From contig JAGYJM010000002.1 of assembly GCA_018402085.1 (NCBI GenBank), positions 1,612,001 to 1,676,000 of the forward strand: DNA of 64,000 nt. Reading direction: 5' to 3'. Position numbers and translations under genes: made by a program. Of this stretch, positions 1 through 64,000 are shown piece after piece (within the stretch, counting starts at the first letter, position 1; each line of letters starts with the position of its first letter). The DNA comes from Flavobacteriales bacterium (GTDB lineage: Bacteria; Bacteroidota; Bacteroidia; Flavobacteriales_D; Sanyastnellaceae). Under the pieces are notes generated by a model. That model was not told the origin of the DNA, searched no databases, and was given only the letters and a program-made list of their open reading frames with translations.

Positions 1-1
1 A

Positions 2-577
2 CAGATGGGCAACGCGCCAGAACCGGATACCAAGCACTTCCTCCATAAAGACCTCTATACCCACATCAAATGGGGACGTATCACGCCTCCGGAGGTAGAT
101 GAAGAAGGCTATCTCGACGGACGTTCACACGATGTATGGGTTCGTGACAGCGTGCTGGTGAGCAACATTCTGGTATCGGTTGATTCGCTCAGCGCGGTCA
201 CCATGCAAGAAAAAGCTGAATTCAGGCTCTTACCGAAAGACCTCGGCATCAAGGTACACATGACCTTGCGTGATCGCGGCCGCGAAGAATCGATTCAACC
301 ACTCTACATCGTGCGCGACTCGATCATCGTGCCGGATATGGTCACGAAAGAAGACTGGGGCCTACGCTTCCTCGTCAACCGTTTCGATCCGGCTGAGAAG
401 AAAATCAACCTCACCATCTGGGAGCACGAATCCATCCGCAAAGATTTCATTGTTATGCAAGCGGTTGTTTTTCCTCAAATCAACGTGCTGTGGATCGGCT
501 GCATCGTCATGATCATCGGTACCACCCTGGCCGTTCGTCACCGCATTAAACTCGCACGCAAGGCCAGAAAACAATGA
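2..577 (+). CDS. ccmF: CcmF/CcsA-type cytochrome c haem lyase, C-terminal part
   Basis: The gene runs in from before the window, so only about 191 C-terminal residues are visible. The segment has the shape of a CcmF-type C-terminus: a motif around PDTKHFLHKDLYTHIKWG, a periplasmic beta-rich stretch, and one last membrane helix (FPQINVLWIGCIVMIIGTTL) followed by a basic cytoplasmic tail (RHRIKLARKARKQ). CcmF-family proteins attach haem to apocytochrome c at the outer face of the inner membrane. Its stop overlaps the next start as ATGA, suggesting translational coupling. The family call rests on this tail alone; the WWD haem-handling motif would lie upstream and cannot be checked. Confidence 0.65.
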   Translation, partial: QMGNAPEPDTKHFLHKDLYTHIKWGRITPPEVDEEGYLDGRSHDVWVRDSVLVSNILVSVDSLSAVTMQEKAEFRLLPKDLGIKVHMTLRDRGREESIQPLYIVRDSIIVPDMVTKEDWGLRFLVNRFDPAEKKINLTIWEHESIRKDFIVMQAVVFPQINVLWIGCIVMIIGTTLAVRHRIKLARKARKQ

Positions 578-1335
578 CCTTTAAGGAGGTTGATATGGTT
601 GGCTCGGGAAATGTCGCCGGTCATCTGATCAGGGCGTTTCACGAGGCAGGTATCCGTGTGAATCAGGTGTTTCACAAAGACGCCGCAAAAGCGGCGGATG
701 CGGCCTCGCTTGCCAACGCCCAACACGGTCTTATTGCTGACGCTCCTCCGGAGGGTCCGCTCATCATCATTGCTGTCAGCGATGATGCCATTGCGGAGGT
801 CTCCTCCCTCCTGCCGACAAGCCGAACGGTGGTGCATACCTCCGGAACGGTATCCATGGACGCGCTCATCCAGAAAGAGCGCGGCGTGTTTTACCCGCTG
901 CAGACCTTTACCCGCGATGTCACTCCGGACTGGAAAAGCATCCCGTTCTGCATCGAATCCAGCGCTTCTGCGCTGACTAAAAACTTATGCGAACTCGCAG
1001 TCGTATTAAGCGAAGCCGTGTACACCCTCAATTCAGAGCAGCGAAAGTGGATACACGTGGCCGCGGTGATCGCCAACAATTTCACCAACCTCCTGTACAC
1101 CGAATCTGCGGCCTTACTCAAAAAGCACGAGCTCCCCTTCGACTTGCTTCGTCCGCTCATCGCTGAAACCGCGCGCAAGGCGCAGCAGCAGGATCCGGAG
1201 AGCTTGCAGACCGGACCGGCACGACGCGGCGACATCGAAACGATCAACAAACACCTCGACCAGCTCAGCGATAACCCGGAATTGCGCGACCTTTACCGCG
1301 CGCTGACTGAACGAATCATACAACGTTACCCATGA
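574..1335 (+). CDS. Rossmann-fold protein with DUF2520 domain
   Basis: A 253-aa protein with an N-terminal NAD(P)-binding fold (MVGSGNVAGHLIRAF, a GxGNxA loop) and a C-terminal helical DUF2520-type domain (about residues 115-250). It resembles ketopantoate reductase/pyrroline-5-carboxylate reductase relatives, but its substrate is unknown. The ATG at 574 overlaps the upstream stop and supplies the first beta strand (KEVDMVGSG). A second ATG at 595 has a perfect Shine-Dalgarno in front but would cut that strand. It overlaps kdsC by 4 bp, so the three genes probably form one transcript. A family-A hairpin at 681-700 encodes DAAKAADA in the loop after strand 2. Confidence 0.85.
   Translation: MTFKEVDMVGSGNVAGHLIRAFHEAGIRVNQVFHKDAAKAADAASLANAQHGLIADAPPEGPLIIIAVSDDAIAEVSSLLPTSRTVVHTSGTVSMDALIQKERGVFYPLQTFTRDVTPDWKSIPFCIESSASALTKNLCELAVVLSEAVYTLNSEQRKWIHVAAVIANNFTNLLYTESAALLKKHELPFDLLRPLIAETARKAQQQDPESLQTGPARRGDIETINKHLDQLSDNPELRDLYRALTERIIQRYP
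583..590 (+). promoter_or_regulatory. Unusually strong Shine-Dalgarno sequence
   Basis: AAGGAGGT, followed 4 nt later by ATG at 595, inside the start of the DUF2520 gene. Bacteroidota genes rarely carry such sites. It may drive an internal start at 595 or be a chance result of the codons K-E-V-D. Confidence 0.35.
681..700 (+). repeat. Family-A intragenic hairpin
   Basis: CGCCGC-AAAA-GCGGCG-GATG, inside the DUF2520 gene, read as (D)AAKAAD. Confidence 0.7.
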
Positions 1336-1856
1336 CCGAGAATTACAAGACCACGCTCAAGAACATTACCACCTTTTGCTTCGACGTTGACGGTGTTTTT
1401 ACCGATGGCATTGTAGTGCTGCACCCGAGCGGCGAGCAGATGCGGACGGCGAATGTGCGCGACGGTTATGCCGTGCAGCTCGCGGTGAAGAAGGGCTATC
1501 GTATCGCGATCATCACGGGCGGACGAAGTGAATCGGTGAAAACCCGCTTCGAAGGGCTCGGCGTGAAAGACGTCTTTCTCGGCAGCAGCAACAAGGTGCA
1601 GGTCTTCAATGATTTCTTACACCAAAACGGCATCAACAAATCGGAGGTGTGCTACATGGGCGATGACATCCCTGACCTCCGGGTGATGCAGGAAGCCGGC
1701 TTAGCCGTTTGTCCGAACGACGCTGCCTCTGAAATCAAAGACATCTGCGCCTATGTAAGTCCGTTCGCCGGCGGCCGCGGCTGTGTGAGAGACATCCTTG
1801 AGCAGACGATGAAGGTGCAGGGCAAGTGGCTCGATGACGATTCGCATGAGTGGTGA
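1332..1856 (+). CDS. kdsC: KdsC-type HAD phosphatase (KDO 8-phosphate phosphatase)
   Basis: A 174-aa C0-type HAD phosphatase with no cap domain. Visible motifs: motif I FDVDGVFTDG (residues about 17-26), motif II ITGGRS (about 61-66) and motif III GDDIPDLRVM (about 111-120). The length and the GVFTDG signature fit KdsC, which removes phosphate from KDO 8-phosphate in lipopolysaccharide core synthesis in the cytoplasm. In many Bacteroidota this gene sits beside DUF2520 and cytochrome-biogenesis genes, as here. The stop is directly followed by simple repeats. Confidence 0.85.
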   Translation: MTENYKTTLKNITTFCFDVDGVFTDGIVVLHPSGEQMRTANVRDGYAVQLAVKKGYRIAIITGGRSESVKTRFEGLGVKDVFLGSSNKVQVFNDFLHQNGINKSEVCYMGDDIPDLRVMQEAGLAVCPNDAASEIKDICAYVSPFAGGRGCVRDILEQTMKVQGKWLDDDSHEW

Positions 1857-2020
1857 TGGAAGTCTGATGGGCTGATGGTCTGATGGTCTTACGGGTAACC
1901 GGAAGACTAATAGACTTATCGACCTATCGACCTATCGACCTTTTCGGGCTATCGGGAACCCGGGAACCCGGGAAACTGGGAAACTGGGAAACTGGGATAC
2001 TGGGATACTGGGATACTGGG
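1857..2020. repeat. Simple-repeat cassette after kdsC
   Basis: Three short-period blocks follow the stop. First, TCTGATGG-type units at about 1861-1890. Second, three copies of TATCGACC at about 1917-1940. Third, an 8-bp series at 1954-2020 that changes stepwise from GGGAACCC (x2) to GGGAAACT (x3) to GGGATACT (x3). Related blocks follow several other genes of the window. No convincing ORF starts here. Confidence 0.8.
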
Positions 2021-2039
2021 AAGTTCAAGGAATAGACTC

Positions 2040-2057
2040 CAGCGCATACTTGCGCTG
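2040..2057. repeat. Family-B hairpin (CAAGnATG core)
   Basis: CAGCGCA-TACT-TGCGCTG, a perfect 7-bp stem. The reverse strand reads CGCAAGTATGCG, the same core as copies at 6093, 26384 and 54002. Confidence 0.75.
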
Positions 2058-2081
2058 CCCTGCATTTTTTCATGCATCACC

Positions 2082-2105
2082 GTAGGGACGCGATTTATCG
2101 CGTCC
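2082..2105 (+). repeat. Family-C REP-like element (GTAG + palindrome)
   Basis: GTAG followed by GGACGCG-ATTTAT-CGCGTCC. A 5' GTAG tetranucleotide plus hairpin is the layout of REP sequences recognised by RAYT proteins. The same palindrome occurs inverted at 53957-53979. Confidence 0.75.
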
Positions 2106-2149
2106 GTTGGGGAAACCAGGCAGGTGCCCCAATACCAAGCCCCCCGTAC

Positions 2150-2257
2150 GCGCACAATGCATTGTGCGCCCACAGCAGGCAGCCGCCACTGCACCAAACC
2201 CCGGACTCCAGACCCCAGACCCCGATCCCCCATCCCCCATCCCCGATCCATTCCTCG
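2150..2257. repeat. Palindrome and simple repeats before mtaB
   Basis: A 20-bp perfect palindrome (GCGCACAATG and its complement) at 2150-2169 is followed at about 2196-2250 by runs of CCAGACCCC and CCATCCCC type. The mtaB frame stays open through this stretch, but nothing in it looks like protein. Confidence 0.7.
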
Positions 2258-2265
2258 TATCTTTG
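2258..2265 (+). promoter_or_regulatory. -7 promoter box for mtaB
   Basis: TATCTTTG matches the Bacteroidota -7 consensus TAnnTTTG and ends 4 nt before the ATG at 2270, implying a leaderless or nearly leaderless mRNA. No clear -33 TTG was found. Confidence 0.5.
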
Positions 2266-2269
2266 CACC

Positions 2270-3592
2270 ATGATATCCAACGGTAAAGTGGCTTTTCATA
2301 CCCTCGGCTGCAAACTCAACTTTGCAGAGACCTCTTCGATAGCGCAAAGCTTCAACGAAGCAGGCTATGCGCGGGTAGAACTCGACGAAGCGCCGGATGT
2401 CGTCGTGGTCAACACCTGCTCGGTAACCGATAATGCCGATAAGAAGTGCCGTAACATCGTGCGCCGCGCACTGGGTACCAATCCGAATGCCTTTGTGGCC
2501 GTCATTGGGTGCTATGCCCAATTGAAACCAAAAGAGATTGCTGCCATCGATGGGGTTGACCTCGTGCTGGGCGCCAACGAGAAGTTCAAGCTGCTCGATC
2601 ACCTTAAGTCTCTCGACAAAGTTGACGGTGACGGCGAGGTCGTGGCCACACATATCAAAGAAACTACCGAGTTTGTGCCTTCCTTCAGCTCCGGAGACCG
2701 CACGCGTACTTTCCTCAAAGTGCAGGATGGCTGCAACTACTTCTGCGCGTTTTGTACGATTCCGCTGGCACGCGGACGAAGCCGCAGCGCTTCGATCAAC
2801 GCCACCCTGTCGCAGGCGAAAGCCGCCATTGCTGAAGGGGCAAAAGAGATCGTACTTACCGGGGTCAACATCGGCGATTTCGGCACGACCAACGGCGAAG
2901 ATTTTCTCGGACTCATCAGCGAACTGGATAAGCTTAATGGCGTGGAGCGCTTCCGCATCTCATCGATTGAACCGAATCTGCTCTCCAATGAGATCATTGA
3001 TTTCGTAGCTACCAGCGAGAAGTTTGTCCCGCATTTTCACATCCCCCTGCAAAGCGGCAGCGATGAGATCCTCAAGGCGATGCGCCGCCGCTACCTGAGC
3101 GACCTCTACCGCGACCGCGTAGAGCGCATACTTCATAAAATGCCCGATGCCGCGATTGGCGTTGATGTGATTACCGGCTTCCCCGGCGAGAGCGACGAAC
3201 ACTTTGAAACCACCTACCGATTCCTCACCGAGCTGCCTGTCGCCTACCTCCACGCCTTCACCTATTCTGAGCGAGCCAATACCACTGCCCTGCGTATCGA
3301 AGATATCGTGCCGGTGAATATCCGACAAGAGCGCACCAAAATGCTGCGCATCCTGAGCCAGAAGAAGCGGAGGGCACATTACGACCAACACCTGGGGTCA
3401 GTTCGCGAAGTCTTGTTTGAAGCGCGCGAGAACGATGGTAAGATTGAGGGTTACACGGATAACTACATCCGCGTGGCACTGCCTTATGATGAGGCGCTTG
3501 TGAACTGTGTCGTTCCTGTTGAGTTGGTCAGCCATACCGACGAGGGAGTTGTTGCAGCGCGTAGCGTGCATTCGCACAGCAGAGCTATTTAA
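2270..3592 (+). CDS. mtaB: tRNA t6A37 methylthiotransferase MtaB
   Basis: A 440-aa radical-SAM methylthiotransferase that adds a methylthio group to threonylcarbamoyl-adenosine at tRNA position 37. Seen: N-terminal UPF0004 domain starting KVAFHTLGCKLNFAET with conserved cysteines (TLGCK, NTCSVT, IGCYAQ), the radical-SAM cluster CNYFCAFCTIP at about residues 157-167 binding 4Fe-4S and SAM, and a C-terminal TRAM-like region (about 370-435). An upstream in-frame stretch back to 2072 is low-complexity repeat, so the ATG at 2270, next to a -7 box, is chosen. Single-gene unit between repeat regions. Confidence 0.92.
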   Translation: MISNGKVAFHTLGCKLNFAETSSIAQSFNEAGYARVELDEAPDVVVVNTCSVTDNADKKCRNIVRRALGTNPNAFVAVIGCYAQLKPKEIAAIDGVDLVLGANEKFKLLDHLKSLDKVDGDGEVVATHIKETTEFVPSFSSGDRTRTFLKVQDGCNYFCAFCTIPLARGRSRSASINATLSQAKAAIAEGAKEIVLTGVNIGDFGTTNGEDFLGLISELDKLNGVERFRISSIEPNLLSNEIIDFVATSEKFVPHFHIPLQSGSDEILKAMRRRYLSDLYRDRVERILHKMPDAAIGVDVITGFPGESDEHFETTYRFLTELPVAYLHAFTYSERANTTALRIEDIVPVNIRQERTKMLRILSQKKRRAHYDQHLGSVREVLFEARENDGKIEGYTDNYIRVALPYDEALVNCVVPVELVSHTDEGVVAARSVHSHSRAI

Positions 3593-3615
3593 GATCGGCG
3601 AAACCTTGAGAAAAC

Positions 3616-3623
3616 TATCTTTG
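3616..3623 (+). promoter_or_regulatory. -7 promoter box upstream of lgt
   Basis: TATCTTTG, about 85 bp before the lgt ATG. A five-codon ORF (MCAQS, 3631-3648) starts 7 nt after it, so the transcript would carry a short leader of about 75 nt. Role of the mini-ORF unknown. Confidence 0.45.
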
Positions 3624-3708
3624 CAGCAACATGTGTGCGCAATCGTGATTGGTCGCTGCACATGAGGTTGTACAATAAACGTGCGGCCTGCAAAGACGAA
3701 GATTTCCG

Positions 3709-5010
3709 ATGTATCCGAATCTCTATTTTGCCTTCTACGAGTTGTTTGGACTCGACCTGCCTTTCCTCAAGCTGATCAATTCTTTCGGCTTCTTTGTGGC
3801 GCTGGCCTTTGTAGTCGCCAGTATCACAGTTACCCGCGAACTACGACGCAAAGAAGCATCCGGCGTTTTTACGCCGCAAAAGAAAACAGTGGTCGTAGGC
3901 AAAAAGGCGACGATCGGAGAAATCGCCTCAAACGCGATCATCGGATTCATTTTCGGTTTCAAATTCGTCTACCTCGCCATCAACGCCGGCGAACTATTCA
4001 ATGGTGACAGCCTGCCGCAAGAACATATCTTCTCGGCTGAAGGGAGCTTTTTCTGGGGCATCGTGCTCGCGGCGGCATTCGGCGGATGGCGCTATTACGA
4101 AGGCAAGAAAAACGCACTGCCACAGCCCGAAGAACGCGAAGTGGTCATGCACGCCTGGCAGCACACCGGCAACATCACCATGATAGCCGCGATCGGCGGG
4201 ATCATCGGCGCGAAGCTCTTCCATCTCTTCGAAAGTCCCGACGACTTCATGGCCTTTTTCAAGAATCCGAGCCTCGAGAGTTTTCTGGGCGGACTGACGA
4301 TTTACGGCGGACTGATCGTAGGCGCGCTTGCTGTATGGTGGTATGGCCGAAGAAACGGATTGCCGTTCATTCATCTGGCAGATGCTACGGCACCAGGACT
4401 CATGCTCGCCTACGGGATTGGCCGCATGGGCTGCCAGGTATCCGGAGACGGCGACTGGGGCATTCCGAACCCCAATCCCAAGCCGGGATGGCTCTCCTGG
4501 GCGCCTGACTGGGCCTGGAGCTACCGCTATCCGAACAACGTGAACGCCGTGATGGGTCCGCGTGAAGCAGGATACACCGGCAAAACCATCCCCCCGAAAG
4601 ATCCTGAATGCTTTGAAGCGCTCACTCAACCGATGAGCGATGTGCAGGTCTGCGAAGGCGTCATCAACGGCGAAACCGTACCGATTTTCAAAGGCTACGG
4701 CACCTACCTCGACCCGGGCGTCTACCCCACCCCGCTTTACGAAATCATCATGGCCGTGATCATCTTCCTTATCCTCTGGTCATTGCGTAAGCGGATTAAA
4801 ATTCCGGGTATCCTTTTCGGAGTGTACCTCATCTTCAACGGCTTTGAACGCTTCTGGATCGAGAAAATCCGCGTGAACAATACCTATGACCTCTTTGGTA
4901 CGGCCATCACGCAGGCTGAAATCATCTCCACGCTGACCTTTATCGGGGGCATCGTGCTGATCTTCGTACTTCGCAAACGCCATCAGGATGCAGCTCCCTC
5001 AACTACGTGA
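3709..5010 (+). CDS. lgt: Prolipoprotein diacylglyceryl transferase Lgt
   Basis: A 433-aa polytopic inner-membrane enzyme that transfers diacylglycerol from phosphatidylglycerol to the lipobox cysteine of prolipoproteins. Several candidate clients are encoded in this window. Seen: at least seven hydrophobic segments, the signature YGIGRMGCQVSGDGDWG at about residues 232-248 containing the essential Arg, and GGLTIYGGLIVG at about 198-209. It is clearly longer than the roughly 290-aa E. coli enzyme: there is a long loop after TM1 (residues 45-70) and an insert at 250-335. It overlaps the next gene by 23 bp. A family-A hairpin lies at 3857-3876. Confidence 0.92.
   Translation: MYPNLYFAFYELFGLDLPFLKLINSFGFFVALAFVVASITVTRELRRKEASGVFTPQKKTVVVGKKATIGEIASNAIIGFIFGFKFVYLAINAGELFNGDSLPQEHIFSAEGSFFWGIVLAAAFGGWRYYEGKKNALPQPEEREVVMHAWQHTGNITMIAAIGGIIGAKLFHLFESPDDFMAFFKNPSLESFLGGLTIYGGLIVGALAVWWYGRRNGLPFIHLADATAPGLMLAYGIGRMGCQVSGDGDWGIPNPNPKPGWLSWAPDWAWSYRYPNNVNAVMGPREAGYTGKTIPPKDPECFEALTQPMSDVQVCEGVINGETVPIFKGYGTYLDPGVYPTPLYEIIMAVIIFLILWSLRKRIKIPGILFGVYLIFNGFERFWIEKIRVNNTYDLFGTAITQAEIISTLTFIGGIVLIFVLRKRHQDAAPSTT
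3857..3876 (-). repeat. Family-A intragenic hairpin
   Basis: Minus-strand sense CGGCGT-AAAA-ACGCCG-GATG, inside lgt, encoding ASGVFTP in the loop after the first membrane segment. Confidence 0.7.
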
Positions 5011-5770
5011 TGAAGTCATTGAGCTGAGTCGTACCATCGGCAAGTGGATGCTTGAACAGCAGGTTGCGGTTGAAGAAGTTGAAACCAAATCGCTGAACAA
5101 TCTCGTTTCGTACGTCGACAAAGAGAGCGAGCGCCGTTTCGTTGAAGGTCTTTCGGCCTTGTTGCCTGATTCCGGTTTTATCGCTGAAGAAGGCACCGGA
5201 AAACCGGTGGATGGGGGATTGAACTGGATCATCGATCCGCTTGACGGCACCACAAACTACCTGCACCACCTGCCCTGCTGGTGCACGAGTGTGGCATTGC
5301 ACGGACCGGATGGCTTGTTGCTCGGCGTGATCTATGACCCCAACCGCGATGAATGCTTCAGCGCCATCAAAGGTGGTGGCGCCTTCTGCAACGGTGAAGC
5401 CATCGAAGTCAGCAAAGCCGAACGTTTGTCACACAGCCTGCTGGCAACCGGCTTCCCGTATGACGACTTCAGCCGGCAAGAGGGCTACATGAAGCTGTTC
5501 GCAGAATTGATGCGCAACAGCCGCGGACTTCGCCGGCTCGGTTCAGCCGCCCTTGACCTGGCCTATGTTGCGCGAGGCACTTTCGAAGTCTTCTACGAAT
5601 ACGGACTAAATCCGTGGGATGTCGCGGCGGGTATCCTGATCGTCGAAGAAGCCGGCGGAAAAGTGACGGGATTCGGAGAGGGCGTAGATCCGATCTTCGG
5701 TGAAGAATTAATTGCAAGCAACACGAAGGTTCACCGCGAGATGCAGGAGATGGCAGCGAGGTATTTGTGA
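4988..5770 (+). CDS. Inositol monophosphatase family protein
   Basis: A 260-aa Mg2+-dependent, lithium-sensitive-type phosphatase. Motifs: EEGTG (about residues 67-71), the metal-binding IDPLDGTTNYLHHLP (about 82-96) and NPWDVAAGILIVEEAGG (about 207-223). The length equals SuhB/IMPase. Likely substrates are inositol-1-phosphate or related sugar phosphates; PAP/CysQ activity cannot be excluded. The start overlaps lgt by 23 bp, suggesting cotranscription. Confidence 0.87.
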   Translation: MQLPQLRDEVIELSRTIGKWMLEQQVAVEEVETKSLNNLVSYVDKESERRFVEGLSALLPDSGFIAEEGTGKPVDGGLNWIIDPLDGTTNYLHHLPCWCTSVALHGPDGLLLGVIYDPNRDECFSAIKGGGAFCNGEAIEVSKAERLSHSLLATGFPYDDFSRQEGYMKLFAELMRNSRGLRRLGSAALDLAYVARGTFEVFYEYGLNPWDVAAGILIVEEAGGKVTGFGEGVDPIFGEELIASNTKVHREMQEMAARYL

Positions 5771-5793
5771 GGTCGTCGCGAAAACCCCACTGA

Positions 5794-5850
5794 GCCGTCG
5801 GCGGTCTGCGGTCAGCCGTCTGCGGTCTGCCGTCTGCGGTCTGCGGTCTA
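5794..5850. repeat. Simple repeat of GTCTGCGG type
   Basis: A run of GCCGTCTGCGGTC units starting 24 bp after the phosphatase stop. Near-identical cassettes follow the genes ending at 12907 and 17842. Confidence 0.75.
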
Positions 5851-5927
5851 TGTTCAAGAAGTCCCGAAAGACCCCTCACCCGATTTACAAATGCTGAATA
5901 GTAATCAATGAATAATGAACAATAAAT

Positions 5928-6110
5928 CAGCGCATCCTTGCGCTGCTCTTTTCTTTCAGAACACCAACGTAGGGACGCGCTAAGCGCGTCCGATGGCATT
6001 TCAAGAATACTATAGGTCCTGAAGGAGTCTCGAACTTCACCAAACCGGCGGCAATAGCCGCCGCCACACAAGAATCAACTATTCGAGTATTGCAGCGCAA
6101 GTATGCGCTG
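5928..6110. repeat. Cluster of three palindromic elements
   Basis: Family-B hairpin CAGCGCA-TCCT-TGCGCTG at 5928-5945. Family-C element at 5969-5991 (GTAG then GGACGCGC-TAA-GCGCGTCC). A GGCGGCAATAGCCGCC hairpin near 6047-6064. A second family-B hairpin CAGCGCA-AGTA-TGCGCTG at 6093-6110. The 523-bp gap 5771-6293 holds no gene that I can support; GGCGTCCC units repeat at about 6141-6175. Confidence 0.75.
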
Positions 6111-6293
6111 CTCGCCTCACGCCTATCCCCTATCTCCTAACCCGAAGGCGTCCCAGAGGCGTCCCGAAGGCGTCTCCTGTCTATTAAACCGGTCTTGTAT
6201 TATGTTTTTGTAAATTCGGCAGGTTTAAGATGAGCCTACACAGATTAAAGGGCTCAACAGAACCTTAATCCAAATTAAAACAAGACTACTGTT

Positions 6294-7259
6294 TTGAAGA
6301 TACTCATCACTGGTTGTGCAGGCTTTATCGGATCAAACCTCGCGAAGCGAATCCTGCAAGAGGGGCACGAAGTCATCGGCTTAGATAACTTTTCTTACGG
6401 CTTCAAGCGAAACATTGCAGACCTCCCTGAAGATCATTTTCAGTTTATAGAAGGCGACGTGAGAGACGCACACATCTTCGATGACCTCGAATTTGATGCG
6501 ATCGTGCACCTGGCATCATTTAAAATTCCGCGCTACACAAATGCGCTGCAAACACTTGAAGACAACCATGAGATGACGAAGAACGTCATCGATGCTTGTC
6601 TGAAAAAAGATGCCAAGCTCATTTTCAGTTCAACGAGCGATGTGTACGGCAAAAACCCTGACCTCCCATTTAGCGAAGAGTCGAACCTCGTACTCGGACC
6701 AACCACGGTCAAGCGCTGGGCATATGCTTCTTCTAAGATATTCTCAGAGCAGCATATCATTGCGAATAACGATGAGCATGGCTTGAAATACACCATTGTA
6801 CGTTTCTTCGGTTCCTATGGCCCGCACCAGAACCTGAGCTGGTGGGGTGGTCCGCAAAGCGTATTCATCACCAAAGCGTTTAAAGACGAGACCATCGAAC
6901 TGCACGGCGACGGCAAGCAAACACGCACCTTTACCTTCATTGAAGACACGGTAGACGCTCTTTACCGCTGCATCGTGGATCCAAAAGCTGACAATGACAT
7001 CTTCAATATCGGCTCGTTTGCGAGCAGTGAGATTTCGATCCACGATCTTGCCTTACTGATCTGGAGACTCGTCAATGGTAAAGATGCAACGCCCAGGTTG
7101 AAGACCATTCCATACGAGACATTCGGCAAGTACGAAGATGTGCGCCGGAGACTTCCGGATATCTCGAAAATTCAGCAGACCCTCGGCTACGAGCCAAAAG
7201 TGTCACTTGAAGAAGGACTGAAGCGCGCCATTGAGTGGCAGAAACCTCTAATCGACTAA
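6294..7259 (+). CDS. NAD-dependent epimerase/dehydratase (nucleotide-sugar type)
   Basis: A 321-aa extended short-chain dehydrogenase. Seen: TGCAGFIGSNL (GxxGxxG, residues 7-17), DN after strand 2 and catalytic YASSK (about residues 143-147) preceded by SSTSDVYG. These fit UDP-sugar 4-epimerases or related dehydratases; the substrate is not resolvable. The start is TTG at 6294: no in-frame ATG precedes the Rossmann strand KILITG. First gene of a five-gene cluster with gaps of 2-3 bp or overlaps, probably making or modifying a surface glycan. Confidence 0.85.
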   Translation: MKILITGCAGFIGSNLAKRILQEGHEVIGLDNFSYGFKRNIADLPEDHFQFIEGDVRDAHIFDDLEFDAIVHLASFKIPRYTNALQTLEDNHEMTKNVIDACLKKDAKLIFSSTSDVYGKNPDLPFSEESNLVLGPTTVKRWAYASSKIFSEQHIIANNDEHGLKYTIVRFFGSYGPHQNLSWWGGPQSVFITKAFKDETIELHGDGKQTRTFTFIEDTVDALYRCIVDPKADNDIFNIGSFASSEISIHDLALLIWRLVNGKDATPRLKTIPYETFGKYEDVRRRLPDISKIQQTLGYEPKVSLEEGLKRAIEWQKPLID

Positions 7260-7262
7260 GCG

Positions 7263-8000
7263 GTGATCGTGTTTCTGGTACCCACCTACAATGAAGAGGA
7301 GAACATTCCGCTGCTCCATCGTAACCTGAAAAAGGCAAGCGAAGGTAAAGATGCACACTATCTTTTCGTAGATGATTGCTCTTCAGACCAGACCATCGCT
7401 GTTATTCGATCACACTTCAGTGCACATGAAGTAACAGTGATCGAAAAAAAGGAGAATGAGGGTCCCGGCGACTCCTTCAACCGCGGAATGAAACACATTC
7501 TCGAGACATACCCCGATAAGCGTCCGTCTGTGGTTACCCTCGAGGCAGACAATACTTCAGATTTAGGTATTCTACCGGAGATGCTGATGCTGCTCGATTA
7601 CGGCTATGAACTTATCCTGGCTTCGGTGTATGCTCAGGGCGGAGGCTTCAGCAAGACCAGTCTGTGGCGTAAGGTCATTTCGTTTACGGCGAATATGCTG
7701 CTGCGCACAGTTTACGAAATCAAGGTGCAGACCCTGAGTTCGTTCTACAGAGTGTACAGCTTCGGTTTGCTCGAACGCCTCCATAAAAACTACGATGAGA
7801 TCATTCAGGAGAAAGGCTTCATTAGCATGCTGGAAATCCTGCTGAAGAGTATTTCGCTTAAAGCCAGGGTCGTGGAGATCCCTATGGTCTTGCGTTCTGA
7901 TGCCCGCGAGGGTAAATCCAAAATGAAAGTATTCAAGACGGCCCGCCGCTATATTCACTTCCTTCTTACCTTCAAGCGTAAGATGATCAAAAGAGACTGA
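7263..8000 (+). CDS. Family 2 glycosyltransferase
   Basis: A 245-aa GT-A fold enzyme. Seen: VPTYNEEENI (residues 6-15), the nucleotide-binding FVDDCSSD (about 35-42), and the region around GGGFSKTSLWRK. It resembles dolichol/polyprenyl-phosphate mannosyl- or glucosyltransferases of the DPM1 type and could charge a lipid carrier for the membrane protein at 9637. The GTG start at 7263 lies 3 bp after the preceding stop. No C-terminal membrane helix is obvious. Confidence 0.85.
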   Translation: MIVFLVPTYNEEENIPLLHRNLKKASEGKDAHYLFVDDCSSDQTIAVIRSHFSAHEVTVIEKKENEGPGDSFNRGMKHILETYPDKRPSVVTLEADNTSDLGILPEMLMLLDYGYELILASVYAQGGGFSKTSLWRKVISFTANMLLRTVYEIKVQTLSSFYRVYSFGLLERLHKNYDEIIQEKGFISMLEILLKSISLKARVVEIPMVLRSDAREGKSKMKVFKTARRYIHFLLTFKRKMIKRD

Positions 8001-8002
8001 GC

Positions 8003-8662
8003 ATGGCTGAATCTGCTGAAGACTTCAACATCGTGGTATTTGACCCTTCAGACAAGGAGCACATGAAGCGGATCATTGAGATTCACACGGCAGTGCTTCC
8101 GGAGAGCTTCGTGGTAGGTATGGGGCCGATCTTCATGCGTCGCTTTTATTACAGTGCCCTGACCAGAATTGGTTTCCTCAAGTCTTACCTCGCCATCTAC
8201 AAAGGCGAAATTGTGGGTATGCTGGTCACCAACCGCATGCCTTTTTCGCTGATCCGGTCATCACTGAAAAAATACTTTTTCACCTTCTCCTGGGCGGTTT
8301 TCTTGTCTATTCTCACCAAACCGACCCGTCTCTCTACCCTCATCGAAACGGCTCGCTATAAGCCGGATCCGCTGCTCAAGCAGTACGAAGATGAAGGCAA
8401 GTCTTTCGAAATACTGACCATTGGCGTGGTGGCTGAGCACCGCAAGCTGGTGGTGAACGATATGAAAGTTGCTCATCATATGCTGAAGCGCGTGGTGGAG
8501 GAACACAAAGCAGCCGGATTCGAGCGCGTCACCGGTCAAATCGTCGAGTCAAACCAGGCGGCGCTCAAGTTTTATGGCAAGTACAATGCGACCTACCATC
8601 CCTCAACGGTGCGTGTTGCTGCTGTAATCATGGATCTTCCTATCGAAAACGTCAAGGTGTAA
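8003..8662 (+). CDS. GNAT-family N-acetyltransferase
   Basis: A 219-aa protein with a GNAT-like order: N-terminal strand-helix (IVVFDPSDKEHMKRII), a substrate-side segment with hydrophobic stretch, then LTIGVVAEHRKLVVNDMKVAHHML (about residues 139-162), the acetyl-CoA-binding region. The C-terminal NQAALKFYGKYN is typical. Given its position between a glycosyltransferase and a deacetylase, an amino-sugar acceptor is plausible, but this is inference. Confidence 0.75.
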   Translation: MAESAEDFNIVVFDPSDKEHMKRIIEIHTAVLPESFVVGMGPIFMRRFYYSALTRIGFLKSYLAIYKGEIVGMLVTNRMPFSLIRSSLKKYFFTFSWAVFLSILTKPTRLSTLIETARYKPDPLLKQYEDEGKSFEILTIGVVAEHRKLVVNDMKVAHHMLKRVVEEHKAAGFERVTGQIVESNQAALKFYGKYNATYHPSTVRVAAVIMDLPIENVKV

Positions 8663-8665
8663 GCC

Positions 8666-9640
8666 ATGAGCACGCCACACACCGATCCGCAAAAAGGCAA
8701 ACTGCTCGTCCATGTCGATCTTGACTCTCCGGGTCCGATCCTTCGCTTCTACAGCGACCCTGATTCGTCGTACCCTGAAAAAGCCATGGATCGCTTCTAC
8801 GAGCAGACCTTTCGGCGAATGCTCGACTTTTTTGACAAACACAGACTCGAAGCCGCATTGTTTGCTGTAGGCGAAGACCTCGAGAAAAGTGGCGCCTTTC
8901 GTGAGCTGGCGAAAGAAGCAGTGCAGCGCGGACATACAATCGAGAACCATACCTGGAGTCATCCTTTTGGTCTCGCATCAAAAGATGCGGATACCATTGA
9001 GCGCGAGGTACTGAAGTGCAGCGAATGGATTGAAAAAGTTACCGGTAAAGCTCCTACAGGTTTTCGCTCACCGGGGTACAGCATGGATACCGCACTTCTC
9101 AAAAAACTAAATGACTATGGCTTCGCCTACGATTCATCCGGCTTCTGGTCTTCGATGCAGGCGGTATTGAAGCTCGGACGTAAGGTTTTGTTCAATAAAA
9201 CACCCCTTGCTGACGGATTCGGAGATGTTTCCAGACACCTCCCGATAGCTCCTTACTCCCCTGGTAAAACCGACTGGACCCGTCCGGTTACCGATGCTTC
9301 AGACGCCTTCAACATTGTGGAGTTGCCATTGCCACGACTGCCACTTACGGGGTTGCCTTACTACCACAACTTCAACCTGTGGTTGCCACCGGCGGTTGCC
9401 ATGGCACATACCCGTTCAATGAAGCTCGACAGCTTTGTATACCTCTTCCACCTCGTGGAGTTTACCGATCCCGGCGACAAACTCCCTGTTGCGGTTTTTA
9501 AGCATCCGAATACGAAAAAAAGCTACACCGATAAAGAGCGAACCTCCAACCGCATTTTCAGTGCACTCCACCGCAATTATCGCTCAGCAAATACCGCAGC
9601 GCTCGTAGAATCCTTCAATGCAACATCAGAGAAAGTATGA
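8666..9640 (+). CDS. Polysaccharide deacetylase (NodB/CE4-like)
   Basis: A 324-aa cytoplasmic-looking protein without signal peptide. NodB-type motifs: VDLDS near the N-terminus, ENHTWSHP (about residues 92-99; H-x3-H metal-binding type) and FRSPGYSMD (about 132-140). Likely removes acetyl groups from a lipid-linked or nucleotide-linked amino sugar within the neighbouring pathway. It sits 3 bp after the GNAT gene and overlaps the next gene by 4 bp. A hairpin at 8974-8993 encodes ASKDAD. Confidence 0.82.
   Translation: MSTPHTDPQKGKLLVHVDLDSPGPILRFYSDPDSSYPEKAMDRFYEQTFRRMLDFFDKHRLEAALFAVGEDLEKSGAFRELAKEAVQRGHTIENHTWSHPFGLASKDADTIEREVLKCSEWIEKVTGKAPTGFRSPGYSMDTALLKKLNDYGFAYDSSGFWSSMQAVLKLGRKVLFNKTPLADGFGDVSRHLPIAPYSPGKTDWTRPVTDASDAFNIVELPLPRLPLTGLPYYHNFNLWLPPAVAMAHTRSMKLDSFVYLFHLVEFTDPGDKLPVAVFKHPNTKKSYTDKERTSNRIFSALHRNYRSANTAALVESFNATSEKV
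8974..8993 (+). repeat. Family-A intragenic hairpin (GATA variant)
   Basis: CGCATC-AAAA-GATGCG-GATA inside the deacetylase gene, in the same reading frame as the copy at 681. Confidence 0.55.
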
Positions 9641-11076
9641 AGTCTGTTGCAGCGAGATCATCTGTCTACATTGTCTTAGCAACGATCGTTACCCTTGCCT
9701 TCACCTGGTTCAGTTTTGAAGATGGTCAGATGCTGAATAGCTTAACGGTAAAGACCGCTGACACCCATGAGCACCTAAATCCCTCTGACAATTTCATTGA
9801 TCGGGGGGTCTACGCTCTTCGGGGAGATGAGCCTTATGCAGTGCGCATGCCGGGCTATGCATTCCCCTACTTGCCCCTGCGCCTGTTTTTTCCGGTAGAA
9901 GTCGCACGTGTGGTCTTGGTTATCTTGCAGCTACTCTTTTACACGTGGTCAATCCTGCTTACGTTCCGATGGCTGCAAAAGTCACTGCAACCTCGGTTCG
10001 CTCTGGCGGCAGTGTTGGTCTTTGTCTTCTTCAATTACTTGAATCACATTCATTTCAAGCTTTTACCGGTCAGTTTTGCCATGTCGGCACTGCTGATGTT
10101 GTTCTACCTTCACCATCGTATCACATTCTCACAGCAGCGCACGACCGGTCTTCTTTTTATCTTCGGTTTGTTCGCAACCTGGTTGTTTTTTCTTCGTCCA
10201 TTTCTCGGCCCGATTCTCATAGTTTGGATGCTTCTGTTGGGTGCGCGATCTCCTGCACAAACGTTCAGATCGCTCGTGCTGGTTTTCTTGCCGTTGGTCA
10301 TCATTGAAACCGCATGGATCACCCGGAACTATATGGCTTTCGATCGCTTCGTTCCTTTACAAACGACGTTCGCAGGGGGCGAATTCGAAGACCACTACAA
10401 GGATGAAGAAACCAAAGCGTCTATTCTGGCTTTACGCCCGTTCATCAGCGGCTTCGGAGGTGACAACGTCTGGTATTTCCCGAAGAGTGAAATGAGCTGG
10501 TTTCTGAGTGGTGAAGACAAACGTACCGCTGACGAAGTTTTTCCTGAGATCGTGTTCAATGCCGGTATCAGCGCCGAAGAGCTTCACTCATACAAGCAGT
10601 TGATTCAAGATTCATACAAGACCTACGATCCTGTTAACGAAGCAGCCATCACAGCAAAGGCGCGAGAGCTGAATACGCAACTCAAAAGTGCAGCCCCATT
10701 TCATTACCACATCACTGCCCGCTTTCATACACTGCTTAACTTATTTAGTGCCAATGTCACCCAAGACTGGAACTCAGGTTCATTCACTGATGCTTCACTG
10801 CTCTCTAAAGGCTATCGACTGATTTGCGTAGCGCTCTGGTTCATTGTTATGCCGCTTGGAGTCATCCTCAGCCTGTTGTCTGTATTTAACCTCAGAAAAC
10901 TTCACTACATACTGCTCATCTGGGGCATGCTGTTTTTATTTCTATACATCGTTAACTTCATTCATTTTCAGTATTTTATTTTCGCCTATATGGCTGCGTT
11001 CATGCTCATCAGCGAGCTATTGGGTAAAAGCAACCTTATTCATATCCTCAGCCAACGTCTAAAGCTTTTGCGTTGA
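9637..11076 (+). CDS. Polytopic membrane protein, GT-C-like
   Basis: A 479-aa inner-membrane protein with about ten hydrophobic segments. The first external loop holds an acidic stretch (YALRGDEPYAVRMPGYAFPYLP), the position and style of the catalytic loop in GT-C glycosyltransferases (ArnT/PMT), and a long periplasmic loop (residues 245-365) follows. It ends the five-gene glycan cassette, so transfer of a lipid-linked sugar is a reasonable guess; sequence alone does not prove it. Confidence 0.6.
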   Translation: MKSVAARSSVYIVLATIVTLAFTWFSFEDGQMLNSLTVKTADTHEHLNPSDNFIDRGVYALRGDEPYAVRMPGYAFPYLPLRLFFPVEVARVVLVILQLLFYTWSILLTFRWLQKSLQPRFALAAVLVFVFFNYLNHIHFKLLPVSFAMSALLMLFYLHHRITFSQQRTTGLLFIFGLFATWLFFLRPFLGPILIVWMLLLGARSPAQTFRSLVLVFLPLVIIETAWITRNYMAFDRFVPLQTTFAGGEFEDHYKDEETKASILALRPFISGFGGDNVWYFPKSEMSWFLSGEDKRTADEVFPEIVFNAGISAEELHSYKQLIQDSYKTYDPVNEAAITAKARELNTQLKSAAPFHYHITARFHTLLNLFSANVTQDWNSGSFTDASLLSKGYRLICVALWFIVMPLGVILSLLSVFNLRKLHYILLIWGMLFLFLYIVNFIHFQYFIFAYMAAFMLISELLGKSNLIHILSQRLKLLR

Positions 11077-11164
11077 TTGTATTGAAAACTCAATGTTAAT
11101 TCCGTGACTTGGTTGTAGGGATATCGGCTGACAGGCTGTATTGTCCGCGTATACCAGAAACCAC

Positions 11165-12907
11165 GTGAAGCGAAGCCTGCCTATTTTTCTTTTTCTATTG
11201 CGACTGTCATCTTTTCTGGCTGCGCAACAGGTGGCGGATCCTTGTCTCACCTCCACTTTCCCATCACCGTCATTCGCCTCAAGTGCAGACCTCATCAATG
11301 TGCAAGAGTTTACCAGTGGCAGTGATCTGGTCAGCTACAATGGCGACAACTGGCAATCCGCCTCTGAAGGAAGCAACCTCTCAGCGCCACCACCGGTGAA
11401 TTGCGATGCGGTCAATGCGGTGTTCATGCGCGCTGAGAACATTGGTGGTGAAGGCTTTGGACTTCGACTCGAAGCCCCACTGAACAATGGGACTCCGGTG
11501 AATTTTGAACTGACAGGAATTGCACATGGAGCAGGCAGCGCGGGCGATTTTGAAGTTGACGTCTACACTTCGCCTACACCCAACCTGTATGTCGGCGGTG
11601 TCTTTCAGGGTGTGGGTCCGGTTACAAGCCTCGATTTCGGACAAACCTGGAGCATCCAGGAAGTGGGCTTCACACCGAATGCAGGTAGCAACGGACATTC
11701 TTACCTTTTTTTCTTTTCCGCTGAAAACAGCGGGATGATTTTGAACCTGTGCCAACAGGATCCTCCCCCGCTCAACCTTGCACTCCCTGAATCCATCGCC
11801 GCTTGCGAGGGTGAAACGATCGAACTGGGGGGCGATGCACTTGAAGACCTGCAATTGACATGGACAACCGGAGCTACGGGTTCGACTATCAACGTTACCA
11901 CGACAGGGAACTACGGAGTCACGGCCTCAAATGGCTGTACATCACTTACCGACAACAGCCAGGTAACCTTCTACGGAGCTCCTGAGCTGCGCCCCGAAAA
12001 CGACACCACCATTTGCCTGGGTACCACACTTGAACTCCGAACAGTAGGTGTCAATACCGAAAACCTCTGGAGCGACGGCAGCACAGACAGCCTCCTGCTA
12101 GTAACCCAAGCCGGCATGTACGGGGTGACCGTCACCGATGACTGCGGCACAGAAAGCTATATGATTGAAATCAGCCTGGATAGCATTCCGCCGGTTGACC
12201 TGGGGCCTGACACGGCCTTGTGCCAGGATGAAACATTGCTTCTGGATGCCGGGCTCAATGATCCGAATATTGGCTACTTCTGGTCTGACGGGAGCACGGG
12301 TCCGACCTTCACCGTCACCGGCAACGAATCAGCCAGTTACACCGTTGAGGCCGTCAACCAGTGCGGCACCGGCAGCGACACCCGCTTTGTGGAATACAGC
12401 TTACCACCGGCAGACATCTTTCCGTCAAATGCATATGAACCCTGTTTCGGGGTAACTTTCACCCTCGATGTGGGTGATATCGAAGGGTCGTACGTCTGGC
12501 GAGACGGCAGTTCTGCTCCCTCCTATCTCGTCAGTACCGGAGGCTTTCACTGGGTCACGATCACCGATGACGACGACTGCTGGATTGTCAGCGATACTAC
12601 CTTCGTGCAATCCATCCCTTGTGAATGCCCGATGTTCATGCCCAACGCCTTTACACCCAACGGCGACGGTCTGAATGATGAATGGGCCCCTGTATTCGAG
12701 TGCGAACCGTACGACTACACCCTTCAGATTTTTGATCGATGGGGACGAGTCATCCGCACCATCAACTCACCCATCGAAACCTGGAATGGTAAAATTGGTG
12801 GTGAACCTGTCAAAGACGGCATCTACAACTACGTCTTGTTTTACCGCGAGGTCTTCGACGGTATCCCCATCACCAAGACGGGGCATGTCGTGGTGTTACA
12901 TGATTAG
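11165..12907 (+). CDS. Secreted protein with T9SS type B (CHU_C) sorting domain
   Basis: A 580-aa secreted protein. GTG at 11165 gives a clean signal peptide (MKRSLPIFLFLLRLSSFLAAQQ); a TTG 24 bp upstream is also in frame. The body has a beta-rich N-terminal domain (to about residue 195) and three or four immunoglobulin-like repeats of about 80 aa with TTGxTGSTINVTTTGNYGV-type strands. The C-terminal 90 residues are the gliding-motility-associated type B signal: MFMPNAFTPNGDGLNDEW, IFDRWGRVI, WNGKIGGEPVKDGIYNYV. Type B cargo is exported by the type IX system and held at the cell surface. Confidence 0.87.
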   Translation: MKRSLPIFLFLLRLSSFLAAQQVADPCLTSTFPSPSFASSADLINVQEFTSGSDLVSYNGDNWQSASEGSNLSAPPPVNCDAVNAVFMRAENIGGEGFGLRLEAPLNNGTPVNFELTGIAHGAGSAGDFEVDVYTSPTPNLYVGGVFQGVGPVTSLDFGQTWSIQEVGFTPNAGSNGHSYLFFFSAENSGMILNLCQQDPPPLNLALPESIAACEGETIELGGDALEDLQLTWTTGATGSTINVTTTGNYGVTASNGCTSLTDNSQVTFYGAPELRPENDTTICLGTTLELRTVGVNTENLWSDGSTDSLLLVTQAGMYGVTVTDDCGTESYMIEISLDSIPPVDLGPDTALCQDETLLLDAGLNDPNIGYFWSDGSTGPTFTVTGNESASYTVEAVNQCGTGSDTRFVEYSLPPADIFPSNAYEPCFGVTFTLDVGDIEGSYVWRDGSSAPSYLVSTGGFHWVTITDDDDCWIVSDTTFVQSIPCECPMFMPNAFTPNGDGLNDEWAPVFECEPYDYTLQIFDRWGRVIRTINSPIETWNGKIGGEPVKDGIYNYVLFYREVFDGIPITKTGHVVVLHD

Positions 12908-13016
12908 GTCGGGCGTCGGGAGTCTGGGGTCTGGAGTGCAGCGCAGACCGCAGACCGCAGACCGCAGACGGCTGACCGCAGACGGCTGACGGCTGACGGC
13001 CCTGACGGCCCTGACG
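12908..13016. repeat. Simple-repeat cassette after the T9SS gene
   Basis: GTCGGGAGTCTGGGGTCTGG followed by ACCGCAGACGGCTG-type units, starting at the stop codon. The rest of the gap to 13228 has an inverted repeat TCCCGAC-AA-GTCGGGA at 13155-13170 and no gene. Confidence 0.75.
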
Positions 13017-13228
13017 AAACTGTCAGTTCACTTCGTTACACGTGCCATATCCGACAGATAACAAAGCGCCAAACGATCCTTTTGCTGTCAGAATGACACG
13101 AGTCTGAGCAATGGAACAACCTTTGTACTTCTGAGCGTGTTCGCATATGCCGCTTCCCGACAAGTCGGGACAAGCTCTGCGGCGTGTGAAAACAAAAGCA
13201 AATACAACACCCATAATATACAGCGAAT

Positions 13229-15130
13229 ATGCAAAGCGGAAGCATTAATGTACAGACGGAAAATATCTTTCCGATCATTAAGAAGTTTCTCTATTCTGAC
13301 CACGAGATTTTTCTGCGCGAACTCGTCTCGAACGCAGTTGACGCCTCGCAGAAGGTCAAAACCCTCAAGCACGTTGGTGAGCTCAAAACCGACCCTTCAA
13401 AGCTGAAGGTAGAGGTGCTACTCGATAAAGACGCGGGCACACTGACCGTGCGCGACAACGGTATCGGGATGACCGCTGAAGAGGTGGATAAATACATCAA
13501 CCAGATCGCCTTCTCGGGTGCTGAAGAGTTTGTCAATAAGTACAAAGACAGCGATGCGAAAAATGCCATAATCGGGCATTTCGGACTCGGTTTTTACAGC
13601 GCCTTCATGGTCGCTGCGAAAGTGGAAATCATCACCCGATCGCAGAAGCCCAACAGCACGGCAGTGCGCTGGGAGTGCGACGGATCGCCGAATTACACGA
13701 TGGAGGAAACCTCCAAAAAAGCAAAGGGTACCGACATCGTATTGCACATCGCCGAAGACTCGAAAGAGTTTCTCGAAGAAGAACGCATCAGCGGCATCCT
13801 GAATAAATACTGCAAGTTCATGCCTGTGCCGGTCATTTTCGGTACCCGCACCGAGCAGTACGACGACCCGAGCGGCGAAAAAGATGAAGACGGCAACGTG
13901 AACCAGCTTTCGCGCGAAGTGCCTGCGCAGGTGAACAATCCCGAGCCGGCATGGACTAAAGCCCCGGTAGACCTTAAAGACGAAGACTATGAGGAGTTCT
14001 ACCGCGAGCTCTATCCGATGAACTTCGAAGACCCGCTATTCCATATCCACCTCAATGTGGATTACCCGTTCAACCTGACGGGTATCCTCTTCTTCCCGAA
14101 GCTCAAGCAGAATATGGAGCTTCAGCGAAATAAAATCCACCTGTACAGCAACCAGGTCTTCATCACAGATAACGTAGAGAACATCGTTCCTGACTTTCTG
14201 ACACTGCTGCATGGTGTCATCGATTCACCGGATATCCCACTGAATGTCTCACGCTCTTACCTCCAGGAAGACAGCAACGTGAAGAAGATATCTTCACACA
14301 TCAGCAAGAAGGTGGCAGACAAACTCAAAAGCATGTTCAATAATGAACGTGAAGATTTTGAGTCGAAATGGGACAGCCTCAAAGTGTTCATCGAGTACGG
14401 TATGCTGACCGATGAAAAATTCTTCGATCGATCGCTCAAGTTCCTCCTCTTTAAAGATACCGAAGGCCGATATGAGACACTCGAAGAACTCAAAGCATCG
14501 ATCGGTGAAACCCAAAAAGACAAGAACGACAAGATTGTTGTACTCTACACCTCCGACGCTGAAGGGCAGCACGACCGCATCCGTAAAGCGCGTGAGCGCG
14601 GCTACAAAGTGCTGCAGCTTGAAGGCCCGCTCGTTTCACACCTCACCTCACGCCTGGAGCAGCACGATAGTGAGCTGCAATTCAAACGAGTAGATGCAGA
14701 TACCCTTGAAAAACTGATCGAAAAAGACGAAGAACTGCCGTCGCTCCTGAGCAAAGAGCAGGAAGAAAAACTGCAGCCGGTGATCGAAGAAATCGTAGGC
14801 AAAGAGAAGTACGACGTGAGCTTCGCACCGATGAGCCAGGATGAACAGCCTATGGTCATCACACAGTCGGAGTTCATGCGGCGCATGAAAGAGCAACAAG
14901 CCGTCGGTGGCGGTGGCTTCACCATGTTCGGTGAGATGCCCGAGAAATACAACCTAGTAGTCAACAGCAACCACCCCCTCGTTGAAAGGGTGGCTGACAA
15001 GTCTGAAGACGATCAGAAAGCGATGGTCAAACAGCTCGCTGACCTCGCTAGGCTGAACAACGGGCTGCTCAAGGGAGAGGAGCTCTCAAAATTTGTAGAG
15101 CGCTCGGTTGAGATGCTCTCGTCAAAATAA
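13229..15130 (+). CDS. htpG: Molecular chaperone HtpG (Hsp90)
   Basis: A 633-aa cytosolic ATP-dependent chaperone, full length for the bacterial family. GHKL ATPase domain: ELVSNAVDAS (Glu and Asn for ATP/Mg), RDNGIGMT and GHFGLGFYSAFM. The middle domain carries NVSRSYLQ with the gamma-phosphate-contacting Arg, and the C-terminal dimerisation domain ends without MEEVD, as expected in bacteria. The insert at about residues 205-245 (acidic, near EEFYRELYPMNFEDP) is typical of Bacteroidota HtpG. Confidence 0.97.
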   Translation: MQSGSINVQTENIFPIIKKFLYSDHEIFLRELVSNAVDASQKVKTLKHVGELKTDPSKLKVEVLLDKDAGTLTVRDNGIGMTAEEVDKYINQIAFSGAEEFVNKYKDSDAKNAIIGHFGLGFYSAFMVAAKVEIITRSQKPNSTAVRWECDGSPNYTMEETSKKAKGTDIVLHIAEDSKEFLEEERISGILNKYCKFMPVPVIFGTRTEQYDDPSGEKDEDGNVNQLSREVPAQVNNPEPAWTKAPVDLKDEDYEEFYRELYPMNFEDPLFHIHLNVDYPFNLTGILFFPKLKQNMELQRNKIHLYSNQVFITDNVENIVPDFLTLLHGVIDSPDIPLNVSRSYLQEDSNVKKISSHISKKVADKLKSMFNNEREDFESKWDSLKVFIEYGMLTDEKFFDRSLKFLLFKDTEGRYETLEELKASIGETQKDKNDKIVVLYTSDAEGQHDRIRKARERGYKVLQLEGPLVSHLTSRLEQHDSELQFKRVDADTLEKLIEKDEELPSLLSKEQEEKLQPVIEEIVGKEKYDVSFAPMSQDEQPMVITQSEFMRRMKEQQAVGGGGFTMFGEMPEKYNLVVNSNHPLVERVADKSEDDQKAMVKQLADLARLNNGLLKGEELSKFVERSVEMLSSK

Positions 15131-15175
15131 TCAACCGTTCATCACAAGGAGAGGCCTTCTGAGCAAGGTCTCTCT

Positions 15176-15183
15176 TATCTTTG
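15176..15183 (+). promoter_or_regulatory. -7 promoter box for lemA operon
   Basis: TATCTTTG, 20 nt before the lemA ATG at 15204, matching TAnnTTTG. Confidence 0.5.
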
Positions 15184-15203
15184 AAGACACTTACAAAGAA
15201 AGA

Positions 15204-15809
15204 ATGAAAAGAACGCTCCTTATAGTCTTGGCCGTCGTTGGTGTACTACTGATCATACCTGCGATCATAGTATCGATTTGGGTTGCATTCCAATATAACC
15301 CGATTGTTACGGCTCAGGAAAACGTTGACGGCGAATGGGCCAAGGTCGAAACCGCTTACCAACGGCGCTTTGACCTGATCCCAAACCTCGTGGAGACCGT
15401 GAAAGGCTATGCAGACTTCGAGAAGTCGACCCTTACGGAAGTTACTGAAGCTCGCGCCGCTGCCATGGGCGCCATGCGGGCAGCCGGCGAAGACGGCGAA
15501 GTGGGCAATTTTGAACGCGCTAACCAGAACCTCGGTGTGGCCATGGGTCGCTTCTTCGGATACACCGAACGCTACCCTGATCTGAAAGCCAATCAGAACT
15601 TCCGAGATCTTCAGGCTCAACTCGAGGGCACCGAAAATCGTATTGCCGTGGCCCGTGATCGGTACAATGAGGTCGTGCGCGCCTACAACACGAAAATCCA
15701 GCGCTTCCCGGGGAATATTGCGGCGGCCGCATTCGGCTTTGATAAACGCGATTACTTCGAGAGCAGCGCAGGCGCAGAACAGGCACCGTCCGTAAACTTC
15801 GGCGACTAA
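15204..15809 (+). CDS. lemA: LemA family protein
   Basis: A 201-aa membrane-anchored helical protein. Start at 15204 (MKRTLLIVLAVVGVLLIIPA, one N-terminal membrane helix). Signature: NVDGEWAKVETAYQRRFDLI and PNLVETVKGYADFEK (about residues 38-70), then NQNFRDLQAQLEGTENRI and a C-terminal AAAFGFDKRDYFES. Function of LemA is unsettled. Bacteroidota often pair it with TPM-domain proteins, as here: stop and next start overlap as TAATG. Confidence 0.92.
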   Translation: MKRTLLIVLAVVGVLLIIPAIIVSIWVAFQYNPIVTAQENVDGEWAKVETAYQRRFDLIPNLVETVKGYADFEKSTLTEVTEARAAAMGAMRAAGEDGEVGNFERANQNLGVAMGRFFGYTERYPDLKANQNFRDLQAQLEGTENRIAVARDRYNEVVRAYNTKIQRFPGNIAAAAFGFDKRDYFESSAGAEQAPSVNFGD

Positions 15810-16246
15810 TGAGTAACGTTGACGAAATATTCAACGCTGCCGCAAAGGCAAAGATCAAAAAGGCGATTCAAGAGGCAGAACGCAACACCAGCGGAGAAAT
15901 CCGTGTGCACGTAGAACGCAAGCTGAAAGAAGACCTTATGGATCACGCCGCATTCATTTTCGAAAAGCTCGAAATGCATAGAACAGCACAGCGCAATGGG
16001 GTACTGTTCTACCTCGCTTTCGATGACCACAAATTTGCCATCCTGGGCGATGCAGGTATTAACAGCAAAGTGCACAGTGGTTTCTGGGATCGTACCCGTG
16101 ATGAGATGGCGAAGAGATTCAAGTCCGGCGACCTTCCGGGCGGTCTCGCTCACGGTGTTTTACGCGCCGGAGAAGAACTGAAGCGCTTTTTCCCCTATCA
16201 ATCTGATGACGAAAACGAGCTTTCTGATGATATATCCATGGGCTAA
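15809..16246 (+). CDS. TPM-domain protein, soluble form
   Basis: A 145-aa cytoplasmic-looking protein with no signal peptide, consisting of a TPM fold: an N-terminal helix (IKKAIQEAERNTSGEIRVHVE), RTAQRNGVLFYLAFDDHKFAILGDAGI, and LPGGLAHGVLRAGEEL. TPM domains occur in the plant photosystem-repair phosphatase TLP18.3 and in YgcG-like membrane proteins; the bacterial role is not established. Middle gene of the LemA/TPM/TPM operon. Confidence 0.82.
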   Translation: MSNVDEIFNAAAKAKIKKAIQEAERNTSGEIRVHVERKLKEDLMDHAAFIFEKLEMHRTAQRNGVLFYLAFDDHKFAILGDAGINSKVHSGFWDRTRDEMAKRFKSGDLPGGLAHGVLRAGEELKRFFPYQSDDENELSDDISMG

Positions 16247-17048
16247 GCGCTTGCTGACTTTTTTCCTTGGTGCGTTGCTCCTTTTCGCCGCGAAAGCGGC
16301 GGATGCGCAGGAGGCCTATCAAGGATTAAAGCCCTCTAACAACGTTTTCGTTTATGACTACGCTGACATTCTGAATGACGGACAAGAGCAGCAGCTCAAT
16401 CGTGAGCTCGTCGCTTTCAAGGATACCACGAGCAATGTAATCATAGTTGTCACCCACCCTGACCTGTTTGGCGAGGCCCCCTGGCGCTTTGCCACGGATC
16501 TCGGACAAGCATGGGGTGTAGGAAAAGGTGATAAAGACAACGGCCTGGTCATGGTCATCAAGCCCAAGACGGCTTCAAGCCGCGGGGAGGCCTTTATTGC
16601 AACGGGCTACGGGCTTGAAGGAGCGATCCCTGACATCACCGCCAACCGCATCGTAGATGGCGAGATGATTCCGCGCTTCAAACAAGAGGATTATCCTGGT
16701 GGAATTTACGCCGGTGTGCAGGTGCTCAAGCAACTCGCGGCCGGTGAAATCAAAGAATACGCCGGTCCGACCGGTAATTCCAGGAAAGCTCCCTGGGGCT
16801 TTCTCTTTATTATTTTCTTCGGTGTGCTCACCGCTATCGGTTCTTCGTTCTACCGCGTGCATCGTTATGCACGAGTGAACGATATGGCCTTCTGGGCCGC
16901 CTGGGCCTTGATGGCACAAAGTGGCAGAAGCCACGGAGGTGCCTGGAACAGCTTCTCAGGTGGCAGTAGCGGATTTGGCGGCGGAGGCGGCTTCGGTGGT
17001 TTCGGCGGAGGTGGCTTCGGCGGCGGCGGAGCCGGAGGTAGTTGGTAA
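16206..17048 (+). CDS. TPM-domain membrane protein (YgcG-like), Gly-rich tail
   Basis: A 280-aa exported protein: signal peptide (LLTFFLGALLLFAAKAADAQ), TPM domain (about residues 38-190; VFVYDYADILND, GNDKDNGLVMVI-like core GKGDKDNGLVMV, GYGLEGAIPD), one membrane helix (GFLFIIFFGVLTAIGSSFY), and a C-terminal tail of GGGGFGGFG units ending SW. Overlaps the upstream gene by 41 bp (or 20 bp if the ATG at 16227 is used). A family-A hairpin at 16286-16305 encodes the signal-peptidase region FAAKAADA. Confidence 0.87.
   Translation: MTKTSFLMIYPWAKRLLTFFLGALLLFAAKAADAQEAYQGLKPSNNVFVYDYADILNDGQEQQLNRELVAFKDTTSNVIIVVTHPDLFGEAPWRFATDLGQAWGVGKGDKDNGLVMVIKPKTASSRGEAFIATGYGLEGAIPDITANRIVDGEMIPRFKQEDYPGGIYAGVQVLKQLAAGEIKEYAGPTGNSRKAPWGFLFIIFFGVLTAIGSSFYRVHRYARVNDMAFWAAWALMAQSGRSHGGAWNSFSGGSSGFGGGGGFGGFGGGGFGGGGAGGSW
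16286..16305 (+). repeat. Family-A intragenic hairpin
   Basis: CGCCGC-GAAA-GCGGCG-GATG, at the end of the signal peptide of the second TPM protein. The loop is a GNRA tetraloop at RNA level. Confidence 0.7.
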
Positions 17049-17053
17049 AAAAA

Positions 17054-17842
17054 GTGACAGGAAAGAAAAGAAAATACGGAAAATGGGTTGGCGGAGCGCT
17101 CGGATGGGCCTTCGGTGGACCTATAGGCGCGGCCCTGGGTTTCTTCATGGGTATGATGTTCGATGACAACTCCATGGCAGAGGATCGCACAAGGGTAGAA
17201 GGCGGCAACGCTGAAAGGTACCGACATCGTACCCGCTCAGGTGACTTTGCTGCCAGTCTGATCGTTTTATCAGGCGCAGTAATGAAAGCTGATGAACGCG
17301 TACTCAAAAGCGAATTGAATTATGTACGCGATTTCTTCGTCAAAAACTTCGGAGAAGAAACGGCAGAACACCACCTCATCCTGCTGCGAGATATCCTGAA
17401 GAAAGAGATTCCGGTGCGTGAGGTATGCGGACAAATCCGCTACTTCATGGAACACCCCAATCGCATCTTACTGCTGCAGTACCTGTTCGGCATTGCCCAG
17501 GCCGACGGAGCTATCGATCCGCGAGAGGTTCAGGTGATCCGCACCATCTCGCATTACCTTGGAATTTCAGCTAAGGATTTCGAGAGCATTCACGCCATGT
17601 TCGCAGGTGGCGGCGCAAGAACAACTCGTACTCGCCCAATTGCAGAAGCCTACAAAATCCTCGAGGTCGAAGAATCAGCTGCCGACGCTGACGTAAAACA
17701 CGCCTACCGACGTATGGCCACCAAGTACCACCCTGATAAAAACCGCAACGTCGGCGAAGAATACCAGCAAATGGCGCAGGATAAATTCATCAAAGTGCAA
17801 GAGGCCTACGATCAGATTAAAAAGAAAAGAGGAATGAAATAG
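17054..17842 (+). CDS. TerB-like and J-domain protein (DjlA-like)
   Basis: A 262-aa protein. N-terminal Gly-rich hydrophobic hairpin (WVGGALGWAFGGPIGAALGF), a TerB-like helical domain (about residues 55-180; FAASLIVLSGAVMKADERV, ADGAIDPREVQVI) and a C-terminal J domain (about 195-260) with the HPD motif in KYHPDKN. DjlA-type proteins are DnaK cochaperones at the membrane. GTG at 17054 is chosen because it follows the preceding stop; a TTG at 17042 overlaps it. Fourth gene of the LemA operon. Confidence 0.85.
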   Translation: MTGKKRKYGKWVGGALGWAFGGPIGAALGFFMGMMFDDNSMAEDRTRVEGGNAERYRHRTRSGDFAASLIVLSGAVMKADERVLKSELNYVRDFFVKNFGEETAEHHLILLRDILKKEIPVREVCGQIRYFMEHPNRILLLQYLFGIAQADGAIDPREVQVIRTISHYLGISAKDFESIHAMFAGGGARTTRTRPIAEAYKILEVEESAADADVKHAYRRMATKYHPDKNRNVGEEYQQMAQDKFIKVQEAYDQIKKKRGMK

Positions 17843-17892
17843 CCGACTGCGGTCTGCCGTCTGCGGTCAGCCGTCTGCGGTCTGCGGTCTAA
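17843..17892. repeat. Simple repeat of GTCTGCGG type after the J-domain gene
   Basis: Starts at the stop codon and repeats CCGTCTGCGGTC; same family as 5794-5850 in direct orientation. Farther on, GGAGTCCCGTAGGCGTCC recurs in short form near 17957-17975. Confidence 0.7.
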
Positions 17893-18070
17893 TAACCCTT
17901 CTCACGAGGGAGTTCCCCTGATTTTAGGGGAGCCTTGGAGTATTTGCTCGTCCCAAAGGAGTCCCGTAGGCGTCCTGAAAGCGACTTTTAATAACACTCA
18001 ACACAAAAACTGACCCCGATCAGTTTGTATTATCACATGCTACTTACTTTCGCTCAAAATGAATTTACAC

Positions 18071-18667
18071 ATGAAAAAAGCTTTTATCTTCTTCTTCCTT
18101 GCCGGAATTACTCTTGCAGCCTGCAATTCGCAAGATTCTGGTGAAAAGACCTCCACGGCTACAACACAAACCCAAGACACCTCAAAAGAAACACTCGAAA
18201 CAGAAAGCTCAACAACTCCGGAAATCGACGTGGATGCCATATCAGCCGATATCAATGGCTACCGCCAGATGATCGAAGATAAACTTGAGTCGCTCGATCG
18301 GCGCGAAATGGACACAGCCTCTGCGCGTGATCAAATCAAGCAAAAGTGGTCAGTTATCCACTATTATTTTGATAATGGTCACGTCGTTCGTGTAAAAACA
18401 TACCCTCACGAAGGTCAGTCAAATCGCACCGAAGAATTCTACTACCGAGGGGGTGAGTTGGTGTGTGCCGTGGTTGAAGACAATGGTACGCAACAGGGTA
18501 AAGAAGAGAGTATACAAGGTAAAGTTTACTACTACTACAACGGAAAAGCCATTCGAGAAGTCAATAATACCGACGAGCAAGAATACAGCATCCGTGAGTC
18601 TGATGCCGAACGTCTGATGCAGGAAGCGAAAGAGTATTTCGAATTGACACCTACCTCAGAAATGTAA
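18071..18667 (+). CDS. Lipoprotein of unknown function
   Basis: A 198-aa protein starting MKKAFIFFFLAGITLAACNS, a lipoprotein signal with LAAC lipobox. A Ser/Thr/Glu-rich linker follows (residues 20-55). The rest (about 60-195) is a single soluble domain with repeated beta strands (WSVIHYYFDNGHVVRVKTYP, EEFYYRGGELVCAVVED, GKVYYYYNGKAIREV), reminiscent of proteins that wind short YxxG-type hairpins. No family recognised. An ATG 12 bp upstream is also possible. Confidence 0.75.
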   Translation: MKKAFIFFFLAGITLAACNSQDSGEKTSTATTQTQDTSKETLETESSTTPEIDVDAISADINGYRQMIEDKLESLDRREMDTASARDQIKQKWSVIHYYFDNGHVVRVKTYPHEGQSNRTEEFYYRGGELVCAVVEDNGTQQGKEESIQGKVYYYYNGKAIREVNNTDEQEYSIRESDAERLMQEAKEYFELTPTSEM

Positions 18668-18752
18668 TCATAGAAGCCACCGGTGACGATCCCCAAACCC
18701 TGGCTGATTTCCTCCGCATGACATCTCTATGAAAAAAAAGCTTGGTTTGTGG

Positions 18753-18772
18753 GCTCACACCGCAGTGTGAGC
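18753..18772. repeat. Inverted repeat
   Basis: GCTCACAC-CGCA-GTGTGAGC, followed by a CCAGACACCCGACACCCGAC run at about 18795-18818, in the gap before the GH20 gene. Confidence 0.65.
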
Positions 18773-18864
18773 GAACAGCAATATGCTCCCCTGACTCCAG
18801 ACACCCGACACCCGACCTACACTATCTGCGAGCCTTTCCGTAATTTGCCGCACACACCTACCCT

Positions 18865-21102
18865 ATGAAACCACTCGCCTTTCTCGCATCGCTCCTCCTG
18901 CTGCTGGGCTGCGGAGCTGATCAGAGAATTCCCCCAACGACGGATGCCGAGCCCGCTGCGATCATTCCTGCACCTCAGTCAGTCACCTACTCGAAACCTC
19001 GTTTTCTGGCAGATAAGCAATTGGTGGTGTATGCAGATGATTGCGCCGCAAAAGCGGCGGATGCCTTGCTTGTCACGCTCAACCAGAAGTCGATTGATGC
19101 CCGCATGACGACCAACCGGGAGGAAGCCACCATCATCCTATCCTGCGATAACCCCGGTTTCCACCTCGGCAAACCGAACCATGAGGCCTACACCCTGGCC
19201 ATTGCAGTCACAGCGATTGAACTGAGTGCCCCTTTTGAAACCGGACTTCACCGCGGACTCTCCACGCTCGAACAGATCCTCGATCAGGAGTGGAGCGAAA
19301 GCCGATCGCTCACTACGCGCACAATCAGAGACCAACCGGCATTCGTACACCGCGGAATGCTCATGGATGTCTGCCGCCATTTCTTGCCGAAAGAAGTGGT
19401 CAAAGATTACATCGATCACCTCGCATACTACAAGATGAACACCCTCCACTGGCACCTCACCGAAGACCAGGGCTGGCGGTTGGCGATCGACAAATACCCG
19501 AAGCTCACCGAGGTAGCGGCATGGCGCACCGAACTCGATGGTTCCCGCTACGGCGGCTTCTACACCAAAGAGGATGTCCGCGAAATTGTAGCTTATGCCG
19601 AAGCGCGTCATGTGCGCATCATTCCGGAGATCGAACTGCCCGGACATTCACAGGCGGCGCTGGCAGCCTATCCGCACCTGAGCTGCACCGGTGGTCCGAT
19701 TGAAGTAGCGAACGACTGGGGTGTCTTCAAAGAAATCTACTGCGCCGGCAATGACAGCACTTTCATCTTCCTAAAGGATGTCCTCACCGAAGTCATGGAG
19801 CTCTTCCCTTCACCTTACATCCACATCGGTGGCGATGAGGCGCCTAAGTACCGCTGGGAAAACTGCGACAAATGCCAGCGCCGCATCGCCGAAGAAGGAT
19901 TGCACGACGAACACGAACTTCAGAGCTGGTTTATTGAAGAAATCGGTGCGTTTCTCGAAGCGAATGACCGCACCCTCATCGGTTGGGATGAAATCCTCGA
20001 AGGTGGATTGCCTGAAGGTGCGATGGTGCAGAGCTGGCGCGGATTCGACGGCGGCATCCAAGCCGCCCAACAAGGCACGCGTGTCGTCATGTCGCCGACG
20101 AGCCACTGCTACTTCGACTACGACCTCAAGGCCATTGATGTCGAGAAAGTCTACAGCTTCAACCCCATCCCCGAGGAGCTCGACAGCACCTTGCATCCCG
20201 CCGTTTCCGGCGGCGAATGCAACCTGTGGAGCGAGCATATCCCGGATAAAGCCACACTTGATCAACAAACTTTCCCGCGGATGCTCGCCATGAGCGAAGT
20301 GCTGTGGACCGCTCCTGATGACCGCGACTACGACCGCTTCAGAGAGCGCATGCGCAGGCAGTATCCGATTCTGCGTGACCGCGGCATTGCCTATGGCGCA
20401 GAAACGATTCCGTATACGCACCGCACCGAATGGCTAGATGACTCGCTGCTGCTGGTGCTTGAGCCGCAGCAAGAAGGACTAAAGCTCAAAGTCGAATTAG
20501 ACGATACTGAGACGACCTATGATGCACCGCTCGTAATCAAACGCAACGGTGCGAAGAACGTCATCATTCAGCCCGTGCAGGATGGCAAGACTGTTGGGAA
20601 TCCGGACGTACTGCAACTCTGGGCGCATCAGGCAAATGGTGTGACGCCTCAGTTGAGTTCGCAGCCGAGCGAATACTACACAGCCGGCGGTGCTGACGCC
20701 TTGACCGATGGCATTCTGGGCTCGACTGATTTCCGCGACGGACATTGGATGGGCTTCTCCGGCGAAGACGCCGAAATTGTCATCGACCTCGGCGAGCAGC
20801 GCCCTATTGAATCGCTCTACCTGCAAACCTACCAGTACAACAACGCGTGGATCTTCTCCCCGCGTGAAGTTGAGTTCCAGGCCTCTGACGACGGCGAAAA
20901 CTGGGTGCCCTTAACCGTAATTTACCCTGAGGCCGGACCAAAACACCGTGGCAAATTCCAATCGTTTTTCAGCCACGAAACCGACGGCATGCAGCGTCGC
21001 TACGTCAAGGCCATCGTGCGAAACATCGGCAAGGTTCCCGTCTGGCACGAAGCCGCCGGTGCCGATGCGTGGGTCTTTTTAGGGGAGTTTGTTGTGAACT
21101 AA
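18865..21102 (+). CDS. GH20 beta-N-acetylhexosaminidase lipoprotein
   Basis: A 745-aa surface or periplasmic lipoprotein (MKPLAFLASLLLLLGCGADQ). It removes terminal GlcNAc/GalNAc from glycans. Order: GH20b-like alpha/beta domain (about residues 30-155), (beta/alpha)8 catalytic domain (about 158-510) with HIGGDEAPK carrying the Asp-Glu pair and WHLTEDQGWR, and a C-terminal F5/8-type (discoidin) domain (about 600-742; ADALTDGILGSTDFRDGHW, VIDLGEQRPIESL). The C-terminal domain resembles that of the GH92 protein at 31780. Family-A hairpins lie at 19044 and 20194. Confidence 0.93.
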   Translation: MKPLAFLASLLLLLGCGADQRIPPTTDAEPAAIIPAPQSVTYSKPRFLADKQLVVYADDCAAKAADALLVTLNQKSIDARMTTNREEATIILSCDNPGFHLGKPNHEAYTLAIAVTAIELSAPFETGLHRGLSTLEQILDQEWSESRSLTTRTIRDQPAFVHRGMLMDVCRHFLPKEVVKDYIDHLAYYKMNTLHWHLTEDQGWRLAIDKYPKLTEVAAWRTELDGSRYGGFYTKEDVREIVAYAEARHVRIIPEIELPGHSQAALAAYPHLSCTGGPIEVANDWGVFKEIYCAGNDSTFIFLKDVLTEVMELFPSPYIHIGGDEAPKYRWENCDKCQRRIAEEGLHDEHELQSWFIEEIGAFLEANDRTLIGWDEILEGGLPEGAMVQSWRGFDGGIQAAQQGTRVVMSPTSHCYFDYDLKAIDVEKVYSFNPIPEELDSTLHPAVSGGECNLWSEHIPDKATLDQQTFPRMLAMSEVLWTAPDDRDYDRFRERMRRQYPILRDRGIAYGAETIPYTHRTEWLDDSLLLVLEPQQEGLKLKVELDDTETTYDAPLVIKRNGAKNVIIQPVQDGKTVGNPDVLQLWAHQANGVTPQLSSQPSEYYTAGGADALTDGILGSTDFRDGHWMGFSGEDAEIVIDLGEQRPIESLYLQTYQYNNAWIFSPREVEFQASDDGENWVPLTVIYPEAGPKHRGKFQSFFSHETDGMQRRYVKAIVRNIGKVPVWHEAAGADAWVFLGEFVVN
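19044..19063 (+). repeat. Family-A intragenic hairpin
   Basis: CGCCGC-AAAA-GCGGCG-GATG in the GH20 gene, read (C)AAKAADA; identical to the copies at 681 and 21799. Confidence 0.7.
20194..20213 (-). repeat. Family-A intragenic hairpin
   Basis: Minus-strand sense CCGCCG-GAAA-CGGCGG-GATG, in the GH20 catalytic domain, encoding HPAVSGG. Confidence 0.65.
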
Positions 21103-21142
21103 AAGCGCATAAGAATGAGAATGAAAATGAAAGGGAGAATAA

Positions 21143-21172
21143 AAGGAGGTGTAAATCATGGCACTGCATTGA
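21143..21172 (+). promoter_or_regulatory. Perfect Shine-Dalgarno with four-codon ORF
   Basis: AAGGAGGTG at 21143-21151, then ATG at 21158 opening a four-codon ORF (MALH, stop at 21170-21172). It lies in the 244-bp gap before cutC, followed by inverted repeats CCTGCCTG-TTG-CAGGCAGG and GGTTCGA-ATACTC-TCGAACC (about 21225-21260). Could be a leader peptide; could be chance. Confidence 0.3.
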
Positions 21173-21346
21173 TGCAGCGCTGAAAATGTTCTGGTCATAC
21201 CAGAGAGGTACGTCCGCTAGGCGCCTGCCTGTTGCAGGCAGGTTCGAATACTCTCGAACCTCGAGTATTTAGGGTTATTTGAGACAGACGCCAAAGCGTG
21301 AAATGATCGGGAATCGGGCCACAAAAGAATCAAATAAAAAATAACC

Positions 21347-22048
21347 ATGACCGTCGAAATCTGTGTTGAAGACCTGAACCAGGCGTTGGCCGCCGAGGCC
21401 GCCGGTGCGCGCCGATTGGAACTGTGTAGCGACTTGTCAAACGGCGGACTCACCCCCTCTTTTGGTATGACGCAAGCCATCGCTGAGCAGTGCAGCATTA
21501 CGGTGTATGCGATGGTGCGTCCGCGGGGTGGGCACTTCTGCTACACCAAAGCTGAACTGGCGATTATGCACCGCGAGATTGAGCACCTCGCGCAAGCCGG
21601 CGCAGCGGGCGTCGTTTTTGGAGCTTTGACCGCCGACAAACAGCTCGATGAGAAGGCCACTGCTGACCTCGTGAAGCGCGCCAAACAGTTCGATCTGCAA
21701 GTGACCTTTCACCGCGCGATTGACGAATGCAATGCTCCGCTAACGGCTCTGGATGCGCTTTGCGAGATGGACATTGAGAATGTTTTGACTTCCGGTGGCG
21801 CCGCAAAAGCGGCGGATGGATTGAGCGGCATTGAAAAGATGGTTCAACAAGCTAACGGAAAGATCAAGATCATGGCCGGTTCAGGTGTCAACGGCAGCAA
21901 TGTGCGCAAAATCATCACCACCGGCGTGGATGCCGTACACATGACCGCGCGCAGAGTCATTCCACCGGATACGCGACTCGATATGGGACAATGCTACGCC
22001 CCTGACACCTACAAACTTCAAGAGCTTTTTGATGCACTGGCGAACTAG
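21347..22048 (+). CDS. cutC: CutC family protein
   Basis: A 233-aa TIM-barrel protein. Typical CutC stretches: EICVEDLNQALAAEAAGARR (residues 3-22), ELCSDLSNGGLTPS, VRPRGGHFCY, TFHRAIDE (about 123-130) and VLTSGGAA. CutC is called copper homeostasis protein, but its role in copper handling is disputed. It is between GH20 and GH2 genes and overlaps the GH2 start by 17 bp. A family-A hairpin at 21799-21818 gives GAAKAADG directly after the conserved TSGG. Confidence 0.92.
   Translation: MTVEICVEDLNQALAAEAAGARRLELCSDLSNGGLTPSFGMTQAIAEQCSITVYAMVRPRGGHFCYTKAELAIMHREIEHLAQAGAAGVVFGALTADKQLDEKATADLVKRAKQFDLQVTFHRAIDECNAPLTALDALCEMDIENVLTSGGAAKAADGLSGIEKMVQQANGKIKIMAGSGVNGSNVRKIITTGVDAVHMTARRVIPPDTRLDMGQCYAPDTYKLQELFDALAN
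21799..21818 (+). repeat. Family-A intragenic hairpin
   Basis: CGCCGC-AAAA-GCGGCG-GATG in cutC. It follows the TSGG strand where relatives carry a variable surface loop. Confidence 0.7.
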
Positions 22049-24035
22049 TTTCTTCCTGCTGCTCGCAGCCGCATGGATATCGTGCACACCACCAACCAAA
22101 GGAGATGCTTATGAACCAGTGATTTCGCTGAATGGCGCATGGACGGTTGAAAGCGACACCATCCCGCCTTTTCAGGCGGAAGTACCGGGCACCATTCACA
22201 CCGATCTGCAGAACGCAGGCAAGATCGGCGAGCCCTTCGCTGACGACAATGAGCAAGAACTGCAGTGGATCGAAGAGCTCAATTTCATTTACTCGCGCAG
22301 CTTCGAGGTGAGTCAACTGCAACTGGATCACGAAGAAGAAGCGCGCCTCATCTTTGACGGACTCGACACCTACGCAGACGTCTATCTCAACGATTCGCTG
22401 ATCCTCAGTGCTGACAATATGTTTCGCTCATGGGAGGTTTCGGTAAAGCCACTGCTGAAGGTTGGCGAGAACACCTTAAAGGTCAAGTTCTTTTCTCCGG
22501 TGACAAAGCACCGGGATGCGAACGGTTACGGTGACCTCACGTTTCCTGCAGACAACGATCCGACGAAGACCGCACCGTTTGTCCGCAAAGCGGCCTACCA
22601 CTTCGGATGGGACTGGGGTCCAAGGTTTGTCACCTGCGGCATGTATCGGGATGTCCGCCTCGAGTTTGGGGATCGTGTTCGCATCCGCCGCTTTCGCGGC
22701 GATATCAAAGAACTCAGCGACAGCATCGCGAAAGTGGATGTACACGTTGAAATTGAGAACCCTGAAGGACGAGAGCTACGGGTGCAGGTGCACAAGCGCG
22801 GCACGAACTATATGCCGGTCGAAGTGACCACGACAGGAACCCAGTTGACCGTGCCAATTGAGATTTTTGAACCCCAACGCTGGTGGCCGAACGGCTCGGG
22901 AGAGCAACACCGCTATGAAATTGGCGTGGCGGTATGGGAAGAAGGCCAAACGCTTGATTTCAAAACCTATCCAATCGGACTGCGTACGATTGAACTTGTG
23001 CATGCGCCTGACAGCATCGGGACGTCGTACTACTTCAAGGTGAACGGCGAACCGCTTTTTATGAAGGGTGCGAATTACATCCCGCAGGATGTCTTTCTGC
23101 CGCGCGTCAAACCTGAGCAATACGACACCCTGCTGCAACGCGTGCACGATGCCGGAATGAACATGCTGCGCGTCTGGGGCGGCGGCGTGTATGAGGATGA
23201 TCGCTTCTATGAACTGTGCGATTCACTGGGCATCCTGGTCTGGCAAGACTTTATGTTCGCCGGCACCGTGTACCCGTGGGACGAAGCCTTCTTAACGAAC
23301 GTTGAAGCCGAAGCCGACGAGCAACTGGCGCGCCTGAACTGGCGTCCGTGCATCGCCCTCTGGTGCGGCAACAACGAAATCGATGTCGCCTGGCACAACT
23401 GGGGATGGCAGCAGAAATACAGTTACAGCCATGAAGACAGTGCGAAGATGAGGCAGGGCTACCTTGAGCTCTTTGAGCATCGGCTGCCGCAACGGGTGGC
23501 TACGCACAACGGCAGGTACATCTCCACCTCCCCGACCAGCAACTGGGGCACGCCCGAGAACTTCAACCATGGCTCAATGCACTACTGGGGCGTCTGGCAC
23601 GGAAGAGAACCCATCAGCAGCTTCGAAGACAACGTCGGACGCTTCATGGTGGAGTACGGGATGCAGAGCTATCCGCACCTTGAGACCCTTCGCGACTATC
23701 TTGATAGCAGCTTTCTCGTTTTAGGAGATTCGACCTTAATGGCACGACAGAAAAGCTACATCGGTAACAGTGAAATTGAGCGCCACCTGAACGACCTCGG
23801 GCTCTATTACGACGACCTTGAAAGCTACATCCGCGCGACCCACGAAGCACAATCTGTCGCGCTGCAAACGGCCATAAGCGCGCACCTCGAAGCTCAACCG
23901 CACTGCATGGGCACCCTTTTCTGGCAACTCAACGACTGCTGGCCGGGTCCGTCATGGAGCGTGATCGACTACGAAGGGCGCAAGAAGCCGGCATATGATC
24001 AAGTGAAGCGGTTGTTTCGCACTTCTGCACCCTGA
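22032..24035 (+). CDS. GH2 beta-mannosidase-like lipoprotein, short form
   Basis: A 667-aa exported lipoprotein (MHWRTSFFLLLAAAWISC). Domains: sugar-binding beta sandwich (about residues 28-200; LNGAWTVESDTIP, AEVPGTIHTDLQ), Ig-like domain (about 205-305), TIM barrel (about 310-660) with WCGNNEIDVAW (acid/base Glu after Asn) and FMVEYGMQSYP (nucleophile Glu). It matches beta-mannosidases but ends at the barrel (WQLNDCWPGPSWSVIDYEG); the usual C-terminal domains of 800-aa relatives are absent. Two family-A hairpins, at 22158 and 22682. Confidence 0.88.
   Translation: MHWRTSFFLLLAAAWISCTPPTKGDAYEPVISLNGAWTVESDTIPPFQAEVPGTIHTDLQNAGKIGEPFADDNEQELQWIEELNFIYSRSFEVSQLQLDHEEEARLIFDGLDTYADVYLNDSLILSADNMFRSWEVSVKPLLKVGENTLKVKFFSPVTKHRDANGYGDLTFPADNDPTKTAPFVRKAAYHFGWDWGPRFVTCGMYRDVRLEFGDRVRIRRFRGDIKELSDSIAKVDVHVEIENPEGRELRVQVHKRGTNYMPVEVTTTGTQLTVPIEIFEPQRWWPNGSGEQHRYEIGVAVWEEGQTLDFKTYPIGLRTIELVHAPDSIGTSYYFKVNGEPLFMKGANYIPQDVFLPRVKPEQYDTLLQRVHDAGMNMLRVWGGGVYEDDRFYELCDSLGILVWQDFMFAGTVYPWDEAFLTNVEAEADEQLARLNWRPCIALWCGNNEIDVAWHNWGWQQKYSYSHEDSAKMRQGYLELFEHRLPQRVATHNGRYISTSPTSNWGTPENFNHGSMHYWGVWHGREPISSFEDNVGRFMVEYGMQSYPHLETLRDYLDSSFLVLGDSTLMARQKSYIGNSEIERHLNDLGLYYDDLESYIRATHEAQSVALQTAISAHLEAQPHCMGTLFWQLNDCWPGPSWSVIDYEGRKKPAYDQVKRLFRTSAP
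22158..22177 (-). repeat. Family-A intragenic hairpin
   Basis: Minus-strand sense CCGCCT-GAAA-AGGCGG-GATG in the GH2 gene, encoding TIPPFQAE. Confidence 0.65.
22682..22701 (-). repeat. Family-A intragenic hairpin
   Basis: Minus-strand sense CGCCGC-GAAA-GCGGCG-GATG in the GH2 gene, encoding RIRRFRGD; same stem as the copy at 16286 but in opposite orientation to its gene. Confidence 0.7.
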
Positions 24036-24071
24036 ATGATGGATGTCAGCGGGATTCTTTCCTGACTTTCT

Positions 24072-24079
24072 TAGCTTTG
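24072..24079 (+). promoter_or_regulatory. -7 promoter box for the DUF4168 lipoprotein
   Basis: TAGCTTTG (TAnnTTTG), 45 nt upstream of the ATG at 24125. Confidence 0.45.
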
Positions 24080-24124
24080 TATCAGCGTTGCAACGAGCAG
24101 CGCACATGATCGATATTCAATTTT

Positions 24125-24736
24125 ATGTTCAATTTCTCCAAGACCCTGGCTGTCGCAGCCATCTTCTCCCTCTCCCTCCTCGCGTGCAACGAAGAATCAT
24201 CCACAGAAAACAATAGCGCCACGGAGCCTTCATCCGAACAAGACTTGAGCGCTAACCAGACAAACCCTTCTCAGCCACAGGATCAGCCCGGTCAGTCTGC
24301 TCAGCAGCCACAAGGCACACAGCCCTTCCCAAGTCAACCGGGCATGCAGCAGCAAGCTCCGAAAGTGGAAGTCTCTGATGAAGAGATGGATAATTTCGTG
24401 AAGCTCGCCAAGCAAGTAGAAACGATTGGTACGAAGGCCGAAGAAGAAATGCTCGCCGTTCTCGATAAAACCGGCATGACCGTTGAACGTTTCAATCAGC
24501 TTCAGCAGGCAGAAGGTCAGAACCAGCTTGACCAAACGGCTGAAGGACAGGAATTGGCAACATTCAACACCTCTATGGAGCAAATCCAGGAGATCCAGAA
24601 CCGCATCGACGCAGAAGTAGAAGCCAAAGCTGACGACCTCGGCTTCACCGAAGACCGCTTCCAGCAAATCAGCATGGCCCTCCGCACGGATGCGCAGCTG
24701 ATGCAACGATTTCAGACGGCGTACACGGCGGAGTGA
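24125..24736 (+). CDS. DUF4168-like lipoprotein
   Basis: A 203-aa lipoprotein: signal FSKTLAVAAIFSLSLLAC, then a Gln/Ser/Pro-rich linker (residues 25-75, with GQSAQQPQGTQPFPSQPGM) and an alpha-helical DUF4168-type domain (about 78-200; VSDEEMDNFVKLAKQVETIG and DLGFTEDRFQQI). The family occurs in many aquatic bacteria and has no known function. The stop is directly followed by a TCTTACGGGCTAATGGTC simple repeat (24741-24771). Confidence 0.78.
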   Translation: MFNFSKTLAVAAIFSLSLLACNEESSTENNSATEPSSEQDLSANQTNPSQPQDQPGQSAQQPQGTQPFPSQPGMQQQAPKVEVSDEEMDNFVKLAKQVETIGTKAEEEMLAVLDKTGMTVERFNQLQQAEGQNQLDQTAEGQELATFNTSMEQIQEIQNRIDAEVEAKADDLGFTEDRFQQISMALRTDAQLMQRFQTAYTAE

Positions 24737-24847
24737 AAGTCTTACGGGCTAATGGTCTGATGGTCTTATGGGCGCGTTGCCGATTGGGGATTTATGATAG
24801 GTGATGGCGTTCAACTGACCTTCCCTAAATAGCGTTGACCGTTTGGT

Positions 24848-25792
24848 TCAACATTCATCTATTTTCCAAGGGCAGTATATACCACCTGCACCTTTGTGTG
24901 GATTGAGCACTTTCGTGTCGGGGTTCAGAGCCGACATAGGTTTGTCATTTGCATAGATCCGGACCTTAGGTCTACTCTCTTGATCCAAAGTTAGCTGTTT
25001 GTGGTAGAACTCTTCAGGTGTGTATCTCATTTTGAATGCTCGGTGTTTGCGCTTAGAGTTGTAATAATGAACGGCTTGGTCTGTCTTCTTGCAGAGCTGC
25101 TTCAAGTCTTTGATTTCCCAATGTTTTAGGAATTCGTTTTTGATGATACCGTTGATCCTCTCAGCATAGGGGTTTTCCCAGGCAGTATTGCCCATACTCG
25201 GGTGTATGCCAGCGTTCTCCAGCATATCCTCATAAAGTCTACTACTGTATTGAGATCCCTTGTCAGAGTGATGAATGAGTTCCCAAGGTGAGTAGTCCAT
25301 ACGGTCAAGTGCCATCTTCAACGCTCTCGCATTTGCTTCTGCCCGAAGGTGATTCCCAACGTTGTACCCTACGATTAGTCGAGTGTATACATCGATAATG
25401 AAGACCATGTAGTAATGCACATCATTTAATCGGAAGTAGGTGATATCACTTTGGATTACCTGAAAAGGGCGTGTCACAATAACTCCTTCTATCAGGTTCG
25501 AGTAGTGGATTGTGCCTTGAACTGTAGTTTTGGTGTAGTTTCTCATGCGCTTGACACCATAGCCAAGTGATAAGAAGATTTCGCAGAACTTGTCTCGCCC
25601 GATAAACTGAGGCTGGAGAGTGTAATACATCTTCTCAACCCCACACCCCGGGTGTTCCTCTTTCAGCTCGTCGGCCAGTATAACCAGCAAATCCAGCTCG
25701 CGATCAAAAGCAAGTTGACGCTGTTTGGCCTGATGAACGGACTGTTTGCTGACTCCCATTGACCGATATAGTTCATTTAGAGAGTAGCTCAC
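24848..25792 (-). CDS. IS3-family transposase OrfB (DDE integrase)
   Basis: A 314-aa transposase with an HTH_21-like N-terminal part (LAFDRELDLLVILADELKEE) and an rve integrase core: VIQSDITYFRLND (first Asp), IHHSDKGSQYSS (second Asp) and NPYAERINGIIKNEF (Glu). Starts with GTG overlapping the orfA stop as GTGA. It looks intact, but mobility needs OrfA function too. Confidence 0.93.
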   Translation of the reverse strand: MSYSLNELYRSMGVSKQSVHQAKQRQLAFDRELDLLVILADELKEEHPGCGVEKMYYTLQPQFIGRDKFCEIFLSLGYGVKRMRNYTKTTVQGTIHYSNLIEGVIVTRPFQVIQSDITYFRLNDVHYYMVFIIDVYTRLIVGYNVGNHLRAEANARALKMALDRMDYSPWELIHHSDKGSQYSSRLYEDMLENAGIHPSMGNTAWENPYAERINGIIKNEFLKHWEIKDLKQLCKKTDQAVHYYNSKRKHRAFKMRYTPEEFYHKQLTLDQESRPKVRIYANDKPMSALNPDTKVLNPHKGAGGIYCPWKIDEC

Positions 25793-26185
25793 TTTTTGCT
25801 TGTTTTCTTGGAACCACCAGAGTGTGGGGTAAAGGAGTTTTTTTTAATGTCGATATCGTAGTGCTCCTTAGCCAACTCGATCATCTTCTCGAGAAAGTCT
25901 ATGGTCATTTGCTTCTGACCTACTGCACGTTCAAGCTCGTTGACCTTTTTCGAGTTCTTTGACCCTGTTGATTTGGCTGTCTTTCATCTCTACGACCGTC
26001 ACATTTTTCTCATTGTAGGCAGAAAACTGGTAAATCCATCGGTAAATTAATGTATTGGAAATCCTGTATTGACGCTCCATCTGTAGGACAGTCATCTTTC
26101 CTGTCTCGTAATCTGAGACCAATTTACGTTTGAACTCTTCGCTGTAACGGCGACGCTTGTTCACGCGTTTTCCTGTTTTGATCAT
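25789..26185 (-). pseudogene. IS3-family OrfA, frameshifted
   Basis: The HTH half (RYSEEFKRKLVSDYETGK, YRISNTLIYRWI) is read from 26185 to 25931 and stops after 84 residues. The expected leucine-zipper half (KVNELERAVGQKQMTIDFLE and on to KKTSKK) continues in another frame down to 25789. A run of five A where four would keep frame (coding strand GAAAAAGGT, near 25948-25956) explains it. The shift needed is +1, unlike the -1 slip of IS3 elements at the end of orfA, so a mutation or sequencing error is likely. Confidence 0.8.
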
Positions 26186-26269
26186 CGCTTTTCGTCTTAA
26201 AAAGCGGTCAACGTATATCAGGGAATGACAACTTACTATTTATTGATGATTGCTTATTATTCGATACAC

Positions 26270-27457
26270 CAGAGCGCCGCAAGGATGCGGCGCTTTTCTT
26301 TTATCGAAAGGACTCGTAGGAACGCGCATCCTGATGGACGGCTATAAGCCGTCCCCCCTTCTGATTGTACAGTACGTGAAAAGCAGCGCAAGTATGCGCT
26401 GCCTTGAGTCCAGCCCCGTAAGAATAAACACAATCCCGATAACGGGATTGCAAGGTGCCGCATTCTTGCGGCGCTTTTCTTTTATCCAAAGGCTTCGTAG
26501 GGACGCGCCTCGCGCGTCCAAGGCGGTGAGCGACGGTTCAAACCGCGTTGCATCGCGATCAATGGACGCATGAAATGCGTCCCTACAATGCATTTTAAAA
26601 ACATCAAACACAATCCCGATAACGGGATTGCAAGGCGTCGCATTCTTGCGGCGCTTTTCTTTTATCCAAAGGCTTCGTAGGGACGCGCCTCGCGCGTCCA
26701 AGGCGGTGAGCGACGGTTCAAACCGCGTTGCATCGCGATCAATGGACGCATGAAATGCGTCCCTACAATGCATTTTAAAAACATCAAACACAATCCCGAT
26801 AACGGGATTGCAAGGTGCCGCATTCTTGCGGCGCTTTTCTTTTATCCAAAGGCTTCGTAGGGACGCGCCTCGCGCGTCCAAGGCGGTGAGCGACGGTTCA
26901 AACCGTGTTGCATCGCGATCAATGGACGCATGAAATGCGTCCCTACAATGCATTTTAAAAACATCAAACACAATCCCGATAACGGGATTGCAAGGTGCCG
27001 CATTCTTGCGGCGCTTTTCTTTTATCCAAAGGCTTCGTAGGGACGCGCCTCGCGCGTCCAAGGCGGTGAGCGACGGTTCAAACCGTGTTGCATCGCGATC
27101 AATGGACGCATGAAATGCGTCCCTACAATGCATTATAAAAACATCAAACGCAATCCCGATAACGGGATTGCAAGGCGTCGCATTCTTGCGGCGCTTTTCT
27201 TTTGTCCAAAGGCTTCGTAGGAACGCGCCTCGCGCGTCCAAAGCGGTGAGCGACGGTTCAAACCGCGTTGCATCGCGATCAATGGACGCATGAAATGCGT
27301 CCCTACAATGCATTTTAAAAACATTAAACACAATCCCGATAACGGGATTGCAAGGTGCCGCATTCTTGCGGCGCTTTTCTTTTATCCAAAGGCTTCGTAG
27401 GGACGCGCCTCGCGCGTCCAAGGCGGTGAGCGACGGTTCAAACCGTGTTGCATCGCG
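26270..27457. repeat. 180-bp composite palindromic tandem array (BIME-like)
   Basis: Six units begin at 26431, 26611, 26791, 26971, 27151 and 27331 (the last cut at about 27457), exactly 180 bp apart and nearly identical; a diverged partial unit lies at 26270-26345. Each unit holds CAATCCCG-ATAA-CGGGATTG, GCCGCA-TTCT-TGCGGC, GTAG plus GGACGCG-CCTCG-CGCGTCC, ACGGTT-CA-AACCGT (intact in some copies), and GGACGCAT-GAA-ATGCGTCC followed by CTAC. So each unit has two GTAG-headed hairpins facing opposite ways. Because 180 is a multiple of three, a long meaningless minus-strand ORF stays open. Confidence 0.9.
26274..26293 (+). repeat. Family-B hairpin (CAAGGATG core)
   Basis: GCGCCGCA-AGGA-TGCGGCGC, perfect 8-bp stem, at the left border of the array. 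A further copy, CAGCGCA-AGTA-TGCGCTG, is at 26384-26401. Confidence 0.75.
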
Positions 27458-27515
27458 TGTCTAGAACGTTTAGTGATGGCTTAAAGCAATCATTCGCATC
27501 CCAAACACACATCGC

Positions 27516-27550
27516 CCATTAGACCATTAGACCGTCAGACCATAAGACTT
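27516..27550. repeat. Simple repeat containing the dacB stop
   Basis: CATTAGACCATTAGACCGTCAG-type units; on the minus strand they read GTCTTATGGTCTGACGG and supply the last codons (SLMV) and the stop of the PBP4 gene. Confidence 0.65.
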
Positions 27551-28950
27551 TCAAGCAACCGCTCAATCGCCTGCCTCGCCTGTGCCGGCGAACAGGAATA
27601 ATTGTTGACCATCACCGCAAAAGCCACTTCTTTTCCATCGCTGAGCGTCATACGTCCGGCGTACGCGCGGACGCCACTGATGTAGCCCGATTTCATTCGT
27701 AGGTTCGGGATGCTATGATGTGGTTTAAGTCCGGCAACGAATGCCTCCTCGGTAGCGGATGTCCAGTAACGGCAGGCATTCGCGAGCTGTCTGGCAGTAA
27801 TGGTATTGGCGCGGCTGAGGCCTGAGCCGTCAAGTACATTCAAACCGGTTAAATCGGGAGTATGCAGCTCCAGCATTGAACGTAGGGCGCGCTTCCCGGC
27901 GTCAAAGCTTCCCTCTCCGCTTTCTTTCATCCCGAGGTGCTTGAGCAGGCAGGTGGCATATAAGTTGACACTTTTAAGATTGGTGAGCCGCACGATTTCG
28001 CTGAGCGGAGGAGATAGCTTAGAGAAAATGGGTTTCTCATCACCCCTGACTACCGCCTTTCGACTAACTACAGGCTGCCCGCTGACAACCATTCCTTTTT
28101 GCTCAAGTTTTGCTTTAAGGAGCTGCCCCAGCAGAAAAGCAGGATTACTGACGGCGCCTTTGATCGTGAATCTCTCACTGCTTTCGGGTATCGTGCCGTA
28201 AATAACGCGCTCATTGGTTCCGGGGATGCCATAGATGTATGCATTATCACGCTGATCAGGTGCCGTAGTCACCCGGCAATCGAAGATGAGTCCGAGCTCC
28301 GGCTCGGTATCCATGACCGAGACCATGCCGCGCTCAGGGAAGTGTGTCTGCAAAGACAGGTCATAGCTATTGTCAAACACATTGATACCGTAGGAACCGG
28401 CCGCATAGTAATTCCCGGCATCCTCGATGGGTGTGCTGCCATGCAGCGGCGGACCTTCAAAATAACTGTCATCGACGATGATGTTGCCCTGAACCTGGTC
28501 AATGCCCGCATTTCGGATGGCCATTATCCATGCATTCAAGAAATCCTGATCGTTAAAATAACTCGATCCAAGTGTAGGGTCGCCGTGCCCTTTGATGATC
28601 AAATCACCATGAAGCACACCTTGAGCGGTCAACTCACCGCTGTAAAAGAGTTCGGTTTTGAAGCGGTGGTCCGGACCAAAAGCATCTAAAGCCGCGTGCG
28701 TAACAACCGTTTTCACAGCCGAGGCAGGCACGAGACTGAGGTCAGCATTCAGCGCCAGGTGTTCTTCTCCGCTCTTCAGATCAACTGCACAAAAGCCGAT
28801 AGATGCACCCTGCAGGTGTTCTTCAGCGAGAAATCGCTGGATGGCTTCGCGGTGCGATTGTCCGACGGCAGAACCGCTTAGCACGGTTATTGCAGTAAGG
28901 AGGATGGAAAGACGTAAATTTGAAGATATGCGGAAGTGGATACTCGCCAT
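27535..28950 (-). CDS. dacB: D-alanyl-D-alanine carboxypeptidase/endopeptidase (PBP4 type)
   Basis: A 471-aa periplasmic peptidoglycan hydrolase of the S13 family with signal peptide (LRLSILLTAITVLSGSAVGQ). Active-site motifs: SxxK in VPASAVKTV, DGSGLSRANTIT (SxN region) and KSG in RMKSGYISGVRAYAG. It trims or opens peptide cross-links. ATG at 28950 is the only good start, which makes it overlap head-to-head with the gene starting at 28928. Its stop codon lies inside a TCTTATGGTCTGACGG simple repeat. Confidence 0.9.
   Translation of the reverse strand: MASIHFRISSNLRLSILLTAITVLSGSAVGQSHREAIQRFLAEEHLQGASIGFCAVDLKSGEEHLALNADLSLVPASAVKTVVTHAALDAFGPDHRFKTELFYSGELTAQGVLHGDLIIKGHGDPTLGSSYFNDQDFLNAWIMAIRNAGIDQVQGNIIVDDSYFEGPPLHGSTPIEDAGNYYAAGSYGINVFDNSYDLSLQTHFPERGMVSVMDTEPELGLIFDCRVTTAPDQRDNAYIYGIPGTNERVIYGTIPESSERFTIKGAVSNPAFLLGQLLKAKLEQKGMVVSGQPVVSRKAVVRGDEKPIFSKLSPPLSEIVRLTNLKSVNLYATCLLKHLGMKESGEGSFDAGKRALRSMLELHTPDLTGLNVLDGSGLSRANTITARQLANACRYWTSATEEAFVAGLKPHHSIPNLRMKSGYISGVRAYAGRMTLSDGKEVAFAVMVNNYSCSPAQARQAIERLLESLMV
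28915..28922 (+). promoter_or_regulatory. -7 promoter box for the small secreted protein
   Basis: TAAATTTG, 5 nt before the ATG at 28928; a TTG lies 22 nt upstream (28890-28892), a possible -33 element. The box sits within the signal-peptide codons of the divergent dacB gene. Confidence 0.5.
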
Positions 28951-29362
28951 TGGTACTTGTTTTATGCTCCTGACGGTTTCGAAGATCGGAAACTCGCAGG
29001 AGCTGTCACCCGCTGATGAACGCAAAAAAGGTACCATCTTCAAAGAAATCGATCTGACACCGCAGCAAGAAGTCATGATCGATAGCCTCTTCACCGGTTA
29101 TGCCCTCGAGCTGAACGCTATTGACACCCGCATAGACAGCCTCGAGGCTGACCCCAAGCTCACCGAAGACCAGCTGCTCGTCCGCATCAACGTCTTGAAC
29201 CAGGAGAAAAAAGACCTGAAAGAAGTCCGCGAGCTCGATATCAAATCGGTGCTACGTCCTGAGCAAGTCACCCTCTACGACGAAAAGGTCGCTCCTCAAA
29301 AACCCAAGGTGTTGCATTTCGGCATCCACAACCGGGCGGATTGTAATGTGTGTGATAAATAG
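28928..29362 (+). CDS. Small secreted protein, Spy/CpxP-like motif
   Basis: A 144-aa exported protein: signal peptide MRKWILAIGTCFMLLTVS...NSQ, then a helical body with DLTPQQEVMIDSLFTGY (an LTPxQ motif, as in Spy/CpxP-type helical chaperones), DPKLTEDQLLVRI and VLRPEQVTLYDE, and a C-terminal CNVC. The LTPxQ likeness is suggestive only. Its start overlaps the divergent PBP4 start by 23 bp. The stop merges into a TCTAGGGTCTGGGGTC repeat. Confidence 0.75.
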   Translation: MRKWILAIGTCFMLLTVSKIGNSQELSPADERKKGTIFKEIDLTPQQEVMIDSLFTGYALELNAIDTRIDSLEADPKLTEDQLLVRINVLNQEKKDLKEVRELDIKSVLRPEQVTLYDEKVAPQKPKVLHFGIHNRADCNVCDK

Positions 29363-29722
29363 TCTAGGGTCTGGGGTCATTTAATCGTTTCGAACCTCAC
29401 AAGCCCCCCCCCTCATTCAACCATTCTCGGACGGCTGGAAGGCCGTCCCTCTCATTGATTTCTTACAACATGAATCCGTCGCAAGGATGCGACGCCATAG
29501 GATATTCCCATTTCCATTCCCATTTCGATTTCCATTTCCATGCGCACACTGCAGTGTGCGCTTACATGCCCTGTTTTCAACGGGGTCTTGTAATCCGAAA
29601 AATCATGGATGCCTGTCAGGCATCCCTCTCGAGGCGACATAAGATCACAGAGCGTCGCAAGGATGCGACGCCATAGGATATTCCCATTCCCATTACAATT
29701 CCAATTTGGATTTCTGCCAACC
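29363..29722. repeat. Palindrome-rich intergenic region with a 35-bp direct repeat
   Basis: A 360-bp stretch without a gene. GGACGGC-TGGAAG-GCCGTCC lies at about 29429-29448. Family-B hairpins CGTCGCA-AGGA-TGCGACG are at 29477-29494 and 29653-29670; each begins an identical 35-bp sequence (to 29511 and 29687) continuing into CCATAGGATATTCCCAT. Between them are a GCGCACACTGCAGTGTGCGC palindrome near 29540 and GGATGCC-TGTCA-GGCATCC near 29605-29623. TTCCATTTCC runs surround the copies. Confidence 0.8.
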
Positions 29723-29750
29723 AAAAAGCCCCGCAGTGCGGGGCTTTTTT
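29723..29750 (-). terminator. Rho-independent terminator
   Basis: AAAAA-GCCCCGC-AGT-GCGGGGC-TTTTTT, directly after the stop of the minus-strand gene at 29751. A-rich and T-rich sides would let it work in both directions. Confidence 0.88.
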
Positions 29751-30437
29751 CTAGAACTCATCTTGTTGTTGTTGTTCTTCTTCACTCTTTGGACGGGAGG
29801 CCGGGTCAACGATCATCCGACGGGCGTTGTACTCATTTTTGATCGATTCATCTTGTAGTCCGACGATGAGCGGGTCAATGATGCGCTCAAGAAGCAGCAG
29901 GGCTTCATCGATCTGCTCGTAGAGTCGAGCAGTGAGGGCTTTGCGCGCGGCGATCATATCGCGTGGGGCGGTGATGAGCTGAGCAAACTGTTCAATCTGG
30001 TTGCCGAAGATGGCCAGTTGCTCTTCAGTTACGCCGTAGGACTTCAACGCCTCGGCATTCGCCTGTGCTGTCTTGTTGACTTGCCTCAAATCAGCAAGTA
30101 CGGTGTTTAAGGGACCGTACTGCCAGCGGCTCTCCCTGAAGGACATCCTGACCAGCAGCTCTTCATCCTGCCGGTCGGTGGCCAGCGAGGTCAGCACCGA
30201 GGCGAGAATATGCGCCTGCTCGGCAAGTTGCTTGCGCAAGGTGTCGCGGGTTTGGGTGCGTCCGCGCTCAAGCGTTCTGCGCTGGTCAACGGTTTCGTTG
30301 ATATGCCCGATTTGCTCACGGAGTTCTCCGATCGCTGCCTCGAGGCGTTCCACATTAGTCTTCCCTTCCACCTTCTCTCCGAGAAAGTTCAGGGTCGTGG
30401 CGATCATGCGCCACTGAGATACTGCTCTCTTTTTCAT
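29751..30437 (-). CDS. Coiled-coil protein of unknown function
   Basis: A 228-aa soluble protein, almost all helical. Residues 25-75 look like a coiled coil (VERLEAAIGELREQIGHIN, RRTLERGRTQTRDTL). A conserved-looking core follows (GVTEEQLAIFGNQIEQFAQL, APRDMIAARKALTARLYEQI), with an acidic Gln-rich end (EEEQQQQDEF). No family recognised and no signal peptide. The start overlaps a short upstream ORF as ATGA; a strong terminator follows the stop. Confidence 0.75.
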   Translation of the reverse strand: MKKRAVSQWRMIATTLNFLGEKVEGKTNVERLEAAIGELREQIGHINETVDQRRTLERGRTQTRDTLRKQLAEQAHILASVLTSLATDRQDEELLVRMSFRESRWQYGPLNTVLADLRQVNKTAQANAEALKSYGVTEEQLAIFGNQIEQFAQLITAPRDMIAARKALTARLYEQIDEALLLLERIIDPLIVGLQDESIKNEYNARRMIVDPASRPKSEEEQQQQDEF

Positions 30438-30640
30438 ACGCTTATTGGTTTTAATGAAACATTTATTTGCTGAGGGTTACCGGTGAAGGAGCAGTCAGGA
30501 CACCGGCAATTACCTCTGATATCTCCCCATTCAATCACTGTGCCAAAAATGAATTTCGGGCATTGCATGCTTGGGCTCAAATCGCTAGTAACCCGCACCA
30601 GGCAAGCGATTGAACTCGATGCGTTTTTCTCGGGAGTCAT
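30434..30640 (-). CDS. Possible small protein with CxCxxC motif
   Basis: A 68-aa ORF with CPKFIFGTVIEWGDIRGNCR then CRCPDCSFTG, cysteine spacing that could bind zinc. Its stop overlaps the start of the coiled-coil gene (ATGA), the usual sign of translational coupling. No family recognised; it could also be a chance ORF. Confidence 0.3.
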   Translation of the reverse strand: MTPEKNASSSIACLVRVTSDLSPSMQCPKFIFGTVIEWGDIRGNCRCPDCSFTGNPQQINVSLKPISV

Positions 30641-30704
30641 CCTTTTTTGAAGACGAAATCAGCCTGTTTTTAGAAAACATCATCAGAAAAACCCCATGAA
30701 GACG

Positions 30705-30977
30705 AACCAAATTCCCGTGAACGCGAACAAAATTCCCGTGAACGCAAACCAAATTCCCGTGAACGCAAACCGAATTCCCGTGAACGCGAACCAAATTCCC
30801 GTGAATGCGAACAAAATTCCCGTGAACGCGAACAAAATTCCCGTGAACGCGAGCAAAATCCCCGTGAACGTGAGCAAAAACCCCGTGAACGCGAGCAAAA
30901 TCCCCGTGAACGCGAACAAAAACCCCGTGAACGCAAACCAAATTCCTGTGAACGCGGGCCAAATTCACATGAACGCC
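30705..30977 (+). repeat. 21-bp minisatellite, 13 copies
   Basis: Units like AATTCCCGTGAACGCGAACA repeat every 21 bp. Because 21 is a multiple of three, several frames stay open: plus-strand NQIPVNA x13 (ORF 30696-31073), minus-strand FTGILFA and HGNFVRV versions. Copies vary mainly at two positions (AAC/AGC and C/A changes). No signal peptide or flanking domain supports translation, so it is listed as a repeat. Confidence 0.88.
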
Positions 30978-30998
30978 AGCGAAAATTATTACCTGTGC

Positions 30999-31020
30999 GC
31001 GCACACTGCATTGTGCGCCT
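30999..31020. repeat. Palindrome upstream of the RAYT gene
   Basis: GCGCACA-CTGCAT-TGTGCGC, closely related to the palindromes at 2150 and 29540. Confidence 0.65.
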
Positions 31021-31117
31021 GCCAATTCATTGCGCGCCCACTTTACGAATGGGCCGATTGGGTTTGTGGGTGAGGCTGAAATAATTGGCGCTATTAGATA
31101 GGTTTGGTGTTAAAAGA

Positions 31118-31627
31118 ATGGGACAACAGAGAGTCTTGCGCGACAAAAAGATTCCCCTTCGTGCTGAATTCTGGGATTATGCAGCTCCGGGGTTTTACTT
31201 CATAACCATCAATCTTGCATTCAGAAAACCCCATTTCGGAAAAGTAGTCGAGGGCTGCATGGAGCTTTCCGAAATAGGTAAAATCGCAAGAGATGAGTGG
31301 GTCAAATCATTCTTACTTCGTCCGCGTATGCACCTGTTCATGGGGCCTTTTGTCGTAATGCCTGATCATTTTCATGCCATCATAGGTATCGGTGATAGCA
31401 ACTACAACACTGAATTAAAGCCTTCCAATTCTCAAGGAGGTCAATCGAATAACCTTTCTTCTATCATTCGTGGATTCAAAGGTGCTGTGACCCGAAGGGC
31501 TCGAGAAATAACCCCATCATTCGAATGGCAATCACTGTACCATGATCACATTATCAGGGATGCCCAAGAAATGAAGAGAATCTGCAATTATATTGTCACC
31601 AACCCACAGAAATGGAAAAATGGGTAG
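31118..31627 (+). CDS. REP-associated tyrosine transposase (RAYT, Y1/HUH family)
   Basis: A 169-aa single-strand transposase of the IS200-like class. Seen: YFITINLAFRKPHFG (beta strand 1), VVMPDHFHAIIGI with the HxH metal site, and the helix KRICNYIVTNPQKW with the catalytic Tyr and the typical NPxxW. RAYTs cut and join single-stranded REP hairpins that carry a GTAG tetranucleotide. ATG at 31118 is chosen; a TTG 33 bp upstream is in frame. Palindromes lie on both sides (30999-31020 and 31653-31759). No transposon ends typical of IS200/IS605 were identified. Confidence 0.88.
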   Translation: MGQQRVLRDKKIPLRAEFWDYAAPGFYFITINLAFRKPHFGKVVEGCMELSEIGKIARDEWVKSFLLRPRMHLFMGPFVVMPDHFHAIIGIGDSNYNTELKPSNSQGGQSNNLSSIIRGFKGAVTRRAREITPSFEWQSLYHDHIIRDAQEMKRICNYIVTNPQKWKNG

Positions 31628-31629
31628 CT

Positions 31630-31759
31630 GTGGGTTTGGACTGTTGTTGTGGGTGTGGACTGCAGTCCACACCTACAATGGGATAACTGTTGTAGGTTTG
31701 GACTGTTGTTGTGGGTGTGGACTGTTGTTGTAGGTGTGGACTGCAGTCCACACCTACAA
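31630..31759. repeat. REP-like palindrome cluster between RAYT and GH92
   Basis: A perfect 20-bp palindrome GTGTGGACTG/CAGTCCACAC at 31653-31672, followed by CTAC. Degenerate half copies (GTAGGTTTGGACTGTTGTTG) at 31690-31727. A perfect 32-bp palindrome at 31728-31759 starting TTGTAGGTGTGGACTG. GTAG heads both arms. The last one ends 20 bp before the GH92 start, so it would be in that mRNA leader. Confidence 0.85.
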
Positions 31760-31779
31760 CAGGAAATAATTGATTGCAC

Positions 31780-34737
31780 ATGAATATCTACAAATTGAAT
31801 CTCATCCTTGCTGTGCTGCTGGTTATTTTTGCTGGATGCAACCAGAAACCAGGTGGTGCAGAAGAAGGGCAATCCTTTAACATCAACCCCTTCATCGGCA
31901 CGGGCGGACATGGCCACACTTATCCCGGGGCGACAATGCCTTTCGGGATGGTGCAACTCAGTCCCGACACCCGCCTTACGGGTTGGGATGGCTGCAGCGG
32001 ATACCACTACAGTGATTCATTGATCTACGGCTTCTCACACACCCACCTGCAAGGCACCGGGGTTTCCGATTATGGCGATATCCTGATGATGCCGACCAAT
32101 AACGAGGTCAATGAAGGCAACAACTGGGGTGAGCGCTACCGTTCGACCTTCAGGAAAGAAACCGAGAAAGCCGCAGCCGGCTACTACTCCGTTCACCTCG
32201 ATGACCACAACCTCACGGCTGAATTGACCGCAACGGAGCGCGTGGGCATTCATCGCTACATTTTTGATTCGCCCGATTCATGCGTGCTGTTTGCGGATAT
32301 GGCACACCGCGATGAACTGCTGAGCTACCAGTTCGAGCCGCGCGGCGACACCATGATCGTGGGCTTCCGACAGTCAAAAGCATGGGCCGAAGACCAGCTG
32401 GTGTACTTCGCCATGACCTTCGATGCGCCCTTCGAGTTTCTCGACCAGACCTATGAGCTCTACGAGGTGGCGAACGACGACGGCAGCACTGAGCAGATCA
32501 TGGAGATGGTACCCGTCTTCCCACTGCGATTCGGTATCACCGATACCCTGCAGGCGAAGGTCGCTCTCTCCTCTACCTCTATTGAAGGCGCACTGAAAAA
32601 CCTCGAAACCGAAGCACCCCACTGGTCTTTCGACAACTACCGCACGGCAGCCGAAGAAGCATGGGACAAGGAGCTCTCACGCATCACCATCGAAGGAGGC
32701 AGTGAAGACGATCGCACTATCTTCTACACGGCACTCTACCACAGTTTCACAGTGCCAAATCTCATTTCGGATGTCGACGGCGCTTACCGCGGCACTGATC
32801 TGCAGCCGCACGCAGGTGACGGACGTCCGCACTATACGGTGTATTCGCTTTGGGATACCTTCCGTGCGACACATCCACTCTACACGCTGGTGCAACAAGA
32901 GCGTACCAAGCACTTCGTGAGCGATTTCCTTGATATGCACCGCAAGGGCGGACAACTTCCGATGTGGGAGCTCGCAGCCAATTACACCGGTTGTATGATC
33001 GGCTACCACAGCGTGCCGGTGATTGTGGATGCAGCTGCCAAGGGCTTACTGCCCGATGAAGACCCGCAGGCCTTTCTCGATGCGATGATCCAAGAGGCGA
33101 ATATCGCAGAGCTGGGCAAGACGGTTTATGCCGAATACGGCTACATCCCGAGCGATTTCGAACACGAAAGTGTCTCCAAAACCCTTGAATACGCCTACAA
33201 CGATTGGTGCATCGCACGCTTCGCCGAATCCATCGGTAACGATGACGTCGCTGCCGAATACGATGAACGCGCTCTCTCTTACCGCAATTTGTTCGATCCT
33301 GAGTCTGGTTTTATGCGCCCCAAAAGGGGCGGATGCTTCGTGGAGTACTTTGACCCGAGGGAGGTCAATTTCAACTTCACAGAGGCGAACGCCTGGCAGT
33401 ACACCTTCTTCACCCCACAGGATGTGAACGGACATATCGACCTGCTCGGTGGCGATGAAGGATTCGCAGCGATGCTCGACTCGCTCTTCGAGAGTCCGAG
33501 CGTGATCACCGGACGCGCACAGGCCGATATCACCGGATTGATCGGACAGTATGCTCATGGCAACGAGCCCAGCCACCACCTCGCCTACCTCTACCCTTTC
33601 GTAGGCCAACCGTGGAAGACGCATGCGCTCATTGACAGCATCATGAGCAACCTCTACCATAATGCACCTGACGGACTCTCAGGCAACGAAGACTGCGGAC
33701 AAATGTCGAGCTGGTATGTGCTCTCTGCCCTCGGGTTCTATCCGGTGACCCCGGGAAGCGACGTCTACATTCTAGGCACCCCTCGTTTCGATAAGGCGAC
33801 CATGAACCTCGAAAACGGAAAGCAATTCACCATTAAAGCCAATCGCGAAACCGAAGGTGCCATTTACGTCAGCGCTGTAACCCTCAACGGCAAACCGCTC
33901 GACCGCACCTACATCCGTCATGAAGAGATCATGGCCGGCGGCGAGCTCATTTTTGACTTGCAATCTACTCCTGACAAATCGTTCGGAGCAGCCAAAGAGA
34001 TGCGTCCGACGCAACGCGTGAACGATGCAAACTTCATTGCAGTCCCGGCTATCAACGCACCACGTGTCTTCAAAGACAGCGCCGTGATGACGCTCGACCA
34101 CCTGCGCACGGATGTGCAGCTCGAGTACCTTCTTGACGATGGCGATTGGCAGGTGTACGCCGGTCCGGTGAAGTTGAGTACCTCAACAACGATCCGCGCG
34201 CGTGCGCGCTCGATGGATCGCGAAAAGCAGAGCGCCATCATCAGCACGGATGTCCGCCTGCTCGATCACAACTACAGTATCACTCTTGCAACCAAGTACG
34301 ACAACCAGTACCATGCAGGAGGTGACAGCGCCCTGATCGACGGTATCAACGGAGGCAACAACTTCAAAACGGGCGAATGGCAAGGCTACTACGGGAAAAA
34401 TGCCGTTGCCATCGTTGACCTGAAAGAAGAACGAACGGTTCGAGAAGTGACCGTCGGTGCACTGCAAGACATCAAACCCTGGATATGGGCTCCGGAGCGT
34501 ATCGTCATCTCGCTTTCAGACAACGGTGAGGTTTGGAAAAAGCTCGATGAACTCGAATCTCCGCTGGCTGTTGATGACTATACGCCTGCCGTGCACCGCT
34601 TCAGCAGCAACAACAAGGGGCGCGCACGGTATGTCAGGATCGAAGCGATCAACCGGGGCACGATCCCTGAATGGCACCTCGGTGCCGGCAACCCTTCGTG
34701 GATCTTCCTCGATGAGATTGAAATCAAGGTCGACTGA
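31780..34737 (+). CDS. GH92 alpha-1,2-mannosidase-like lipoprotein with F5/8 domain
   Basis: A 985-aa exported lipoprotein (MNIYKLNLILAVLLVIFAGC). N-terminal beta-sandwich beginning NPFIGTGGHGHTYPGATMPF, then the (alpha/alpha)6 barrel with YSLWDTFRATHPLYTL, GCMIGYHSVPVIVDA, GNEPSHHLAYLYPFVGQPWK and NEDCGQMSSWYVLSALGFYP. These are hallmark GH92 blocks; the family makes Ca2+-dependent exo-alpha-mannosidases acting on N-glycans or yeast mannan. C-terminal F5/8-type domain (about residues 845-985). Stop and next start overlap by one base. A family-A hairpin lies at 33316-33335. Confidence 0.94.
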   Translation: MNIYKLNLILAVLLVIFAGCNQKPGGAEEGQSFNINPFIGTGGHGHTYPGATMPFGMVQLSPDTRLTGWDGCSGYHYSDSLIYGFSHTHLQGTGVSDYGDILMMPTNNEVNEGNNWGERYRSTFRKETEKAAAGYYSVHLDDHNLTAELTATERVGIHRYIFDSPDSCVLFADMAHRDELLSYQFEPRGDTMIVGFRQSKAWAEDQLVYFAMTFDAPFEFLDQTYELYEVANDDGSTEQIMEMVPVFPLRFGITDTLQAKVALSSTSIEGALKNLETEAPHWSFDNYRTAAEEAWDKELSRITIEGGSEDDRTIFYTALYHSFTVPNLISDVDGAYRGTDLQPHAGDGRPHYTVYSLWDTFRATHPLYTLVQQERTKHFVSDFLDMHRKGGQLPMWELAANYTGCMIGYHSVPVIVDAAAKGLLPDEDPQAFLDAMIQEANIAELGKTVYAEYGYIPSDFEHESVSKTLEYAYNDWCIARFAESIGNDDVAAEYDERALSYRNLFDPESGFMRPKRGGCFVEYFDPREVNFNFTEANAWQYTFFTPQDVNGHIDLLGGDEGFAAMLDSLFESPSVITGRAQADITGLIGQYAHGNEPSHHLAYLYPFVGQPWKTHALIDSIMSNLYHNAPDGLSGNEDCGQMSSWYVLSALGFYPVTPGSDVYILGTPRFDKATMNLENGKQFTIKANRETEGAIYVSAVTLNGKPLDRTYIRHEEIMAGGELIFDLQSTPDKSFGAAKEMRPTQRVNDANFIAVPAINAPRVFKDSAVMTLDHLRTDVQLEYLLDDGDWQVYAGPVKLSTSTTIRARARSMDREKQSAIISTDVRLLDHNYSITLATKYDNQYHAGGDSALIDGINGGNNFKTGEWQGYYGKNAVAIVDLKEERTVREVTVGALQDIKPWIWAPERIVISLSDNGEVWKKLDELESPLAVDDYTPAVHRFSSNNKGRARYVRIEAINRGTIPEWHLGAGNPSWIFLDEIEIKVD
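33316..33335 (+). repeat. Family-A intragenic hairpin
   Basis: CGCCCC-AAAA-GGGGCG-GATG in the GH92 gene, read RPKRGGC; reading frame shifted by one base relative to the copy at 681. Confidence 0.65.
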
Positions 34738-35930
34738 TGGAGAAGCGAAACGTCTTTTTTGACCGGCATCTGGCGCAGACCACACCCTTCCCTTTTGCGC
34801 TCGAAATCGAGCGTGCTGAAGGCATCTACCTCTACGGTAAAAAGGGCGAGCGCTGGATGGACCTCATCTCCGGCGTTGGGGTATCGAACATCGGTCACGG
34901 TCATCCCAAAGTTGTGGAGTCCATCAAGACCCAGGCCGAAAAGCACCTCCACGTGATGGTGTATGGTGAGTATGTACAGGATGCGCAGAACCTCCTCGCT
35001 GAACGGCTGACCGCACTGCTGCCACCTGAACTCAACTGCTGCTACTTCGTGAACTCGGGCGCAGAGGCTATCGAAGCCGCGCTGAAGCTCGCCAAACGCG
35101 TAACCGGCCGCACGAAAATAGTCTCCGCACGCGGTGCCTACCACGGCAGCACGCACGGTGCGCTCAGCGTGAGCGGCAATGAGATGAAGAAACGCGCCTT
35201 TCGTCCACTGCTCCCCGATATCCATTTCCTGCGTTTTAACGCAGCCGAAGACCTCGACCTGATTGATGACCGAACCGCATGTGTGATCCTCGAAACCGTA
35301 CAAGGCGACGCCGGTATCCGCATTCCTGACAGAGAATGGCTGCAAGCGGTTAGACAGCGCTGCAACGATACAGGTGCCCTGCTAATCCTCGACGAGATTC
35401 AAGCCGGTATGGGCCGCACCGGCAAGTATTTTGCCTTCGAACATTTCGATGTGGTGCCCGATATTCTCACCCTCGGAAAAGCGCTCGGCGGCGGACTCCC
35501 GATTGGTGCGATGATCAGCAGCCGTGAGAAGATGGAGCTCTTCACCCACGGACCGATGCTCGGTCACATCACCACTTTTGGCGGACATCCCCTTGTGTGC
35601 GCGGCAGCAGCGGCCGGACTCGAAGTCCTGACCACCGAAGTTGACCTCGATCAAGTAGAGCGTCTTGGCGCACTGATCGAGCGCGAGCTCAGCGATCACC
35701 CGCGTGTCAAGGCGATTCGTCGCATCGGCTACTACTTCGCGATTGACATGGAAAGTACCGAAGCCGTGCAGCACGTGGTCGAGTACGGCATCGAAAACGG
35801 TTTTATCAGTTTCTGGTTCCTGAGTTGCCCTGACAGTTTCCGCATCGCGCCGCCGCTCACGATCAGCGAAGCAGAAGTACGCACCGCCATTCAACTGATC
35901 CGCAACGCCTTCGATGCTCTACCTATATAA
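34737..35930 (+). CDS. Class III PLP-dependent aminotransferase
   Basis: A 397-aa fold-type I aminotransferase like ornithine/acetylornithine transaminases. Seen: VNSGAEAIEAALKLAKRVTG (phosphate-binding SGAEA), LDEIQAGMGRTGKYFA (Asp pairing with the pyridine N) and TLGKALGGGLPIGA with the PLP lysine. Substrate not determinable; acetylornithine, 4-aminobutyrate and lysine types all share these blocks. Not part of a visible arginine operon. It follows GH92 with a one-base overlap and overlaps the next gene by 17 bp. Confidence 0.88.
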   Translation: MEKRNVFFDRHLAQTTPFPFALEIERAEGIYLYGKKGERWMDLISGVGVSNIGHGHPKVVESIKTQAEKHLHVMVYGEYVQDAQNLLAERLTALLPPELNCCYFVNSGAEAIEAALKLAKRVTGRTKIVSARGAYHGSTHGALSVSGNEMKKRAFRPLLPDIHFLRFNAAEDLDLIDDRTACVILETVQGDAGIRIPDREWLQAVRQRCNDTGALLILDEIQAGMGRTGKYFAFEHFDVVPDILTLGKALGGGLPIGAMISSREKMELFTHGPMLGHITTFGGHPLVCAAAAAGLEVLTTEVDLDQVERLGALIERELSDHPRVKAIRRIGYYFAIDMESTEAVQHVVEYGIENGFISFWFLSCPDSFRIAPPLTISEAEVRTAIQLIRNAFDALPI

Positions 35931-36525
35931 TACAGCCGCTGACGACCTGTCATCCGCCATCGCCGAAGCCTTTGGCAGCGAGCCCCTCTGCCGTGAATCC
36001 TTCATTGAGCGTCTCCACCCTTTCCTGCACCGCGCCTCAACCTCAAGGCGAGATCCGCAAATGCTAGTCTTTGGCGATGCATCGGGTGGTTACGCACTTC
36101 TGGGTGCTGTCTATGGTTTTGAAGTGCGCTGGTTTCCGTTGTCTGAGCGGGCGATAAAACGCCCGGATGCGAACATGGGTGATGGCTCGCTGGAGGTCCT
36201 GTCGCGGAGCGTCACCACAGATGAACCACCGGCAGACGTCGTGATTATCCATCCCGAAAATGAACGATTCCTGCGCACATTTCCCGTCTCGGCAGCAGTT
36301 AAATATGTCCGTCCGGGTGGACTACTCTGTCTGGAAGAATCAGCGCACCTTCGGTCAACTGCTCCTGATCGGCAGCCCGCTCAGAGCTTCCACGCTAGCG
36401 GATTCAACTGGCGGAGGGCCAGAAATGAGAAAGCTTACCGACTGCAGCGTGCGGTGGATGCCTTTGGACGCATCCTGCCATTTCTGGCAGTAAAAAGAAG
36501 CCTGAAGATCTACGACTCTTTCTGA
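35914..36525 (+). CDS. Hypothetical protein after the aminotransferase
   Basis: A 203-aa protein without signal peptide. The stretch LVFGDASGGYALLGAVYGFE followed by PADVVIIHPENERFLRTFPV has the strand-helix pattern of the small N-terminal part of aminotransferases or a Rossmann fold, but no lysine/aspartate motif is present and I recognise no family. Overlaps the aminotransferase (17 bp) and, tail to tail, the mscS gene (16 bp). Carries the hairpin at 36148-36169. Confidence 0.6.
   Translation: MLYLYNTAADDLSSAIAEAFGSEPLCRESFIERLHPFLHRASTSRRDPQMLVFGDASGGYALLGAVYGFEVRWFPLSERAIKRPDANMGDGSLEVLSRSVTTDEPPADVVIIHPENERFLRTFPVSAAVKYVRPGGLLCLEESAHLRSTAPDRQPAQSFHASGFNWRRARNEKAYRLQRAVDAFGRILPFLAVKRSLKIYDSF
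36148..36169 (+). repeat. Family-A intragenic hairpin, 6-nt loop
   Basis: CGGGCG-ATAAAA-CGCCCG-GATG, encoding RAIKRPDA; the only copy with a longer loop. Confidence 0.6.
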
Positions 36526-37511
36526 GCTGAACTGCTATTCTTATTCATCTCAAGCGGCGTATTGAACTCGAGCGTGCGAATCGGGAATGGAATAGTGATT
36601 CCTTCACGATCGAAAGCCTTTTTAATCGCAATCACCGCGTCGCTTCGAGCTTCCAGCCAGCGTTTGTGGTCTGAATCGGGCAACCAGAAGCGCACCACAA
36701 AATTGATGCTGCTGTCGCCGAATGCTTCGTACTGTACCGCCACAGGCCGGTCGAAATCAACACACGTCCGGATGGCTTCTTTCACCACTCGCTGCACCTT
36801 TTCGAGATCTGCATCATAGGTAACCCCAACGGAGAGGTTCACCCTTCGTTCTTTGCGTTCGGTGTAATTGACCAGAGGGCCTTCGAGAATGGATTTATTG
36901 GGAATCACAATGAGTTCGCCATCAAAATTTCGAAGAGTGGTGTAGCGCAGCGTCACCTGCTCAACGGTGGCGAAATAACCATTGGTCTCTACAAGGTCTC
37001 CCACATTCATCGGATACCTGGTTGCCATGAAGAGACCTGACACCAGGTTGGTTGCCGTATTCTGAAAGGCAAAACCGAGCGCCAGACCAACCACACCTAC
37101 ACCTGCCAGCAGCGAAGTGACGGTTTTATCAAGGTTGAGCACATCCAGGGCAGAGAATACCCCGAGGGTCAAAATGGTTAAATGCACCAGCGTACCTGTG
37201 AGCCGGTTCACTGCGATGTTATCCGAAACTCGTCCGAGCAGACGAACAGAAACATTCTTCATGACCTTACCCAGCATGGTAAAGGCGAAGAGCAGCACCA
37301 TTGCCAGAAACACATTGGGCAGCATCAGTACAAGGTGATCCCACCAGGAGAGCACCTTCTCGCTCAGTTCACTGACCAATTCGGAGGCAGAGTCAATGTG
37401 ATCTGTGGTCTCTTTCTCTTCCATCACTGCGGCATCATTGGGAGCCGTTTGTGCAGCTTGTGCAGTTGAGTCTGTTCCCATGAATTTATCAATCAGAGGA
37501 TGTTGGAGCAT
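36510..37511 (-). CDS. Small-conductance mechanosensitive channel (MscS family)
   Basis: A 333-aa inner-membrane channel that opens under membrane tension to release solutes. Three membrane segments (about residues 60-85, 105-125, 130-160); TM3 pore helix AGVGVVGLALGFAFQNTATN, followed by the beta domain (VGDLVETNGYFATVEQVTLR, VIPNKSILEGPLVNYT) and the alpha/beta C-terminal vestibule. N-terminal 55 residues are acidic and Ala-rich. The gene is convergent with 35914-36525. Confidence 0.92.
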   Translation of the reverse strand: MLQHPLIDKFMGTDSTAQAAQTAPNDAAVMEEKETTDHIDSASELVSELSEKVLSWWDHLVLMLPNVFLAMVLLFAFTMLGKVMKNVSVRLLGRVSDNIAVNRLTGTLVHLTILTLGVFSALDVLNLDKTVTSLLAGVGVVGLALGFAFQNTATNLVSGLFMATRYPMNVGDLVETNGYFATVEQVTLRYTTLRNFDGELIVIPNKSILEGPLVNYTERKERRVNLSVGVTYDADLEKVQRVVKEAIRTCVDFDRPVAVQYEAFGDSSINFVVRFWLPDSDHKRWLEARSDAVIAIKKAFDREGITIPFPIRTLEFNTPLEMNKNSSSAQKES

Positions 37512-37531
37512 AGTTGCAAGGTAACATTATC

Positions 37532-37573
37532 AGTCTAACGGTCTAACGGCCTGACGGTCTGACGGTCTGACGG
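37532..37573. repeat. Simple repeat of GTCTGACG type
   Basis: TCTAACGGTCTAACGGCC and GACGGTCTGACGGTCTGACG runs upstream of mscS, next to the giant-gene terminator; related to the repeats at 1861, 24741 and 27516. Confidence 0.7.
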
Positions 37574-37607
37574 ATTGATAGCCGAATAAGCGGGGATGCT
37601 TCTAATG

Positions 37608-37634
37608 AAAAGCCCCGCGAAGTGCGGGGCTTTT
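37608..37634 (-). terminator. Rho-independent terminator of the giant gene
   Basis: AAAA-GCCCCGC-GAAGT-GCGGGGC-TTTT, 28 bp past the stop at 37662; nearly the same stem as the terminator at 29723. Confidence 0.85.
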
Positions 37635-37661
37635 GCAAGTACAAACAGTATAACAAACAAA

Positions 37662-40600
37662 TCAGCGTTGTGTCACGACGATCTTGTGGTAATACACTTC
37701 ATCGTCAACGGTGAGCATAAGGATATACGTTCCTGCTTCCCAGTTGAGGTTACCGTACTGGAGCTGGTACAGACGTCGAGCATCAGCGCGACCCTGGAAG
37801 ACCGGCAGTACTTCGCGTCCGGTCATATCATACACTCCACCAACCACGTCAGAATCGAATGGCACGGTGAACTCAACCGTAAAGCGTTCGTCCATCGGGT
37901 TCGGATACGTCACCACACTCACGTTGAACTCATCAACAATCACGTCAACGGTAATCACCTGAGTAACGGTAGTCGTGTTGAAGCACTCGTCAACGGCAGT
38001 CCAGGTGCGGATGATTTCGTACGGACAGAATTCGCTGGTTTGTTCTTCAGTGAACTCGATTTCCACTTCAGCGTCGCAGTTGTCTGTTGCAAAGACGTCG
38101 TTCGCCGGTGCAGGGATCTCGTCACCACACATCAGCTCGAGGTCTTCAGGAGCGTTGAACACGACCGGAGCTACGTCATCGAATACTTGAATGAGCTGCT
38201 CTACTTCGGTAACGTTACCGCAGTTGTCAACCGCCTGGTAAGTACGGGCAAGTACGCCGAGGCAACCACCTGAGAAGGTCAGCTCTTCAACAACCGTCAC
38301 CTCTACATCAAGGTCGCAGTTGTCTGTTGCAGTGAGCAGGAAGTCATCTACCTCTTCACAAGACATGCTGATCGAGAACTCGTAGTCATCGAATACCGGA
38401 GCCTCTTCGTCGATCACAGTGAGGGTCTGTGTGACTGTAGCCGTATTGCCGCAATCGTCAGTTGCCGTCCAGATGCGCTCTACGGTATACGGACAACCGT
38501 CTCCGATGATTTCTTCGAAGGTTACTTCAACGTTGTCATCACAGTTGTCAGTTGCGGTTAAGGTCGGAGCCATGCCGAGCTCTTCGCAGTTCACGGTAGC
38601 GTCTTCAGGCTGACCTTCAAATACCGGCGGTGTGGTGTCCGTAACAGTGATCACCTGCTGAGCCGTTCCTACGTTACCGCACTCGTCAGTAGCGAGGTAG
38701 GTGCGTACGATCTGGAAGCCACAATCGAGATCGACGGTTTCTTCAGAGGTCGTCACCATCGGCATTGGATCACAGTTGTCTTCAACGTCAACCTGACCCG
38801 GAGCCGGAACAGGCTCACCACATTCGATGGTTACATCAGCAGGAACACCGAGAATCACTGGAGCCTCTGTATCCTGAACCGTGATGGTCTGGATGTGTGT
38901 TGCAGCATTACCACAATCATCGGTCGCTGTGAAGGTGCGTGTTAGAATGAATCCACATTCGATGTCTTCAGTCATCTCCGTCACGTTCACCTCTACGAGT
39001 GGATCGCAGTTGTCAGTCACTTCGATGTTTCCGGTGCCAGGAACCTCGTCGCACTGAACGGTTACGTCTTCAGGTGCATTCAGGATGATTGGTGCCGTGG
39101 TATCGACTACGGTGATCACCTGCGTTGCCGCGGCAGTGTTGCCGCAGTCATCACTCACTGACCATGTGCGGATCAGGAGGTAACCACAATCTTGCATCTC
39201 CTCCTCTTCGGTGAGTGTCACCCCGAGTTGCTGATCGCAGTTATCTTCTGCACTCACTACTGCAGGAGCCGGAACGGCATCACACTCAGCAGTAACGTTT
39301 TCAGGAACACCGATCAACACAGGAGCTGTAGTATCCACAACAGTGAGCACCTGTGTAGCAGATGCCGTGTTGCCACATTCATCTGTTGCACTCCACGTGC
39401 GGGTCAGGATGAAACCACAGTCAAGCATCTCTACTCCTTCAACGAAGAAGACCTCGAGGTTGTCAGCGCAGTTGTCATCAGCAGTTACAGTCGCTGCAGC
39501 AGGAACTGCGTCGCATTCTACCGTAGCATCTTCCGGCACACCGATCAGAATCGGATCCGTAGTATCTACCACAGTGATGGTCTGCGTGTAGCTGCTGTTG
39601 TTATTGCAGTTGTCGAATACCGTCCAGGTACGCTCAATTACGTAAGGACATCCTTCTTCAACGATATTCTCCTCGAAGAGAATGATCAGATTATCATCGC
39701 AGTTGTCTTCTGCCGCTACCTGTGCAGGAGCCGGAACAGCGTCACACTCTACCGTTGCATCTTGAGGCACATCGGTAAAGACAGGAGCGGTAGTGTCTAC
39801 CACCGTAATGGTCTGTGAAACAGTCACGCTGTTACCACAATCATCGGTGGCTGTCCAGCTGCGCTCGATCAGCTCACCACATTCGAGGATTGAAATCGAC
39901 GAGGCTGCTGTGATCTCGAGGTCGTTGTCACAGTTGTCAGTGAACATCGGCATCGCATCCGGTACTACTTCGTCACACTCGATGGTGATGTCTTGCGGTA
40001 CAGAAATCGCGATCGGATCAGTTTCATCAATTGCAGTGATTACTTGTGAAGCACTTGTGGTATTACCACAGTCATCGGTAGCTGTCCAGGTACGGGTCAC
40101 AATGAATCCACACTCGAGTGGCTCAAGGCTTTCTTCAAGCACAACCATCACATTGCTGTCACAGTTATCCGTAGCGGTCACAGTTGCAGCCTGCGGGATG
40201 TCAGTGCACTCAGCAGTTACATCTTCAGGCACACCCACCAGTACGGGCGCTGTAGTATCCGTTACAGAGATGTTCTGGCTTACAGATGTTGTGTTACCAC
40301 AGTCGTCTGAAGCAGTCCAGGTACGAACGATGGTGAAGCTGTGCTCACATTCGCCCGGGAAAATGGTCTGAGCGAAACCGACTTCGAGGTCGAGGTCACA
40401 GTTGTCATCAAACTCCGGAGCAACAAGCGGTGCCTCTTCGTCACACTCAATCGACAGGTCTTCAGGCGAAGAGATCACCTCAGGATCAGTCGTATCTGTA
40501 ACGGTGAGCGTCTGGCTTGCAGAGGCGGTGTTGCCGCAGTTATCGGTCACCGTCCACGTGCGAATGATGCTATAGCCACACTCGCCACCAGCCACGATTT

Positions 40601-43600
40601 CGTCATCGAAGGTGACTTCGAGGTTATCGTCGCAGTTGTCAGTAGCTACCACCTGATCTACACCGGGGATCGCGTCACACTCAACAGTTGCATCTTCAGG
40701 AACACCGATCAGGATCGGGGCCTCTGTATCAACTACAGTGAGTGTTTGCATGGTGCTCACGCTGTTACCGCAATCGTCTGTAGCTGTCCAGGTGCGAACG
40801 ATGCTGTAGGGGCACTCACCCGGAAGTACTTCCTCGGTGAAGGTGATGTCAACATCCAGGTCGCAGTTGTCTGATGCAGTCAGTTGAGCAGGAGCAGGAA
40901 TGGCTGAACACTCGACCTCTGCATCCGACGCTTCTGCGTCGAATACCGGAGGAGTCGTATCCGTCACAAAGATGCTCTGGCTCGTTGAAACGCTGTTACC
41001 ACAGTCGTCTGTAGCCGTCCAGGTGCGGATCACAAGGAAGCCACAGTTCTGAGGCTGCTCTGTTTCAGTCATTGTAATGCTCAGGTCTTCGTCACATGCA
41101 TCATCGAATGATGGCATGAGGTTCGGGAGATCTTCGTCACACTCAACCGTCACATCTTCAGGAGTCGTAAGCACAATCGGTGCCTCAGTGTCGACCACGG
41201 TGATGACCTGCGTAGCGCTACCCACATTCAGGCAGTTGTCGGCAGCTGTCCAGGTACGAACAATCTGGAAGCCACACTCTGCAGGTACGATGCTCTCTTC
41301 GAGGCTCACGTTCATCACACCATCGAAGCAGTTGTCGACTGCTGTTACGACAGCCGGCTGCGGAATTGCAGTACATTCAACGGTCGTGTCTTCAGGAACG
41401 TTCACCAGAACCGGAGCAGTCGTATCTACTACGGTGATAACCTGTGTAAAGCTGCTGCTGTTACCGCAATCGTCAGTAGCGGTCCATACACGTGTGATTA
41501 CCTCGCCGCAAGGCTCGCCACCTTCAACGGCAGGCTCACCAGGGGTTGAAGTCTCCTCAAAGGTGATCTCAAGGTTGAGGTCACAGTTGTCTTCTACTTC
41601 AATGGCATCGTTATCAGGACCCGGAACCATATCGCACTCGACAGTGGCGTCTTCAGGACCACTAACGAATACCGGAGCAGTGGTGTCGTTAATCGTGATG
41701 GTCTGAGAAGCTGAAACGGTGTTGCCACAGTTGTCAGTAGCCGTCCAGGTGCGTACAATCGTGAGCGGACAAACTTCTCCGAGAACTTCCTCAGTGAGGA
41801 TTACAGGGATATCTTCATCGCAGTTGTCAATTGCAGTTACCTGATCTGCTCCCGGAGCGTTTCCGCACTCGCCAACAAAATCATCAGGCACACCTACGAG
41901 GATTGGTGCTTCCTCATCGATCACTGTGATCACCTGAGTTGCAGAAGACTGGTTGCCACAAGCATCGGTAGCCACCCATGTGCGGGTGATCGTGTAAGGA
42001 CATCCGCCGCCGATGGTCTCTGTGAGTTCAACGGTCGGGTTGTCATCGCAGTTATCGACAGCTGTCACTTCTGCAGGAGCAGGAAGGTCTGTACAAACAA
42101 CAGTTACATCTGCAGGCACATCCGAAATCACCGGAGCGGTGGTATCGATGAAGGTAATCACCTGTGTAACTGTAGTGCTGTTGCCGCAATCGTCAATAGC
42201 CGTCCATGCACGCTCGATGGTGAATCCACAATCGTTCACGTTGGTAATACCTGAAATAGCCACGATCTCGAGATCGTCATCGCAGTTGTCTGCGAATACC
42301 GGAGCAACCACAGGCTCTGGCTGGTCACACTCCAGGGTGATGTCTTGCGGTGCACTGATCACATCAGGTTCAGTGGTATCGACAACGGTCACCGTCTGCG
42401 TAGCCACATTCTGGTTACCGCACTCGTCGATGGCCGTCCACGTGCGAATCAGCTCATATCCGCAATCCAGCTCGTTAATAGCCTCAGCGAAGTTCAGTTC
42501 AACTCCACCGCAGTTATCTTCAGCCGACACCTGTGCAGGCGCAGGTACATTATCACATTCAGCAGTCACGTCTTCGGGCACTCCAATCAGAATCGGTGCA
42601 GTGGTGTCTACGTAATTCACGGTGAACGTGCGAACCGACTGGTTGTCGCAATCGTCAGTGGCGATCCAGGTGTACACCTCAGTGAACTCCTGTGGACAAT
42701 CTCCATCGATTACTTCAGTGGTCAGGTCGATTTCAACGTCGTCATCACATGCGTCAGTAGCGGTAACTTCAGGGAGTTCAGGAGTGGCATCACATTCGAT
42801 GGTCACCTCTGTATCCTCGCCTGAAAGCTCAGGTGCTACAGTGTCAACGATGGTGATCACCTGTACTGAAGAGCTGCTGTTACCACATGCATCAGTAGCA
42901 GTGAAGATACGCTCGAAGGTGAACGGACAATCGCCCATCAGCGGTCCATCAACATAAGTGATGACCGGTACAGAACAGTCGTCAGTTGCGGTAGCCATAC
43001 CTGTGTTTTCAGGACCCGTACTCTCAGGACATTCTACCGTGATGTCAGCAGGGCAATCAATGATTGGCTCGCTGAAGTCGTTGATGGTGATCTCCTGCTC
43101 GCAGGTGCTTGCGTTACCACAAGCATCGGTTGCGATCCAGGTACGGGTGAAGGTTGCAGGACATTCATCTGTTGCTACACCGTCTTCAAAGGTTACTTCA
43201 AATTCGGAACAGTTGTCGCTCACCACAGGCTCACCGGCAAACGCAGGATCAGAATATCCGTTGTCGCAGTCCACTACGTATGGTGCAGGACACTCTTCGA
43301 ATACCGGAGGTGTCGTGTCTTCCACGGTCAGGGTCTGTGTCTGGCTAACAGTATTTCCACAAGCATCCGTTGCACTCCACGTACGAACGATCTCGTAACC
43401 ACACTCATTGTAAACCGTTTCTGCTGTGAGCGATACTTCTACGTTCGGATCACAGTTGTCTTGCGCGGCTACGATCGCGTTCGGAACGTCATCATCGCAG
43501 TCGATCGTATCGTCTGCAGGTACCCCAATCAGGATTGGTGCTGTGGTATCTACGTAATTCACAGTGAACGTGCGAACCGACTGGTTGTCGCAATCGTCAG

Positions 43601-46600
43601 TGGCGATCCAGGTGTACACTTCAGTGAACTCCTGTGGACAATCGCCATCGATTACTTCAGTGACCAGATCAATCTCTACATCCTCATCGCAGTTGTCGGT
43701 GGCGGTAACCTCTGGAAGGTCGATCGCCATGTCGCACTCAATGGTTTCTTCACCATCCTCACCTGAAAGCACAGGTGCTTCGGTGTCCACGATGGTAATG
43801 ACCTGAACACACGTGCTGGTGTTACCACAAGGGTCTAAGGCAGTCCATGTACGCTCGATGGTGTATGGACAGTCGCCCATCATCGCGCTGTCTTCGAAGC
43901 TGATGTTTGGCTCTGAACAGTCGTCAGTAGCAGTTGCCACTCCGGTGTTGGCCGGATCGGTGCTCTCCGTGCACTCGATGGTGACGTCAGCCGGGCAGTC
44001 GATGACCGGCGCTTCAAAGTCGTTGATCGTGATCTCCTGCTCGCAGGTGCTTGCGTTACCACAAGCATCGGTTGCGATCCAGGTACGGGTGAAGGTCGCA
44101 GGACATTCATCTGTTGCTACACCGTCTTCGAAGGTTACTTCAAATTCAGAGCAGTTGTCGCTCACCACAGGCTCACCGGCAAACGCAGGATCAGACGATC
44201 CGTTGTCGCAGTTCACTACGTATGGTGCAGGACACTCTTCGAATACCGGAGGTGTCGTGTCTTCCACGGTCAGGGTCTGTGTCTGGCTAACAGTATTTCC
44301 ACAAGCATCCGTTGCACTCCACGTACGAACGATCTCGTAACCACACTCATTGTAAACCGTTTCTGCTGTGAGCGATACTTCTACGTTCGGATCACAGTTG
44401 TCTTGCGCTGCTACGATCGCGTTCGGAACGTCATCATCGCAGTCGATCGTATCGTCTTCCGGCACACCAATCAGGATCGGCGCAGTGGTATCTACGTAAT
44501 TCACGGTGAACGTGCGAACCGACTGGTTACCGCAGTCATCGGTAGCGGTCCAGGTGTACACTTCAGTGAACTCTTGTGGACAATCGCCATCGATTACTTC
44601 AGTGACCAGATCAATCTCTACATCCTCATCACAGTTATCGGTTGCTGTTACCTCTGGGAGGTCAGCTGACATATCGCACTCGATAGTGACTTCAGCATCC
44701 TCGCCTGATAGCATAGGTGCTTCCGTATCAACGATGGTGATGACCTGAACACACGTGCTGGTGTTACCACAAGGGTCTAAGGCAGTCCATGTACGCTCGA
44801 TGGTGTATGGACAGTCGCCCATCATCGCGCTGTCTTCGAAGCTGATGTTTGGCTCTGAACAGTCGTCAGTAGCAGTTGCCACTCCGGTGTTGGCCGGATC
44901 GGTGCTCTCCGTGCACTCGATGGTGACGTCAGCCGGGCAGTCGATGACCGGTGCTTCAAAGTCGTTGATCGTGATCTCCTGCTCGCAGGTGCTTGCGTTA
45001 CCACAAGCATCAGTTGCGATCCAGGTACGGGTGAAGGTTGCAGGACATTCATCCGTTGCCACGCCGTCTTCGAAGGTCACTTCAAATTCAGAGCAGTTGT
45101 CGCTCACTACAGGCTCACCGGCGAACTCAGGATCAGATGATCCGTTGTCGCAGTTCACTACGTATGGTGCAGGACACTCTTCGAATACCGGAGGTGTCGT
45201 GTCTTCCACGGTCAGGGTCTGTGTCTGGCTAACAGTATTTCCACAAGCATCCGTTGCACTCCACGTACGAACGATCTCGTAACCACACTCATTGTAAACC
45301 GTTTCTGCTGTGAGCGATACTTCTACGTTCGGATCACAGTTATCTTGTGCGGCTACGATGGCATTTGGCACCTCGTCGTCGCAGTCGATCGTATCGTCTG
45401 CTGGCACACCAATCAGAATCGGCGCTGTGGTATCTACGTAATTCACGGTGAACGTGCGAACCGACTGGTTGTCGCAATCGTCAGTGGCGATCCAGGTGTA
45501 CACTTCAGTGAACTCCTGTGGACAATCGCCATCGATTACTTCAGTAGTGAGGTCGATTTCTACATCGTCATCACAGTTGTCGGTTGCTGTTACCTCTGGG
45601 AGGTCAGCTGACATATCGCACTCGATAGTGACTTCAGCATCCTCGCCTGATAGCATAGGTGCTTCCGTATCAACGATGGTGATGACCTGAACACACGTGC
45701 TGGTGTTACCACAAGGGTCTAAGGCAGTCCATGTACGCTCGATGGTGTACGGGCAGTCGCCCATCATCGCGCTGTCTTCGAAGCTGATGTTTGGCTCTGA
45801 ACAGTCGTCAGTAGCAGTTGCCACTCCGGTGTTGGCCGGATCGGTGCTCTCCGTGCACTCGATAGTGACGTCAGCCGGGCAGTCGATGACCGGTGCTTCA
45901 AAGTCGTTGATCGTGATCTCCTGCTCGCAGGTGCTTGCGTTACCACAAGCATCGGTTGCGATCCAGGTACGGGTGAAGGTTGCAGGACATTCATCTGTTG
46001 CTACACCGTCTTCGAAGGTTACTTCAAATTCAGAGCAGTTGTCGCTCACTACAGGCTCACCGGCGAACTCAGGATCAGATGATCCGTTGTCGCAGTTCAC
46101 TACGTATGGTGCAGGACACTCTTCAAATACAGGCGCTTCGGTATCGGTTACAGTGAGCACCTGAGTAGCGCTGGCTTCATTGCCACAAGCATCAACAGCT
46201 GTCCATGTACGTACGATCTCGTAGCCACAGTCGTTGTAAACAGTCTCGGCAGTGAGTGAAACCTCTACATCTTCATCACAGTTATCTTGTGCTGCAACGA
46301 TCGCGTTTGGAACTTCATCATCACAATCAATGGTTGCATCCTCTGGCACACCGATCAGAACTGGAGCTTCATCATCCACAACCGTGTAGATGTTGGTTAC
46401 TGAGGTTGTGTTACCGCAGTCATCGGTTGCGCTTACCACCTGAATGTACTGGAAGGTGCAATCGAGAGGCTGGAGTTGTGTATGAACAGTAACTTCGAGG
46501 TTATTGTCACAGTTATCACTGAACGTCAGTGTGCTCTCCGGCACGTCTTCGTCACAGTCAATATCCATAACCACCCCTTCACCGTCAGCTGTTGGAGGCG

Positions 46601-49600
46601 TGGTGTCCTGCACGGTCAGTACTTGCGTTTCAACAGCAACGTTGCCGCAGTCATCGGTGGCTGTCCACGTACGGATGATCTCGTAGATGCACTCGTCTAC
46701 CGGGTTCATCTCTTCTGCAAAGGCAACGTCAACATTATCGTCGCAAGCATCCGTTGCAGTGAGTTCGGGTGCAGCAGGGATGTTATCACACTCCACCGTC
46801 GCATCCGCCGCTTCTGCGGCGAACTCAGGCGCAACCGTATCGGTAACCGTAATCACCTGCTCATCAGAAACGCTGTTTCCACAATTATCTGTAGCAGACC
46901 AAGTGCGGATTAGCAGGTAACCACAGTCAAGCATTTCAACGGTTTCAGTGAAAAACACCTCAACGTTGTCATCGCAATTATCGGTGGCAGTCACCATCGC
47001 AGCGGCAGGGATATCCGTGCACTCAACGGTTTCATCAGCCGGTACGCCGGTGAGCTCAGGAGCCGTAGTATCGGTTACGGTGATGTTTTGATTCACAGTA
47101 GTTGAATTACCGCATTCATCAGTGGCGGTCCAGCTCTTCTCAATCACGAAGCCACAATCAAGCTGGCTGATCGAAGAAGCTGCAACTACTTCAAAGTTCG
47201 GATCGCAGTTATCGCTGAAGACCGGCATATCGCTTGGCTCAGGCTGATCGCACTCGATCGTTACATCTTGAGGAGTACTGAGTGCCACAGGGGCTTCAGT
47301 ATCGAGTACGGTGATGGTCACAAGTGCTTCAGTGGTATTGCCACAATCGTCAGTCGCAGAGCACCACTTCACGTATTCGAAACCACAGTCGAGTGGATTC
47401 GTGTAGTTGTCAACCACCACAGTGAGGTCTTCATCACAGTTATCAACGAAGGTCACATTGATGGCCGGGATTTCTTCATCACACTCAATCGTTTGATCAG
47501 GTGTCTGGAAGGTAATTACCGGGCCCTCCGTATCCACAACCGTGATGGTCTGTGTTGCAGTGACACTGTTGCCACAGTCGTCAGTGGCTGTCCAGCTCTT
47601 CTCGATAATGAATCCGCAGTCTTGTTCCGTGATCGATGAAGTCATCGTCACATCGAGGTTCTCATCGCAGTTATCCGTGAACACCGGTGCATCTGAAGGC
47701 TCGGCCTCATCACAATTGATGGTGACATCTTCAGGAGCTTCTACAATAACAGGCGCCGCAGTATCAGTAACGGTGAGGGTTTGTGAAGCCAAGGCCTCTT
47801 TACCACAGTCGTCAACCACTACCCATGTGCGAACGATTTCGGTCACACATTCGTCGATCTCATGTACATCTTCGGTAAAGACAACCTCAAGATCAGTGGC
47901 GCAATCGTCTTCTGCAGTCACTTCAGCGGCTGGAGGAACATCATCACATTCAACGGTGGCATCTTCAGGAACGCCGATCAGAACAGGTGCTTCTTCGTCT
48001 GTCACCATGAAGCACTGCGTTGTGATCGAGGTGTTTCCACAATCGTCTTCAGCAGTGAAGGTGCGCGTAATAAAGAATCCGCAAAGTTCGTCATTGTTGC
48101 AATCGAGGTTACCATTATCAGTGTTGCCATCAACGTAGTTTTCGTTGATCATGGTCAGCACTGAAGTGAGTGCACTCGGGCTGTAGGCATTTGAACAACC
48201 TCCGATTACCTGATCAGCGGCATCGATTACTTCTGAAACGGTCATTCCGCTGAACGGGCCATTGTTTACGATGAGGTCACCGAAGCTTGCTGTTGCGTCA
48301 CTGAAATCAACATCGAATGCATCAAATCCGAGCGCGAGCTTAGCTGCGACAAGGTGACCGGCAAACGTATTGCCATAACCTGAAGGATCTACGAGGCTGC
48401 CTGCAGGAAGCGCTGAAGGTGTGCCTCCTGAGGGGAGAAAATCTTCAACGGCTTGCGCCGATGTCAGTGTGAGAGTATTGTTACAACCGATAGTGAGTCC
48501 GTTCGGGAATGCACCATCAAAGTTTGCGTCGCGGTACACGCCGGGGTTGTTACCATTGGCAGGTGCGCCCCAACCTCCCGGAGTTTGCGTACGGAACTGA
48601 CCGCAAACCGTCTCTGTAAACTCGGTGTACACGTCATTATAAGTGACAACCACGCCGGTACAGTTATCAACGGCAGTCGCCAGTTCTTCACCGAATACGT
48701 CTCCACAGTTTCCGCTAACATCTTCAGGCACGTAAGTGAATACGGGTGCCTGGTCGTCGTTAATGGTGATCACCTGCGTGTACGTTGCCGTGTTGCCACA
48801 TGCGTCTGTGGCCGTGAATACGCGGTCAATAGTGAACACACATCCGCTTCCGTTAACGATGTCTTCACTGGTCACTTCGACGTCTTCGCTGCAGTTATCC
48901 AGCGCAGAAGCGCTGGATGCGACTACTTCGTCTGCACAAGCGTAGGTGACGTCATCCGGCACGCTGTTGAAGATCGGCGCGGAGTCATCGATGAGGGTCA
49001 GTGTCTGGATACACTCTACGTTTTCGCCCTGGTAAGTAGCGGTGAAGGTGCGGGTGATGACTTCCGGACAAGTGCCGTTTGACACATCAGAGAAACTCCA
49101 GTCTACAGAAACTTCTTCTTCGCCTGCCGAGCAGCCTTCGGTTTGTCCGAAGACGCGGACATTATCGATGCCCCAGCCCCCCATAGTGAAGTAGTTGCTT
49201 CCTTCGCCGTATGCCTTGAAGCGCACTTCAAAAGTATTTCCTGCGGCGCCATCTAGCACGTACTCACGGTCGTAGTTTATGGTTGCGCCATATTCAGACT
49301 CGAAGGTCTCAAGCGTTTGCCAGTTACCTCCATGAACGCGGTACTGTACCTTCAGGAATCCCGGCACATCTTCGCCGCCGTAAAGATCTTGCTGCATACA
49401 GAAGCTCAGCGATACCTCATCGGTACAGCAGGCGTCATACATCGGAGACTTGAGCTTCGTGTTGTAATCGGTGTGGAAGTTGGTGAAGTCGATAAATACG
49501 TTCGGGATGTCACCACAAGCCGGATCGCATCCGGTGCCTACATCCCAGCCCGGACCAAATGACCAGCCGTCAGTTGAACCACCCCAGCCCTGGAATTCAA

Positions 49601-52433
49601 AGTCGAACTCACCCGGCTCACGAACACACCCAGCGTTATCTGCACAGATGAGGGTTGGGTAGCCGGTGAAGTCAGGATGTGTTGCCGACTCACAGTCGAG
49701 CTCGAGGTCAGCCGGACACTCTACTTCGCATATGGGCTCCGGGCAAAGCAGGTTAGCGTTGAGATCGCCGTTACCTTCGTGTGTGCCTGAGTATGAGAAC
49801 CAGGTTGAGATTCCGAATTCGTCATTCTTACCATTCGCGCCATTTGCCCCTACCTGGAGTCCGTATGGCATGCCGTCCATCTGACGGAGGAAAATGTAAA
49901 CACCCTCGTTCTCACCGCGGCCGGTGAGCACATTCGGACGATCATCGTCAAAAGTGTAGAACGTCCAGTCTTGAGCATCAGCGAGGGTCGCTCCATCCTC
50001 TAGCTTAGCTTCACCACCTTGAGCGATGAATTCATCGTAATTCGATTTGCCTTCAAAGTACAGGGTCACATCGAAGATCTTGTCAGGATCTGAGATCGCA
50101 AAAATCTGTCCGGTAATCTTCGCGGTACCATCAGCGTATTCGATCCAGCTCAGACCTTCTTCGCTGCTGGTGTAGTTGGTACCAAAAGCATTGAAGAAAA
50201 CGAAGTGGCGTGTTCCGGGTCCATTGAAGCCGACGATTTCACATATCTTTTCTTCTTCCGGCACATTGCATTGTGCGTCTGCCACTGCAAGACCTGCAGC
50301 GAGGAAAGAAGAAGGATTCGGTTCACGGTTCGGATCAGAGATAAGATCGATCGATACTTCTGTCACATCGCCAGGTACATTCTCCAGTACAAATGGCACG
50401 AGGTTGAGCGAAAGACCGTTGGTGTTACCCGTAACCGCAAAAGAGCGGGTGATGTCTCCTGCTGTCACTATGAAGTCTGCAAAGCGGCCGTCGTTCGACA
50501 TGTCCGAAATCGGCATTGTCACGACGATATCACGAGGAGCGTCAGCTGCAGGAACCGAGAGGCTCATGGTGTAGCTGTCATTAAACAGGTGACGACCTAC
50601 GAACTCTCCGCTACCGGTTGAAATGAGATCCATCTCACTACGGAAGGTATAAGCTACGAGTGAAAGAAGTTTGTGGTTGAAACCGTTCGGGACACATACG
50701 CCAACGTTTGAAGCAGCAGGCACCTGCACACGGTAAGCGCGTTTGTTGCCTTGATCGGTGCCATTACCCTCCACAACGATTTGGGCAGTAGCCGTGTATT
50801 CTGTCCCATCTGCGGTGAACACCACAGAAGCAGGCGGGTTGTTCGCTTTCCAAACGGTCTCAAGGATAATGTATTCGAGGTTGCCCTCTTCGTAGTTGAT
50901 ATCGAGGTCAGCACAGCCGTCACCTTCCATACCGATGCCTTCGATCGACACCTTGAGTGCGTCTTCGCAATCCAGGGTGAAGGTCTCCACCGGAGGCTCG
51001 GGTGCATCGTCACATTGATAAGTTGCATTAAGGTCGCCGTGACCGTTTGTGGTGCCAACATAGTCGAACCACATTGACATTCCGTTATCATTGCTATTCA
51101 GATCATTGGCGCCGTCGCCCAACTGAAGGCCGTAATCATTATCATCTTGCGGCAGAATATAGAGCAATTCACCATCAAGGTCTTGCAGTCCTTTCAGGTA
51201 GCTTGTTTTCGAAAGATCCTGGCTATAGAACACCCAGGTGGTTTCGTCACCAAGATGGGTTCCTTTTGCTTCACCGCCTTGAGCAATCCAGGTATCATAA
51301 TCAGAGAAGTTATTGAACCAGATAGAAACCTGGAATTTTTCGTGAGCATCAGAAATGCGCTCCACCTGTCCGTAAATACGAGCTGTACCGTCATCAAATT
51401 TGTCAAAAAACAGCCCTGAATCGGAGGCCTTGAAGTCTGTACCGAATTCGTTCGGCAACCAGAAAATTCGACCACCGGGATAACCAAATCCATCTAATGA
51501 GCATGTCTCAGTTAAATCGCCTGTTGTAGCATGGTCAACGTAGAGGTCATCGCAGATGTGATCCCACCATGACTCACAGCAATAAGAATCTTCTTCGATG
51601 ACCTGCTGAAAGAATGGGTCATTTGCAGGGTAAGGTGAAGAACCATTGAGAATGGTTGCGCACAACTCCTGTCCGTTTACTCCTGCCTCAAAGTTCTGCA
51701 TCACCTCATCGGCATCGAGCACCTGGCAGTAAACTGCTGCAAGGTGAATATCTCCGAGCCACGGACGATCCATGGTGATTTCGTTGGCAAGCGCAAAAAC
51801 GTGTGAGGGATCCCAGTTATTCAGCGACCCGCCACGCGAATCGGTATCTTGTAACTGACCATTGAGGTACCATTTCTCAACACCGGTGTTCACGTTGTAC
51901 GTATAAACAACATGCTGCAGGCCCGATTGGATGTTGACATCCATATCCGATTCGGGTGTTCCCTGATCATTGGTATTGGTGGTTCGCATGCGCACCACGT
52001 AATCCGAGTTTTCGTGCCCGAGTGTAAAGTTTCTTTCTCCCGTATCCTGCGACAATGTCATCATGCGCGCCGGACCATTCTGATGGGTATCCGTCTGACC
52101 AACCCACATCTCAAGGGAGATTTCTGGTGAGTTGTGCAACAGATTGTAATGCTTTGTTCCGGGACCATCACTTGCTACGATGGTTGAAGATTGAATCCGG
52201 AGCCCCCCACCGGGAATCCAGTCAATAGCGTTGGGATGTGAAATGTGGAGGTCTTCTGCCGGCGACACGCCGGATACATCATTCACTACACTGCCAGAAC
52301 CTTCTTCAAAGGTATACAGCGAGACGAGCTCAGAGGTGACTCGCTGGGCAGTGGTTGAAATTGAAAGTAGCGCTGCCGCGCTAATGGAAAGAGTGATACG
52401 CAGTAGGAAGTTGCGAAGCGTAGCGTTCTCCAT
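37662..52433 (-). CDS. Giant secreted HYR-repeat protein with T9SS type A signal
   Basis: A 4,923-aa secreted protein. ATG at 52433 gives a signal peptide (LRITLSISAAALLSISTTAQ); earlier ATGs lie upstream of the -7 box. Order: LamG-like domain (DNA about 52,360-51,640), two copies of an unrecognised ~155-aa domain (about 51,480-51,020 and 50,230-49,740) with a beta-rich segment between, a MAM-like beta-rich domain (about 49,610-49,120), then 45 HYR-like Ig repeats of about 80 aa (about 48,995-37,950) with APVxxGVPxDxTVEC, TDNCDxxVEV and RTWTATDDCGN, and a type A sorting domain (YPNPMDERFTVEF ... YYHKIVVTQR). Regular Cys pairs suggest a disulfide-stabilised surface stalk or adhesin. Confidence 0.92.
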   Translation of the reverse strand: MENATLRNFLLRITLSISAAALLSISTTAQRVTSELVSLYTFEEGSGSVVNDVSGVSPAEDLHISHPNAIDWIPGGGLRIQSSTIVASDGPGTKHYNLLHNSPEISLEMWVGQTDTHQNGPARMMTLSQDTGERNFTLGHENSDYVVRMRTTNTNDQGTPESDMDVNIQSGLQHVVYTYNVNTGVEKWYLNGQLQDTDSRGGSLNNWDPSHVFALANEITMDRPWLGDIHLAAVYCQVLDADEVMQNFEAGVNGQELCATILNGSSPYPANDPFFQQVIEEDSYCCESWWDHICDDLYVDHATTGDLTETCSLDGFGYPGGRIFWLPNEFGTDFKASDSGLFFDKFDDGTARIYGQVERISDAHEKFQVSIWFNNFSDYDTWIAQGGEAKGTHLGDETTWVFYSQDLSKTSYLKGLQDLDGELLYILPQDDNDYGLQLGDGANDLNSNDNGMSMWFDYVGTTNGHGDLNATYQCDDAPEPPVETFTLDCEDALKVSIEGIGMEGDGCADLDINYEEGNLEYIILETVWKANNPPASVVFTADGTEYTATAQIVVEGNGTDQGNKRAYRVQVPAASNVGVCVPNGFNHKLLSLVAYTFRSEMDLISTGSGEFVGRHLFNDSYTMSLSVPAADAPRDIVVTMPISDMSNDGRFADFIVTAGDITRSFAVTGNTNGLSLNLVPFVLENVPGDVTEVSIDLISDPNREPNPSSFLAAGLAVADAQCNVPEEEKICEIVGFNGPGTRHFVFFNAFGTNYTSSEEGLSWIEYADGTAKITGQIFAISDPDKIFDVTLYFEGKSNYDEFIAQGGEAKLEDGATLADAQDWTFYTFDDDRPNVLTGRGENEGVYIFLRQMDGMPYGLQVGANGANGKNDEFGISTWFSYSGTHEGNGDLNANLLCPEPICEVECPADLELDCESATHPDFTGYPTLICADNAGCVREPGEFDFEFQGWGGSTDGWSFGPGWDVGTGCDPACGDIPNVFIDFTNFHTDYNTKLKSPMYDACCTDEVSLSFCMQQDLYGGEDVPGFLKVQYRVHGGNWQTLETFESEYGATINYDREYVLDGAAGNTFEVRFKAYGEGSNYFTMGGWGIDNVRVFGQTEGCSAGEEEVSVDWSFSDVSNGTCPEVITRTFTATYQGENVECIQTLTLIDDSAPIFNSVPDDVTYACADEVVASSASALDNCSEDVEVTSEDIVNGSGCVFTIDRVFTATDACGNTATYTQVITINDDQAPVFTYVPEDVSGNCGDVFGEELATAVDNCTGVVVTYNDVYTEFTETVCGQFRTQTPGGWGAPANGNNPGVYRDANFDGAFPNGLTIGCNNTLTLTSAQAVEDFLPSGGTPSALPAGSLVDPSGYGNTFAGHLVAAKLALGFDAFDVDFSDATASFGDLIVNNGPFSGMTVSEVIDAADQVIGGCSNAYSPSALTSVLTMINENYVDGNTDNGNLDCNNDELCGFFITRTFTAEDDCGNTSITTQCFMVTDEEAPVLIGVPEDATVECDDVPPAAEVTAEDDCATDLEVVFTEDVHEIDECVTEIVRTWVVVDDCGKEALASQTLTVTDTAAPVIVEAPEDVTINCDEAEPSDAPVFTDNCDENLDVTMTSSITEQDCGFIIEKSWTATDDCGNSVTATQTITVVDTEGPVITFQTPDQTIECDEEIPAINVTFVDNCDEDLTVVVDNYTNPLDCGFEYVKWCSATDDCGNTTEALVTITVLDTEAPVALSTPQDVTIECDQPEPSDMPVFSDNCDPNFEVVAASSISQLDCGFVIEKSWTATDECGNSTTVNQNITVTDTTAPELTGVPADETVECTDIPAAAMVTATDNCDDNVEVFFTETVEMLDCGYLLIRTWSATDNCGNSVSDEQVITVTDTVAPEFAAEAADATVECDNIPAAPELTATDACDDNVDVAFAEEMNPVDECIYEIIRTWTATDDCGNVAVETQVLTVQDTTPPTADGEGVVMDIDCDEDVPESTLTFSDNCDNNLEVTVHTQLQPLDCTFQYIQVVSATDDCGNTTSVTNIYTVVDDEAPVLIGVPEDATIDCDDEVPNAIVAAQDNCDEDVEVSLTAETVYNDCGYEIVRTWTAVDACGNEASATQVLTVTDTEAPVFEECPAPYVVNCDNGSSDPEFAGEPVVSDNCSEFEVTFEDGVATDECPATFTRTWIATDACGNASTCEQEITINDFEAPVIDCPADVTIECTESTDPANTGVATATDDCSEPNISFEDSAMMGDCPYTIERTWTALDPCGNTSTCVQVITIVDTEAPMLSGEDAEVTIECDMSADLPEVTATDNCDDDVEIDLTTEVIDGDCPQEFTEVYTWIATDDCDNQSVRTFTVNYVDTTAPILIGVPADDTIDCDDEVPNAIVAAQDNCDPNVEVSLTAETVYNECGYEIVRTWSATDACGNTVSQTQTLTVEDTTPPVFEECPAPYVVNCDNGSSDPEFAGEPVVSDNCSEFEVTFEDGVATDECPATFTRTWIATDACGNASTCEQEITINDFEAPVIDCPADVTIECTESTDPANTGVATATDDCSEPNISFEDSAMMGDCPYTIERTWTALDPCGNTSTCVQVITIVDTEAPMLSGEDAEVTIECDMSADLPEVTATDNCDEDVEIDLVTEVIDGDCPQEFTEVYTWTATDDCGNQSVRTFTVNYVDTTAPILIGVPEDDTIDCDDDVPNAIVAAQDNCDPNVEVSLTAETVYNECGYEIVRTWSATDACGNTVSQTQTLTVEDTTPPVFEECPAPYVVNCDNGSSDPAFAGEPVVSDNCSEFEVTFEDGVATDECPATFTRTWIATDACGNASTCEQEITINDFEAPVIDCPADVTIECTESTDPANTGVATATDDCSEPNISFEDSAMMGDCPYTIERTWTALDPCGNTSTCVQVITIVDTEAPVLSGEDGEETIECDMAIDLPEVTATDNCDEDVEIDLVTEVIDGDCPQEFTEVYTWIATDDCDNQSVRTFTVNYVDTTAPILIGVPADDTIDCDDDVPNAIVAAQDNCDPNVEVSLTAETVYNECGYEIVRTWSATDACGNTVSQTQTLTVEDTTPPVFEECPAPYVVDCDNGYSDPAFAGEPVVSDNCSEFEVTFEDGVATDECPATFTRTWIATDACGNASTCEQEITINDFSEPIIDCPADITVECPESTGPENTGMATATDDCSVPVITYVDGPLMGDCPFTFERIFTATDACGNSSSSVQVITIVDTVAPELSGEDTEVTIECDATPELPEVTATDACDDDVEIDLTTEVIDGDCPQEFTEVYTWIATDDCDNQSVRTFTVNYVDTTAPILIGVPEDVTAECDNVPAPAQVSAEDNCGGVELNFAEAINELDCGYELIRTWTAIDECGNQNVATQTVTVVDTTEPDVISAPQDITLECDQPEPVVAPVFADNCDDDLEIVAISGITNVNDCGFTIERAWTAIDDCGNSTTVTQVITFIDTTAPVISDVPADVTVVCTDLPAPAEVTAVDNCDDNPTVELTETIGGGCPYTITRTWVATDACGNQSSATQVITVIDEEAPILVGVPDDFVGECGNAPGADQVTAIDNCDEDIPVILTEEVLGEVCPLTIVRTWTATDNCGNTVSASQTITINDTTAPVFVSGPEDATVECDMVPGPDNDAIEVEDNCDLNLEITFEETSTPGEPAVEGGEPCGEVITRVWTATDDCGNSSSFTQVITVVDTTAPVLVNVPEDTTVECTAIPQPAVVTAVDNCFDGVMNVSLEESIVPAECGFQIVRTWTAADNCLNVGSATQVITVVDTEAPIVLTTPEDVTVECDEDLPNLMPSFDDACDEDLSITMTETEQPQNCGFLVIRTWTATDDCGNSVSTSQSIFVTDTTPPVFDAEASDAEVECSAIPAPAQLTASDNCDLDVDITFTEEVLPGECPYSIVRTWTATDDCGNSVSTMQTLTVVDTEAPILIGVPEDATVECDAIPGVDQVVATDNCDDNLEVTFDDEIVAGGECGYSIIRTWTVTDNCGNTASASQTLTVTDTTDPEVISSPEDLSIECDEEAPLVAPEFDDNCDLDLEVGFAQTIFPGECEHSFTIVRTWTASDDCGNTTSVSQNISVTDTTAPVLVGVPEDVTAECTDIPQAATVTATDNCDSNVMVVLEESLEPLECGFIVTRTWTATDDCGNTTSASQVITAIDETDPIAISVPQDITIECDEVVPDAMPMFTDNCDNDLEITAASSISILECGELIERSWTATDDCGNSVTVSQTITVVDTTAPVFTDVPQDATVECDAVPAPAQVAAEDNCDDNLIILFEENIVEEGCPYVIERTWTVFDNCNNNSSYTQTITVVDTTDPILIGVPEDATVECDAVPAAATVTADDNCADNLEVFFVEGVEMLDCGFILTRTWSATDECGNTASATQVLTVVDTTAPVLIGVPENVTAECDAVPAPAVVSAEDNCDQQLGVTLTEEEEMQDCGYLLIRTWSVSDDCGNTAAATQVITVVDTTAPIILNAPEDVTVQCDEVPGTGNIEVTDNCDPLVEVNVTEMTEDIECGFILTRTFTATDDCGNAATHIQTITVQDTEAPVILGVPADVTIECGEPVPAPGQVDVEDNCDPMPMVTTSEETVDLDCGFQIVRTYLATDECGNVGTAQQVITVTDTTPPVFEGQPEDATVNCEELGMAPTLTATDNCDDNVEVTFEEIIGDGCPYTVERIWTATDDCGNTATVTQTLTVIDEEAPVFDDYEFSISMSCEEVDDFLLTATDNCDLDVEVTVVEELTFSGGCLGVLARTYQAVDNCGNVTEVEQLIQVFDDVAPVVFNAPEDLELMCGDEIPAPANDVFATDNCDAEVEIEFTEEQTSEFCPYEIIRTWTAVDECFNTTTVTQVITVDVIVDEFNVSVVTYPNPMDERFTVEFTVPFDSDVVGGVYDMTGREVLPVFQGRADARRLYQLQYGNLNWEAGTYILMLTVDDEVYYHKIVVTQR
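40922..40941 (-). repeat. Family-A intragenic hairpin (giant gene)
   Basis: Coding-strand CGACGC-AGAA-GCGTCG-GATG, encoding FDAEASDAEVEC at the start of HYR repeat 33, replacing the usual GVPxDATVEC. Confidence 0.7.
42570..46400 (-). repeat. 942-bp higher-order tandem repeat inside the giant gene
   Basis: HYR repeats 10-25 are four successive blocks of four repeats. Equivalent positions are 942 bp apart (for example 42622, 43564, 44506, 45448), i.e. 314 codons. The two central blocks are nearly identical at DNA level; the block next to 42,600 is the most diverged. This points to recent unequal recombination. Assembly may under- or over-count copies. Confidence 0.88.
46802..46821 (-). repeat. 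Family-A intragenic hairpin (giant gene)
   Basis: Coding-strand CGCCGC-AGAA-GCGGCG-GATG, encoding FAAEAADATVEC at the start of HYR repeat 8. Confidence 0.7.
48900..48919 (+). repeat. Family-A intragenic hairpin (giant gene, antisense)
   Basis: CAGCGC-AGAA-GCGCTG-GATG on the plus strand, antisense to the gene; it encodes ASSASALDNC in HYR repeat 1. Confidence 0.65.
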
Positions 52434-52487
52434 AGTTCTAGGTATTTCGGATTGGTTAGGCATGTGGACCACTGTCTCACACGATCG

Positions 52488-52495
52488 CAAAAATA
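52488..52495 (-). promoter_or_regulatory. -7 promoter box for the giant gene
   Basis: TATTTTTG on the minus strand, 54 nt before the ATG at 52433; a TTTG lies 15 nt farther upstream. Supports the 52433 start over the ORF extension to 52541. Confidence 0.45.
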
Positions 52496-52574
52496 CTAAA
52501 TAAACGAGAACAAACACCCATTCGTCTTCAATTTTATACAATCTATCGACGAATTCAAACTCTTAAGCGACTAA

Positions 52575-53225
52575 TTAACTGCTTTTCAGACGAGCTATTT
52601 CGTCGACAGGATGCGGATTACTAAAGACGGAACTACCAGCCACGAGGGCATTCGCTCCGGTCGAGATTAGCTTTCCGGCATTGTGAACTCCCACCCCTCC
52701 GTCAACTTCTATAATGAAGTCAAACTGACCTGCTGTCTTCATTCCTTGCAGGCGCTCCAGGCGCAGGTAGGTTTGTTCTATGAAAAGCTGACCGCCAAAC
52801 CCCGGATTCACACTCATAACCAGCACAAGATCAAGGTCACCCAATACATCTCGCAGTGACTCCACCGGTGTGTGCGGATTGATCGCCACCCCGGCCTTCA
52901 TGCCTGCATTGCGAATGGCCTGTAAGGTGCGATGCAGGTGTGTACAAGCTTCAAAATGAACCGTAAGCACATCGGCTCCCAAATCAGCAAAGGTCGATAT
53001 GTAGCGATCAGGATCTACAATCATCAAGTGTACATCGAGCGGCTTCTTTGCATGTTCGGCGATGGTTTTCACCACCGGCATGCCATATGATATATTAGGT
53101 ACAAAGACACCATCCATGATGTCGAGGTGAAACCAATCTGCTTCGCTCGAATTCACCATTTCGATATCGCGTTGAAGGTTGCCAAAATCAGCGGCCAGGA
53201 GTGAAGGTGCTATAAGGTGTGACAT
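52575..53225 (-). CDS. rpe: Ribulose-phosphate 3-epimerase
   Basis: A 216-aa TIM-barrel enzyme interconverting ribulose-5-phosphate and xylulose-5-phosphate in the pentose phosphate pathway. Seen: SLLAADFGNLQRDI, WFHLDIMDGVFVPNISYG (metal-binding His/Asp), DVHLMIVDP, VLVMSVNPGFGGQ and EVDGGVGVHNAG. Full family length. Divergent from coaE with a 50-bp shared upstream region. Confidence 0.95.
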   Translation of the reverse strand: MSHLIAPSLLAADFGNLQRDIEMVNSSEADWFHLDIMDGVFVPNISYGMPVVKTIAEHAKKPLDVHLMIVDPDRYISTFADLGADVLTVHFEACTHLHRTLQAIRNAGMKAGVAINPHTPVESLRDVLGDLDLVLVMSVNPGFGGQLFIEQTYLRLERLQGMKTAGQFDFIIEVDGGVGVHNAGKLISTGANALVAGSSVFSNPHPVDEIARLKSS

Positions 53226-53253
53226 GAATACTTAATTTACGTGCAAAAGAAGC

Positions 53254-53261
53254 TAAATTCG
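53254..53261 (+). promoter_or_regulatory. -7 promoter box for coaE
   Basis: TAAATTCG (TAnnTTCG variant), 12-21 nt before the candidate ATGs at 53274, 53280 and 53283. Argues against the GTG at 53241. Confidence 0.45.
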
Positions 53262-53279
53262 GTCATTGCGAGCATGAGC

Positions 53280-53882
53280 ATGATGCAGGATAAGAGAATT
53301 ATCGGACTTACAGGTGGTATTGGTAGCGGTAAATCACTGATCGCACGTATGTGCGCGTTGATGGGCCTGCCGGCTTACGATGCAGATTCAGCAGCTAAAT
53401 CACTCTACATCACCAACCAATCGCTAAAAGATAGCGTGATCGAACTCTTCGGCGAAGAGGCCTATGCCGGGGGGCAGTTGCAGCGCTCTTACCTGGCTGA
53501 GAAAGTTTTTAGTGATGGGGCTTTATTGCACGAACTGAATCGACTGGTGCACCCTCTCGTGGCAGAGCATTTTCACCAGTGGCTTCAAGCACAGTCGTCT
53601 TTCTTTGTAATTCGTGAAGCTGCGATCTTATTTGAAAGTGGCAGTTACAAAGATTGTTTTGCGGTAATCACAGTTGCTGCTCCTGAAGAAGTTCGTATTG
53701 ACCGCGTAAAAACGCGGGATGGCAGTGCAGTCGAAACCATCAAAGCTCGCATGGATAAGCAATGGACAGACGAACAACGCAGGGCAAAGGCTGACTACGA
53801 AATCATCAATGATGATCGTCAACTCGTTCTACCTCAATTGGAAGGTATTCTTCAATCGATTGGCGCCAACCCTATCTCCTGA
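53280..53882 (+). CDS. coaE: Dephospho-CoA kinase
   Basis: A 200-aa P-loop kinase for the last step of coenzyme A synthesis. Seen: IIGLTGGIGSGKS (Walker A, residues 6-18), YDADSAAKSLY, LVHPLVAEHFHQW and FVIREAAILFESG. ATG at 53280 is taken (53274 or 53283 equally possible). The hairpin at 53702-53721 encodes DRVKTRDG at the lid/adenine-loop segment, where relatives read RVxxRDG-like sequence, so here the element may simply coincide with a conserved motif. Confidence 0.92.
   Translation: MMQDKRIIGLTGGIGSGKSLIARMCALMGLPAYDADSAAKSLYITNQSLKDSVIELFGEEAYAGGQLQRSYLAEKVFSDGALLHELNRLVHPLVAEHFHQWLQAQSSFFVIREAAILFESGSYKDCFAVITVAAPEEVRIDRVKTRDGSAVETIKARMDKQWTDEQRRAKADYEIINDDRQLVLPQLEGILQSIGANPIS
53702..53721 (+). 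repeat. Family-A intragenic hairpin
   Basis: CCGCGT-AAAA-ACGCGG-GATG in coaE, same frame as the copy at 681. Confidence 0.6.
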
Positions 53883-53895
53883 CCTTACCAAAAGA

Positions 53896-54019
53896 GTGGG
53901 ATGCGTCATACGCATCCTCACAGTAAACCATGGTTCTGGTTCATCGGCACCCTGCTGACGCGATAAATCGCGTCCCTACGTGGTGCCTGGGTATACACTG
54001 GCAGCGCAAGGATGCGCTG
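53896..54019. repeat. Three palindromic elements after coaE
   Basis: GGATGCG-TCATA-CGCATCC at about 53898-53916. A family-C element on the minus strand at 53957-53979 (GACGCG-ATAAAT-CGCGTC then CTAC). A family-B hairpin CAGCGCA-AGGA-TGCGCTG at 54002-54019. A CACCCGACCCCTGATTCCGG run follows. Confidence 0.75.
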
Positions 54020-54103
54020 CCCTCCTGCCCCTAAACACCCGACCCCTGATTCCGGACCAACCGCAGACTTTTACTATTTTAGGTCAACCAAAACCTGAAC
54101 AAC

Positions 54104-54586
54104 ATGCCGGCAACGATGCAAGAATGGCTTGATGCTTATGGCGAGAGTCATCAAAACCCTACGAATAAACTATTTCACTGGATCTGCGTACCCGTGATCT
54201 TTGTGACACTGCTCGGACTCCTCTCCCATATCCCGTTTCCGATCGATGCGCTGGCCGGCACAGGTTGGGATCCTTACATTCACTTTGGTACTGTGCTCGT
54301 TGTGTTCGGACTATTCTTTTACCTCAGACTCAGTCTTGTCATGATGCTGGGAATGCTTCTTGTCAGTGCAGCGGCCCTTTACATCGTTAAGTTGGTCAAT
54401 CTGAACTGGACTCAGCAGGCATGGATCATCTATGTGGCTGCTTTCTTCCTTGCGTGGGTCGGGCAGTTTGTAGGACATAAGATTGAAGGAAAGAAGCCAT
54501 CTTTTATTGATGACCTGAAATTCCTCATGATTGGTCCGGCCTGGCTGCTCAGCTTTGTGATGAGGCAGGTGGGTATACGGTATTAG
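54104..54586 (+). CDS. DUF962 (Mpo1-like) membrane protein
   Basis: A 160-aa membrane protein: MQEWLDAYGESHQNPTNKLFHW (the conserved YxxSHxNPxNxxxHxxC region), four hydrophobic segments, and VGHKIEGKKPSF near the end. Yeast Mpo1 is an Fe2+-dependent dioxygenase in fatty-acid alpha-oxidation; the His residues for iron are present (SHQN, HWIC, HFG, GHKIEGKKP). Bacterial function unproven. A second member is at 63452. Confidence 0.82.
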   Translation: MPATMQEWLDAYGESHQNPTNKLFHWICVPVIFVTLLGLLSHIPFPIDALAGTGWDPYIHFGTVLVVFGLFFYLRLSLVMMLGMLLVSAAALYIVKLVNLNWTQQAWIIYVAAFFLAWVGQFVGHKIEGKKPSFIDDLKFLMIGPAWLLSFVMRQVGIRY

Positions 54587-54598
54587 GGGTTCCGTGAT

Positions 54599-55564
54599 TT
54601 ACACTCCGTTAAAGCGCAAAAGTACATTGCCAATTTTCTCTCCGCTCATCGCATAGCGGTAAGCCTCAGCGGCCTCTTCCATAGAGTACTCCCGGTCGAT
54701 CAAAGGACTGAAATGCCTTTTTGAGAGCATCTCCTGCATTGTCAGAATCGAACTGGGAATGTCTTTTGGAAAAGGAAAAAGTACCCTTTCAGAAGAGAAG
54801 CGCGTTACGATCGGCAAATAAAGGTTCTCGTTTCCGGAGCCTAGCTCGGAACTCACATAGCAACCTCCTTTTATTAAGACCCTTTTTGCCAGGCTGAAAG
54901 CACTTTTGCCAACGGCATCGAGCACATGGTCGTAGCGCTGTTCCTCTTCCCAGAAATTGATTTTTTGATAATCTATTACACGATCCGCTCCTCGCTTTTT
55001 GATTTCATCTTCATACCCCCCCGGGGCGCTCGCTGTAACGTAAACGCCTTTTGCATGAAGCAGCTGCACCATGGCTGAGCCGATTGCACCAGTTGCGCCG
55101 TTAACGAATACACGCTGGCCGAACTCAAGCGGCAGTAGTCGTAAAAAGTTGAGGGCATAATGGCTGCCTTCGAGGGCTGCGGCGGCATTTTCAAAGGATA
55201 CACCTTCGGGAATCTTCCTGAACGGTGCTGTTGATTTGAGGATGAAATATTCAGCCTGCGAACCAATGCCGTTATCGCAGAACCCAAACACGCGATCACC
55301 TTTTTGATAATCCGGAACCCCATCGCCCACAGCATCAACAATTCCTGCGAAATCTGTTCCCGGGGCTGTAGTTCGCGGTCTGGGAAAACCTGTGAAAAAA
55401 CGAAAGATAAACGGTTCACCTGTCAGCACGCCGGCATCAGTTCGGTTGACTGTGGTCACCATTGTCTTCACACGGATTTCACCTTTACCCGGTACAGGTC
55501 GCTCAAGTTCCCTGATTTCCAATAGGTCCGGACCACCATATCGCCGTCGATACAGCGCTTTCAT
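54599..55564 (-). CDS. Zinc-free MDR alcohol dehydrogenase/quinone reductase
   Basis: A 321-aa NAD(P)H-dependent medium-chain reductase. N-terminal GroES-like part (VNRTDAGVLTG, GTDFAGIVDAVGDGV, KGDRVFGF) and Rossmann part with FVNGATGAIGSAMVQLLHAKG (NADP-type AxGxxG), ADRVIDY and HVLDAVGK. No zinc ligands, so quinone or enone reduction is likely. The first ATG (55576) or the one at 55564 could be used. Divergent from the CsgG-like gene. Confidence 0.85.
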   Translation of the reverse strand: MKALYRRRYGGPDLLEIRELERPVPGKGEIRVKTMVTTVNRTDAGVLTGEPFIFRFFTGFPRPRTTAPGTDFAGIVDAVGDGVPDYQKGDRVFGFCDNGIGSQAEYFILKSTAPFRKIPEGVSFENAAAALEGSHYALNFLRLLPLEFGQRVFVNGATGAIGSAMVQLLHAKGVYVTASAPGGYEDEIKKRGADRVIDYQKINFWEEEQRYDHVLDAVGKSAFSLAKRVLIKGGCYVSSELGSGNENLYLPIVTRFSSERVLFPFPKDIPSSILTMQEMLSKRHFSPLIDREYSMEEAAEAYRYAMSGEKIGNVLLRFNGV

Positions 55565-55686
55565 TGTTTGCCTCATCTGCGTATTTCAGGTATGACGATC
55601 AGAAATCTGAAAAGTTATCACTGAATGAGCAATTCGCCCGATCTTTGTGGTACGGTTTTTGTAATTATCATGATAAACTCGGGATT

Positions 55687-57045
55687 ATGCTCTACCGCCT
55701 TGCCATAGCATTTCTTCTTCTCGGCCTGACGGCTTGTCAGAGCTACAAGAAATCGCTTGCTGAGGCTGAACAGTATAAGAAAGCCGGTATGTTCGATGAA
55801 GCGATCAACCGGTACAGAGCATTGTACCAAAGCAAGCCAAATCGACCGGAAGCACACATTCGCATGAAAAGCACAGCTGAGGCTGAATTGAATCGTCTCT
55901 ACGCCAATGTGCGCATGTTGAAAGGTCAAGGTCAGTTTGAGGAAGCTTTGCGTACGCTTGACGAAGCAGAAGCATTTAGCATCCAATACCAATGGCTCAA
56001 CCTTAAGCAGCCTTTTAATTCGGGCGGACTTCTCGGAGAGATTCATCAGGGCATCGCAGACCGCTACTATCGGCTTGCTGAAGAAGCAGTTCAAAGCGAG
56101 CGTTGGGATGAGGCCCGCGAATACATACGCAAATCGCGCAAATACGACCGTGACCGGCAAGAGCTGGAATACCTCAGCCTGATGGTGGAAATTGTTCCTG
56201 AATTCAAAAAAGGAATGAAAGCCAAAGAGCTCGGTTTGTTTCAGGAGGCATACTATTATTTTGAAAGGGTATCAAAGCTCGATGCAGACTTCAGCAATGT
56301 ATTGCAGCACATGCAGGAATGCCTTGACAAGGCAGCTTTCACCGCGACCTACGTACATTACACTCCTGACGGCAATAATAGCGGACGTGACAAGGCGATC
56401 ATCACGAGCGTAAAGCAGGAGATTCTCGATCTTGAGAATCCGTTCATACGGCTTGTTGCGCGGGATGACATTGATGTGCTCATCGAAGAGCAGCGCAATT
56501 CAATGGGAGGTGCATTCGATGAAGAGGCTGCCGTTGAAGCCGGTAAACTGCTTGGTGCAGAATACGTAATCGTTGGTGAAATTCTCGATGTAAGCATGCG
56601 TCAGTCTAACCTCAATCGCACACGTCACAAAGGTTTTGCCGGCCCCACTACCCAATCGCGTAAAGTGGAATACGACGTGAACGCCAGAAATCTGACTCAT
56701 ATTGTCAGCTTTCGCTATCACCTGATGAACGCAGAAACTGGTGAAGTTCTCGCTGCTGAAAATATTCCTTACTCATACGAAGACGAAGTTCGTTGGATCA
56801 ACTACAACGGAGACCCCGATATGCTGTATCCAGGTGATTGGAAATTTCGACTGCTAGGCTCGAACATCGATAAGGTGTTCAATAACAAGGAGGAGAAAGA
56901 AGAGGTGGATCGTCTGCTGCGCGCGCGCCGCCAAAATCTTAGTCCGGCTGAACTCGAGCAAAGGTTCATCACCTTTATCGGAGAAGAAATTGCGCAAAAA
57001 ATTGAGCGCTTTGCCAACGAACGTCCGATGACAAACGTCAGGTAA
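55687..57045 (+). CDS. CsgG-like lipoprotein with TPR-type N-terminus
   Basis: A 452-aa lipoprotein (MLYRLAIAFLLLGLTACQSY). Residues 20-245 are helical repeats resembling TPRs (AEQYKKAGMFDEAINRYRAL, GQGQFEEALRTLDEAEAF, RWDEAREYIRKSRKY). Residues 250-450 resemble the CsgG/LpoB fold (RLVARDDIDVLIEEQRNS, AAVEAGKLLGAEYVIVGEI, SFRYHLMNAETGEVL). Members help form outer-membrane export pores or regulate cell-wall synthases; which applies is unknown. An in-frame extension to 55564 lacks a lipoprotein signal. Confidence 0.72.
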   Translation: MLYRLAIAFLLLGLTACQSYKKSLAEAEQYKKAGMFDEAINRYRALYQSKPNRPEAHIRMKSTAEAELNRLYANVRMLKGQGQFEEALRTLDEAEAFSIQYQWLNLKQPFNSGGLLGEIHQGIADRYYRLAEEAVQSERWDEAREYIRKSRKYDRDRQELEYLSLMVEIVPEFKKGMKAKELGLFQEAYYYFERVSKLDADFSNVLQHMQECLDKAAFTATYVHYTPDGNNSGRDKAIITSVKQEILDLENPFIRLVARDDIDVLIEEQRNSMGGAFDEEAAVEAGKLLGAEYVIVGEILDVSMRQSNLNRTRHKGFAGPTTQSRKVEYDVNARNLTHIVSFRYHLMNAETGEVLAAENIPYSYEDEVRWINYNGDPDMLYPGDWKFRLLGSNIDKVFNNKEEKEEVDRLLRARRQNLSPAELEQRFITFIGEEIAQKIERFANERPMTNVR

Positions 57046-57092
57046 AATCGGGCATTTGCCGATTGCTCCTGATCTCCGCGTCATTGAAATCT

Positions 57093-57100
57093 TATCTTCG
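57093..57100 (+). promoter_or_regulatory. -7 promoter box for the NRAMP-like gene
   Basis: TATCTTCG, 28 nt before GTG 57129 and 40 nt before ATG 57141. Confidence 0.4.
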
Positions 57101-57140
57101 CCATGCTGTCTTCAAAACGCACAGTGTTGTGAATCGCTTC

Positions 57141-58382
57141 ATGAAAGTTGCAGGTCCGGGTATTCTCTTTGCCAGCACCGCTATAGGGGTATCTCACCTG
57201 GTACAAAGTACACGTGCAGGAGCCATCTATGGCTTCGGCTTTCTCTGGGCAATTTTTTTCGCGAACCTATTGAAGTACCCTTTCTTTGAGTATGGTTCAC
57301 GCTACGCGAATGTAACAGGTAAAAGCCTGATCGATGGCTATATGACTATCGGAAAGTGGATGTTCTGGTTGTATGTCTGTATCACCCTGATCTCCATGTT
57401 CTTCGTCACGGCCGCCGTGGGTGCTGCTACCGGAGGGTTCATGCAAAACCTTTTTGGAATCCGGGATGCCTTTGGTGCAGATACTCAACTGGTCACAACA
57501 GGGGTCTTATTCGCCGTCTGCGCCGGTATTCTTTTACGCGGCCGATATAAGTTGCTCGATAGAATGATCAAGGTCATTGGCATCACCCTTGTGATCACGA
57601 CGCTCGTCGCCTTCTTCGCATTGCTTTACCGGGGTCCTTCGGCTGACGAAATTTCATGGGTCACTCCGCAACTTGACGGCGATGCCTCTGCCCTTGCTTT
57701 TCTCATCGCACTCATGGGCTGGATGCCGACAGCAGTTGACTTGAGTGCCTGGAACAGTTTATGGACCCTCGAGCGCATCAAAGATTCTGGTTACAAACCG
57801 ACTCTTGACGAAACCTTGCGAGACTTCAACATCGGCTACATTGCCTCAGCCGTTCTTTCAATTTGCTTCTTGACCCTCGGTGCTTTCCTCGTTTACGGTA
57901 CCGGCCAAGAAATGCCATCAGGTGCAGGTGGATTTGCACATTGGATCATTGGTCTTTACACAAAGGTCATTGGATCATGGAGTTACCCTTTGATTGCAGT
58001 CGCCGGATTCAGTATTATGTTTGGAACCTGCATCGCCGTTTTTGACGGGTATGCCCGCTCTGCACAGCGTTGCGCCGAAGTGGTTGGCAAGGATCGCAGC
58101 TGGGGCCATAACGCCCGAAGGGCTTATCCCTTGATGGTTATTGTGACTGCAGGCGTATCATTCCTCGTAATTATGTTCAGCGGCAATAACCTCACCGCGT
58201 TAATAGACTTCGCTACCACTGTCTCATTTATTATCGCACCCATCATTGCTGCAGCGAATCTTTACCTGGTCACGCGAGATTACTTTGAGCGGGTCTGTCG
58301 CCCTCCAGACTGGATGCTGATTCTTTCATGGATTGGCTTGATCTATCTGACGGTGTTTGCAATTGTTTTTTTAATGGCCTGA
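57141..58382 (+). CDS. NRAMP-like metal transporter, non-canonical site
   Basis: A 413-aa polytopic protein with about 11 membrane segments and overall NRAMP layout (GPGILFASTAIGVSHLVQST at TM1, FLIALMGWMPTAVDLSAWNS at TM6). Canonical NRAMPs bind Mn2+/Fe2+ with TM1 DPGN and TM6 MPH; here TM1 has AIGVSHLVQ and TM6 has GWMPTAVD, so the coordinating Asp/Asn are missing. A divergent clade with other substrates (for example Mg2+ or none known) is likely. GTG at 57129 is an alternative start. Confidence 0.8.
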   Translation: MKVAGPGILFASTAIGVSHLVQSTRAGAIYGFGFLWAIFFANLLKYPFFEYGSRYANVTGKSLIDGYMTIGKWMFWLYVCITLISMFFVTAAVGAATGGFMQNLFGIRDAFGADTQLVTTGVLFAVCAGILLRGRYKLLDRMIKVIGITLVITTLVAFFALLYRGPSADEISWVTPQLDGDASALAFLIALMGWMPTAVDLSAWNSLWTLERIKDSGYKPTLDETLRDFNIGYIASAVLSICFLTLGAFLVYGTGQEMPSGAGGFAHWIIGLYTKVIGSWSYPLIAVAGFSIMFGTCIAVFDGYARSAQRCAEVVGKDRSWGHNARRAYPLMVIVTAGVSFLVIMFSGNNLTALIDFATTVSFIIAPIIAAANLYLVTRDYFERVCRPPDWMLILSWIGLIYLTVFAIVFLMA

Positions 58383-58466
58383 TCAGACAGGTCCTTTTAT
58401 GTTTCTCTATCACCTGTTCAACATCTGAAACTCCTATATTGTGAGTTGGATAGAATTCACTCACCG

Positions 58467-58922
58467 ATGGAGTTATCGTTAGAAATTTGGCACTTTTGGC
58501 TTGTCGCCTGTTTATTCCTCTTTGTACTTGAAGTCTTTGTACCAGGCTTCATACTTGGTTGTCTCGCTATCGGAGCTCTGGGCGGAATGTTTGCCTCGTG
58601 GTTTTCACCGGCGTGGGAGATTCAGCTAATTGCTGCTTCGGTCACCGCCACGGTTTCATTTATTTTTATTCGTCCATTTGCCCTCAAACGACTTTTCAAT
58701 GAACATGACCTTAAGACCAATGTGGATTCTCTGATAGGTCGCCGCGGACGAGTATCGCAGCGTTTCGACCCCCATTTGCGAAAAGGACGTGTCGCCATTG
58801 ACGGTGATGACTGGATGGCCTACACGATTCATTCACAGGAGCTCGCCGAAGGACATATTGTTGAAATTATTCAAGTGAAAAGCAATTCTCTCATTGTCAA
58901 ACCTATAGAATCTGACTCATGA
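58467..58922 (+). CDS. NfeD family membrane protein
   Basis: A 151-aa protein with two or three N-terminal membrane helices (FWLVACLFLFVLEVFVPGFI, LGCLAIGALGGMFASW) and a C-terminal OB-fold (LIGRRGRVSQRFDPHLRKGR, VAIDGDDWMAYTI, GHIVEIIQVKSNSLIVKP). NfeD proteins pair with stomatin/SPFH partners in membrane microdomains; the partner follows with an ATGA overlap. ATG at 58467 is preferred to the TTG at 58446. Confidence 0.88.
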   Translation: MELSLEIWHFWLVACLFLFVLEVFVPGFILGCLAIGALGGMFASWFSPAWEIQLIAASVTATVSFIFIRPFALKRLFNEHDLKTNVDSLIGRRGRVSQRFDPHLRKGRVAIDGDDWMAYTIHSQELAEGHIVEIIQVKSNSLIVKPIESDS

Positions 58923-59917
58923 CCGGATTAACCATTATTTCCATTGCGATCAGTGTTTTTGTGATCGTCTTAATTGCAAAGGGTCTTCGCATCATCAAAC
59001 AATCAGAAGCGATGGTGATAGAGCGCCTGGGTAAGTACCACAAAACCCTGGCAGCAGGAATCAACATCATCGTTCCTTTTATTGATCAGCCCCGTAGCAC
59101 CACCTGGCGCTATGTGCGAGAAGCTTCAGATGGAAGGAAATTCTCATCTATGAAGATGATGGATCGTATCGACTTGCGCGAAACGGTTTTCGATTTTCCG
59201 AAACAGAACGTCATTACGCGTGACAACGTGGTTACAGAAATCAACGCCCTTATTTATTTCCAGATTGTAGACCCGATTAAGTCAGTGTATGAGATCAGTA
59301 ACCTCCCGAATGCGATTGAAAAGCTTACGCAAACAACACTGCGCAACGTCATTGGTGAAATGGATCTGGATGACTGCCTTAGCTCGCGAGACACTATTAA
59401 CATGAAACTGCGCGCCATACTTGATGAGGCTACGAATAAATGGGGAGTTAAAGTAAACCGTGTCGAACTTCAAGACATCAATCCTCCGCACGATATCAAA
59501 GAAGCGATGGAAAAGCAGATGCGTGCCGAGCGTAATCGACGAGCACAAATCATTGATGCAGAAGGCACCAAGAAAGCAGCCATCCTGGAAGCTGAAGGCC
59601 GGCGGGACGCAGATATCAACCAGGCAGAAGGGATCAAACAATCGCAGATTCTAAAAGCCGAGGGTGAAGCCAAAGCGCGCATTGCCGTGGCGGAAGCGGA
59701 AGCAGAGGCGATTCGTCGGGTTGCAGACGCCGTCAAAGAAACACAGGTAGATCCAACGCAGTACCTCATCGCCGTACGTTATATTGAGACTCTGGAGAAA
59801 ATGATGGACGGTAAGCACGGACAAAATAAAATTGTCTTTATGCCCTATGAAGCCAGCAGCCTGATGGGTTCTCTCGGCGGGTTGAGGGAATTAATGGATG
59901 TACAAAAGAACTCATAA
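58919..59917 (+). CDS. SPFH/Band 7 (stomatin-like) protein
   Basis: A 332-aa membrane-anchored scaffold protein. N-terminal membrane helix (LTIISIAISVFVIVLIAKGL), SPFH domain (about residues 25-205; VIERLGKYHKTLAAGINIIV, QNVITRDNVVTEINALIYFQ, DINPPHDIKEAMEKQMRAER) and a long Ala/Glu-rich coiled coil (about 195-275; KAAILEAEGRRDADINQAEG). Forms ring-like oligomers with NfeD; typical of the QmcA/YbbK group. Confidence 0.93.
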   Translation: MTGLTIISIAISVFVIVLIAKGLRIIKQSEAMVIERLGKYHKTLAAGINIIVPFIDQPRSTTWRYVREASDGRKFSSMKMMDRIDLRETVFDFPKQNVITRDNVVTEINALIYFQIVDPIKSVYEISNLPNAIEKLTQTTLRNVIGEMDLDDCLSSRDTINMKLRAILDEATNKWGVKVNRVELQDINPPHDIKEAMEKQMRAERNRRAQIIDAEGTKKAAILEAEGRRDADINQAEGIKQSQILKAEGEAKARIAVAEAEAEAIRRVADAVKETQVDPTQYLIAVRYIETLEKMMDGKHGQNKIVFMPYEASSLMGSLGGLRELMDVQKNS

Positions 59918-60051
59918 CCAATTAAATAGCCGTTTGGTTATTCTCATGGTTCAATCGGAATGCAGAAGCCTCTTCAGGAAGAGTTGTTGCTTTAAACTAA
60001 ACCTCTTGTTAGCGAGAAAAATGGTATCTCGATAGGCTGCAGCATTCAAAT

Positions 60052-60059
60052 TAACTTTG
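60052..60059 (+). promoter_or_regulatory. -7 promoter box for the aldehyde dehydrogenase
   Basis: TAACTTTG, 29 nt before the ATG at 60089. Confidence 0.45.
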
Positions 60060-60088
60060 CGGAACGGCACAAAACCTCAACGTAATTT

Positions 60089-61510
60089 ATGACACCACTC
60101 TCTGATGAGCAGCAAATTGATCGCGCTGAACGCATATTCAAAATGCAAATGGCGCGTCACTATGAAATCGCCCAACGACCTTTAAAGGAGCGTAAAAACG
60201 ACTTGCGCCGGCTGCTCAAGATGGTGCTGGAGCGTAAAGACGATATTGCGGAAGCTGTTGCAAAAGATCTGAAGAAACCTGCATTGGAAAGTGATTTTAG
60301 TGAGGTTTTCCCCGTAGTTTCTGAACTAAGGCACAACCTCCGAAACCTTGAACACTGGGCTGCCCGCAGAAGTGTACATACGCCCTTATCACTGTTCGGA
60401 ACGAAAAGCTGGGTGCAGCCGGAGCCAAAGGGTGTGACGCTCATCATCTCTCCCTGGAACTTTCCGTTTAACCTTACATTCGGTCCGTTATCTAGCGCAC
60501 TTGCTGCCGGAAACTGTGTCATTCTTAAGCCCAGTGAATCAACGCCAAATAGCACGGCGCTTATGAAAGAGATGATCGAGGCATGCTTTGAGCCGGATCA
60601 TGTCGCACTAGTTGACGGTGAAGCTGCGGTCAGCGCGCACCTGGCATCCCTCCCATTTCACCATATCTTCTTCACCGGCGGGCCAGACATAGGTAAAAAA
60701 GTAATGGCGGCAGCTGCTAACAACCTGACCAGCGTTACACTGGAACTCGGCGGAAAAAGTCCGGCTATTATCGATGCTACTTCTCCACTTACGAGCACCG
60801 CAGAGAAGATTGTCTTCGGCAGATGCATCAACAGCGGCCAGGTCTGCGTTGCAGTAGACTACGTTCTGGCTGAGAAATCTATCGCTGAGAAACTCGTCAA
60901 CGAAATGCGCACAGCCATCGGCCGTTTTTACGGCCGTCCGGAAGAAAGTAATGACCTCTCCTCGATCGTGCATGAAAAACACTTTGACCACCTCGTCACT
61001 CTTCTCGAAGACGCTGAATCGAAAGGCGCAATTGTTGAAGCAGGTGGAATTCACAACAAACAAAAGCTGTTCTTTAGTCCTACAATCTTGACGAATGTCA
61101 CCCCTGACATGCGGGTCATGCAAGAAGAAATTTTCGGCCCTATTTTACCGGTGATGACTTGGTCAACCAACGAAGACGCCCTATCTATGGTACACCGGCT
61201 CGAGCGTCCCCTTGCCTTCTACATCTTTTCGAAAAACAAGTCGAACATTCAAAAACTAAGCGCCTCCAGCAGGGCGGGCAGCACAGCAGTGAACGAGGTG
61301 TTTTTGCAGTTTGGCCATCCTGACCTGCCCTTCGGCGGCGTCAACTTTAGTGGCATAGGTAAGGCGCATGGAGTATATGGCTTCAAAGAATTCTCGAATG
61401 AGCGTAGTTTCCTAAAAAAAACCTTACCCTTAGGAGCCTCCAAATTGATCATGCCGCCTTACTCAGGCTTCAGTAAGCGCGTGATGCGCTTGTTGATCAG
61501 GTGGCTGTAA
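60089..61510 (+). CDS. Aldehyde dehydrogenase (ALDH3-like)
   Basis: A 473-aa NAD(P)-dependent enzyme oxidising aldehydes to acids. Seen: ISPWNFPFNLTFGPL, LKPSESTPN, FFTGGPDIGKKVMAAA, TLELGGKSP (catalytic Glu), NSGQVCVAVDYV (catalytic Cys, about residue 255) and EEIFGPILPVM. The basic, Leu-rich C-terminus (SKRVMRLLIRWL) resembles the membrane tail of ALDH3-type fatty aldehyde dehydrogenases. The hairpin at 60916-60935 encodes IGRFYGR. Confidence 0.92.
   Translation: MTPLSDEQQIDRAERIFKMQMARHYEIAQRPLKERKNDLRRLLKMVLERKDDIAEAVAKDLKKPALESDFSEVFPVVSELRHNLRNLEHWAARRSVHTPLSLFGTKSWVQPEPKGVTLIISPWNFPFNLTFGPLSSALAAGNCVILKPSESTPNSTALMKEMIEACFEPDHVALVDGEAAVSAHLASLPFHHIFFTGGPDIGKKVMAAAANNLTSVTLELGGKSPAIIDATSPLTSTAEKIVFGRCINSGQVCVAVDYVLAEKSIAEKLVNEMRTAIGRFYGRPEESNDLSSIVHEKHFDHLVTLLEDAESKGAIVEAGGIHNKQKLFFSPTILTNVTPDMRVMQEEIFGPILPVMTWSTNEDALSMVHRLERPLAFYIFSKNKSNIQKLSASSRAGSTAVNEVFLQFGHPDLPFGGVNFSGIGKAHGVYGFKEFSNERSFLKKTLPLGASKLIMPPYSGFSKRVMRLLIRWL
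60916..60935 (-). repeat. Family-A intragenic hairpin
   Basis: Minus-strand sense GGCCGT-AAAA-ACGGCC-GATG in the aldehyde dehydrogenase gene. Confidence 0.6.
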
Positions 61511-61530
61511 TCACCGCTGCTGAAAAATTG

Positions 61531-61538
61531 TAACTTCG
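61531..61538 (+). promoter_or_regulatory. -7 promoter box for the Ate1-like gene
   Basis: TAACTTCG, 16 nt before the ATG at 61555. Confidence 0.45.
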
Positions 61539-61554
61539 ATCTGTTTATCTGAGG

Positions 61555-62604
61555 ATGCTGGTTCAAACCTATTTTCCCGACAGGCTGGCGCCATCGCGCT
61601 ATGATACCTTTCTGGCCTCCGGCTGGTTCAGGGGGTCGGTGATGCTCTATAAGATGGATCTTCTTTGCATCGATAACGACGTGTTTTCAGTGGTGAATAT
61701 CCGTTTGAACCTGCTTGACTTTGAACTTCGGAAGAGCCAGCGGAAAATTTTGCGACGCGCGATGAAGAAATTCCGAATCACTGAAGGCAGAGCTCGTCCT
61801 AATCCCTCCAAAGAACTCCTATACCATCACCACAAAAAGAAATTCAGGGGCTTCATTCACCCTACCCTTGAAGATTACCTCAACAGCGGATACCGCGATA
61901 CGGTATTCGACACCCGCGAGATTTGTGTTTACGACGGCGACCATCTCGTAGCTGTAAGTTTTTACGATCGCGGTGAGCAGGCAATTGCCAGTTTGTTGGG
62001 TCTGTACGATGACAACTACAAAAGCTTTAGTCCGGGAATTCTTACGATGTTGCTGGAGATCCAAACAGCTATTCGGGAGGGCTTTCGCTGGTACTACCCC
62101 GGCTATGTGCTTGATCAACCCTCACAATTCAACTACAAGCTTCGTTTAGGGAATTTTCAATATTACAACCCCAACAAGCGCTGGGCTTCTTACGAGCAAT
62201 TCAAGGCAACCGAGAGCAAGGCCTATCGATTTAAAGAACGAATCGCTCAGCTCAAAGCACTGCTGATTGCAAAAGGTCTCGCTTTCGAAGAGGTACTATA
62301 CCCCTTATTTTCAATGGGCTATGTGCAGTACTGGAATGCCGACTTCCTCAAGTATCCGCTTGTGCTGGCAATTGAAGGGGCTGCTTCTGATGAGATGCTG
62401 ATACTCTCTTATGACCTTGACAAAGGGCTTTTTGCAGCAGAAAAGGTGGTTCCGGCGCCGCACTATGAACACCTCGTCAACATGGAGGCCAGCGGTGATT
62501 TTCGCCAAGGATCGCGCTATGCCATGCAGTTGCTGATGGTAACAGAACATGTGGCAAGTAGCACCACCCCTGAAATGCTCATGACGCAAATCTGCCCCCT
62601 CTAA
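61555..62604 (+). CDS. Arginyl-tRNA-protein transferase-like protein
   Basis: A 349-aa protein resembling the C-terminal GNAT-like half of ATE1/Bpt enzymes: TVFDTREICVYDGDHLVAVS, FYDRGEQAIASLLGLYDDNY, FRWYYPGYVLDQPSQFNYKL. Those enzymes transfer Arg or Leu from tRNA to protein N-termini for degradation. The Cys-rich N-terminal domain of ATE1 is missing, so activity and acceptor are uncertain. Residues 225-345 form an extra region with no recognised fold. Confidence 0.68.
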   Translation: MLVQTYFPDRLAPSRYDTFLASGWFRGSVMLYKMDLLCIDNDVFSVVNIRLNLLDFELRKSQRKILRRAMKKFRITEGRARPNPSKELLYHHHKKKFRGFIHPTLEDYLNSGYRDTVFDTREICVYDGDHLVAVSFYDRGEQAIASLLGLYDDNYKSFSPGILTMLLEIQTAIREGFRWYYPGYVLDQPSQFNYKLRLGNFQYYNPNKRWASYEQFKATESKAYRFKERIAQLKALLIAKGLAFEEVLYPLFSMGYVQYWNADFLKYPLVLAIEGAASDEMLILSYDLDKGLFAAEKVVPAPHYEHLVNMEASGDFRQGSRYAMQLLMVTEHVASSTTPEMLMTQICPL

Positions 62605-62635
62605 ACCATGTGTCTCAGAGGCCGTCTACATTGCT

Positions 62636-62643
62636 TAACTTCG
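62636..62643 (+). promoter_or_regulatory. -7 promoter box for xth
   Basis: TAACTTCG, 18 nt before the ATG at 62662. Confidence 0.45.
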
Positions 62644-62661
62644 ATGTTTAATCTATAGTTC

Positions 62662-63429
62662 ATGCGACTGTATTCATGGAACGTGAACGGCATCCGCGCC
62701 GTTGTGAAGAAAGGATTTGAACAACAATTCGATGTCAGTATGGGCATGCCTGATGTGCTCTGTCTGCAAGAGACCAAAGCGCAAGATGATCAGGTGGCTG
62801 AGGTGCTCAATTCATTGAATTATAAGCTCTACTCAAATGCCGCAGAAAAAAAAGGATACAGCGGTGTAGCGGTGCTTACAAACATCGAGCCCAGAGAAGT
62901 GCGGAAAGGAATGGGACTTGAGGCGCATGATCATGAAGGGCGTGTGCTATCACTGCGATTTGATCACTTCTGGCTTGTCACCGTTTACACTCCCAATTCG
63001 CAGAATGAACTGAAGCGCCTGCCCTATCGTAAAGAGTGGGACAAAGCTTTTCTGAATCACCTCAAGAACCTCGAGAAAGATGCGCCTGTGGTTTGCTGCG
63101 GCGACCTGAATGTCGCACATCAGGATATCGACATTGCTCGCCCGAAATCGAATTACAATAAAAGTGCAGGCTACACGCAAGATGAAATCGATGGCCTAAG
63201 TAGCATTCTCAATGAGGGTTTTATCGATAGTTTTCGCTTCTTACACCCAGAGGAGGTTAAGTATTCGTGGTGGTCTTACCGCGCAAAAGCGCGGGATAAG
63301 AATATAGGCTGGCGCATTGACTATTTTCTGGTGAGCGCTGCGCTGGCCGATCAAATCGAAAAAGCGGAAATCCACACGGACATCACCGGCTCAGATCACT
63401 GTCCGATCAGTCTTGAATTGAATCTTTGA
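62662..63429 (+). CDS. xth: Exodeoxyribonuclease III
   Basis: A 255-aa AP endonuclease/3'-5' exonuclease for base-excision repair. Seen: YSWNVNGIRAV, CLQETKAQDDQ (metal Glu), GVAVLTN, CCGDLNVAHQDIDIARPK (Asp/Asn), SYRAKARDKNIGWRIDYFLV and TGSDHCPISLEL (catalytic Asp-His). Full length. The hairpin at 63279-63298 falls on RAKARDK in the loop before GWRIDY, a segment that relatives also keep positively charged, so it may be partly dictated by protein sequence. Confidence 0.95.
   Translation: MRLYSWNVNGIRAVVKKGFEQQFDVSMGMPDVLCLQETKAQDDQVAEVLNSLNYKLYSNAAEKKGYSGVAVLTNIEPREVRKGMGLEAHDHEGRVLSLRFDHFWLVTVYTPNSQNELKRLPYRKEWDKAFLNHLKNLEKDAPVVCCGDLNVAHQDIDIARPKSNYNKSAGYTQDEIDGLSSILNEGFIDSFRFLHPEEVKYSWWSYRAKARDKNIGWRIDYFLVSAALADQIEKAEIHTDITGSDHCPISLELNL
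63279..63298 (+). repeat. Family-A intragenic hairpin (GATA variant)
   Basis: CCGCGC-AAAA-GCGCGG-GATA in xth. Confidence 0.5.
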
Positions 63430-63451
63430 ATCGTTTCACTAACTTGAATAT

Positions 63452-63805
63452 ATGGAACAGCGCATTAAAAGCTTTGAGGCGTTCTATCCCTATTACCTCA
63501 GTGAGCACAAAGAGCCCGGAACTCGTCGCACGCACTTTCTAGGCACTTCATTTTTCATCGGCTTGTTTTTGTATGCCGTAATATCAAGCTGGTACTGGGC
63601 GATACTTGTGGGTGTTGCGAGCGCTTATGGCATGGCATGGGCTGGGCATTATTTCATCGAGAAGAACAAGCCCGCCACCTTCAGGTACCCTCTCTGGTCA
63701 TTGATGAGTGACTTTAAGCTTTACTTTGATATTCTCAGCGGTAAAGAATCGTTTACTTCAGGCCGCTACGATGCGCTCTCAGAAGATGGTGACGGTACAC
63801 TATAA
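63452..63805 (+). CDS. DUF962 (Mpo1-like) membrane protein, short form
   Basis: A 117-aa protein: IKSFEAFYPYYLSEHKEPGT, RTHFLGTSFFIGLF, two or three membrane segments, and WAGHYFIEKNKPATFRYPLW. The motif order matches DUF962, but it is shorter than the member at 54104. The conserved His residues (SEHK, RTHF, GHYF) are kept. TAACTTGA at 63440-63447, 4 nt before the ATG, resembles a -7 box. Confidence 0.8.
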   Translation: MEQRIKSFEAFYPYYLSEHKEPGTRRTHFLGTSFFIGLFLYAVISSWYWAILVGVASAYGMAWAGHYFIEKNKPATFRYPLWSLMSDFKLYFDILSGKESFTSGRYDALSEDGDGTL

Positions 63806-63839
63806 AGTCGCGGTACTGTGATATACCGATAGGGCTTTG

Positions 63840-63847
63840 TATCTTCG
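63840..63847 (+). promoter_or_regulatory. -7 promoter box for the last gene
   Basis: TATCTTCG, 22 nt before the ATG at 63870. Confidence 0.45.
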
Positions 63848-63869
63848 GACATTACCTTAGACCTTCACT

Positions 63870-64000
63870 ATGAGACACTTCTTTCTCACGCTCGCCTTGT
63901 TCGTGGTATCGGCAACCTTGTTTGCTCAATTGGATATCTCCGGTTGCACCAATCCATTCGCCGTCAATTTCAATCCGAATGCGCTTGAAGATAACGGCTC
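63870..64000 (+). CDS. Secreted protein, N-terminal part
   Basis: Only 43 codons are in the window. Signal peptide MRHFFLTLALFVVSATLFAQ, then GCTNPFAVNFNPNALEDNGS, a motif that in Bacteroidota secreted proteins reads GCTDPxAxNYxPxAxxDDGSC and marks short Cys/Asp-rich modules. Function unknown; likely T9SS cargo. Confidence 0.72.
   Translation, partial: MRHFFLTLALFVVSATLFAQLDISGCTNPFAVNFNPNALEDNG

Follow-up and report, generated by a model that had tools for sequence, protein, structure and literature searches.

BIME-like sequences are tandemly reiterated REP pairs in opposite orientation. In the papers compared here, work on REP elements and the RAYT genes associated with them centres on Proteobacteria, and the substrate choice of RAYTs is still being worked out. 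The relevant passages of these papers describe several related arrangements. In P. fluorescens SBW25, 16 tandem REPIN clusters comprising flanking DNA were found, some of them beside RAYTs (PMC3116915, Bertels and Rainey 2011). The REPs of E. coli are bulged (PMC8266576), and TnpAREP cleaves and rejoins single-stranded REPs with a GTAG motif (PMC8266576, PMC6006769). Some REP dimers have stem-loops in their spacers (two, 20–23 bp apart, in A. tumefaciens CGTC-3) or lie inside other palindromes, and around the RAYTs of P. putida and P. fluorescens unrelated stem-loops stand next to degenerated GTAG-1 units, with ends described as 'double palindromic TIR' (PMC3733652). REPs have been counted in two Flavobacterium genomes with RepRanger, in passages that are silent on arrays there (PMC12306157), and the targeting of REPs by insertion sequences is the subject of PMC1525189.

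Here we focus on a tandem array in a window of 64,000 nucleotides (the whole stretch of DNA that was analysed) from a Flavobacteriales bacterium, whose 3.78 Mb genome consists of two contigs (C1 and C2). We consider it likely, with a probability of about 0.8, that this array is a tandemly reiterated composite of GTAG-class REPs, BIME-like and REPIN-like in its layout, that derives from the ends of a RAYT element, was spread by a RAYT and was then multiplied in place. This kind of locus is already known, as tandem REPIN clusters, BIME-2 elements, stem-loop spacers and stem-loops at RAYT ends have all been published.

The array and its 180-bp unit

TRF identified the array with 97% matches and 0% indels, and a repeat search gave a start-to-start spacing of exactly 180 (Table 1), which confirms the exactly periodic, nearly identical units of the initial annotation. 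That annotation let the array begin at 26270. A tandem array is indeed present, but this start also takes in a diverged partial copy and the non-tandem stretch 26331-26425; the distance of 40 bp to the IS3 copy holds for the partial copy (end of the IS at 26230, partial copy from 26274). Among the units, 9 of the 180 columns are variable. The variants were thought to alternate between units, which they do not do strictly: those at columns 31 and 33 return each third unit (TCTTCT and CTCCTC), as those at column 121 nearly do (CCTTCT), and unit 5 has five private changes. A duplication of 540-bp blocks, in line with the proposed amplification of larger blocks, or gene conversion may have occurred, but this rests on three columns and strict alternation is absent.

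Table 1. Coordinates of the array, its parts and its neighbours in the window.
Feature	Position	Strand	Remarks
DUF4168 gene	24125..24736	+	convergent with the PBP4 gene if IS3 is set aside
IS3-family insertion sequence	24817..26230	-	3-bp target duplication ACT
Diverged partial copy (hairpin B and REP head), 57 nt, 82%	26274..26330	+	lies 181 bp (one period) ahead of the corresponding part of the first copy
Non-tandem 95-nt stretch	26331..26425		two other palindromes: GGACGGCT..AGCCGTCC (26336-26354) and GCAGCGCA..TGCGCTGC (26383-26402)
Tandem array, 180-bp unit, 5.73 copies	26426..27457		from TRF, repeat search and unit variants
Hairpin C, CAATCCCG-ATAA-CGGGATTG	26431..26450	-	first of six copies at 180-bp steps; terminator-like on the - strand
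Hairpin B, GTGCCGCA-TTCT-TGCGGCGC, CGCATTCTTGCG core	26455..26474	+	first of six copies; terminator-like on the + strand (TTTTCTTTT)
REP+, GTAGGGACGCGCCTCGCGCGTCC, GTAG head	26497..26519	+	first of six copies (unit 5: GTAGGAACG)
Small hairpin ACGGTTCAAACCG	26533..26545		between both REPs; first of six copies
REP-, GTAGGGACGCATTTCATGCGTCC, ends in CTAC	26564..26586	-	first of five copies
PBP4-type D-Ala-D-Ala carboxypeptidase gene (S13)	27535..29094	-	reads towards the array, ends 77 nt from it
RAYT gene with a different REP-like palindrome (GGTGTGGACTGCAGTCCACACC)	31121..31627	+	sixth aligned RAYT, outside the frame shared by five RAYTs

The first unit, which we examined for palindromes, contains five, two of them GTAG-headed and mutually inverted (REP+ and REP-). 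Both the four or five palindromes per unit and the two opposite GTAG-headed hairpins of the initial annotation are thereby recovered. In the repeated unit, REP- is followed after 24 nt by hairpin C, after a further 4 nt by hairpin B and after another 22 nt by REP+. Hairpin B ends 22 nt 5' of the GTAG of REP+ and copies 2–6 of hairpin C lie 24 nt from the GTAG of the REP- of the preceding unit, which means that both hairpins end 22 or 24 nt 5' of the GTAG of a REP. The 'CAAGAATG-core' and 'CAATCCCG' hairpins had been listed as additional hairpins of the unit; they are not free mosaic motifs but stand at a set distance from REP heads.

The REPs of the array consist of an unpaired GTAG at the foot of a palindrome of 20–40 nt, as is the rule for the GTAG class, and have perfect 8-bp stems except in the unit-5 copy with GTAGGAACG. 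They are arranged in tandem in opposite orientations, as in BIME-2. As these are perfect GTAG palindromes and not REPs of the E. coli type with a bulged, imperfect stem, the array is not an E. coli BIME. The label BIME-like can be kept for the tandem of inverted REP pairs and for the REP-flanked RAYTs of the genome, but not for the stems. Folded as single-stranded DNA, unit 2 reached -47.2 kcal/mol versus -28.8 (sd 2.79) for shuffled sequences (z -6.6; 0 of 200 shuffles as good), and unit 1 gave a z of -6.1 (0 of 300). The predicted fold comprises the 8-bp hairpins C and B and a long stem of REP+ and REP- around the small central hairpin. In this prediction the two inverted REPs pair into one long hairpin, as in a REPIN.

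REPs, second hairpins and RAYT genes in the genome

To describe the REP family, we used the pattern GTAGGGACGC-N3..12-GCGTCC (written GTAGGGACGCN{3,12}GCGTCC), which had 110 matches in the genome and none in the reversed control. The REPs are therefore dispersed in many copies, far above chance, as expected for the GTAG class. Tandem arrays of the GTAGGGACGC REP were checked at nine places, with periods of 180, 230, 192, 45, 211, 130, 83, 100 and 81 bp, and regular spacing of matches points to further arrays at C1:128008, C2:2252, C2:672284, C2:1498188, C2:1543492 and C2:1551039. Other REP classes of this genome form more arrays, several of them beside RAYT genes. Of 60 genomes, five had the pattern: the source genome itself, two of the same genus (with 3 and 6 matches) and a further two. 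When named genomes were scanned, at least 115 stretches belonging to many phyla contained it, which means that this REP sequence as such occurs widely.

Other repeats were seen near these elements. Low-complexity runs (CCCCGATC, GACTTATG, GGGAAACC) adjoin REPs elsewhere in the source genome. At C2:2062016-2065360 (L064, 17-3361), TRF found imperfect repeat blocks with periods of 42, 63, 66, 72, 132 and ~200 bp, of which the ~200-bp-period block has the sequence TCGTGAAGCTCGTCACTAACG and stops 79 bp short of the 83-bp REP array.

The hairpins at a set distance from GTAG are not confined to the array. We searched the flanks of distinct elements for hairpins with 7 or more of 8 pairs, irrespective of hairpin sequence, in stretches that had been fetched for their REPs or RAYTs and are a non-random sample of elements sharing descent. 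On the 5' side, 39 of 65 distinct GTAGGGACGC elements had a hairpin, 36 of them at 20–24 nt; on the 3' side there were 9 of 65, with one at 20–24 nt (shuffle mean 0.85). With array copies collapsed, 30 of 57 GTAGGGACGC loci had the hairpin at 20–24 nt, 3 had it at other distances and 24 had none. Distinct GGACG-type elements gave 60 of 74 on the 5' side (53 at 20–24 nt) and 14 of 74, at scattered distances, on the 3' side. A combined hairpin–REP pattern, CGCATNNTTGCG-N18..46-GGGACG (CGCATNNTTGCGN{18,46}GGGACG), matched the genome 189 times and the reversed control once, whereas CGCATNNTTGCG alone had 293 matches against 46. In 100 of 100 rows taken from the 189 matches the gap was 27–33, where 18–46 was allowed; these rows collapse to 41 loci that share descent, so that a binomial value for the gap is only indicative.

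The second hairpin varies in sequence but stays paired. Among 48 distinct ones, pairs 2, 3 and 4 each use three or more Watson–Crick pair types, a count that leans towards pairing, because the best-paired segments had been chosen and a few of these belong to neighbouring REPs. CCCG-type hairpins lie at 21–24 nt, like CGCA-type ones. In seven of the nine arrays checked, the unit has a second hairpin 20–24 nt 5' of GTAG. The exceptions are the 81-bp array, which lacks it, and the 45-bp array, in which it precedes the first copy only; at the later copies of the latter the preceding REP itself is 22 nt away. Both in these 45-bp copies and in the REP pairs of locus L013, the hairpin 22–25 nt 5' of GTAG is that of another REP.

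The second hairpin is neither universal in its own genome, where the 24 of 57 loci mentioned above are without it, nor a rule for all GTAGGGACGC REPs. The 26 of 65 distinct elements that lack it in the 7-of-8 test are mostly dispersed GATTTATC/GATTCATC singletons. In the 115 stretches from other organisms among the matches listed, 13 of 155 distinct elements had a 5' hairpin and 2 of 155 had it at 20–24 nt (shuffle mean 3.45), and perfect stems of at least 7 pairs were found, again among the matches listed, on the 5' side of 12 of 155 and on the 3' side of 48 of 155. In the sister genomes (G001 and G002), 4 of 8 distinct elements had an 8-4-8 hairpin at 29–30 nt and none had one at 20–24 nt, and five CTAATG-type elements had a shorter stem at 21–22 nt, as judged by eye only. 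Genome G002 also contains GTAGGGACGC REP pairs with other cores, 158 to 212 bp apart (C1:184125 and 1764177-1766494; L207 and L208), with a hairpin ~22 or ~30 nt upstream.

A speculative model, which we regard as doubtful, is that the RAYTs of this lineage read a two-part end, consisting of a GTAG REP and a second single-stranded hairpin about 22 nt away (about two helical turns), or about 30 nt away (near three) in the sister genome. The sequence of this hairpin would be replaceable (CGCA-type, CCCG-type or even another REP) and its position less so, so that the RAYT or a partner protein would read geometry, and tandem arrays would be a by-product.

The RAYT genes were found with the NCBIfam model REP_Tyr_transpos, which gave eight matches in seven genes of the genome, all under the 80-bit cut-off; Pfam Y1_Tnp scored 13–16 bits against a cut-off of 23 in the two RAYTs tested. 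One of the seven genes (C2:1309048-1309395) is the sole Pfam IS200-type match, and was left out of the alignment and the flank analysis. In the six aligned RAYTs, the HUH motif (H74/H76), Y144 and N148-P149 (Y-x3-NP) are invariant, and a comparison of their profile with solved structures (E 0.01 or less) gave one match only, the TnpAREP of E. coli (4er8, E 5.5e-5). The genes thus have the HUH motif, the tyrosine in Y-x3-NP and the likeness to a solved TnpAREP by which RAYTs are recognised.

Five of the six aligned RAYTs share one frame: REP, hairpin, 72–80 nt, gene, hairpin at or up to 6 nt from the stop, and REP, with the two ends inverted. In one of these five, the RAYT near 2496526, the last part of the reading frame includes the downstream hairpin. 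Inverted GTAGGGACGC REPs, as known from the GTAG class, flank the RAYTs at C1:84932-85411 and near C2:2965269. At 11 RAYT loci of relatives a comparable double-hairpin frame was absent, except for a partial likeness in one (L240). Arrays adjoin four of the six aligned RAYTs (period in bp by copies): 45 × 9.5 at the RAYT of contig C1; 60 × 14.1 and 60 × 7.1; 59 × 2.6, 247 × 5.4, 134 × 4.0 and 59 × 3.4; and 44 × 12.2 and 56 × 3.3. The 247-bp unit (5.4 copies, C2:2519957-2521289, L068 2958-4290) lies downstream of its RAYT and contains the REP of that RAYT, the second hairpin and other sequence.

The RAYT in the window was ruled out as cognate of the array because its REP has a different sequence, and the exact core of the GGTGTGGACTGCAGTCCACACC palindromes occurs only beside it, at 31652-31673 and 31733-31754. 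The second of these copies can be extended to GTAG...CTAC, a 19-bp tandem repeat lies at 31688-31743, and just upstream of the gene TRF found a 21-bp unit in 13 copies (30703-30976), one frame of which reads as IPVNAN-type heptads. The RAYT of contig C1 is likely the cognate, because its flanking REP cores (ATTTAAT and ACCTCGT) are nearest to those of the array (ATTTCAT and GCCTCGC), a comparison of short REP cores only. Against it, the hairpin–REP spacers of the array have no visible match to those of the C1 RAYT, and GCCTCGC REPs pair with other REP classes too (L014 and L015). ATTTNAT and GCCTCG cores also occur together in composites of the 192-bp array and of four other places on C2 (2840270, 2843239, 2847901 and 3032813; at 3032813 one REP has CATAG instead of GTAG).

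Origin of the array and alternative explanations

Elsewhere in the genome, composites of identical or similar REPs are found both as single copies and within other arrays. As two-hairpin ends flank five RAYTs on both sides and in inverted orientation, the unit looks like the ends of a RAYT element without the gene. We infer that it may be an end-to-end remnant (LE-RE) left after gene loss. A RAYT that acts on REP hairpins in single-stranded DNA, most probably that of contig C1 to judge by its REP cores, would have spread this remnant. By analogy with the published cleavage and rejoining by TnpAREP, two-end composites could spread without a gene. The unit would then have been amplified at its site through unequal exchange, or slippage, between related copies that lie side by side, perhaps with the diverged copy one period upstream as the seed.

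For this last step, unequal exchange or slippage is slightly more likely than growth driven by the RAYT. Units within arrays are near-identical and periods vary freely. Of eight arrays, only some (those with periods of 45, 83 and 100 bp) have clearly diverged outer copies; the 192-bp array is not among them, and partial end copies confound others. The 83-bp array has the same hairpin at its start and end, and four of the nine arrays checked (45-, 83-, 100- and 230-bp) have an end at a hairpin or REP, which is compatible with homology-driven exchange and also with a hairpin- or RAYT-driven step. That the RAYT itself made the tandem copies, by cleavage and strand transfer or by rolling-circle-like copying at REPs, is possible, if on balance unlikely. 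Such a process would account for these array ends, and four of the six aligned RAYTs here have arrays next to them, as is also reported for RAYTs in SBW25 (PMC3116915). However, it fits less well with periods ranging freely from 45 to 247, with the ends of the 192- and 130-bp arrays in low-complexity sequence or with those of the window array at no REP edge, and the shared end hairpin of the 83-bp array is also expected from recombination between related copies. The count of units is that of the assembly, and an error in it is very improbable: the genome was assembled in two contigs, the nine variable columns tell the units apart and the same assembly has eight other arrays with other periods.

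Other explanations assign the array a function in the host, on which it probably has little effect. The hairpins with T tails, which lie on opposite strands, could form a two-way terminator between the PBP4 and DUF4168 genes. It is nevertheless quite improbable that the array is a selected regulatory element, either a multi-copy bidirectional intrinsic terminator or a protector of mRNA 3' ends for these two genes. The region 24000-29200 does contain 23 terminator-like sites against 5.5 (sd 2.7) in shuffles, six of which are alternative ways to fold the same B hairpins; the B hairpins have their T tails on the + strand and the C hairpins on the - strand, the native flanking genes are convergent with IS3 set aside, and the 230-bp array has a C-type hairpin with a TTTTTC tail. 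Yet other arrays and the flanks of RAYTs have weaker T tails at their B-type hairpins, or none, and in a crude gene call the genes around the nine arrays are convergent in 2 cases, divergent in 3 and co-oriented in 4 (the window array being counted as co-oriented because the IS3 frame is nearest). Furthermore, in relatives the 11 loci at the best PBP4 matches have no tandem repeat, although their neighbour genes differ and the position need not match. The possibility that the array encodes a repetitive protein can practically be discounted. An open reading frame of 359 codons runs across it on the minus strand (26342-27421), and the whole frame exceeds the cut-off of Pfam zf-HC5HC2H_2 (33.9 versus 27 bits). 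However, as 180 is a multiple of 3, a frame that is open in one unit stays open, and the periods 230, 211, 130, 83 and 100 are not multiples of 3. We rejected this frame as coding even though the zinc-finger model reaches its cut-off through the summing of repeats; no single stretch of the frame passes any Pfam model, and the seven Pfam models listed are mutually unrelated, except for two zinc fingers.

Besides the IS3 copy in the window, a second full copy elsewhere in the genome has a different 3-bp target duplication, and since the duplications of the two full copies differ, the IS3 is a separate insertion whose link to the array is incidental. It was rejected as the source of the array on this ground and because the 230- and 192-bp arrays are far from both copies. 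Both IS3 copies lie within ~60 bp of a REP-type hairpin, which with n=2 proves nothing. PBP4 matches in two genomes of the same genus have 44–46% identity. TRF found no tandem repeats of period 25 or more at the 11 loci around the best PBP4 matches of relatives; downstream of these matches the neighbour genes differ from those of the window in the four genomes inspected, so the position need not correspond and these loci do not date the array. In the window, an Rfam scan at gathering thresholds had zero matches and a tRNA/tmRNA search found none. Three short arrays of 7-bp GTCTGCG/CGCAGAC units are located at 5793-5849, 12942-13000 and 17842-17890.

Comparison with described REP systems

The array is most similar to three described systems, each compared here with passages of the papers cited. 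Like the SBW25 REPIN clusters, it consists of inverted REP pairs that are tandemly repeated with flanking DNA, and those clusters include a 184-bp spacing class (PMC3116915). Unlike them, seven of the nine arrays here have a second hairpin 20–24 nt 5' of GTAG, and the unit in the window has two hairpins between head-inward REPs. Like E. coli BIME-2, which also flanks the E. coli rayt (PMC2817692), the array contains several tandem inverted REP units; the likeness is one of GTAG head and layout, as the stems here are perfect and without a bulge. It shares with the GTAG REP superfamily the GTAG on a perfect stem, the dimers and the tandem clusters with flanking DNA (Di Nocera 2013, PMC3733652). 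The GTAG repeats listed there are from Proteobacteria, Cyanobacteria, Chloroflexi and PVC, with Bacteroidetes not among them, and a set distance from the GTAG head to a second stem-loop, as we observe it in this genome, is not given in those passages.

The RAYTs of this genome resemble REPtrons and TnpAREP subclasses 2.4 and 2.6, in which an HUH-Y RAYT gene is flanked by REPs and among which Bacteroidetes are included, according to passages of PMC6006769. In subclass 2.4, the 'double foot' REP is a single hairpin whose two feet are GT[AG]G and its complement (same source), and not a pair of hairpins spaced at a set distance. With several RAYTs, five of them in a similar two-hairpin frame, and many arrays and single elements, this genome offers natural variants with which to test recognition by hairpin distance, and its arrays of differing period but related units are a useful set for asking how REP clusters grow. 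In the passages of open-licence PubMed Central papers that we compared, a second hairpin of variable sequence at a set distance from GTAG was not met. Relative to that literature, as far as those passages reach, the new element is a variable hairpin at near-constant distance around five RAYTs of one genome, with tandem arrays of such extent.
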